From assembly GCA_030037955.1 (NCBI GenBank), contig JASHPT010000081.1:1-38119 (forward strand): DNA of 38,119 nucleotides. The letters are read 5' to 3'. This document shows, one piece after another, positions 1 to 38,119 of this stretch. The notes beneath the pieces are model-generated. The model had not been told where the DNA came from, searched no databases, and worked only from the letters and a program-made list of their open reading frames with translations. Each line of letters begins with the position of its first letter. The stretch's first letter is position 1. Position numbers and translations under genes: made by a program. This DNA is from Thermoplasmata archaeon (GTDB taxonomy: Archaea; Thermoplasmatota; Thermoplasmata; Lutacidiplasmatales; UBA184).

Positions 1-1
1 C

Positions 2-928
2 GTCACGTATGCCGTTCCGAAGCAGCTCATCCCGCTCGCCGGGAAGCCGATGCTGTACCACGTTCTCGACCTTCTCCCGCCCTCCGTCGAGGAGGCCGTC
101 CTTGCGACGGGGTACAAGGCCGACGAGATCGGACGATACGTCACCGAACATCCTCCGAAGATCCCGGTCCGGATGGTCGCGGAGACAGAGCCGCTGGGCA
201 CGGGGGGAGGCATGCGGAATGCCGGCGGGGAGATGTCGGACCCCTTCCTGCTGCTGAACTCTGATGTCATCGCGGCCTTCGACGTGGCGGCACTCGTGAC
301 GGCCCAGGAGGCTCACGGCGGTATCGGGACGATGACGCTGGTCGAGGTCGAGGACCCGACCCCGTACGGGGTCGCGGCCCTGGATGCCGACGACAAGATC
401 CTTCGGTTCGTCGAGAAGCCGACGCGGGAGGACGCTCCCTCCCGGTGGATCAACGCCGGGCTCGGTGTCTGGCGACGGGAGGTCCTGGCGCGGATCCCCG
501 CGCAGCCCCCGGTGAGTTGGGAGCGCGAGGTCGTGCCGGGCCTCCTCGCCGAGGGCGTCTACGCCTTCCGGGGCCAGGGATTCTGGGAGGATGCCGGGAC
601 CCCGGAGCGCCTGCTGCGCGCCCAGAAGTTCCTGTTCGAGGCCGGCCGCGGGGGCCGGCGCGCTCTTCCGACCGGGACCACGGGACGAGGGCCGGCCGCG
701 GTCGACCCCTCCGCGGCCGTCGAGGGCGCGACGTTCGGCGGTTCGGTGACGGTGGGTCCCCACGTGATCGTGGGCGCGGGGGCGTACCTCGAGGACTGCA
801 TCCTGATGGACCGGGCCACCATCGATGCCGGCGCGTCGGTGCTCCACTCCATCGTCGGGCCCCGGGCTCGGGTTCACGGCGGCCACCGCGTGGCGCACCA
901 GGTCCTGGGCGAGGGCGCCGAGGCGTAG
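2..928 (+). CDS. NDP-sugar nucleotidyltransferase (glucose-1-phosphate thymidylyl/uridylyltransferase type), 5' truncated by window edge
   Basis: Frame is open from base 2: VTYAVPKQLIPLAGKPMLYHVL..., nucleotidyltransferase motif; GTGGGMRNAG, LLLNSDV and a C-terminal left-handed beta-helix-like region. Confidence 0.85.
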   Translation, partial: VTYAVPKQLIPLAGKPMLYHVLDLLPPSVEEAVLATGYKADEIGRYVTEHPPKIPVRMVAETEPLGTGGGMRNAGGEMSDPFLLLNSDVIAAFDVAALVTAQEAHGGIGTMTLVEVEDPTPYGVAALDADDKILRFVEKPTREDAPSRWINAGLGVWRREVLARIPAQPPVSWEREVVPGLLAEGVYAFRGQGFWEDAGTPERLLRAQKFLFEAGRGGRRALPTGTTGRGPAAVDPSAAVEGATFGGSVTVGPHVIVGAGAYLEDCILMDRATIDAGASVLHSIVGPRARVHGGHRVAHQVLGEGAEA

Positions 929-936
929 CCCGGGCG

Positions 937-1980
937 CTATCCCGAGAACGCCGGCCCGGTCGCGATCACCTTGAGCGCCTTTTCCGGCTGGGCCGCGAGC
1001 TGGAAGGCCTCCGGCAGCTTGTCGAGCGTGAAGTGGTGCGTGACGAGGTCCCGGACCTCGAGCCGCTTGGCCCCGAGCAGCGAGTGGACCTCCGCGACGT
1101 CCCGCTCGGTCGTCGCGTAGGTCGGAAGGATCCGGATCCCGCGCAGGTAGAGCTGCTGCAGGTCCTCCTCCAGACGGCTTCCGGCCTCGGGAAGCCCGAA
1201 GAGGTTGACCGTGCCCCCGCGTCGGACCAGCGAGACCGCGAGCGGGACGGCGGCCGCAGCGCTGGTCGCGACGACGGCGAGATCGACCCCGCGTCCGCCC
1301 GTGGCCAGTTGAACGAGCTGTCGGACCTTCTCCGCGTTCCGCGGGTCCACGGTGGTGTCCGTGCCCCGCCGGCCGGCGGCCGTGCGGCGGAGGTTCGAGG
1401 GGTCGGCGCCTCCGATCCACCCGGCCCCCAGGGTCCGCGCGAGACGGGCATACAGGATGCCCACCGGGCCCAGGCCCAGGATCATGACCGAGGTTCCGGG
1501 GGGCAGCCCGACGGTCCGCAGCGCGGTGAGGGCGCAGCCCGCAGGTTCCAGCAGCGCTCCATCCTCCCAGCTGAGGGAGGGGGCGAGCGGGAGCACGGCC
1601 CCGCGGCTGACGTTCGTGGCGGGCACCCGGAACTGCTCGGCAAAGCCGCCCGGGTCCAGGTTGGTCTTGGTGTACGACGGACAGTAGGTGTACGCTCCGG
1701 CGAAACAGGCGGGGCAGGAGTAGCAGGGCACGTGGTGATGGGCGAAGACCCGGGCCCCGACGGCGAGGCCGGTCACGCCGGCGCCGACGGCCGCGACGGT
1801 ACCGACCGGTTCATGGCCGATGACCTGCGTCGCCCGGTAGTTTCCCTTGACCTTCTCGAGGTCCGACCCGCAGATGCCGCAGGCGGCCATCGCGACCACG
1901 ACCTCGCCCGGGCCCGGCGTCGGGTCCGGCCGGTCCTCCACCGTGACGCGCCCGGGGCCGGCGAGGAGTCCGGCCTTCAT
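937..1980 (-). CDS. Zinc-dependent alcohol dehydrogenase family protein (medium-chain dehydrogenase)
   Basis: MKAGLLAGPGRVTVEDRPDPTPGPGEVVVAMAACGICGSDLEKVKGNYRATQVIGHEPVG; structural Zn cysteines CYSCPACFAGAYTYC; start within the longer ORF 937..2751; 4-nt overlap with upstream gene. Confidence 0.88.
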   Translation of the reverse strand: MKAGLLAGPGRVTVEDRPDPTPGPGEVVVAMAACGICGSDLEKVKGNYRATQVIGHEPVGTVAAVGAGVTGLAVGARVFAHHHVPCYSCPACFAGAYTYCPSYTKTNLDPGGFAEQFRVPATNVSRGAVLPLAPSLSWEDGALLEPAGCALTALRTVGLPPGTSVMILGLGPVGILYARLARTLGAGWIGGADPSNLRRTAAGRRGTDTTVDPRNAEKVRQLVQLATGGRGVDLAVVATSAAAAVPLAVSLVRRGGTVNLFGLPEAGSRLEEDLQQLYLRGIRILPTYATTERDVAEVHSLLGAKRLEVRDLVTHHFTLDKLPEAFQLAAQPEKALKVIATGPAFSG

Positions 1981-3374
1981 CGGGCCCGCAGGGCCGCTCC
2001 GATGGCCGCGTCGAGGATCTCGACGCCTTCGTCGACTTCGTCCCGCTGGATGATCAACGGAGGAATGTACCGGACGGTGGACTTGCCGCACGGCAGCAGG
2101 ATCAGGCCCCGTTGGTATGCCTCGACCAGGATCTGGTCGCGAAGCGCGACGGCCGGCGCCTTCGATTTCGGGTCCTCGACGAACTCGGTCGCGACCATCA
2201 GGCCCAGGCCCCGGACGTCGCCGATGACCTCGTACTTGCGCTGGAGCTCCCGCAGGCGCTGGACCAGGTAGGCGCCCTGGACCCGGGCGTTCTCCAGCAG
2301 GTGCTCCTTGTCGATGACGTTGAGGACGGCCTGAGCCGCCGCGACCGACACCAGGTTCCCGCCGAAGGTGTTGGAGTGGGCGCCCTTGGCGGGATAGTCG
2401 AGGTCCTTGCGAGTGATGATCGCTCCGATCGGCAGTCCACCGCCGAGGGATTTGGCCGTCGTGACCACGTCCGGTACGACGCCGTGATGCTCGATGGCGA
2501 ACATCTTCCCGGTCCGGCCGATCCCGGACTGGACCTCGTCGTCGATGAACAGGATGTCCTCGTCGTCCAGGATCTTCTTGATCGTCGTGTGCCAGCCCTT
2601 GGGCGGAACGATGTACCCGCCCTCGCCCATCACCGGCTCGGCGATCATCGCCGCCACGTCGGAGGGCGGCACGGCCGTTTCGAAGTAGAGCTCCTTCAGG
2701 ATCTTCGCGCAGTAGAGGTCGCAGCTCGGATACGTGAGCTTGTACGGGCAACGGTAACAGTACGGCGGGGGAATGTGCGTGCCACCGCCCGTATGGGCGT
2801 TGAATCGCGCCCGCTGGACCGGCTTGGAGGCGGTCATCGCGAGCGACCCCATCGACCGGCCGTGGAATGCGCCGAGGAGTCCGATCACGAGCGGACGCTG
2901 CTTCTGCCAGCGGACGAGCTTGAGCGCGGCCTCGGCGCTCTCCGTCCCGCTGTTGGTGAAGAAGACCTTCTTCGGGAAGTCGCCCGGGGTAAGCTCCCCG
3001 AGTCGTTTCCCTAGGGTGGTCTGCGATTCGTAGTAGAAATCCGTCCCGGCGAAGTGCATCAGCCGAGCGGTCTGCTCCTGGACCGCCGCCACGACGTCCG
3101 GGTGGCAGTGACCCACATTGAGGACGCCCACGCCGGAGGAGAAGTCGAGCAACCGGTTTCCATCCGCATCCGTGACCCAGACCCCTTCGGCTTCATACGC
3201 CGCGATCGGGGAGGTCTTCGTCGTGGTCATCAGGTACTGTTCGTCGGCCGCCACGATCGCCCGGGCTTTGGGACCCGGAATGGGCGTCAGGATGCGGACG
3301 CCCCGTGACTTCGTCGGAGGCCGATGCGGAGCGGTGGCAGAGCTGGGCTTGCGCGAAGAAGAACCGGCGGACAT
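1977..3374 (-). CDS. Class III aminotransferase (4-aminobutyrate/acetylornithine aminotransferase family)
   Basis: FFTNSGTESAEAALKLVR, LFIDDEVQSGIGRTGKMFAIEHHGVVPDVVTTAKSLGGGLPIGAI (PLP lysine), HSNTFGGNLVS. Confidence 0.9.
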   Translation of the reverse strand: MSAGSSSRKPSSATAPHRPPTKSRGVRILTPIPGPKARAIVAADEQYLMTTTKTSPIAAYEAEGVWVTDADGNRLLDFSSGVGVLNVGHCHPDVVAAVQEQTARLMHFAGTDFYYESQTTLGKRLGELTPGDFPKKVFFTNSGTESAEAALKLVRWQKQRPLVIGLLGAFHGRSMGSLAMTASKPVQRARFNAHTGGGTHIPPPYCYRCPYKLTYPSCDLYCAKILKELYFETAVPPSDVAAMIAEPVMGEGGYIVPPKGWHTTIKKILDDEDILFIDDEVQSGIGRTGKMFAIEHHGVVPDVVTTAKSLGGGLPIGAIITRKDLDYPAKGAHSNTFGGNLVSVAAAQAVLNVIDKEHLLENARVQGAYLVQRLRELQRKYEVIGDVRGLGLMVATEFVEDPKSKAPAVALRDQILVEAYQRGLILLPCGKSTVRYIPPLIIQRDEVDEGVEILDAAIGAALRAR

Positions 3375-3559
3375 GACTACAACCGACCAAAGTTACGAGG
3401 GCACCGCATTAAAGGACTTCGTGGGCTCGGGTTCTCCTCGCGGCCGTTTTTGCGGGCGACACGCGGGCGGTGTCGCGATCCTCGGTCGAGGGCCGGCCGT
3501 GCCGGGTCCTTGATTAGGCCTTGACGCTCGCCGTCGGTCGACCGAAGGAGAGCGTCGTC

Positions 3560-4645
3560 ATGGCGACATCGCACACGAGCGCACTGTACCAGAGCATCCA
3601 CCGCCAGCCGGAGATCATTCGGGACGTCCTCACCCGGGAGGCCGAGCATGCGCGGGCGGCAGCCGAGATCCTGGCCGGCGCACGCCGTGTCTACCTCACC
3701 GGCACCGGCACGAGCAGCCACGCCGCTATCGTGACGGAGTACCTGTATCGCTCCCTCGGACTGGACGTGGAAGCTCGCACCGTTTTCGACTTCGCGAACT
3801 ACGGGCCCACGCCCCGGCGGGAGGACGTTGTGGTGGTCATCAGCCACCGGGGGGCCAAGACCTACGGGAACCGGGTACTCGAGATCGCCAAGGCTGCCGG
3901 CTCCCGGATGATCGGGGTCACGGGCTTCGATTCTCCGATGTCCATTCCCGAGGTGATCTTTCACACGGCGCCGCAGGAAAAGTCCTCGACCCACACGATG
4001 AGCTACACCGGGAACCTGACGGCCCTGTGGATGACGGGCCTCGCGTTCGCCGAGCGGGCCAGTGGCGCTCCGCATCCGCTGCGCCCGGTGCTCGAGAAGA
4101 TGCCCGAGACGGTGGCCGAGGTCGTCCAGCGCGACCATGTCCTCCAGCCGGTGGCCCAGGCGCTGGCGCGGTCCGGGCGGGTGGTGTTCGCCGGGGCCGG
4201 ACCGAACGTCCAAACTGCCCGCGAGGGCGCGCTCAAGGTCAAGGAATCGTCCTACCTCACCTCCGAGGGCTTCGAGATCGAGAACCTGCTCCATGGGGGA
4301 CTCCAGCCTCAGCAGCCCGGGGACGTGGGTGTCGTGCTGGTACCGCCGAGCGGGGCCTCGGCGCGCGCCACGGACCTTGTCCGGGCCCTCGAGCTCCTGG
4401 GAGCCACGATCTTAGTGGTGCACGACGAGTCGCAGCCGTTCGCGGTGCCGGCGGTCGAGGGAGTAACGCCGGCCCTCTCGACGTTCTTGCTCCCCTCGGT
4501 TCCGGAGCTGCTGAGCCCGATGGTCACGGTACTCCCCCTCCAGATGCTGGCGTGTCGAACGGCCGAGATCCGGGGAACGAACCCGGACTCGTTCCGCTCG
4601 GACGACCCACGGTTCAAACGGATCAACGACAGCTACAAGCTGTAG
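3560..4645 (+). CDS. SIS-domain protein (GlmS isomerase-domain-like sugar isomerase)
   Basis: VYLTGTGTSSHAAIVTEYLYRSLGLDVEARTVFDFANYG; KVKESSYLTSEGFEIENLLHG; ATG at 3560 preferred over ORF-track start. Confidence 0.82.
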   Translation: MATSHTSALYQSIHRQPEIIRDVLTREAEHARAAAEILAGARRVYLTGTGTSSHAAIVTEYLYRSLGLDVEARTVFDFANYGPTPRREDVVVVISHRGAKTYGNRVLEIAKAAGSRMIGVTGFDSPMSIPEVIFHTAPQEKSSTHTMSYTGNLTALWMTGLAFAERASGAPHPLRPVLEKMPETVAEVVQRDHVLQPVAQALARSGRVVFAGAGPNVQTAREGALKVKESSYLTSEGFEIENLLHGGLQPQQPGDVGVVLVPPSGASARATDLVRALELLGATILVVHDESQPFAVPAVEGVTPALSTFLLPSVPELLSPMVTVLPLQMLACRTAEIRGTNPDSFRSDDPRFKRINDSYKL

Positions 4646-4681
4646 GCCGAGGGCGACGCTCGAGCCGTCCGGGACGGCGTC

Positions 4682-5164
4682 CTAGCGGGCCCGGGCGGCC
4701 TTCCGATAGTCCTTCCCCATCGCGCGGGCGAATCGTTTCCACGCGACGACCGTCGTGCGTTCCCGCTCCTTCTTCGGCATCCGAAAGTACTCGACCAGCG
4801 CCGGGCGACGTCGCCACCAGAGCTCAAAGCGCGTCTTCTGGCCCGGGAGCGCGGTCAGCCGGTAGTCCCCGACAATGTGTGCGTGGTTTCCCGTCCGCTG
4901 CATGTGCCACGCATCCGGCGGCTGGAGATCCACTTCGTAGCGGGCCCAGTCCCAGCCCACGGGCATCCATTCGAGGTCCTCGAAGACGACCCGACGCTTG
5001 GTCCGCGACAGGATCCTTCGCTCGTAGGCCTCGCCCTCAAGGGCTGCATCCGTCGGCCGGAAGTCGGTGCACCAGCGATAGGCGAAGTCGAGCGGGACGG
5101 GCAGCGTGACCTGGACGTGGAACTCGGGCCCGGGTACCTCGGATCGGGTCAGATGCCGCGCCAT
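4682..5164 (-). CDS. SRPBCC/START-like domain protein
   Basis: 160 aa; FHVQVTLPVPLDFAYRWCTDFRPTDAALEG... typical polyketide cyclase/START-like N-terminus. Confidence 0.6.
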   Translation of the reverse strand: MARHLTRSEVPGPEFHVQVTLPVPLDFAYRWCTDFRPTDAALEGEAYERRILSRTKRRVVFEDLEWMPVGWDWARYEVDLQPPDAWHMQRTGNHAHIVGDYRLTALPGQKTRFELWWRRRPALVEYFRMPKKERERTTVVAWKRFARAMGKDYRKAARAR

Positions 5165-5252
5165 GGGGTTCGGGCGGGACGAGCCCGCACGGCCTCAAAG
5201 CCGTGTTGCCCGGCGGCTCGACCCTTGAGCCCGCGCGTCCGTGCCGGGCGAT

Positions 5253-5522
5253 TCACTTGGGCGGAGAACCGCCCGAGGCCGGCGGCTGAGCCGGCGGCGC
5301 GAGCGGCATTCCGAACATGCCCTGGTACGGGTGACCGGTGATGCCGGACATCAAGCGGTCGATGCCGATGAACAGCAGGGCAATCCCGAGCAGAAAGACC
5401 AGCGTCAGGACGGCGATCCCGGGAAAGACCAGCACGATGATGCCGGCGGCGATTGCGACGAGACCGACGACGATCGCCAGGGCGCGTGCCCATGTCGGCA
5501 GAGTCACGGTTGCAGCGGCCAT
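5253..5522 (-). CDS. Small multi-TM membrane protein (HdeD/DUF308-like)
   Basis: 89 aa, three hydrophobic segments, e.g. ALAIVVGLVAIAAGIIVLVFPGIAVLTLVFLLGIALLFIGIDRLMSGITG; TATA-like GGCTTATCG upstream on minus strand. Confidence 0.7.
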   Translation of the reverse strand: MAAATVTLPTWARALAIVVGLVAIAAGIIVLVFPGIAVLTLVFLLGIALLFIGIDRLMSGITGHPYQGMFGMPLAPPAQPPASGGSPPK

Positions 5523-5674
5523 GGAGGTACCTGCACCGACAACTCCCGCTCTGCGATAAGCCTACCTCTTTTCGAGGCCGCACCGACTCCTCGGGGCGGT
5601 CCGGTCCGGGCATCGTACGCACGTTTATGCCGCGGGCTGGGTTCCGGCGTCGCCCTCAGGGAGTGTAAGGAACC

Positions 5675-7273
5675 ATGACTGGACCCGGCGAAGCGTCAGG
5701 CGCCGCTGCGACAGGTACCCCCGCCGTAGGTGCGCGTCGGGGTTCGCCCGACTGGGCCGCTCTCGGCCAGCGATGGTGGAGCCACGTCGAAGTGCTGGCG
5801 AGTGACGCGATGGAGGGCCGCGACACGGGCAGCCCGGGATACGACCGGGCGGCCGACTACGTACAGCAGCACTTCCGTGCGGTGGGTCTGCAACCGGCGG
5901 GCACCGACGGGTTCCGCCAACGCATGGACTACCATGTGGCCCGGATCGACGAACCTCATTCCTCGCTCGAGCTGGTGCACGACGGCCAGAGCGTTCGGGT
6001 CGTGCTCGGGGAGGACGCAGTCCTCGGCCTCAGCTACGCTTCGGTCGAGAACGTGGACGCCGAGGCGGTCTTCGTCGGGTACGGGCTCAAGATTCCCGAA
6101 CTCCAGTATGACGACCTCGGGGAGACGGACCTCCACGGCAAGGTCGCCGTGTTCGTCACCGGGGGTCCCACCGACCTCCCCGGGCCGATCAAGTCCCATT
6201 ACCAGTCCTTGGACGAGCGCCGTCGCGCCATGCGCGCGGCCGGCGCCGTCGGAACCGTCGCCATTCCCAATCCCAAGGCGCTCGAGATCCCGTGGCCCCG
6301 GGTGGCCAAGTTCCGGTTCATGCCCCGGATGGACTTGGTCGAACTCGGTCCAATGGGTTCGCCACCACTGCCTTTCTCTGCGACGTTCAACACCGACCGG
6401 GCGGAGATCCTGTTCTCGGCGAGCGGCCATAGCCTCGCCGAGTTGCTCCCGTTGATCCAGGACGGAAAGCGCCTGCCGCGTTTTCCCCTCAAGCTGAAGA
6501 TCCGTGCCCACGTCGCGATGCACGTCACCAAGGTCACCTCCCAGAATCTGGCCGGAGTCCTCCCTGGCAGCGACCCGGCGCTCCGGAACGAGTACGTCGT
6601 GATCTCGGCTCACTTGGACCACGTCGGCATCGGGGAGCCGGTGAACGGGGACCGGATCTACAGTGGCGCGATGGACAACGCCTCCGGGGTCGCCTCCCTG
6701 ATCGAGGTGGCGCGGTCGATCGTGGAGAGCGGGCAGCGTCCGCGTCGCTCGCTGCTGTTCCTGGCCGTCACGGGCGAGGAGAAGGGGCTGCTCGGCTCCG
6801 AGTACTACGCGACCCACCCGACCGTGTCGGGCCCTATCGTGGCGGACGTCAACATGGACATGTACAATCCGCTCTTTCCGCTCCGCTACCTCGAGGTCCA
6901 GGGACTGGCCGAGTCCTCGATGGGAGACGACATCCGGTCGGTGGCCCAGGCCGCCGGGATCGAGGTCCAGCCGGACCAGGAGCCGGAGCATAACCGGTTC
7001 ATCCGCAGCGACCAGTACAGCTTCATCAAGACCGGCGTCCCGGCTCTGACGTTCAAGTTCAGCTACCTCCCGGGCACGCCCGAGGAGAAGATCTTCAAGG
7101 AGTGGCTGACGGTGCGATACCACGCACCGCTCGACGACCTGGAACAGCCGGTCGACCGGGCTGCGGCGGCACAGTTCGATGCCCTGCTCGAAACACTGGC
7201 ACTCCGGATCGCCAATGCCGAGCGGCGGCCGACCTGGAACCCGGACAGCTTCTTCCGACGGTTTGCGAAGTAG
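5675..7273 (+). CDS. M28-family metallopeptidase
   Basis: AHLDHVG, GAMDNASGVASLIEVAR, LLFLAVTGEEKGLLGSEYYATHP: zinc-ligand motifs of M28 aminopeptidases. Confidence 0.9.
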   Translation: MTGPGEASGAAATGTPAVGARRGSPDWAALGQRWWSHVEVLASDAMEGRDTGSPGYDRAADYVQQHFRAVGLQPAGTDGFRQRMDYHVARIDEPHSSLELVHDGQSVRVVLGEDAVLGLSYASVENVDAEAVFVGYGLKIPELQYDDLGETDLHGKVAVFVTGGPTDLPGPIKSHYQSLDERRRAMRAAGAVGTVAIPNPKALEIPWPRVAKFRFMPRMDLVELGPMGSPPLPFSATFNTDRAEILFSASGHSLAELLPLIQDGKRLPRFPLKLKIRAHVAMHVTKVTSQNLAGVLPGSDPALRNEYVVISAHLDHVGIGEPVNGDRIYSGAMDNASGVASLIEVARSIVESGQRPRRSLLFLAVTGEEKGLLGSEYYATHPTVSGPIVADVNMDMYNPLFPLRYLEVQGLAESSMGDDIRSVAQAAGIEVQPDQEPEHNRFIRSDQYSFIKTGVPALTFKFSYLPGTPEEKIFKEWLTVRYHAPLDDLEQPVDRAAAAQFDALLETLALRIANAERRPTWNPDSFFRRFAK

Positions 7274-7295
7274 CTCCGGGGTCCGGCGCACCCGT

Positions 7296-7871
7296 TCACA
7301 GCGCCAGGATGGCGAAGTAGACACCGAAGACGATCATGAGTGCTCCGGACACCCAGCCGATGTACTGACGGGTCCGCGGGTATCGCTGCACGCCGGTGTG
7401 CACGGCGAACGGAAACGCGACGATCCAGACCAGGATCGCCCCAAACAGGCCCCCGAGCAGGACGGCTCCTCCGATGTACGCGAACGCGAGACCGGCCGTG
7501 AGCCACCAGAGGATCTGGAAAGGGTTGGAGAGCCCCACGCCGAGCGCCGAGGAATACGCGGACAGCTGGTCCCGGGTCGTCTCCTCCGGGGCTGGACGAC
7601 GGGTGAACAATCGATAGGCGAAGAACAGCATGACAACGCATCCGAGGACGTACACGTACCGGATCACGAGCTCCACGTCCAGCTCGCGCTGGAGCAGGTA
7701 GACGACCAGCCCGAGGATCAGGTCCGCGCTGAAGGCGCCGAGCCCGGTGAGGAAACCGGCGCGGAAGGAGACGGCGGAGCGTGCGGCCATGAGGGCGTTC
7801 ATCGGTCCGGGTGGCGCGGCCAGAGAAAACCCGAGAACAACACCGAAGGCGGCTTCGAACAGGAGCGACAT
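7296..7871 (-). CDS. LysE-family amino acid exporter/translocator
   Basis: 191 aa polytopic; GFSLAAPPGPMNALMAARSAVSFRAGFLTGLGAFSADLILG; NPFQILWWL. Confidence 0.88.
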   Translation of the reverse strand: MSLLFEAAFGVVLGFSLAAPPGPMNALMAARSAVSFRAGFLTGLGAFSADLILGLVVYLLQRELDVELVIRYVYVLGCVVMLFFAYRLFTRRPAPEETTRDQLSAYSSALGVGLSNPFQILWWLTAGLAFAYIGGAVLLGGLFGAILVWIVAFPFAVHTGVQRYPRTRQYIGWVSGALMIVFGVYFAILAL

Positions 7872-8024
7872 CGGGCCTTCCGGGCTACCGCTTCCGTTGA
7901 AAAGTCGGTTGGGGCCCGATCCCCGCCCGCGTAGCCGCGCGTCGAACCGGGGCGTTATACCCCGTTGCGCTCCTCGGGAGGATCCCGGCAGGTTCGTCCG
8001 GCCGGGTCAGAGAAGGCCTCACGA

Positions 8025-9377
8025 ATGCGCCTCCAGGATTGGTGGTACACCACTCTCATGGGTACCCCGCTCCGGCTGCAACCGCCGCTCATGGGGAACA
8101 TTCGCACCGATGTGCTGATCGTCGGGGCCGGCGCTTCCGGCCTCGCCGCGGCACTTCGCCTCATGGACCAAGGCCTCGACGTCACCGTCATCGACCGCAA
8201 CGTCTGCGGAGGGAGCTCGACCGGCAAGAGCGCCGGGTTCCTTACGCCCGATAGCGAGCTCGAGCTCTCCCAGATCCTCCGCCGGTACGGACGACAGGGG
8301 GCGAAGGATCTCTGGGAGTGTGCTCAGTGGGGAGTGGACCGAATGGTCTCGACCATCCGGGAGCACGGGATCGAGGCGGACCTCCAGAAACAGGACTGTC
8401 TCTTCCTCGGCGAAGGGGACGGCGGCCCCAAGGAGATCCGGGACGAGCTCGCCGCCCGGACCTCGATGGGGTACCACGTCCGGGGGTACTCGGCGGCCGA
8501 GCTTCCCTCGATCATCGGGGCGGTCGGATTCACCGGGGCCGTCCGGTACCCGGACACCTACGGGGTGAACGGGCTCCGGTACGCCCAGGCCCTGAAGCAC
8601 GTCCTGTTGGACCATGGCGTCCACGTGTACGAGTCGACCGAGGCGATCGCCCTCGAGGGTCACACGGTCCGCACCCATCTCGGGAGCATCACGGCCGATC
8701 ACATCCTGTTCTGCGCGGACAAGCTGCCGCGCAGCCTGACCCCGTACTACTGGAACTACTACTACGCCCAGACCTTCCTCGCGATCAGCGAACCGCTGCG
8801 GCCCCAGGAAGTGGCGGCGATGTTCCCCGAAGAGCCGTTCCAGTGCTGGGACTCCCACTTCATCTACGCGTACTGGCGACTCACGGGCGACCACCGCATC
8901 CTCCTCGGCGGCGGCAGCCTGTGGACGACCTACGCCAAGGCGGACACCTGGACGGACCGGATCATCGACCGGGTCATTCGTCGGTTCCACGACCATTGGC
9001 CGCCGGCGCGCCACGCCCACTTCCGGCAATTCTGGATGGGTCGGATCGACATGACGCGCGACCTGATGCCGAGTGTCCTTCGAGAACCGACGGCGCCCTG
9101 GATCCACTATGTGCTCGGCTGCGTCGGTCTTCCCTGGGCGACGTTCTGCGGGGACTTCGCCGCCCGTCACGTGCTCTCCGAGACAACGCCCGACGACGCG
9201 CGGTTCTACCGGTACTTCGACGTCAACCGGCCCTTTGCGGTTCCCGTGTGGGCCGAGAAGCTGATCGGCAAGCGGATCTCCTTCGTCCTGAACCAATTCT
9301 ACGCGAAATACCGGCAGGTGGACCAACCACAGTCGGCCCAACCGCCCGGCGCGCCACCCGCTTCACCTAAGTTCTAA
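8025..9377 (+). CDS. FAD-dependent oxidoreductase (DAO family)
   Basis: DVLIVGAGASGLAAALRLMDQGLDVTVIDRNVCGGSSTGKSAGFLTPD dinucleotide-binding motif; ATG at 8025. Confidence 0.85.
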   Translation: MRLQDWWYTTLMGTPLRLQPPLMGNIRTDVLIVGAGASGLAAALRLMDQGLDVTVIDRNVCGGSSTGKSAGFLTPDSELELSQILRRYGRQGAKDLWECAQWGVDRMVSTIREHGIEADLQKQDCLFLGEGDGGPKEIRDELAARTSMGYHVRGYSAAELPSIIGAVGFTGAVRYPDTYGVNGLRYAQALKHVLLDHGVHVYESTEAIALEGHTVRTHLGSITADHILFCADKLPRSLTPYYWNYYYAQTFLAISEPLRPQEVAAMFPEEPFQCWDSHFIYAYWRLTGDHRILLGGGSLWTTYAKADTWTDRIIDRVIRRFHDHWPPARHAHFRQFWMGRIDMTRDLMPSVLREPTAPWIHYVLGCVGLPWATFCGDFAARHVLSETTPDDARFYRYFDVNRPFAVPVWAEKLIGKRISFVLNQFYAKYRQVDQPQSAQPPGAPPASPKF

Positions 9378-9411
9378 TACGAGGAACGGGTCCCGGGGCC
9401 GGGGTCCTCGC

Positions 9412-10350
9412 ATGAGAACTCGAACTGTGTTAGAGATCGCCGTGGTATGGGTGCTGATCGCCGCCTTCCTCGTCGGTTACCTCGGGACGGCTAGCATGCA
9501 CGCACCCGCGACGAGCGCCACCACGCCGACCCTGGCGGGCAGCCCGACTCACTATGGCCATACGATGATCGGGGTGGGCTCGGGGCCGTTGTCGACGTCG
9601 GCCGATGTCGCTCTGTCGTGCCCGCTTACCGTCGGCTCTAACTGTCTCGGCTCGTACAACTGGGACGGCTATGTCGTGTACAACACCTCCTACACCGTGA
9701 CGCACGTCATTGGTTCCTGGATCGTTCCGACCATCGTCGGCGCGACGTCGACGACCTGCCCGGACGCTCAGCGAACCTGGGACAGCAATGCGGTCTGGGT
9801 CGGGATTGACGGCGCCTTCACGCCGACCGTCGAGCAGACCGGCACGAGCTCCGACTGCTTCTACGGCGAGCCGTCCTACTACGCCTGGTACGAGTTCTAC
9901 CCCTCTGGCTCGGTGGTGTCCTCGAACGCCGTCTACCCGGGTGACCACATCACCGCCTGGGTGACCTACGAAGGACTCAACGAGACGGGCGTGCCGACGT
10001 TCAAGACGGTTCTCGAGGACACGACCCAGGGCTGGACCTTCGTGAGCCCGGTCACACCGGTTCCGGACGCCGCGCTGGCGTCCGCGGAGTGGATCGACGA
10101 GTCGCCCTACTACGACGGCTTCCTCGGCCTGACCCACGTCCAGCCGGTGGACTTCTTCGGGGCGTCTGCGACCATCGGAGGCGTGACCAAGTCGCTCGGC
10201 GACTGGGGCAAGTTCAACATCTACTGGATCGTCAGCGTCGACTACAACTTCCCCTACGACGAGACCATCTTCTTCGTGAAGGCGGAGCCCCTGGCCCTCG
10301 CCTCGAACGGAGCCGGTTTCAAGGTCGACTGGGTCTCGTCCGGCCCGTAG
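9412..10350 (+). CDS. Secreted/membrane-anchored glutamic peptidase, G1 (eqolisin) family
   Basis: N-terminal hydrophobic segment VLEIAVVWVLIAAFLVGYLG; NAVWVGIDGAFTPTVEQTGT (Gln142) and ASAEWIDESP (Glu226), spacing close to Gln53/Glu136 of scytalidoglutamic peptidase. Confidence 0.82.
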   Translation: MRTRTVLEIAVVWVLIAAFLVGYLGTASMHAPATSATTPTLAGSPTHYGHTMIGVGSGPLSTSADVALSCPLTVGSNCLGSYNWDGYVVYNTSYTVTHVIGSWIVPTIVGATSTTCPDAQRTWDSNAVWVGIDGAFTPTVEQTGTSSDCFYGEPSYYAWYEFYPSGSVVSSNAVYPGDHITAWVTYEGLNETGVPTFKTVLEDTTQGWTFVSPVTPVPDAALASAEWIDESPYYDGFLGLTHVQPVDFFGASATIGGVTKSLGDWGKFNIYWIVSVDYNFPYDETIFFVKAEPLALASNGAGFKVDWVSSGP

Positions 10351-10375
10351 ACCCCGCCGGACCAACCCCTTCCTC

Positions 10376-10402
10376 CCCGCGGGGGGACGCTCCCCCCGCG
10401 GG
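10376..10402. terminator. 12-bp perfect hairpin downstream of the eqolisin gene
   Basis: CCCGCGGGGGGA-CGC-TCCCCCCGCGGG, followed by a 5-bp hairpin CTTCC-ATC-GGAAG and TTTG. Confidence 0.5.
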
Positions 10403-10489
10403 CCTTCCATCGGAAGTTTGTCCCCCGCGTGACCGACCCAACTCTTCTAACGTAGGTTCGCGATCCTCCCCGCCGGCGGGAGGGCGTCG

Positions 10490-10882
10490 TTGAGCACCTA
10501 CCGACAGGAAGCCCACGGAGTCGTTGCCGAGGCCGTTCTGACGGTGGCTCTCGCCATTCAGATCGTGGTCTCGGCGGTCCTGATCGTCGTTTCGGCGCTC
10601 GAGGCGAAGGCCGCCCTCGGGGCCGTTGGTGTGTCCGCCTCTCCCAACCTCGGAGCCATCGGCGTCGGGGTCGGAATCGCGACCGGCCTCCTCCTGATCG
10701 TCGCCTACGCTCGGTCGTACGCGCCCGCCCGACGCGGATACTACGGGCAAGCCCGAACCCCGACCCTGGTACTCGGGATCCTCTTCGTCGTGCTGATCGT
10801 CACCGCTCTGATCGGCGTGCTGTATCTCTTCGCCTACGCCCGGCTTCGCGACGCAGAACCTCCCTCGGAGCCCCTCGTGTAA
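10490..10882 (+). CDS. Small membrane protein of unknown function
   Basis: 130 aa with about three hydrophobic segments; TTG start; start uncertain. Confidence 0.6.
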   Translation: MSTYRQEAHGVVAEAVLTVALAIQIVVSAVLIVVSALEAKAALGAVGVSASPNLGAIGVGVGIATGLLLIVAYARSYAPARRGYYGQARTPTLVLGILFVVLIVTALIGVLYLFAYARLRDAEPPSEPLV

Positions 10883-10910
10883 GCCCGGCCGAGCGCTCGA
10901 CCCGGGAGAT

Positions 10911-10982
10911 GGGCTCGGCCGGATTCGAACCGGCGGTCTTCGCTGTGTGAGAGCGACGTCTTCACCGCTGGACTACGAGCCC
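10911..10982 (-). tRNA. tRNA-Val(CAC)
   Basis: 72-nt cloverleaf on minus strand: GGGCTCG...TCGCT-CTCACAC-AGCGA...GCCGG-TTCGAAT-CCGGC-CGAGCCC; no encoded CCA. Confidence 0.95.
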
Positions 10983-11043
10983 GTCGGGGACGCCGACGGA
11001 CGCGTCCTGCCCCATAACGGTCTCGCCCCGCGCCCCGCACCCC

Positions 11044-11889
11044 TTACGGGAGGGTGAGGAGGAGCGGGATCGCCAACGTGGCCAGCACCGTGAGAATGAG
11101 TCCGTTGGCCAACGCCATCGAGCCTGCGTCGGAGTCGCCATACGCGGTGACGAAGTAGAGCGTCGTGTCCATCGTCGTCGCGCCCCCCATCGCGGTCAGG
11201 CCCTCGGACCGAACTCGGGGGCCGAGCCACGGCGCCGTGATCATCGTCAGATTCTCCCGGAAGAAGTTCGTGAGGAAGGCCACGAGGCCGGCGACCGGCC
11301 CGATGGCGGTCGTGACCAGGGGACCGGCGAGGCTGTAGAAGCCGAATCCGTACGTGGCAGCCAGAGCCGCGCGGAGCGGGAATCGCGTGAGCACGGAAAA
11401 GACCGGTGCGGCGATGAGAGCTCCAAGGATGGCGGCGAGGACCGGGGTCGGTGCGGTCCGGAGCGAGGCCCATGTGAGCCGGATGTTGAAACCGACGAGG
11501 GCGAGCAACCCATAGAGCGCGACCGTCAGGGCCAATTCTCCCGGCAGGGTCACGAAGCGACCTGCCACGTACCCGGCGACCAGTGCCACGACGACGAGGA
11601 CCCCCAAGGGCCTCGGCCGCTGGCCGTGGCCCGCCGCGGGCGGGCGCCGCGGAAGGACGAACGTCAGCCCCACCGTGATGGCCAGCGTCAGCCCGACCAG
11701 GCCCAGGGCGAGGGGGATCGCGTCCAGTAGCTCGTCGCCCGGAAGGGCGGACAGGACCACCCCGAGGAAGAACACGAGCACCGCGATGTCGGCGATGGTG
11801 GCCCGGTCGACCCAGGGACTACGCCAGTCCGTGAGATGACCGGCGACGACCCCGGCCACGAAGGCGACGTAGACGAAGACGTCGATCAC
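11044..11889 (-). CDS. LysO-family (DUF340) lysine exporter
   Basis: GFGFYSLAGPLVTTAIGPVAGLVAFLTNFFRENLTMITAPWLG and GGATTMDTTLYFV: LysO family signatures; polytopic. Confidence 0.82.
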   Translation of the reverse strand: MIDVFVYVAFVAGVVAGHLTDWRSPWVDRATIADIAVLVFFLGVVLSALPGDELLDAIPLALGLVGLTLAITVGLTFVLPRRPPAAGHGQRPRPLGVLVVVALVAGYVAGRFVTLPGELALTVALYGLLALVGFNIRLTWASLRTAPTPVLAAILGALIAAPVFSVLTRFPLRAALAATYGFGFYSLAGPLVTTAIGPVAGLVAFLTNFFRENLTMITAPWLGPRVRSEGLTAMGGATTMDTTLYFVTAYGDSDAGSMALANGLILTVLATLAIPLLLTLP

Positions 11890-11919
11890 GCACCGGCCCC
11901 GCCGCGTGTCCGAGGGATC

Positions 11920-13366
11920 TCACGCCGTCCACGGGGTGATCGTGACCGGGTGAGCGGAGGCGCCCCGGCCGAGCCAGAGCGTGTCGTCCCGGCTTGCACC
12001 GAACCCCAGGTACTCGACGGGGACCCGCGTCTCCTGGGCGATGTAGTGGAGGAACCGCTTGAGCGCCCCGGGTACGGCACTGGTCCCCTCGCGTCGGATC
12101 TTCTCCCGCAGCCGCGACGTGAAGCTCGGCCAGCCCGGGAACTTCTCGTACACCGGGGTCACTTTGGCGTAGTCGCTCGCCAGCGTCGGGGGATAGTCCG
12201 TGATCATCTCGCCGGCATCGGTCCGGTAGCCCACACAGATCGGCACCTCGTCGAGGCCCCCGAGGACGTCCGCCTTCGTGATCGCGAGGGAGCTGAAGCC
12301 GTTGAGCCGACAGACGTATCGGAGCAGGACCAGGTCCAGCCAGCCGCAGCGACGGGGTCGGCCGGTCGTAGCCCCCCTTTCCTCTCCTTCTCGGGCGAGG
12401 AACTCCCCCATTTCCCCTCCGACCTCGGTCGGGAAGGGCCCAGCGCCGACGCGCGTCGCGTAGGCTTTCGCGACGCCGAGGACCTCGTCGAGCTCGGAGG
12501 GAGGAATCCCGCTCCCGACGAGCGCGCCGGCCGCGGTGGGGTGGGAGCTGGTGACGAACGGATACATGCCGAAGTCGACGTCCAAGAGCGCGCTCTGCGC
12601 GCTCTCGAGCAGGATGGACTGGCCCTCGGTGATCCCGTTCCAGAGCATCGGCTCGGTCGGCCGGACGTACATCGCGAGGCGCGAGCCCATCTCGGTCAGC
12701 GCCGACTCGAGCTGGTCTCGCGGCGGCGGGTCCTTGAGGAAGGTCTTCGTCGCATACAGGAGGTCGAGCTTCTGCCCGAGCTCGGCGGGATGGACCAGGT
12801 CGACCATCCGGATCCCCCAGCGGCCGTAGCGGTCCGCGTAGGCGGGACCGATCCCACGACGCGTGGTCCCGACGGAGCCGCCCGGGCTCTTGGAGATGCG
12901 CAGGTCCTCTTCCCAAGCATCCTCGAGGGTGTGCAGGGGGAGGATGACGTGGGCCCGCTCGCTGATCACGAGCTCGCCCTTCAGGAGGTCCCGCTGTTGC
13001 AGTTCGAGGATCTCCGATTCCAGCGCGACAGGGTCAATGACCATCCCGGGACCGGACACCCCCGTGACGCCGGCTCGAAGGACCCCGCAGGCGAGCTGGT
13101 GCAGGACGACCTTCCCTTGCGGGAGCACGATCGTGTGTCCGGCGTTCGGTCCACCGCCGGTGCGAACGACGAATCGGGCATGGGCGGCGAGAAAGTCGGT
13201 GATCTTGCCCTTGGCCTCGTCGCCGAACTGGGCCCCGACGACGACAGTTACGGTCGTGAGCGTAACCCCGCGGTCCGGGTAGCATATTGCTACATCTTGC
13301 TTGCGCCCGGAAGGGCGACTCCGGCCGGCTTCGTACGCAATCCCACAACGGTTATGGGGATGGCCC
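11920..13366 (-). CDS. purA: Adenylosuccinate synthase
   Basis: VTVVVGAQFGDEAKGKITDFLAAHA, GGPNAGHT, GTTRRGIGPAYADR; 5' boundary uncertain (no ATG/GTG/TTG close to the conserved N-terminus; upstream in-frame TTG). Confidence 0.9.
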
Positions 13367-13379
13367 AAGTCCTGCGGCG

Positions 13380-14525
13380 GTGGTCGCGCAGCGGGTTCGC
13401 GACATCGAGATTTCCGGCATCCGTCGGATGTTCGAGGGCGCTCCGGCCGGAGCCATCAACCTCGGGCTCGGCGAGCCGGACTTCGAGCCCCCGGCCGTAG
13501 TCATCGACGCCCTCGTGGCGGCGGTCCGCGAGAAGATGAATCACTACGGCCCGTCGGCCGGCCTGACCGCCCTCCGGGAAAAAGTGGCGGACCGATACCG
13601 CGACGCCGACCCGACCATCGGTCGAGAGAACGTGATCATCACGGCCGGGGGTTCGGAGGGGCTGATGGCCTGCTCCCTGGCTCTCTACGACCCCGGCGAT
13701 GAGGTCCTCGTCCCGGATCCGGGCTTCGTACTCTATGCGCCCCACGCGCGGCTCGCCGGGGCCAACCCGGTAACCTACAGCTTGCTCGAAGCCCACGGCT
13801 TCCTGCCCGACCTGGATGAGCTCGAGCGGAAGGTGACGTCCCGGACCCGTGCGATCGTCGTGAACTCTCCCTCGAACCCGACCGGCGGGGTGTTCCCCCG
13901 AACGACCGTCGAGCGTCTGCTCGCCTTCGCCGACCGGCACGATCTGACGATCATTTCGGACGAGGTCTACGACGAGATGGTCTACGAGGGCCAGCACACC
14001 ACCTTCGCGGGTAAGAGCGACCACGCCGTGGTCGTGAACTCGTTCTCCAAGATGTTCGCCATGACCGGGTGGCGCCTGGGGTTCCTGGTCGCCCCGCGCG
14101 CCCTCGCCGTCGAGATCAACAAGGTGCACTACCACATGATCGCCTGCCCGTCCACCCCGGCGCAGGCGGCGGTCTGGGCGGGTCTCGGCGCGGCCGAGGA
14201 GGCGACGGCGGCCATGCGGGCCGAGTTCCGGGCCAGGCGGGAGCTGGTCGTCCAGGAGCTCAACCGGATGCCCGGGATCCGATGCGTTCCGCCGGCGGGT
14301 GCCTTCTACGCCTTCCCCCGGTTCACCTGGCCGGTCACGGCCTACGTGGCGGCCGGTGACCTCCTCAAGCGGGGCCTGATCACGACGCCAGGAGACGCCT
14401 TCGGGCCGCTTGGCGCCCGGCACCTCCGGTTATCCTTCGCCGCCTCGAGGCCTAACCTCAAACGGGGGCTCGCGATATTACATCAGTACGCGACCGACAT
14501 GGCCGGTCGTCGGAGGACGGCATGA
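13380..14525 (+). CDS. Class I/II PLP-dependent aminotransferase (aspartate aminotransferase-like)
   Basis: GAINLGLGEPDFEPP, VVNSPSNPTGG, SFSKMFAMTGWRLGF (PLP lysine); GTG start about 27 nt after TATA-like GGTTATG. Confidence 0.9.
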   Translation: MVAQRVRDIEISGIRRMFEGAPAGAINLGLGEPDFEPPAVVIDALVAAVREKMNHYGPSAGLTALREKVADRYRDADPTIGRENVIITAGGSEGLMACSLALYDPGDEVLVPDPGFVLYAPHARLAGANPVTYSLLEAHGFLPDLDELERKVTSRTRAIVVNSPSNPTGGVFPRTTVERLLAFADRHDLTIISDEVYDEMVYEGQHTTFAGKSDHAVVVNSFSKMFAMTGWRLGFLVAPRALAVEINKVHYHMIACPSTPAQAAVWAGLGAAEEATAAMRAEFRARRELVVQELNRMPGIRCVPPAGAFYAFPRFTWPVTAYVAAGDLLKRGLITTPGDAFGPLGARHLRLSFAASRPNLKRGLAILHQYATDMAGRRRTA

Positions 14526-14686
14526 TCCGTTGGCTCACGGTGAGGTTTCTGCGTCTCTCGGCGCTGACCCGGCCCGAGCCCGAACGGACGGCTCTTCGAC
14601 GGATCGCCCAGGAATTGGCGGACCGCCCGCGGCGGCCCCCGGTCAGCCAGCGAGTTCCCGGTACAGCGCCAGATGGTCGTCGATAA
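14522..14686 (+). CDS. Possible 54-aa small protein, translationally coupled (ATGA overlap) to the aminotransferase
   Basis: ATG at 14522 overlaps TGA at 14523-14525; MIRWLTVRFLRLSALTRPEPERTALRRIAQELADRP...; no family recognised; 3' end overlaps the convergent gene. Confidence 0.25.
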   Translation: MIRWLTVRFLRLSALTRPEPERTALRRIAQELADRPRRPPVSQRVPGTAPDGRR

Positions 14687-15797
14687 CCCGGTCCCAGGTG
14701 TAGCTCTTCACCCGGTCCCGCGCCGCCGCCACGAGAGCGGCGCTGCGGCTCGGTGACCCGAGGACCTCGCGAATCGCACCGGCCAGGCCCTCGACATCGC
14801 CGTACGGCACGAGCAGGCCGGCGCGTCCCTCGTCGAGGACCTCGGGAACGCCGCCGACGCGTGTCGCCACGATCGGGACCCCGGCGGCCATGGCCTCCAG
14901 GAGCACGAGACCGAATGCCTCCCACTCGGACGGGAAGGTGAACGCCGTGGCCCGGCGGAAGACCGCCCGGTAGACCCGCGGGTCCTCGACGTGCCCCAGC
15001 CAGACCAGTTCGGAGTAGATCCCGAGCCGTCTGGCCTGCTGCTCCAGCTCCGGTCGCATCCCCCAGTCCCGGCCCATGATCACGAGAGGGATCCGCTCGG
15101 GCGGTGGGATCCGGGCCAGGGCGTCGAGCAGGAGGCCGAGTCCCTTGTTCTGTGCAACCCGTCCCGTGTAGAGGAGGTACCGGGGGGGCAGGTCCGGGAG
15201 CACGAGACCCGGCGCGTCCGGGACGCTCCACGCGGCCAGGTCCACGCCGTGCGGGATGACCCGGATCCGGTTCGGCGGCACGAACTCGGACAGCAGTCGA
15301 CGCTCCTGCTCCGTGATCGCGATGACCGCGTCCGCCGTTCGATACGTCGTGGCCCCGAAGAGCAGGTCCTGGACTCTCAGAAGAGAGTGGTGCAGCGCAC
15401 CCTGGTCCTGCCGGGCCGGATGGTAGTGCGCCGTCACGACCCAGGGGATTCCCAGCTTACGGGCCTCGGCGGCGGACTCCAGCACATGTCCGTACCGATG
15501 CGAATGGGCGTGCACGAGGTCCGGCTGACGGTCTCCGAGGCCACTCATCAGCCCCACGACGAGCGGCATCGTGAGGCCGGGGATGAGCCGCTTGTAGACC
15601 GGGAACCGGTGGACCGGGACTCCTTCGACCGTCGGAGGGAAGTCGCTGCGCCGGACCCAGTGCGCCTCGTCGAAGAGGTCGCTCGCGAACACCTCGACCT
15701 CTTCCCCCCGGTGCTGCAGCCGGACCGCCAGTTCTCGGACGACCGTCTCCACGCCGCCCGGCGCGTCGAAGCGGAGCGTCACCTGGGCGATCTTCAT
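14643..15797 (-). CDS. Glycosyltransferase family 4
   Basis: MKIAQVTLRFDAPGGVETVVRELAVRLQHRGEEVEVFASD; SEWEAFGLVLLEAMAAGVPIVATRVGGVPEVL. Confidence 0.9.
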   Translation of the reverse strand: MKIAQVTLRFDAPGGVETVVRELAVRLQHRGEEVEVFASDLFDEAHWVRRSDFPPTVEGVPVHRFPVYKRLIPGLTMPLVVGLMSGLGDRQPDLVHAHSHRYGHVLESAAEARKLGIPWVVTAHYHPARQDQGALHHSLLRVQDLLFGATTYRTADAVIAITEQERRLLSEFVPPNRIRVIPHGVDLAAWSVPDAPGLVLPDLPPRYLLYTGRVAQNKGLGLLLDALARIPPPERIPLVIMGRDWGMRPELEQQARRLGIYSELVWLGHVEDPRVYRAVFRRATAFTFPSEWEAFGLVLLEAMAAGVPIVATRVGGVPEVLDEGRAGLLVPYGDVEGLAGAIREVLGSPSRSAALVAAARDRVKSYTWDRVIDDHLALYRELAG

Positions 15798-16975
15798 CGG
15801 GCGAGCACCTCGGAGTACACGGCGTCCAGCCGGTCCACAACCCGGTCCCACTGATAGCGGGGAACCACGACATCCCGGCCGTAAGCTCCCCAGCGCTGGC
15901 GGACAGCGTCGTCCTCCCAGAGGTCCCGGAAGGCCCCCGCCAGGGCGACGGCGTCCTCCGGAGGGATCAGGCGCCCGGACCGTCCATCCTCGATGACCTC
16001 CGGGATTCCCCCCACGCGCGAAGCGATGACCGGCGTTCCCTGGGCGAGCGCCTCCAGCAGTACCAGGCCGAAGGCCTCGTACTGGCTCGGCAGGGCGAAG
16101 AGCCGGGCTTCGCGGAAACCGGCCGCGAGGAGCCCCTCGTCCTGTACAAAGCCCGTCAGCCGAACCCGACCCGCGAGCCCGAGGTCGCGTACGCGCTGCT
16201 CGACGCGCGCCTGTTCCCCTCCGTCGGCCCCCACGAGGACGAGGTACGCCGACGCGTCGTGCCGGGCCAGGTCCGCAAAGCCGTCCACAAGGGCGATCAG
16301 CCCCTTGTTCGAGGCCAGACGGCCCACGAAGAGGACGAACGGCCCGTTGATCTGGAACGTGCGACGGAACGCCTCCGGGTCCGCGGGGGGCGCGGGAGCC
16401 GGGGTGTATCCCGGCGGGATGACTTCCACCCGGGGGAGCGGGAAGCCGTTCGCGCGGATCAGGCGCTCCTCCTCCTGGGTCTGGACGATCAAGCGCGCGG
16501 CATCGCCGACGATCGGGGCGGCTAGCCGTCGGTCGTAGAAGCGTCGGATGCCGTGGCGCAGCCGGCCGCCATAGATCGACCAGATCGGGTGGTAGTGGGC
16601 GGTCAGGACATACGGGACTCCAACCTGTCGGTGGTATCGACGGGCCACAGCGGCGTGGTTCGTCCCGTAGGTGTGAACGTGCAGGAGGTCGGGCCGATCT
16701 GTCTGTAGTCGGCGGTAGAGGCCCCGAAAGAACGGGTAGTGGAGCTCACCGGGAAGCGTCCAGGCCGGGAGCCGCTGTACCGTGAGACCCGGGGGCGTCG
16801 GAGGCTCCACGAAGTTCGCCGGCAACGGCTCCCACGGGAATTCCCGTTTGAGCCGGCTCGTATAGACGGTGACCGCCCGGCCCCGCCGGGCGAGCCGAAC
16901 GGAGATCTCCTGCACATGGCGTTCGACGCCGCCCGGGGCGGGAGGATAGCGTGTCGACAGTTGGGCGATCGCCAC
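15794..16975 (-). CDS. Glycosyltransferase family 4
   Basis: MAIAQLSTRYPPAPGGVERHVQEISVRLARRGRAVTVYTSR; PSQYEAFGLVLLEALAQGTPVIASRVGGIPEVI; 4-nt overlap with next GT4. Confidence 0.9.
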   Translation of the reverse strand: MAIAQLSTRYPPAPGGVERHVQEISVRLARRGRAVTVYTSRLKREFPWEPLPANFVEPPTPPGLTVQRLPAWTLPGELHYPFFRGLYRRLQTDRPDLLHVHTYGTNHAAVARRYHRQVGVPYVLTAHYHPIWSIYGGRLRHGIRRFYDRRLAAPIVGDAARLIVQTQEEERLIRANGFPLPRVEVIPPGYTPAPAPPADPEAFRRTFQINGPFVLFVGRLASNKGLIALVDGFADLARHDASAYLVLVGADGGEQARVEQRVRDLGLAGRVRLTGFVQDEGLLAAGFREARLFALPSQYEAFGLVLLEALAQGTPVIASRVGGIPEVIEDGRSGRLIPPEDAVALAGAFRDLWEDDAVRQRWGAYGRDVVVPRYQWDRVVDRLDAVYSEVLAR

Positions 16976-16984
16976 GGGCCGGAC

Positions 16985-18061
16985 CTACCCGGCGCGCGAC
17001 TGGACGAGGCGCTGGGCGTACTTCTTGAACACCTCGGTGGCCCGGGCCACCGACTCGATCTTGACATACTCGTTGGCCTGGTGCGACAGCTCCTCCTCGC
17101 CGGCGCCAAAGATCACGACGCGGGGATTCGCGAGAGAGTAGTGCACCGCCTCGGAGGCATGCACCAGTACCGTGCTCTCGGCCAGTGAGATCTCCTTGAG
17201 CAGGCGAATGTGCTCCGAATTCGGGTCCAGCTGCACCGACGGCATCGAGACGATCCGGCGGAGCGTGAACGGGGTCTTGATCCGACGCAGGTGCTCCTCG
17301 ACCTCATGGTAGAGCTGGTCGGGAGTGTAGGGTGGCGGGAACCGGATGTCGACCTCGGCCACGGCCTTGTTCGGGACGACGTTGAGCCGGGCGCCGCCGT
17401 GGATCGTGCCGATGTTGATGGTCACGCTTCCGAGCTCCGGGTGGGCGATGCGACCCTTGAATCCCTCCAGCGCGCGGAGGATGCGCATCAACTTGGACAC
17501 GGCGTTCTCTCCGAGATGCGGCATGGCGCCGTGGGCCGCCTTGCCGCGGGTCTCGATCGCAAGGTCCAGGACTCCTTTCTCCGCCGCCGCGATGCGGAGG
17601 CCGGTCGGCTCTCCAACGACTACGGCCTTGGCGCGACGGATCGACAGTGTCTTCGAGAGCGCCTGAGCGCCCTGCATGGTCGTCTCTTCGTCGGTGGTCA
17701 GCGCCAGCGCGACCGGAATCTTGCGCGCGACCAGGTCCTGGGCCGACTGGAGCATGGCGATGACGGTGCCCTTCATGTCCGCCGCTCCCCGGCCGTACAT
17801 CCGGCCGGATGCCAGCTGACTCTGGGAGAAGCTCCAGTAGTCTCCTACGGGTGGGGTGTCGAGGTGCCCCGACAGTACGATGCCGGCCTGGCCGTACTCT
17901 GCCAGGAGCGCCGGCGTGCCGGGATCTCCGAGCAGGGTGTTCCGCATGTGGATCTGGTCGGTGAAGGTCTGAACGTAGTCCAGGATCTCCTGCTTGTTCG
18001 CGCTCGGGTCGCTCGGGATCTTGATCAGCTCCGCGAGCATGTCGACCATCTGTCGTTTCAT
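16985..18061 (-). CDS. M20-family peptidase/deacylase (ArgE/DapE/CPG2-like)
   Basis: GIVLSGHLDTPPVGD, MYGRGAADMKGTVIAMLQ, ALTTDEETTMQGAQ, VVGEPTGLRI; start MKRQMVDMLAELIKIPS at 18061. Confidence 0.9.
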   Translation of the reverse strand: MKRQMVDMLAELIKIPSDPSANKQEILDYVQTFTDQIHMRNTLLGDPGTPALLAEYGQAGIVLSGHLDTPPVGDYWSFSQSQLASGRMYGRGAADMKGTVIAMLQSAQDLVARKIPVALALTTDEETTMQGAQALSKTLSIRRAKAVVVGEPTGLRIAAAEKGVLDLAIETRGKAAHGAMPHLGENAVSKLMRILRALEGFKGRIAHPELGSVTINIGTIHGGARLNVVPNKAVAEVDIRFPPPYTPDQLYHEVEEHLRRIKTPFTLRRIVSMPSVQLDPNSEHIRLLKEISLAESTVLVHASEAVHYSLANPRVVIFGAGEEELSHQANEYVKIESVARATEVFKKYAQRLVQSRAG

Positions 18062-18148
18062 CAGGAATCTGCGACCCGGCGGCCGGCCGGCGTCCGCCGA
18101 ACGGTCAGCCGCGCCCCGGAAGGCCCCCCGCTCTTTAACGGTTCGTGC

Positions 18149-18184
18149 GTGGAATTTCCGCACCCGGTCGAGGTGAAATTCCAC
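18149..18184. repeat. Perfect 10-bp inverted repeat with 16-nt spacer upstream of the M20 peptidase gene
   Basis: GTGGAATTTC (18149-18158) ... GAAATTCCAC (18175-18184); adjacent minus-strand TATA-like CGTTAAAG near 18133-18140. Confidence 0.75.
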
Positions 18185-18198
18185 TCCGATCGACGCGG

Positions 18199-19011
18199 CT
18201 ACACCGCGGCGCGGAAGGTCCCGACCAGCTCGTGGGACGCGTTTCGCCACAGCGCCCCGGGATCGCGCCGACCGAGCCGGAGGTCCCGCGCGACGAGCCA
18301 ACCGAGCCACTTGGGATAGGTCGCGAGTTCCCGCCGTGCCAGAGACCGACCCATGGCATGCATCGTCGCCTCGTCGACGACGAGCCCGAGTGCCGCGTGG
18401 CGCTGCTCGTCCGTAGGGGCGAGGTGCGCGAACGCCACGAGCCGGTCGATGGTGTCGGCCGGACGCTCAGTGACATCCTCGAAGCGGAGGTCCAGCCGAG
18501 GGACCTCCGGGTGTCGCGCCCCGATGGCGGCCAGTTCCTGAGCGAAGCGGGCCGTCACACGCTTGCTCTCCTCTGCCCCCGTGCCATCCCGCCGGAAGAG
18601 CGACAGAGCCACTTGGTCCGGGTTTCGGACCACGAAGATGAAGCGCGGGTCGTGGACCCGCGGGAGGAACGCCTCCACCGTGAACACAGACCAGGGGTCC
18701 TTCCACCCCCAAACCTCCCCTTCCGTCGAGTGGACCACCCGCTCGATCTCGGTCGTCATCGCACGGGCGCGTTCCGGGATCCGATCCCAGGGGAGGGTCT
18801 CATGGACCCCGGTCCCGTCGTACTCCAGGATCCGGCCGTTCAGCCATACGATGTCCGGGTTCTCGAAGTGACCCATGGGATTCGACCAGTGGCGCCCGAT
18901 CCAGTCCGGCCGAGCGTTCTTCGGTCCCATCCGTACCCCGAGGCGGTCGAGCATACCGGCGACGGCCGAGGTCCCGGACCGATGCATCCCGAGCACGATG
19001 TAGGTCGGCAT
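18199..19011 (-). CDS. Sulfotransferase family protein
   Basis: MPTYIVLGMHRSGTSAVAGMLDRLGVRMG (PAPS 5'-phosphosulfate loop), FIFVVRNPDQVALSLFRRDG. Confidence 0.82.
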   Translation of the reverse strand: MPTYIVLGMHRSGTSAVAGMLDRLGVRMGPKNARPDWIGRHWSNPMGHFENPDIVWLNGRILEYDGTGVHETLPWDRIPERARAMTTEIERVVHSTEGEVWGWKDPWSVFTVEAFLPRVHDPRFIFVVRNPDQVALSLFRRDGTGAEESKRVTARFAQELAAIGARHPEVPRLDLRFEDVTERPADTIDRLVAFAHLAPTDEQRHAALGLVVDEATMHAMGRSLARRELATYPKWLGWLVARDLRLGRRDPGALWRNASHELVGTFRAAV

Positions 19012-19980
19012 CTACCACCGGGCCATCGCATTGAGGAAATTGGCGGTCTGCGCCAGGGTAGGCGAGAGGACGTAGAGGGCCCGCGAGAGACGGGCGCCGG
19101 TCGGGTCCCCGTGCGATCCCTGCAGCTCCTGGAGCATCTGCCGACGGGAGACGTTTCCCTCGGCAACCTCCAGAAAGTGCTCGATGTCGCGGATGCGGCG
19201 GCGGAGGATCTCCTGAGCCCATGGCGCTCCCGTGGCCATCGCAAGCACGACTCGGTGACTTTGCAGGTGGTCGGCCTGCATCCGACGGTACTGCGCCACG
19301 TAGGCCTGGAAGGAGGCTCGAGAACCCCGCGAGAAGTTCTCGGTGTGGACACGGAGGCGGGTCAGGGGGTCGCTCGAGAATCGAACCCCGCCCGTAGAGA
19401 GGAGGCCCGTCCAGAGCAGGAAGGTGTCGATCGAGGCACGGATCTGCCGAAGGGGCTCCTCACGCGCCAGCAGGGCCGTCCGCCGGAGGGTGATGGAGCT
19501 GTCGTTTCCCGGGTCCGCCCAAAGCCAGTTCGCCACCGAGCCGTCGATCGGGGCCGGGATATCGACGTCGGCGCGGAGGCGCTTCTGGCGACGCCACATG
19601 GCCCCGCCCATCGGCGCCGGCAGTCCGGCGTCGTTGATGACCGACTGGCCGTGGCCGTAGTAGGCCAGCTGGGGTCGGTCCTGGAAGACCGTCAGCACCC
19701 GGGCCAGCTTACCCGGTTCCCAGATGTCATCGTCATCGAGAAAGGCGAGGAGGTCGCCGTTCGAGGCCCGGGCCGCGTCGGCGATCATCTCTCCCGTTCC
19801 CCTCCCCGTGGAGTCGAGGAGCCGCACGCCGGGGAGGGAGTCCACATACGGGTCCGGGAAGTCCTTGGTCACCACGACTTCGTAGGTCGACGGGTCGGCC
19901 GTCTGATGCAGCGCCGAGTCCACGGCGAGGCGGAGAAACTCCCGGCGGCCGTGAGCCATTACGACAGCGCTGACTCTCAT
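19012..19980 (-). CDS. Glycosyltransferase family 2
   Basis: MRVSAVVMAHGRREFLRLAVDSALHQT, NGDLLAFLDDDDIWEPGKLARVL. Confidence 0.88.
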   Translation of the reverse strand: MRVSAVVMAHGRREFLRLAVDSALHQTADPSTYEVVVTKDFPDPYVDSLPGVRLLDSTGRGTGEMIADAARASNGDLLAFLDDDDIWEPGKLARVLTVFQDRPQLAYYGHGQSVINDAGLPAPMGGAMWRRQKRLRADVDIPAPIDGSVANWLWADPGNDSSITLRRTALLAREEPLRQIRASIDTFLLWTGLLSTGGVRFSSDPLTRLRVHTENFSRGSRASFQAYVAQYRRMQADHLQSHRVVLAMATGAPWAQEILRRRIRDIEHFLEVAEGNVSRRQMLQELQGSHGDPTGARLSRALYVLSPTLAQTANFLNAMARW

Positions 19981-20103
19981 GGAGCGAGGGCGGAGCCCTC
20001 CGAGGTGGTACGCCGGCGGCTCGCTATTATCCTGCCCGTCCGCCGGGCGACGCGGGGAGGCTCAGCTATCCTGCGAGACCCGGGGCACCCGGGCCAGCGC
20101 AAC

Positions 20104-20111
20104 CGTTTATG
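20104..20111 (+). promoter_or_regulatory. Archaeal TATA box for PAC2 gene
   Basis: CGTTTATG, about 26 nt before GTG at 20133. Confidence 0.6.
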
Positions 20112-20132
20112 CCGGGAGGCACTGTCATCGCC

Positions 20133-20918
20133 GTGGCGCTGACTCCGCCGGAGGAGATCCGGATCGTCGACATCCGCGACGAATCGCTCACCGGTTCGAT
20201 GATGATCGTCGGATTTCCGACGCACGGTCTCGTCGGGTCGGTGGCGGCTTCGTACCTCGTGCATGCGTTGGACATGACCCCGGTGGCCTACGTGGCCAGC
20301 GAAGGGTTCCCGCCCACGGTCATCATGGAGGGGGGCGCCGTCAGCTCGCCCGTCCGGATGTACGCGAGCAAACTCGTCTGCGGCGTAGACCGGAAGTGTG
20401 ACCAGCTGGTCGTGGCCATTTCCGACATCCAGCCTCCGGTCGAGCTCCTCAATGGACTGGGTCGTTCGCTGCTGGACTGGGCCGAGCGCAAGGGCATCCA
20501 GATGGTGGTCGCGGTCGAGGGTCAGCCGGTGGACGAAGGGGTCCGCGGCGATGCCCGGGTCGTGGCGATGGCGAACCGGCCCGCCGTACCGGTGATCGAA
20601 AAGCTCGGGTTCGAGCCGGCGAACGGCGTGATCACCGGCTTCGCCGGCGGGATGTTGCTGTCGGCCTTGGGGCGGCACCTGCCGGTGCTGTGTCTGGTGG
20701 CCCAGGCCCACAAGGACTTCCCGGACGCCCGAGCCGCGGCCAAGGTCATCGAGTCGATCAATCCGCTCGTTCCGATGCTCGCGCTGGACACGAAGCCGCT
20801 CCGCGAGAAGGCTCGACTGCTCGAGGCCCAGATGCGGAAGTCGCTGGACGACCAGAAGAAGTCGATGACGAGCATGCGGCAGATCGAGACCGAAGGGCCG
20901 GGTGAGATGTATCGCTGA
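20133..20918 (+). CDS. PAC2-family (proteasome assembly chaperone-like) protein
   Basis: GSMMIVGFPTHGLVGSVAASYLVHALDMTPVAYVASEGFPPTVIMEGG; GVITGFAGGMLLSALGRHLPVLCLVAQAHKDFPDARAAAKVIE; GTG at 20133 about 26 nt after CGTTTATG (ORF-track start lies inside the TATA box). Confidence 0.87.
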   Translation: MALTPPEEIRIVDIRDESLTGSMMIVGFPTHGLVGSVAASYLVHALDMTPVAYVASEGFPPTVIMEGGAVSSPVRMYASKLVCGVDRKCDQLVVAISDIQPPVELLNGLGRSLLDWAERKGIQMVVAVEGQPVDEGVRGDARVVAMANRPAVPVIEKLGFEPANGVITGFAGGMLLSALGRHLPVLCLVAQAHKDFPDARAAAKVIESINPLVPMLALDTKPLREKARLLEAQMRKSLDDQKKSMTSMRQIETEGPGEMYR

Positions 20919-21408
20919 CACGGCGCCGCGGACGACGGCCGGCCCGGTGCCACCGGTTTCTCCCGGAACGCAGCTCCGTCGCTTCCACCCCCACGATATC
21001 CCGGTGATCGCGGACATCGTCCGGGATTCCTTGCACGAGAACTACGATCAGTCGCTCTACCTCTCGCTGGGCCAGCAGTGGCCGGACGGGTTCCTGGTGG
21101 CGACCGACGCGCTGGGCCGGCCCGTCGGCTTCCTGCTCGGCGTGATGCAGGTGGACCGGGAAGGTCGGATCCTGATGTTCGCCGTCGACCGGGACCACCG
21201 GAGCCGGGGCGTCGGCACACAGCTCATGCAGGCCTTCCTCGACCGGTGCCGGACGCAGGGGCTCCGCCGGGTGACGCTCGAGGTCCGGGTCAGCAACGCG
21301 ACGGCGATCCGTTTCTACACGGACTTTCGGTTCTCCGTCGTCGACCTGCTCCGAACCTACTACTCGGACGGGGAAGACGGCTACCAGATGGCGCGCGACA
21401 CCGGCTGA
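20902..21408 (+). CDS. GNAT-family N-acetyltransferase
   Basis: ILMFAVDRDHRSRGVGTQLMQAFLDRCRTQGLRRVTLEVRVSNATAIRFYTDFRF (RimI/Naa10-like acetyl-CoA motif). Confidence 0.88.
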   Translation: MRCIADTAPRTTAGPVPPVSPGTQLRRFHPHDIPVIADIVRDSLHENYDQSLYLSLGQQWPDGFLVATDALGRPVGFLLGVMQVDREGRILMFAVDRDHRSRGVGTQLMQAFLDRCRTQGLRRVTLEVRVSNATAIRFYTDFRFSVVDLLRTYYSDGEDGYQMARDTG

Positions 21409-21429
21409 GGCCGATTCGCCGCCGGCCAA

Positions 21430-21439
21430 ATCATATAGG
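21430..21439 (+). promoter_or_regulatory. Archaeal TATA box for CBS-HPF gene
   Basis: ATCATATAGG about 32 nt before ATG at 21470. Confidence 0.6.
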
Positions 21440-21469
21440 GTGTCCCGGTTCCCGAGGCCGGTACCTATC

Positions 21470-22729
21470 ATGGCGGCTCCGTGGCCCACCGCCGGCGACA
21501 TGATGACCGCCCGCCCGATCACGTTGCCCCGCGAGGCCCCGCTCTCGCAGGCCCTGGGCATCATGCGGGGGCGACGCATCCACGAGATCCCGGTGGTTCA
21601 GAACCGCCGAGTCATCGGGATGGTCACCCTCGATTCGATCGCCCGTCGGGTAAATCTCCCGCTGTCCACGAAGATCGACCGATTGATGCTGTTGCCCCCG
21701 ATCGTGTCGCCCGCCACCGGATACGCCGAGCTGAGCGAGCAGCTCCTGGCGACCGGCATGCGTGCCGCGCCCGTGACGGGGAGCCGCGGCGAGTTGCTCG
21801 GGGTCGTGTCTCGTACGGACCTCGTGCGTCGCCTTCCCCGGATCCCCCCGCTCGCCGATCATCGGGTCGAGGAGGTGACGGCCCCGTTGAACCTGATCCT
21901 GCAGGAGCGGGACCCGGTCCGCACGCTCCTCGGACAGGAGGCCCTTCGACACCTCGAAACCCATCCCCTCCCGGTCGTCGACCGCCGGGGAACGCTCTCG
22001 GGCGCGGTCGGGGTCGCAGACCTCGGCGAGGTGCTCTGGCGCCCCGTCGCCCAGGGCCACCGGGACGTGGAGAATCGCGGCACGGCCACCGAGGTCGAGA
22101 TCCGCACGATCATGCACAGCCCGGCCGTCACGGTACAGCGCGACACGACGACCGGGGCGGCGGCGCGTCTCATGAGCGACGAGCACGTCTCGAGCGTCTT
22201 CGTCGAGGAGAACGGCCGACCCGTGGGCATCGTCTCCCAAGCCGACCTGATCGGCCTCGCGGTCGGTGGTGGCGCAGCCGGCGGCGGCGCCTTGGGAGAT
22301 GTCTTCGTCCAGATCCAGGGCCTGCGGGCCTCCGCCGATCCGGCGATCCTCTCCGAGATCGACCAGGTGATCGCCCGGGGCCTGCGGCGGGTAGCCCGGT
22401 ACGTACACCCGGTGATGCTGACGGTGCACTTCTCTCCCCATGCCGCCCACCGGTCCGGCGAGGCCTCCGTGGAGGGCCGGCTCAACACGGACCGGGAGAT
22501 CCTCTACGCGTCCCGGACGGGATGGAACCTCTACGCGGCGCTCAACGAGATGCTGGACGAGCTGGAGTCGCAGGCCCGACGGCAGAAAGAGGAGCGTCGG
22601 GACGCGACGCATCGCACCTCTCCGCGCCTGGTCGCCGAAGCGCTCGAAGAGACGTCGGCCGACCCGGAGCTCGAGGCCCGGATCCGTTCCGCCACGCGCG
22701 ACGAGCGCCGTCGGCGCCGCCATCGCTGA
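21470..22729 (+). CDS. Fusion of four CBS domains with a C-terminal HPF/YfiA-like (ribosome hibernation) domain
   Basis: CBS repeats starting MTARPITLPREAPLSQALGIMRGRRIHEIPVV; C-terminal VFVQIQGLRASADPAILSEIDQVIARGLRRVARYVHPVMLTVHFSP...VEGRLNTDREILYASRTGWNLYAALNEMLDELESQARRQKEERR resembles HPF/YfiA; ATG 21470 about 32 nt after CATATAGG. Confidence 0.75.
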   Translation: MAAPWPTAGDMMTARPITLPREAPLSQALGIMRGRRIHEIPVVQNRRVIGMVTLDSIARRVNLPLSTKIDRLMLLPPIVSPATGYAELSEQLLATGMRAAPVTGSRGELLGVVSRTDLVRRLPRIPPLADHRVEEVTAPLNLILQERDPVRTLLGQEALRHLETHPLPVVDRRGTLSGAVGVADLGEVLWRPVAQGHRDVENRGTATEVEIRTIMHSPAVTVQRDTTTGAAARLMSDEHVSSVFVEENGRPVGIVSQADLIGLAVGGGAAGGGALGDVFVQIQGLRASADPAILSEIDQVIARGLRRVARYVHPVMLTVHFSPHAAHRSGEASVEGRLNTDREILYASRTGWNLYAALNEMLDELESQARRQKEERRDATHRTSPRLVAEALEETSADPELEARIRSATRDERRRRRHR

Positions 22730-22753
22730 GGTTTCAGGAGGTCGGAAAGGACC

Positions 22754-23167
22754 ATGATGCCCGGGGGCCGGATGAACGAGCGCCAGATGCGGATGATGAT
22801 GAAACGGCTCGGGATGACGACCGAGCCGATGGAGAACGTCGAGGAGGTCATCATCCGCACCAAGGACCAAGAGCATGTCATCGAGTCCCCGGAGGTCACG
22901 GTCCTCACCGTCCAGGGGGTCCGGACGTACCAGGTTGTTGGCGAGGCCAAGCAGCGGCCCCGAACCGCCGGCGGAGCCGGCTCGGCGACGCAGACCCCGG
23001 CCACCGAGGTAGGTCCTGCGAGTCCCCCGGACGAGGACATCCAGCTTGTGATGGATCAGACGGGTGCGTCCCGAGGGGAGGCGATCCAGGCGCTCGAGGC
23101 CGCGGGCGGCGCCCCGGCCGAGGCCATTCTGTCGCTCCTCTCGCGTCGGGGCACCGGTGACCGGTAA
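22754..23167 (+). CDS. nac: Nascent polypeptide-associated complex alpha-like protein (NAC + UBA)
   Basis: MNERQMRMMMKRLGMTTEPMENVEEVIIRTKDQEHVIESPEVTVLTVQGVRTYQVVGEAKQ plus C-terminal UBA DIQLVMDQTGASRGEAIQALEAAGGAPAEAILSLLS. Confidence 0.93.
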   Translation: MMPGGRMNERQMRMMMKRLGMTTEPMENVEEVIIRTKDQEHVIESPEVTVLTVQGVRTYQVVGEAKQRPRTAGGAGSATQTPATEVGPASPPDEDIQLVMDQTGASRGEAIQALEAAGGAPAEAILSLLSRRGTGDR

Positions 23168-23630
23168 GCCTCCTCGGATCGCCCAGGAGTGCATCGAGGG
23201 CTACATCTTCCTCCGGACGCCGCTGCGGATCCTCCTATTCCGGCGGCGCCCCGCCCGGGGCCGGATCTGGGTGCCAATCCAGGGAAAGGTCGACCCGTCG
23301 GATCGTAGCTTGCACGCCGCCCTCTACCGAGAGCTGGCGGAAGAGACCGGATTCCGTACGTTCCGGTCGGTGGCGCCTCTCCACTGGGTGGTCCGGTTCC
23401 GCGGACTCAACGGGAAGCTCTGGCGCCTCCATGCCTTCGCCGTAGAGCTGTCCACGAGACGTAGCCCCCGGCTGAACGAAGAGCACGAGGCCTTCGCATG
23501 GCTCGAGGCCCCGGAGGCACTCCGGCGCCTCCACTTCGCAGACAACCGGGCAGCGCTTCGCCGACTACTGCGGCGCCTTCCGGCGGAGCGGTCCCGCTCC
23601 GGACGGCACTCCGTGCCCGGAAACGTTTAG
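23157..23630 (+). CDS. NUDIX hydrolase
   Basis: WVPIQGKVDPSDRSLHAALYRELAEETGF Nudix-box-like; GTG 23157 overlaps the end of nac. Confidence 0.78.
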   Translation: MTGKPPRIAQECIEGYIFLRTPLRILLFRRRPARGRIWVPIQGKVDPSDRSLHAALYRELAEETGFRTFRSVAPLHWVVRFRGLNGKLWRLHAFAVELSTRRSPRLNEEHEAFAWLEAPEALRRLHFADNRAALRRLLRRLPAERSRSGRHSVPGNV

Positions 23631-23657
23631 CCCAGTCGTCGGCCCTTAGGCTCCGTC

Positions 23658-24740
23658 GTGACCGCGGAAGGTTCGGCACTACCCATCGAACCGGGGCTGG
23701 CGCCACTCCTCGCCGAGGCCGAGAACTCGGCCGCAAGCGCTGCGTACCGGGTCTTTCCTCGGCTCGGGCCCGACCTCTACCGCACCCTTCGGGAGTCCGG
23801 TGTCCGACGGATCGCTCTGCAGGTCCCGGCCGGCCTGACTCGCGGGGCCCGAGAGATCGCGGACACCCTGCGTACCGAAACCGGAGCGGACGTCCTCCTC
23901 GCCGCGCGGGCATGCTTCGGGGCGTGTGACTTTCCGGCTCCGGACGAGGTTCCGGGCGCCGACGCTCTCGTCCTGCTCGGCCACGCGCCAATCCCCAATG
24001 TTCGGCTCGCGCTGCCGACCTACTTCGTCGAGATGCGGCATCCAGGGGGCGACCCCGACCGGCTGGCCCGTCTCCTGGTCGACCGGAAACTCCCAAGCCC
24101 CCTGGGCCTCGTATGCTCGATCCAGCACCTGGACCTGGTCGACCCGCTCGTCGTAGCCGCTCGGCGCGTGGGCATCGAGTTCCTGTTCGCCGAAGGGGAC
24201 CGGAGACTAGGGTACGCGGCCCAAGCCCTGGGATGCAATTATACGTCGGCCGAACGGGTCGCCGACCGGGTCCGCGGGTTCGTCTTCCTGGGAACCGGAG
24301 ACTTCCACCCGCGAGGACTCGCGCTTGCAGTAGACCGGCCCGTGTGGACCGTCGATCCGCTCACGGCCCAGGTCGAACCGCCAATCGACCGTGCCTCCCT
24401 CGTCCGGGATCGCTTGCTGAGGATCGCGAGCTGCCGCGACGCCCGGAGATGGGGCGTGCTCGTCTCCAGCTTTGCCGGACAGAACCGGAGCCCGATGGCG
24501 CTGGCCCTCGTCCGCAAGGCACGGGAACGGGGTCGGGAGGCGGAGACCCTGGTCTTCGCTCGCCTCGATCCGGCCGACCTCATTGGCCGCGACTTCGACG
24601 CGTACGTGAATACGGCTTGTCCCCGCATCGCCCTCGACGACGCGGCACTCTACCCTCGGCCCATGCTCACCCCGCCGGAATTCCTGCAGGCCATCGGTGA
24701 ACGGCCCCTGGACGAGTATCGCTTCGACACCTACCATTGA
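23658..24740 (+). CDS. dph2: Diphthamide biosynthesis protein Dph2 (2-(3-amino-3-carboxypropyl)histidine synthase)
   Basis: RRIALQVPAGLTRGAREIADTLRTETGADVLLAARACFGACDFP; later CSIQHLD and NTACPRIALDDA cysteines; GTG start about 31 nt after ACGTTTAG. Confidence 0.9.
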   Translation: MTAEGSALPIEPGLAPLLAEAENSAASAAYRVFPRLGPDLYRTLRESGVRRIALQVPAGLTRGAREIADTLRTETGADVLLAARACFGACDFPAPDEVPGADALVLLGHAPIPNVRLALPTYFVEMRHPGGDPDRLARLLVDRKLPSPLGLVCSIQHLDLVDPLVVAARRVGIEFLFAEGDRRLGYAAQALGCNYTSAERVADRVRGFVFLGTGDFHPRGLALAVDRPVWTVDPLTAQVEPPIDRASLVRDRLLRIASCRDARRWGVLVSSFAGQNRSPMALALVRKARERGREAETLVFARLDPADLIGRDFDAYVNTACPRIALDDAALYPRPMLTPPEFLQAIGERPLDEYRFDTYH

Positions 24741-24769
24741 GCCGGAGTCTCGCCCGCCCGCCACGGATC

Positions 24770-25171
24770 ATGCACCGTTCGCTTCGGTTGCTCGGCCCCG
24801 GCTTCCTCGTTGCCGGGCTCGTGCTCCTGGGGTACTCGCTCCGCACCGGTGCCGCGACACTGTACCTCGTGGTTGTCGTTCCGGTGGTCTCGGGATCTGG
24901 TCCCGGGTTCTACCTCGCCACGGTGCTTCTGGTCCTCGGCATCTTGCTGCTGCCCCTCAGCTTCGCGGCGGTCCGAGCAACCTCCGAGGACGAGGAATCT
25001 ACGTCGGCGGCACCGCCCTCCGCCGGCGGGGTGCTTCTCGTTGGGCCTGTCCCGATCTTCTTCGGCAGTTGGCGAAAGAACCCACCAATCTCCTACCGGT
25101 GGGCCGTGGCCCTGGGTATTGTCCTTGTCGCAGTCGTCCTGCTCGTGCTCTGGGGCTTCTCCGTATTCTGA
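24770..25171 (+). CDS. DUF131-family membrane protein
   Basis: GGVLLVGPVPIFFGSW signature; hydrophobic N- and C-terminal segments; ATG at 24770 or upstream TTG 24737. Confidence 0.75.
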   Translation: MHRSLRLLGPGFLVAGLVLLGYSLRTGAATLYLVVVVPVVSGSGPGFYLATVLLVLGILLLPLSFAAVRATSEDEESTSAAPPSAGGVLLVGPVPIFFGSWRKNPPISYRWAVALGIVLVAVVLLVLWGFSVF

Positions 25172-25758
25172 CCCCAGACGGCGTCCAGGAAGGCCCGATG
25201 TATCCGGGGGTCGCCCGACAACTCGGGGTGAAAGGTAAGGCCCCAGACGTGGCCGGCCCGGACGCCCACGACCTCCGAGCCGCGGAACGCGAAAGCCGTC
25301 ACGCCCGAGCCCACCCCCAGGATCCGCGGGGCCCGGATAAATATCCCCGGGAAAGGGCCTCCGGCGAGGCCCTCTACCCGAACGTCGGCCTCGAACGATT
25401 CCTTCTGCCGACCGTAGTCGTTCCGACGAACCCGGATGTCGAGCGCTCCCAACGTTGTCGGGTCCCGGCCGGAGGGGCTCGGCTCCAGTCTTCGGGCCAG
25501 CAAGATCAGTCCGGCGCACGTCGCCAGGACCGGGAATCCCTCGGCGAGCTTCCGGCGGAGCTCGCCGGCGAGTCCGGTCGAGTCGAGGAGTCGGCCGATC
25601 GTGGTGCTCTCCCCGCCCGGCAGGAACAGTGCGTCGACCGACCGAAGGTCCGCCACCGAGCGTACCAGCTGAACGTGCGAGGCTGGAAGGACGCCCTGCA
25701 CCGCCGTCCAGTGCTCCGGCACGTCGCCCTGGAGGGCCAGGACGCCGACCCGCTTCAT
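25093..25758 (-). CDS. pdxT: Pyridoxal 5'-phosphate synthase glutaminase subunit PdxT
   Basis: MKRVGVLALQGDVPEH, LFLPGGESTTIGRLL, FPVLATCAGLILL (Cys nucleophile), LTFHPEL. Confidence 0.95.
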   Translation of the reverse strand: MKRVGVLALQGDVPEHWTAVQGVLPASHVQLVRSVADLRSVDALFLPGGESTTIGRLLDSTGLAGELRRKLAEGFPVLATCAGLILLARRLEPSPSGRDPTTLGALDIRVRRNDYGRQKESFEADVRVEGLAGGPFPGIFIRAPRILGVGSGVTAFAFRGSEVVGVRAGHVWGLTFHPELSGDPRIHRAFLDAVWGQNTEKPQSTSRTTATRTIPRATAHR

Positions 25759-27059
25759 TGCGGGCCGGGCGCCCGGAGCTCCTCGAGGATCTCCTTGGCC
25801 CGGTCGATCCGGATGCGATGCTCGGCGACGAGCCGGGCCACGACCCGGTCGATCTCGTCCGGATGCGCGCCGGCGGTCGCAGCGATGTTGCGGGCATGGA
25901 GCTCCATGTGTCCCCGCTGGATCCCCTCGGTAGCAAGCGCTCGGAGCGCGGCGAAGTTCTGGGCGAGCCCCACGGAGGCGAGCACCTGGGCGAGTTCGGC
26001 GGCGCCCTTGACGCCAAGGAGCTTCACGTTCGCCTTCGCCGTCGGGTGGACCGCGGTGGCTCCTCCGATCAGTCCGACGGCCAGCGGGAGCTCGATCGAA
26101 CCGACCAGATTGCCGTCCGGGTCCTTCTCATACGTCGTCAGGGGCGTGACGACGTTGCCGGGCTTGGCGTGGAATGCTGCATAGGTGTGGGCGCCGCTCT
26201 CGATGGCCCGGAAGTCGTTGCCCGTCGCGACGACCACCGCCGAGATGCCGTTCATGATCCCCTTGTTGTGGGTCGCACACCGGAACGGGTCGATCGCGGC
26301 GAAGGTGTAGGCGTCCAGGATCGCCTCGACGACCTCCGGACCCTTCCTCGTCTCCGTGGCCAGCAGGTCGGCCCGGAAGGTGGCGGTCGCCCGGGCCAGC
26401 CGGTGGGTCGCGAGATTGGAGATGATCCGGAGGAGGCTCCGGCCGCCGGCCAGCCGGGCGAGGTCGGGCGCGAGGGCTTCGCACATCGTATTGACCGCGT
26501 TCATGCCGGCGGCGTCGCGCGCATCAACGAGCAGATGGACGATTACCATGGGACCGCGGGGCGACGGGAGGACCCGAACCTCGAGGTCCCGGGCTCCGCC
26601 GCCGAACTTGATGAGCATCGGGTCCTGCGCGTTGGCCTTCTCGAGCAGGCTGTCCCGGGCGGCGAGGATCCGCAGGCGGGCGGCTGACGGGTCGTGGGCG
26701 TCTAGGATCTGCACCTGGCCGATCATCACAGGCGCCGTGGTCTGCGCTGTGAACCCGCCCGAGGCCCGGGCCACCTTCGCCGCATTCGAGGCGGCGGCGA
26801 CGACGCTCGGCTCCTCGATGGCCATCGGGATGAGGTAGTCCTTCTGGTTGATGCGGAAGTTCGTGGCGATGCCGAGGGGATACGCGTAGGCTCCGACGAC
26901 GTTCTCGATCATCCGGTCGAAGGCCGCCGGGTCGACCCCCGGGGGAAACTCGTAGGCGGCGAGCTCCGCGTCAGTGAAGTCGGCCCACTCCTTCAGCAGC
27001 TTACGCCGCTCCGGGATGGATAGGCGGTAGAAGCCCGAGATCTCCGACGATTTCTCCAT
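25755..27059 (-). CDS. Hydroxymethylglutaryl-CoA reductase, class II-like (degradative family)
   Basis: RMIENVVGAYAYPLGIATNFRINQKDYLIPMAIEEPSVVAAASNAAKVARASGGF; DARDAAGMNAVNTMCE; length and motifs match class II rather than class I. Confidence 0.9.
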   Translation of the reverse strand: MEKSSEISGFYRLSIPERRKLLKEWADFTDAELAAYEFPPGVDPAAFDRMIENVVGAYAYPLGIATNFRINQKDYLIPMAIEEPSVVAAASNAAKVARASGGFTAQTTAPVMIGQVQILDAHDPSAARLRILAARDSLLEKANAQDPMLIKFGGGARDLEVRVLPSPRGPMVIVHLLVDARDAAGMNAVNTMCEALAPDLARLAGGRSLLRIISNLATHRLARATATFRADLLATETRKGPEVVEAILDAYTFAAIDPFRCATHNKGIMNGISAVVVATGNDFRAIESGAHTYAAFHAKPGNVVTPLTTYEKDPDGNLVGSIELPLAVGLIGGATAVHPTAKANVKLLGVKGAAELAQVLASVGLAQNFAALRALATEGIQRGHMELHARNIAATAGAHPDEIDRVVARLVAEHRIRIDRAKEILEELRAPGPQ

Positions 27060-27076
27060 CGACCTTCCCCCCTGTT

Positions 27077-27685
27077 CTACGAGGACTCCTCTTCGGACTC
27101 TGGAGGATTCGACGACCGCGCCTTGTCCTCCGGAGTCGGAGGTTCCACAGACCCCTCTCTCATCGATGCTCGCGCCACCAGGACCTTGGCGGGCCGAAGG
27201 AGTCCACCCTGAAATCGGTAGCCCTGCTGGACGATTTCGGCAATCGCCCCCTCCGGGACGCCCTTGGGCGCCGGAACCTCGCCCACGGCTTCGTGTTCCT
27301 CAGGGCGGAACGGTTCCCCCACCTCGGCCGTTGCGGCGAAACCTACGGACCGGAGCGTGGTCTCGAGCTCATGCCCCAGCAACTCCAGGCCCCGGCGCAG
27401 CGGGTCCGACGCCGGCAGAGACCGCCCGGCCGCTTCGGCCTGGCGGAAACCCTCGACCAGCGGGATGAGACGACGAAGCAACGCGCCCTCGGCTTCGATC
27501 CGGGCGCCGGCGCGATCCCGCTCGGTACGACGCCGGAAGTTGTCGAAGTCGGCCAGGAGATACTTGAATCGTGTCTCCCAGTCCGCGGCGTCCGCCGCGA
27601 CCGGCGGGCCCGAACCGACCGGAGGCGTTGCGGGCGGCGGGGAACCGGCGTCCCCTTCGTCTTGGCCGTTCCCGTTGCCGTCCAT
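27077..27685 (-). CDS. grpE: Nucleotide exchange factor GrpE
   Basis: FKYLLADFDNFRRRTERDRAGARIEAEGALLRRLIPLVEGF; PFRPEEHEAVGEVPAPKGVPEGAIAEIVQQGYRFQGGLLRPAKVLVA; start MDGNGNG about 29 nt after minus-strand TATA-like AAAATAAG. Confidence 0.93.
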   Translation of the reverse strand: MDGNGNGQDEGDAGSPPPATPPVGSGPPVAADAADWETRFKYLLADFDNFRRRTERDRAGARIEAEGALLRRLIPLVEGFRQAEAAGRSLPASDPLRRGLELLGHELETTLRSVGFAATAEVGEPFRPEEHEAVGEVPAPKGVPEGAIAEIVQQGYRFQGGLLRPAKVLVARASMREGSVEPPTPEDKARSSNPPESEEESS

Positions 27686-27862
27686 GGATGGCCCGCGCAC
27701 CAGTGCTGCTTATTTTGGGGTTTCCATCGTTCGCGGGGACCCGATTCTCGAGGTAAGCGGCGCTGGCACCACCCTCCGGCGGACCCCCCCAGCCCGCGGT
27801 CTTCGAAGCGACCCGGACAGCGCTGGCTGGCGGGTTTTCGGCGCGGTTTCCGGGCCAAATAA

Positions 27863-29884
<2,022 letters not shown>

Positions 29885-29906
29885 GCCCGGGGCCGGCGGG
29901 TCGTCC

Positions 29907-30272
29907 TCACCGGCGGCCGAGGTCGTGCTCGAGGGTCCGGACCTCTTCCTCGACGTACTCGAGGCTGCTCCGCCAGACCTGGCGCACGACCGGCCCCACC
30001 GCGAAGAGCAGGGCGCTCACGACGGAGCCGACCGAGACGAAGGCCATCACCGAGGCGAAGATCTTCGACGCATCGTTCGGCAGCGGAAACGGCGGTCCCT
30101 GGCCGGTGGCGAGCATGCTCTCGAAATAGACTGAATCGACGGCATCGAAGCCGGCGAACACGTGGAACCCGAGCGCTCCGACGACGAGCACCGTTCCGAT
30201 TCCGGCGACCGCGTACACCAGGCGCCGACGCGCCGCCTTCGTCAGCCGGAGCGATGGCGGAGCGGTCATCAT
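29907..30272 (-). CDS. Two-TM ion-channel-like membrane protein with atypical pore motif
   Basis: 121 aa: TM1 VYAVAGIGTVLVVGALGFHVFAG, pore-like AVDSVYFESMLATGQGPPFPLPNDASKIFASVMAFVSVGSVVSALLFAVGPV; minus-strand TATA-like ATTTTTAGG about 26 nt upstream. Confidence 0.6.
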   Translation of the reverse strand: MMTAPPSLRLTKAARRRLVYAVAGIGTVLVVGALGFHVFAGFDAVDSVYFESMLATGQGPPFPLPNDASKIFASVMAFVSVGSVVSALLFAVGPVVRQVWRSSLEYVEEEVRTLEHDLGRR

Positions 30273-30348
30273 GACAGGCTCCCCGGACTCGGCCTAAAAA
30301 TGTGGCGTCGCACTGGGCCGCGGCGCCGGAATGCGGCGAACAGGCACG

Positions 30349-30358
30349 GCTTATACCC
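30349..30358 (+). promoter_or_regulatory. Archaeal TATA box for amidohydrolase gene
   Basis: GCTTATACCC about 27 nt before GTG at 30379. Confidence 0.6.
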
Positions 30359-30378
30359 CACTCGGGGTCCTGCCGGAG

Positions 30379-31686
30379 GTGACTCCGAAACCCGGGGCAT
30401 CGGTGCTGTTCCGCGGCGGGCTCCTCGTCACTCAGGACCCCGGTCGGCGGGTGGTCCGAGGTGACCTGCTCGTGCAGGACGGGCGTATCGCGGCTATCGG
30501 TAGCCTCGCCTCGGCGGCCGCCGACGAAGTGGTGGACGCGTCGAACTTCGCCCTCGTACCCGGGTTCATCAACACGCACACCCACGTCGCCATGGGACCG
30601 TTGCGAGGGATCGCAGACGACCGGGACCTCGGAGGATTTCTCGAGCGACTGTTCGCCGTGGACGCGCGGCGGGTCGACGCGGACGTCGAAGCGGGGGCGG
30701 CGCTTGGCATCGCCGAGATGCTGCTCAGCGGGACCACGAGCTTCCTCGACCTGTACTACATGGAGGACGCCGTGGCCCGCGCCGTCGAACGGCTCGGCAT
30801 CCGGGGCTTCCTGGGCTGGGCCGTGCTCGACCCGTCGATGACGACTCAGAAGGGCGTGCCGGTGGAGAACGCCCGTAGCTTCATCGGCCGGTGGAAGGAC
30901 CATGCCCGGGTCACCCCGCTGGCCGCCCCCCAAGGCGTCTACGTCTGTTCTGAGGAGACATGGCGGAAGACCCGGGAGCTGGCGGATGCGACGGGGACGC
31001 TGTGCCACTTCCACCTCTCCGAGACCCGACGCGAGGTCCAGGAGCTCCAGCAGAAGGTCGGCGAGCGACCGGCGGCGTGGCTCGACCGGATCGGCTTTCT
31101 TGGCCCGCGGATGGTGGCGGCGCACGGTGTGTGGCTGACCCGACGAGAGATCGACACCCTCGCCCAGCGTGGTGTGGGCGTCGCCCACTGCGCGAGCTCC
31201 AATCTCAAGCTGGCCACGGGGGGGGTCGCCCCGGTGGTCGAGATGCAGATGGCCGGGGTCCGCGTCGGTCTCGGGACGGATTCCGTCGCCAGCAACAACT
31301 CCCTCTCGATGCTCCGGGAGATGCACGTAGCCGGACTCCTCCAGAAGAACCACCGGTGGGACGCCACGGCCCTCACCGCGCAGGCCCTCCTCGATATGGC
31401 GACCCGGGAAGGCGCCCATCTGGTGGGCCGCTCGACCGACCTGGGCTCGCTCGAGGTCGGCAAGCAGGCCGACCTCGTCCTCGTCCGCCTCGACCATCCA
31501 ACGGTGGTCCCAGCGAGACCGGAAGCGATCGTGTCTCACCTGGCCTACTCTGCCTCGGAAGAGGCGGTCGACTCGGTCTACGTCGGAGGCGAGTGCCTCG
31601 TTCGTCGGCGAGCGCTGGTCCGCGAGCCGTGGGACCCGATCCGAGGCGCGGCGGAGCAAGCCGCCGCGTCTCTCTGGGCGCCCTAG
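30379..31686 (+). CDS. Amidohydrolase-family deaminase (SAH/MTA/5'-deoxyadenosine deaminase-like)
   Basis: PGFINTHTHVAMGPLRGIADDRDL, CHFHLSET, GTDSVASNNSLSMLREMH; GTG 30379 about 27 nt after GCTTATACC, which lies inside the ORF-track call. Confidence 0.87.
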   Translation: MTPKPGASVLFRGGLLVTQDPGRRVVRGDLLVQDGRIAAIGSLASAAADEVVDASNFALVPGFINTHTHVAMGPLRGIADDRDLGGFLERLFAVDARRVDADVEAGAALGIAEMLLSGTTSFLDLYYMEDAVARAVERLGIRGFLGWAVLDPSMTTQKGVPVENARSFIGRWKDHARVTPLAAPQGVYVCSEETWRKTRELADATGTLCHFHLSETRREVQELQQKVGERPAAWLDRIGFLGPRMVAAHGVWLTRREIDTLAQRGVGVAHCASSNLKLATGGVAPVVEMQMAGVRVGLGTDSVASNNSLSMLREMHVAGLLQKNHRWDATALTAQALLDMATREGAHLVGRSTDLGSLEVGKQADLVLVRLDHPTVVPARPEAIVSHLAYSASEEAVDSVYVGGECLVRRRALVREPWDPIRGAAEQAAASLWAP

Positions 31687-32363
31687 GCGTCCAGCCCGAG
31701 CTCCTCGGAGAGAGTCTGCCGGAGCGTATCCGCCAGCTCCAGCGGAGGGCGCCCGGACAAAGCCTCGGAAAGACCGATCAGCTTCGAACCGATCAGGCTC
31801 GGCGGCAGGTCGAAGAGTGCCGTAAGTCGGGGAGCATCCACGGAGTACGGCAGGACGCCGTGATGGAGCAGCGTACTGGCCGTGAGGTGCTGGGACGCAC
31901 CCCCGACGGCCCGCTCCCCGATCCGGAGCACGTCGCCGGCTCCGGAGAGCAGGCAGTACTCTCCCGGGGCGGCCACGGGGGGTGCCCAGGTCGCCTTTAC
32001 CCTGTACGCGGCGAGAAATCGAACGACCCCGGCCCCGAGTCGGCCGTAGGCCTTGGTGAAGTCCCGCCCGACGCGGGGGTCGCTGCGGGGGAGAACGATT
32101 GACCAGGCGATGTCCTGGGGCGCGTGCCAGAGCCCCAAGCCTCCGGTAGAGCGACGCACCACCGGGAGCCCCACCGCACGGGCGCGTTCCGCGCACGGTG
32201 CCGTATCGGGTTGGCTCACGCCCAACGACACGGCGGAGCCTGAGAAGAGAGCCACCCGGACGGCCACACGGCCGGCGTTCAGGAGCTCTGCATCGCCCCG
32301 AAGATACTCCTCGGGGCTGAGCGCCGGTATCCGTTCTGAGGATCCGGCACGTGGTCGGCTCAA
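31683..32363 (-). CDS. Lipoate-protein ligase A/octanoyltransferase-family protein lacking the usual catalytic lysine
   Basis: VVRRSTGGLGLWHAPQDIAWSIVLP; GDVLRIGERAVGGASQHLTASTLLHHGVLPYSVD; family G-x-K-x-x-G-x-A-Q motif reads E-R-A-V-G-G-A-S-Q. Confidence 0.8.
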   Translation of the reverse strand: MSRPRAGSSERIPALSPEEYLRGDAELLNAGRVAVRVALFSGSAVSLGVSQPDTAPCAERARAVGLPVVRRSTGGLGLWHAPQDIAWSIVLPRSDPRVGRDFTKAYGRLGAGVVRFLAAYRVKATWAPPVAAPGEYCLLSGAGDVLRIGERAVGGASQHLTASTLLHHGVLPYSVDAPRLTALFDLPPSLIGSKLIGLSEALSGRPPLELADTLRQTLSEELGLDA

Positions 32364-32438
32364 TCCCTCACCCGAAGCCGGGTCGTAGGGACCTCTGCTT
32401 CCGCGTAAGGTTATCTGCGAATTTCGGTCCGGTCAACC

Positions 32439-32990
32439 ATGGCCGAACTGACCACGTTTCAGCTGCACGCAGGGGATCCGGCGCCGCCCTTCGCTCTCCC
32501 CGGGGTCGATGGAAAGACCTGGAGCCTGTCCGACTTCCGGGAGAGTCCGTTCCTGGTCGTGACCTTCTGGTGCAATCACTGTCCGTACGTCCAGGCCTGG
32601 GAGGGTCGCGTCATCGCACTCCAGAAGGAGTTCGGTCCCCGAGGGGTGCGCTTCGTCCTGATCAACGCGAACGACGACCGGGAGTATCCCGACGACCGCT
32701 TCGACCGGATGGTGGCTCGGGCTAAGGAAAAGGGGTACCCGTTCCCGTATCTCCGGGACGACTCCCAGCAGGTCGCGCACGCCTACGGCGCACTGGTCAC
32801 TCCCCATCCGATGCTCTTCGGGCCGGACCGAAAGCTGCTCTTCCAGGGTCGGGTCGACGACAATCACGAGGACCCGAGTCGCGTGAAGCACCAGTTCCTC
32901 CGCGAGGCGCTGGTCGCCGCCACCTCGGGCCGGCCGATCGCGGAGCCCGAGCTACCGGTGCGCGGATGCTCGGTGAAGTGGCGGTCGTGA
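32439..32990 (+). CDS. Thioredoxin-fold peroxiredoxin-like protein (AhpC/TSA/redoxin family)
   Basis: GDPAPPFALPGVDGKTWSLSDFRESPFLVVTFWCNHCPYVQAWEGRV; ATG about 28 nt after GGTTATCTG. Confidence 0.9.
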   Translation: MAELTTFQLHAGDPAPPFALPGVDGKTWSLSDFRESPFLVVTFWCNHCPYVQAWEGRVIALQKEFGPRGVRFVLINANDDREYPDDRFDRMVARAKEKGYPFPYLRDDSQQVAHAYGALVTPHPMLFGPDRKLLFQGRVDDNHEDPSRVKHQFLREALVAATSGRPIAEPELPVRGCSVKWRS

Positions 32991-34019
32991 CCGCCGGCGG
33001 GCCCCCGTCGACCGCCGGCGAGGTCCGAGGGCTCGAACCTCCTCGGTCCGGTGCCGGAATCCGGACACGAGATCGGGCCGGAGGGGCCGACCCTCGCGGT
33101 CGAGCCGAGCCGCGATCGCCACCTTTCCGGCCAGGGCTCGGGCGAGCTTCCCGCGTGACCCCCGCGGTGCCCCCTGAATGTCGGGGTGGAGGAACAGGAG
33201 GCCGTGCCGGGGCGGCGGGGCGTGGCCCCGCAGATGCTCAAAGAAGGCGCGTTCGGCCCCGAGCACCTGGATCGTGCTGGCCGGCAGTTTCGCTAACCGG
33301 TCCAGTCCTCCGGCCTGGGCGATCAGCCGGGCAGCGAGGAGTGGACCAAGCAGGCTGCTGACGTTCGGCGCCTCCCGAGGAACCTGCTCCTCCAGCGATT
33401 TCTCGAGCGTCGTCGATACCGCCCCCAGGCTCAGGTATAACTGGGCAAGACCGCGCCGGGCCTCCCCGAGTGATGCGGCCGGACGCGCGATGTCGTCCGC
33501 CCGGTCCTCCGTCTCCGTGGCGAGCCGACGGGCCGCAGCGTCCGTCGAGCCGGCCCCCTCCTCGGTCGCGGGCGCGTCCCGGCTGCCCCAGCTCCCGAGC
33601 CGCTCGCCCAGCAGGTTCCGGGTGGCGTCGAGGTCGCGGAGCGCCTTCACGGCCTCCTCGATGTGAATGGACGGATCCCAGGCCGACCGAAGCGCCTCCT
33701 CCGCGTGGTCGAGAAGCAGCTCCCGATGCCACGACGGGTCGAAGCCGTAGGTGCCAGGGTCCAGCTCGGGAATCTCGCCGAAGCCGGGCTTCGCCCCCGC
33801 TTGGACGAACCGGCGATCCCGGCTCCGGAGGCCACGCGCCAGGTGTTCGGCGACCAACCGGGTCTCCTCGGGAGCCAGGTGTCCGTCCCGCCGCATCCGC
33901 AGCCGGTCGAGCAACTGGGATCGGTCCGCGGGGAACGGATAGGAAGCGACTACCTCCTGGCCGTCCAGGACAAAGGCACCGAACCAGGTGGCCACCACGT
34001 CGCGCATCGGCGGCCTCAC
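32952..34019 (-). CDS. Archaeal Nop5 (Nop56/58) C/D-box sRNP protein
   Basis: Nop domain: EAPNVSSLLGPLLAARLIAQAGGLDRLAKLPASTIQVLGAERAFFEHLRGHAPPPRHGLLFLHPDIQGAPRGSRGKLARALAGKVAIAARLD; GTGA overlap with upstream SDR gene. Confidence 0.93.
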   Translation of the reverse strand: MRPPMRDVVATWFGAFVLDGQEVVASYPFPADRSQLLDRLRMRRDGHLAPEETRLVAEHLARGLRSRDRRFVQAGAKPGFGEIPELDPGTYGFDPSWHRELLLDHAEEALRSAWDPSIHIEEAVKALRDLDATRNLLGERLGSWGSRDAPATEEGAGSTDAAARRLATETEDRADDIARPAASLGEARRGLAQLYLSLGAVSTTLEKSLEEQVPREAPNVSSLLGPLLAARLIAQAGGLDRLAKLPASTIQVLGAERAFFEHLRGHAPPPRHGLLFLHPDIQGAPRGSRGKLARALAGKVAIAARLDREGRPLRPDLVSGFRHRTEEVRALGPRRRSTGARRRSRPPLHRASAHR

Positions 34020-34744
34020 CCCATCCGGAGCCCGCCGTTGACCGGGAGCGTCGCGCCGGTCACGTAGCTAGCCTCGGGGGATGCGAGGAAGCCGATGACG
34101 GCCGCGACCTCCTCTGGGCTACCGATCCGCCCCGCCGGAATCTGCCGGACCCTGTCCGCCCGCTGCGCGGGCGTGTCTCCGGCGAGTACGGCGGTGTCGA
34201 TCCCGCCGGGGGCCACGATGTTTACCGTGATGGACGGCGCGAGCTCCCGCGCGAGCGACCTCGCGAGGCCAAGCTGGGCGGCCTTCGCCGTCGCGTACGG
34301 ACTGCCCCGCCTCGACCCGTCGAAGGCCAGGAGGCTCGATACGAAAATCACGCGACCCGCATTGGACCGCCGGAGGAGGGGCAGCAGCTCTCGAGTCAGG
34401 GAGGCGGGCGCCACGGCGTGGACGCGCAGCAGTTCCAGGAACTCCTCGTCCGTCGTCTTCTCGAAGGTCTGCCGCGGGTAGGCCCCGCCGTTGTGGACGA
34501 GCACGTCAAGCGAGTCCCAGTGGTCCCGGACCTCCTTGGCCATCCGAGGGATTGCCGCAAGGTCCCGAAGGTCGCCCCGAAGGAGGAAGGCTTGCCGGTC
34601 CTCCTTCGCGATCTCGGTCTGGAGGGCACGCGCCTCGTCGCCATGCTGGAGGAAGTGGATCCCTACATCGGCGCCATCGCGGGCGAGCCGGAGAGCCGTC
34701 GCCCGGCCGATTCCCTGGGAGGCACCGGTTACGAGGGCCCGCAC
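34016..34744 (-). CDS. SDR-family oxidoreductase
   Basis: ALVTGASQGIGRATALRLARDGADVGIHF; VHNGGAYP; SPYATAKAAQLGLARSLARELAPSITVNIVAPGGIDT. Confidence 0.93.
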   Translation of the reverse strand: MRALVTGASQGIGRATALRLARDGADVGIHFLQHGDEARALQTEIAKEDRQAFLLRGDLRDLAAIPRMAKEVRDHWDSLDVLVHNGGAYPRQTFEKTTDEEFLELLRVHAVAPASLTRELLPLLRRSNAGRVIFVSSLLAFDGSRRGSPYATAKAAQLGLARSLARELAPSITVNIVAPGGIDTAVLAGDTPAQRADRVRQIPAGRIGSPEEVAAVIGFLASPEASYVTGATLPVNGGLRMG

Positions 34745-34821
34745 GCTCCGGCGCTATCGTCCCTCCCCCATTACGCTTCGGCCCGGTGACCGAGGGGTCG
34801 TCCGGCCGGCGCCTTCGCCGT

Positions 34822-34831
34822 CATTAAATAG
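34822..34831 (+). promoter_or_regulatory. Archaeal TATA box for enoyl-CoA hydratase gene
   Basis: CATTAAATAG about 27 nt before ATG at 34853, AT-rich patch in GC-rich context. Confidence 0.6.
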
Positions 34832-34852
34832 CAAATTCCGGGTCGGGCGGCT

Positions 34853-35761
34853 ATGGCGGCGACGCCGAAGGAAGGCCCCCGGATCCGACGCGAGCGGACC
34901 GGGACGGTTGCGGTACTGACGCTGAGTTCTCCTCCGCTCAACATCCTGACGGCGGAGCTCCTCCGCGAGCTGAGCACGAATCTCACGGCCGCCGTTGCGG
35001 ACTCCAAGGTCCGCGCGATCGTCCTCACGAGCGGCCTGGAGAAGGGCTTCGCCGCGGGCGCCAGTATTCGAGAAATGGCGACGATGGGCTCCCGACAGGC
35101 CGACGTGCATGGTGCGTTGGGCCAGGCCGTGACCCGTCAGATCGAGAGCTGTCCGCTCCCCGTCATAGCGGCCGTTCACGGCATCTGCGTCGGCGGTGGG
35201 ACCGAGATCGCCGCTTCCTGTGACTTCGTTCTGGCCAGCGACGACGCGAAGTTCGGTCAGCCGGAGATCAACCTTGGGGTCATGCCCGGCTGGGGCGGTA
35301 CTCAACGGTTGCCCCGACGCATCGGAGCCCAGCAGGCACGACTCTGGATCCTCACGGGCCGGTCGATCGATGCACGGCAGGCGTTCGAGCACGGACTGGT
35401 CTGGAAGCTGGTGCCCCGAGCCGACCTGGTGTCCGAAGCGATGAAGCTCGCCTCGGAGCTCGGCCAGAAACCGCCGCTGGCGCTGGCCGCCGCCAAATAC
35501 GCGATCAATGACGCCATCGACCGAGCGGAAACCCACGGTCTGGCCGTCGAGCGCCGACTATGGTCCCAGCTGTTCGGGACTCCGGATCAACGGGAAGGGA
35601 TGACGGCCTTCCTGGAGAAGCGGCCACCGGTCTTCTGGGGCCGGGACGACTGGAACCGGGACTCGCAGGGCTTTCCGTGGGCCCCGCGAATCCTCCGTCG
35701 CGCGCCGACGCCGCCCCTGCGGCCCCGGCGGGTGGTCCGGAGGCGAAGGAGTAAGACCTGA
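34853..35761 (+). CDS. Enoyl-CoA hydratase/isomerase family protein
   Basis: KGFAAGASIREMATMG, AAVHGICVGGGTEIAASCDFVLASDDAKFGQPEINLGVMPGWGGTQRLPRRIG; ATG about 27 nt after ATTAAATAG. Confidence 0.92.
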   Translation: MAATPKEGPRIRRERTGTVAVLTLSSPPLNILTAELLRELSTNLTAAVADSKVRAIVLTSGLEKGFAAGASIREMATMGSRQADVHGALGQAVTRQIESCPLPVIAAVHGICVGGGTEIAASCDFVLASDDAKFGQPEINLGVMPGWGGTQRLPRRIGAQQARLWILTGRSIDARQAFEHGLVWKLVPRADLVSEAMKLASELGQKPPLALAAAKYAINDAIDRAETHGLAVERRLWSQLFGTPDQREGMTAFLEKRPPVFWGRDDWNRDSQGFPWAPRILRRAPTPPLRPRRVVRRRRSKT

Positions 35762-35769
35762 GGGCGTTC

Positions 35770-35780
35770 GGGTTTTTTCC
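35770..35780 (+). terminator. T-rich transcription termination tract after the enoyl-CoA hydratase gene
   Basis: Run of six T (GGGTTTTTTCC) immediately after the stop codon and before the tRNA. Confidence 0.45.
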
Positions 35781-35782
35781 GT

Positions 35783-35855
35783 GCCGCGGTGGCTCAGTCG
35801 GTAGAGCGGCTCCTTGGTAAGGAGCAGGTCGAGGGTTCGATTCCCTCCCGCGGCT
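35783..35855 (+). tRNA. tRNA-Thr(GGT)
   Basis: 73-nt cloverleaf GCCGCGG-TG-GCTC...GAGC-G-GCTCC-TTGGTAA-GGAGC...GAGGG-TTCGATT-CCCTC-CCGCGGC-T; no encoded CCA. Confidence 0.95.
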
Positions 35856-35904
35856 GGGGACCCGCTGCCCCTCGAACCGTGCGGCTATCCCGCCGCCGAC
35901 GGGC

Positions 35905-36864
35905 CTACGTGTCGCCGACTCGGTCGAGCACCTTGAGGGAGGTGAGGGTGATCATCTTGCTAGGCCGGCCCGGAGTCTCGAGCGCAAACGGGACGGGAGC
36001 CTGGACCGGGTGCTGCGCGAACCAGCGGGCGACCGGTCCCTCGACGTCCGGGTGCACGGCATCGAGATTCCAGCGGCCGTCCGATCGTCGCTTCGTTCGT
36101 AGGTGACGGAGGGCGAACCGGAGCCGTGGGTCGTCGCCGTAGCCCAGTGCCGTGAGCATGTCGAGGCCGACAAGCAGGTCGTAGTAGTAGTGGATCGGGT
36201 AGTGGAAGCGGTACCAGGGAGCGTACCGGCCCCCCTGGTGGTGGAGCTCGCGAGAGAGAAAGTACTCCGCACCGAGGTCCACGACCCGGCGCATCTCGGG
36301 AGTCCAGTACTCTCGGGGATATGCGGCAAAGGCACTGAGACCCTCCCACGAGTCCAGGTTGCGCCCGGGGCCCCAACATGCCCAGCCGCCCTTGGGGTTG
36401 GCGTGGTCGACGATCCAGTCCATGCTCCGACGTACCCGGGGGTCGTCGGCGTATCCAAAGTGGATCAGCGCCCGAGCCATGTCCCCGACCACGCAGATCT
36501 CCCCGGTCCCCTTCGAGTTCCCGCCCACACCGCCGTTCGACAGTGGGAACCCGGCCATCCAGTACTCGCAGGCGCTGCGGATCGTCGGAACCGATTTCGT
36601 GAGGCCGAGGTCCGAGAGGACCAGCATCATCCAGTGTGTGGAGATGTACTTCGGGCGGTACTGGGAAGATCCCTCGACCCATCCGCGTCCCGGCACGCGT
36701 TGGGTGAGAATATCGTGGGCCCAGCCCCGCGACGGAATCCGCCGCTGGGTCTCGCGGACCTCCGCGTCAGTCTCGGGCCGGCCGAGCAGTTCCGTCAGCG
36801 TCCGGTATCGGATCGCCGGCTGGGCGGGATCGAGGAGCCAGTCAACCGGTCGGGTGGACGGCAC
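35905..36864 (-). CDS. Alpha/alpha-toroid (terpenoid cyclase/prenyltransferase-fold) protein of unknown function
   Basis: Repeated helical motifs: YISTHWMMLVLSDLGL, VVGDMARALIHFGYADDPRVRRSMDWIVDHANPKGGWACWGPG, LLVGLDMLTALGYGDDPRLRFALRHLRTKRRSDGRWNLD. Confidence 0.65.
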   Translation of the reverse strand: MPSTRPVDWLLDPAQPAIRYRTLTELLGRPETDAEVRETQRRIPSRGWAHDILTQRVPGRGWVEGSSQYRPKYISTHWMMLVLSDLGLTKSVPTIRSACEYWMAGFPLSNGGVGGNSKGTGEICVVGDMARALIHFGYADDPRVRRSMDWIVDHANPKGGWACWGPGRNLDSWEGLSAFAAYPREYWTPEMRRVVDLGAEYFLSRELHHQGGRYAPWYRFHYPIHYYYDLLVGLDMLTALGYGDDPRLRFALRHLRTKRRSDGRWNLDAVHPDVEGPVARWFAQHPVQAPVPFALETPGRPSKMITLTSLKVLDRVGDT

Positions 36865-36967
36865 AGCGCCGCCGAGGCCCCACGGCTAAAATCGATTCCT
36901 GCGGGCCGAGTCGAAACGGCCCGGACGTCCGACGACTAATCTACTGTGGCGCATTCGCCCGATCCGG

Positions 36968-37780
36968 ATGCTAGCGACTCACCCGATCTCGATCCCGAGT
37001 TCCGACCGCTCTCTCGATGCGTACGTCGCGACACCGGACTCTGCGACCCGGGCGGGACGACACCCGGCCGTCGTGGTCATCCACGAGATCTTCGGTCCGG
37101 ATGCGCACATCCAGGACGTCGCCCGGCGGTTCGCCACGCTCGGCTACGTCGCGGTGGCCCCCGACCTCTTTACCGGGGAGCTCCACCGGCTGCTGACCCC
37201 GGAAAACATCGGACTGGCGATGAAGGCGTTCGCAGATGCACCCCCGGAACTCCGGCGGGATCCGGCCAAGCTGGCAGCCTTCGCGGCCTCTCAGCCCCCC
37301 GAGCGCCGACCGATCCTGGAGGCGTTCGGCCGCATCAACACCCCGGCGGCGCACGAGGCGTTCGGCAAGGACCTCCATGCGGTCGCGGAGTACCTGCGGG
37401 CCCGGCCGGACGTGGACGGGAGCCGTGTGGGGTCCGTCGGGTTCTGCTTCGGTGGAGCGATGTCGGCACGTCTCGCCACCGCCGACCCCCGGCTCCGGGC
37501 CGCCGTGATCTTTTACGGCCAGAATCCGCCCCGCGAGCTGATCCCACAGATCCAGGCTCGGATGCTCGGTCTCTACGGGGAGCTGGACCCCGGAATCACC
37601 TCCACCGTACCCGACTTTGCCGCGGCGATGAAGGCCGCGGGAAAGTCGTTCGAGTATCACGTCTATCCCGGCGCCAAACACGCTTTCTTCAACGACACCC
37701 GGCCGATGTACAGCCACGACAGCGCGGTGGACGCGTGGAACCGGGTGACGCAGTTCTTCGGGTCGACCCTCTCCGCCTGA
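36968..37780 (+). CDS. Dienelactone hydrolase family protein
   Basis: PAVVVIHEIFGPDAHIQDVARRFATLGYVAVAPDLF, VGSVGFCFGGAMSARLA (Cys nucleophile), FEYHVYPGAKHAFFND. Confidence 0.92.
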   Translation: MLATHPISIPSSDRSLDAYVATPDSATRAGRHPAVVVIHEIFGPDAHIQDVARRFATLGYVAVAPDLFTGELHRLLTPENIGLAMKAFADAPPELRRDPAKLAAFAASQPPERRPILEAFGRINTPAAHEAFGKDLHAVAEYLRARPDVDGSRVGSVGFCFGGAMSARLATADPRLRAAVIFYGQNPPRELIPQIQARMLGLYGELDPGITSTVPDFAAAMKAAGKSFEYHVYPGAKHAFFNDTRPMYSHDSAVDAWNRVTQFFGSTLSA

Positions 37781-37801
37781 TCGACCCGGGATCGTCCGGC
37801 G

Positions 37802-38119
37802 TTACTGCGCCATCCTGGGATACAGTCGGGCCTCGATCAGTGTGAGCGCCACGGTGACTCCGAGCAGCACCGTCAGGTCGACCCACAGCGGGAACAATCC
37901 GCTCCCGTGGGGGAGCATCAGAATCCGGAGCGCGTCGACCAGATAGGTGAGCGGGTTGACGAGCGCGATGGCGTGCAGCCAGCCCGGCATGATCGAGAGC
38001 GGGTAGATCGCGTTGCTGGCGAAGAACAGCGGCATCGTCAGCAGCTGGCCGATCCCCAGGAAGCGTTCCTGGGTCTTCACCAGGCTCGCGATGATCATGG
38101 ACATCGTCGAGAACAGGGC
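37802..38119 (-). CDS. ABC-2 type transporter permease, 5' truncated by window edge
   Basis: FLGIGQLLTMPLFFASNAIYPLSIMPGWLHAIALVNPLTYLVDALRILML; frame open to the window end (ALFST before ATG at 38104). Confidence 0.88.
   Translation of the reverse strand, partial: ALFSTMSMIIASLVKTQERFLGIGQLLTMPLFFASNAIYPLSIMPGWLHAIALVNPLTYLVDALRILMLPHGSGLFPLWVDLTVLLGVTVALTLIEARLYPRMAQ

Follow-up and report, generated by a model that had tools for sequence, protein, structure and literature searches.

HibA of Pyrococcus abyssi (PAB0961), described in April 2026 by cryo-EM, ITC, and genetics, binds 70S ribosomes and inhibits in vitro translation; its HPF domain is placed in the 30S mRNA channel, and its CBS module is found at the PTC of the 50S subunit, at uL5, or at the L1-stalk (PMC13324472). 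Deletion of hibA in Thermococcus barophilus lowered the stationary-phase 70S level by about 60% and delayed regrowth, and the HibA architecture was reported in 47% of archaeal genomes (PMC13324472). In Haloferax, HVO_2384, described as combining CBS with a ribosome-hibernation domain, was found together with the acetyltransferase variant Pat2 Y154A, the evidence being co-purification and not a ribosome assay (PMC12607858). CBS modules bound to archaeal ribosomes are also represented by Dri of Pyrobaculum calidifontis (PDB 9e6q/9e7f) and by SriA-SriD of Methanosarcina acetivorans (PDB 9znf, 9zni, 9zng). Our literature search found no paper on SriA and none on PDB entry 9L96, a 406-aa 'CBS domain-containing protein'.

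The window, i.e., the whole stretch of 38,119 nucleotides analysed here, belongs to a 1.88 Mb assembly of 168 contigs with a completeness of about 90%. Its positions 21470-22729 (plus strand) contain an uninterrupted frame of 419 codons, encoding a single intact protein with four CBS domains and an HPF/RaiA domain according to the open reading frame list, Pfam, homologues, and the structural model (hereafter hibA). The start at 21470, which had been chosen in the first-pass annotation, was right, with the ATG sharing its alignment column with an ATG in 24 of 24 family relatives. A GTG at 21440 was dropped as the start in favor of this positionally conserved ATG. The minus-strand ORF of 587 aa lying antisense across HibA and the downstream NAC gene was also rejected, since it is Arg/His/Gly-rich, as is typical for antisense frames in high-GC DNA.

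The protein begins with CBS1 (residues 8-62, 21491-21655, plus strand; Pfam and model) and CBS2 (residues 67-126, 21668-21847, plus strand), the latter carrying the motif GVVSRTD with D117 (conservation counts and model). CBS3 (residues 130-190, 21857-22039, plus strand; model and alignment) is followed by a CBS3-CBS4 loop (residues 191-208, 22040-22093, plus strand), located where HibA has its 'PTC loop' (residues 190-207 in P. abyssi; PMC13324472). This loop is the lowest-confidence part of the model and has a length similar to that of the P. abyssi HibA loop. CBS4 (residues 209-267, 22094-22270, plus strand) contains the motif GIVSQAD with D259, as seen from conservation counts and the model. 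Next come a Gly/Ala-rich linker (residues 268-277, 22271-22300, plus strand; sequence and model) with the sequence VGGGAAGGGALG at about residues 265-276, the HPF/RaiA domain (22301-22615, plus strand; Pfam, model, domain-only fold, and Foldseek), and a C-terminal tail (residues 383-419, 22616-22726, plus strand) with the motif DPELEARI and a basic end, delimited by alignment. The Pfam CBS model (PF00571) scored 123 bits (E 5e-36), with just three CBS stretches passing individually; the fourth is seen in the AlphaFold model and in the end-to-end alignment with the four-CBS P. abyssi HibA. The Ribosomal_S30AE/HPF model (PF02482) reached 30.6 bits with the whole protein and 33.2 bits with the C-terminal part alone, above its curated cut-off of 23.7 bits. 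The layout proposed in the first-pass annotation, with four CBS repeats, a linker, and an HPF/YfiA-like C-terminal domain, is thus borne out by Pfam, model, and alignment; the linker is real, though the family alignment confines it to the genus of the window and its nearest sisters.

The AlphaFold model, built on 54 homologues, had a mean pLDDT of 83 and a pTM of 0.70 and included four CBS units, with low confidence at residues 195-203 and at the linker (269-276). Its HPF-type domain consists of a strand (279-283), a helix (291-308), three strands (314-323, 332-340, and 344-351), and a helix (354-382), and the C-terminal tail adds two more helices. In the whole-protein Foldseek search, the best 50 matches were all of the CBS/AMPK type and HibA was absent among these (structure library ending 2026-04-08); therefore, the HPF part was folded and searched separately. 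Folded alone, it gave a pLDDT of 88 and a pTM of 0.81, and its best 38 matches in the PDB were all HPF, YfiA/pY, or chloroplast pY (E 1.2e-7 to 1.3e-3), so the C-terminal region does match the HPF fold. The domain is near-neutral in overall charge. The CBS module matched ribosome-bound CBS modules, namely those of the SriA/SriB complex (9znf) and of Dri (9e6q), with Foldseek E-values down to 2e-19; AMPK gamma was matched as well.

A profile of 54 Thermoplasmata homologues searched against the PDB had P. abyssi HibA as its top match (E 9.9e-58), with profile positions 6-374 aligning with residues 4-379 of the 392-aa protein (PDB 9SR9 and seven further entries); the second profile match was 9L96 (E 1.7e-43). 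The single-sequence PDB search again placed P. abyssi HibA on top (E 3e-16), with its HPF part barely matched (1.6 bits), and the isolated HPF-domain profile matched it only at E 0.009. The identity between the window protein and P. abyssi HibA is 24%. Both proteins (PDB 9SR9, 9SRA-9SRF, and 9T7H for P. abyssi) have four CBS domains followed by HPF/RaiA, a CBS3-CBS4 loop, D259 in CBS4, and R337, T340, and W352 in the HPF core (window numbering). They differ at D117 in CBS2, where P. abyssi has Ala, and in CBS3, where the window protein has Gly and P. abyssi has Thr; in addition, the window protein has the Gly-rich linker, and its C-terminal tail exceeds that of P. abyssi HibA by about 30 aa. 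Two archaeal-specific insertions in the HPF domain are regarded as a HibA trait; in the alignments, the interstrand loops of the window protein look close in length to those of P. abyssi.

Other relatives share only parts of this arrangement or vary it. The 9L96-type protein (PDB 9L96, 9L98, 9L9C, 9L9V) resembles the window protein in its CBS array and C-terminal HPF-like domain, differs in that a long insertion separates CBS3 from CBS4, and is a HibA homologue. Haloferax HVO_2384, another HibA homologue, likewise shares the CBS array and the C-terminal HPF-like domain. Dri has two CBS modules and no HPF domain, whereas the window protein combines one four-CBS module with HPF; the Sri chains are apparently CBS-only, judged by their length (270-339 aa) and naming. 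Bacterial HPF/RaiA/YfiA proteins have the C-terminal fold and Pfam family in common with the window protein and lack the CBS module. TIGR00741, the NCBIfam equivalog for bacterial HPF/YfiA, was not reached (34.8 bits against a cut-off of 40.9), i.e., the fold is shared and the equivalog is not. From architecture and profile match, we assign the window gene to the HibA family of ribosome-hibernation factors with a probability of about 0.9. Against this assignment count the 24% identity to P. abyssi HibA, the poor match of the HPF part in the single-sequence and isolated-domain comparisons, the TIGR00741 score below cut-off, and the near-neutral charge of the domain. The CBS-HPF architecture is therefore not new, being that of HibA as published in April 2026 (PMC13324472), and the caution expressed on novelty in the first-pass annotation was justified.

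The aspartate of the CBS motif makes the ribose contact. Of the 54 Thermoplasmata sequences, 51 have D117 of CBS2 and 53 have D259 of CBS4; two adenylate sites, at the CBS2 and CBS4 motifs, are therefore plausible for Thermoplasmata HibA. The P. abyssi protein binds one nucleotide per CBS module, at CBS3/4, and its isolated CBS module (HibA-CM) has Kd values of 12 uM for AMP, 65 uM for ADP, and 113 uM for ATP (PMC13324472). It had been suggested earlier that the window protein couples adenylate energy charge to ribosome silencing. In the most direct form of such a switch, AMP or ATP on the CBS module would itself set ribosome affinity, and this we consider unlikely. It agrees with the conserved aspartates and with nucleotide binding by HibA-CM, and the second site, intact in Thermoplasmata and altered to Ala in P. 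abyssi, could add a response missing in P. abyssi; however, 5 mM AMP or ATP left the ribosome-bound conformations and class distribution of the P. abyssi protein without appreciable change (PMC13324472), and ligand binding by the window protein is deduced from its motifs. The authors of the P. abyssi study leave the regulation open (PMC13324472). The suggestion is thus half supported, by nucleotide binding in P. abyssi and not by an effect of nucleotides on ribosome binding, and a switch from adenylate charge to silencing is possible but unproven. It also leaves out that in P. abyssi the adenylate-binding CBS module is more than a sensor and forms part of the structural plug on the 50S subunit (PMC13324472).

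The gene order of the window between 20109 and 24740 is PAC2, RimI-like GNAT, HibA, NAC, NUDIX, and Dph2, and it is conserved in the family. By Pfam and loci comparison, the neighbors on the plus strand include a PAC2-family proteasome assembly chaperone (20109-20918), a RimI-like GNAT acetyltransferase directly upstream (20902-21408), the nascent polypeptide-associated complex (NAC) gene adjoining hibA downstream (22754-23167), and Dph2, which acts in diphthamide synthesis on EF2 (23658-24740). The neighbors of hibA are thus co-translational and proteostasis genes. NAC lies downstream of hibA in all 22 family loci, and GNAT lies upstream in 18 of the 21 with enough contig, the exceptions (L083, L085, and L087) belonging to one genus (g4). 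Outside the family of the window, the loci comparison found no hibA linkage, barring GNAT homologues: one about 1.5 kb from hibA in opposite orientation in two genomes of the same order, and a weak one 3 kb from hibA in one further genome belonging to the class. A TATA-like element, AAATCATATAG, occurs on the plus strand at 21428-21438, 32-42 nt before the ATG (found by inspection, without a significance test), and an AT-rich element of this kind was seen by inspection about 25-42 nt before the hibA ATG in most family members (L003-L026). No clear Shine-Dalgarno sequence was seen on inspection of the upstream regions of hibA in the family, and a Shine-Dalgarno-like AGGAGGT is located between hibA and the NAC gene (22736-22742, plus strand). 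The position of the TATA-like element near the ATG, the lack of a clear Shine-Dalgarno sequence, and the AGGAGGT before NAC therefore suggest, by inspection only, that transcription starts anew at hibA, giving a nearly leaderless message on which NAC comes next.

The query had a match in all 41 genomes searched (that of the window and 40 relatives), nearly full length in 39 of them; in the remaining two, contig boundaries interrupt it, with the gene spread over contigs in G003 and truncated by a contig end in G036. The closest named loci are those of Thermoplasmata soil MAGs, e.g., SubAcS15-31 (75% identity) and AcS5-34 (54%), both listed under Candidatus Lutacidiplasmatales (PMC9287336). Judged by these relatives of the gene, the window most likely comes from this order. 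In the genome of the window, hibA is a single-copy gene and no other HPF protein was found. Two or three genes with an HPF domain occur in certain other Thermoplasmata, with pairs about 1.4 kb apart in G329 (C29), G356 (C4), and G284 (C3, C4); these pairs are possibly tandem HibA duplicates. With the profile of the HPF part, 113 of 243 genomes sampled from the whole phylum were positive; among the genomes listed, all of the same class but one had the domain, and the listed misses fell mostly in other classes. At E 0.01, PF02482 fails to detect the HPF domain in 13 of the 54 members, while the family profile detects it in such sister genera; therefore, Pfam-based surveys undercount HibA. Loss of the domain in sister genera was ruled out, as the family profile recovered it in these genera (E 1e-34 to 1e-39) though Pfam was silent.

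These data bear on the reading in which the main role of the protein has moved elsewhere, for example to CBS-type regulation of transcription or to work with DNA replication proteins, the HPF domain being vestigial. The stand-alone four-CBS protein HhpR is a transcription regulator, and Thermococcales HibA was recovered in replication-protein pull-downs (PMC13324472); several sister genera also fall under the Pfam HPF threshold. Nevertheless, such a shift is very improbable given that the HPF fold and the key residues G284, H320, R337, T340, and W352 are largely kept across the class, that the family profile finds the domain strongly in precisely the low-Pfam sister genera, and that the neighbors of hibA are translation genes. 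An accidental fusion or assembly error joining a CBS gene to an HPF gene, for which nothing speaks except the 168-contig state of the source genome, is refuted by near-full-length homologues of identical domain order in nearly every genome of a sample spanning 22 genera and by the same CBS-HPF architecture in published structures. The fusion itself, as assumed in the first-pass annotation, is real.

Among Thermoplasmata HibA proteins, the family of the window stands out by its C-terminus. After K376, 33-49 residues follow in the family of the window versus 5-26 in 29 other Thermoplasmata sequences (alignment). The tail motif [DE]PELEx[RK][IL] is conserved in this family, frequently with a basic end, and is absent from other Thermoplasmata HibA proteins. 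The C-terminus of P. abyssi HibA sits at the channel by which mRNA exits, close to an SD:antiSD duplex (PMC13324472), and the longer tail of the window family may therefore extend deeper into this channel. At the sequence level, the lineage-specific traits are the long tail with [DE]PELEx[RK], the intact CBS2 motif, the TATA-like element, and the conserved gene order. A more specific proposal, in which Thermoplasmata HibA with two adenylate sites (CBS1/2 and CBS3/4) might answer energy charge unlike the P. abyssi protein, and the Lutacidiplasmatales tail helix ([DE]PELEx[RK], basic end) would enter the exit channel for mRNA close to the anti-Shine-Dalgarno region, is put forward tentatively and is rather unlikely as a whole.

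Ribosome silencing, as presumed earlier, is supported because the protein belongs to the HibA family and P. abyssi HibA binds 70S ribosomes and inhibits translation. By analogy with the P. abyssi and Thermococcus barophilus proteins, we infer that the orthologue in the window would bind ribosomes, inhibit translation, and preserve 70S particles. Under starvation or stress, the C-terminal HPF domain would occupy the mRNA/tRNA channel of the 30S subunit, and the four-CBS disk with the CBS3-CBS4 loop would occupy the tRNA sites of the 50S subunit (PTC, P/E, and L1 stalk). HibA would thereby keep the 70S ribosome joined, inactive, and protected, and would depart once mRNA and tRNA are available again. 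The CBS module would bind adenylates, with AMP preferred, and this binding probably adjusts the availability or release of HibA, which is a proposal even for P. abyssi.

With this locus, the range of a recently described archaeal hibernation factor widens to an uncultured group of acid-soil archaea. The intact second CBS motif provides a natural comparison for asking if HibA is under adenylate control. A lead on HibA regulation comes from the conserved linkage with NAC and a RimI-like acetyltransferase; the co-purification with a GNAT in Haloferax hints likewise (PMC12607858), and acetylation may be linked to HibA.
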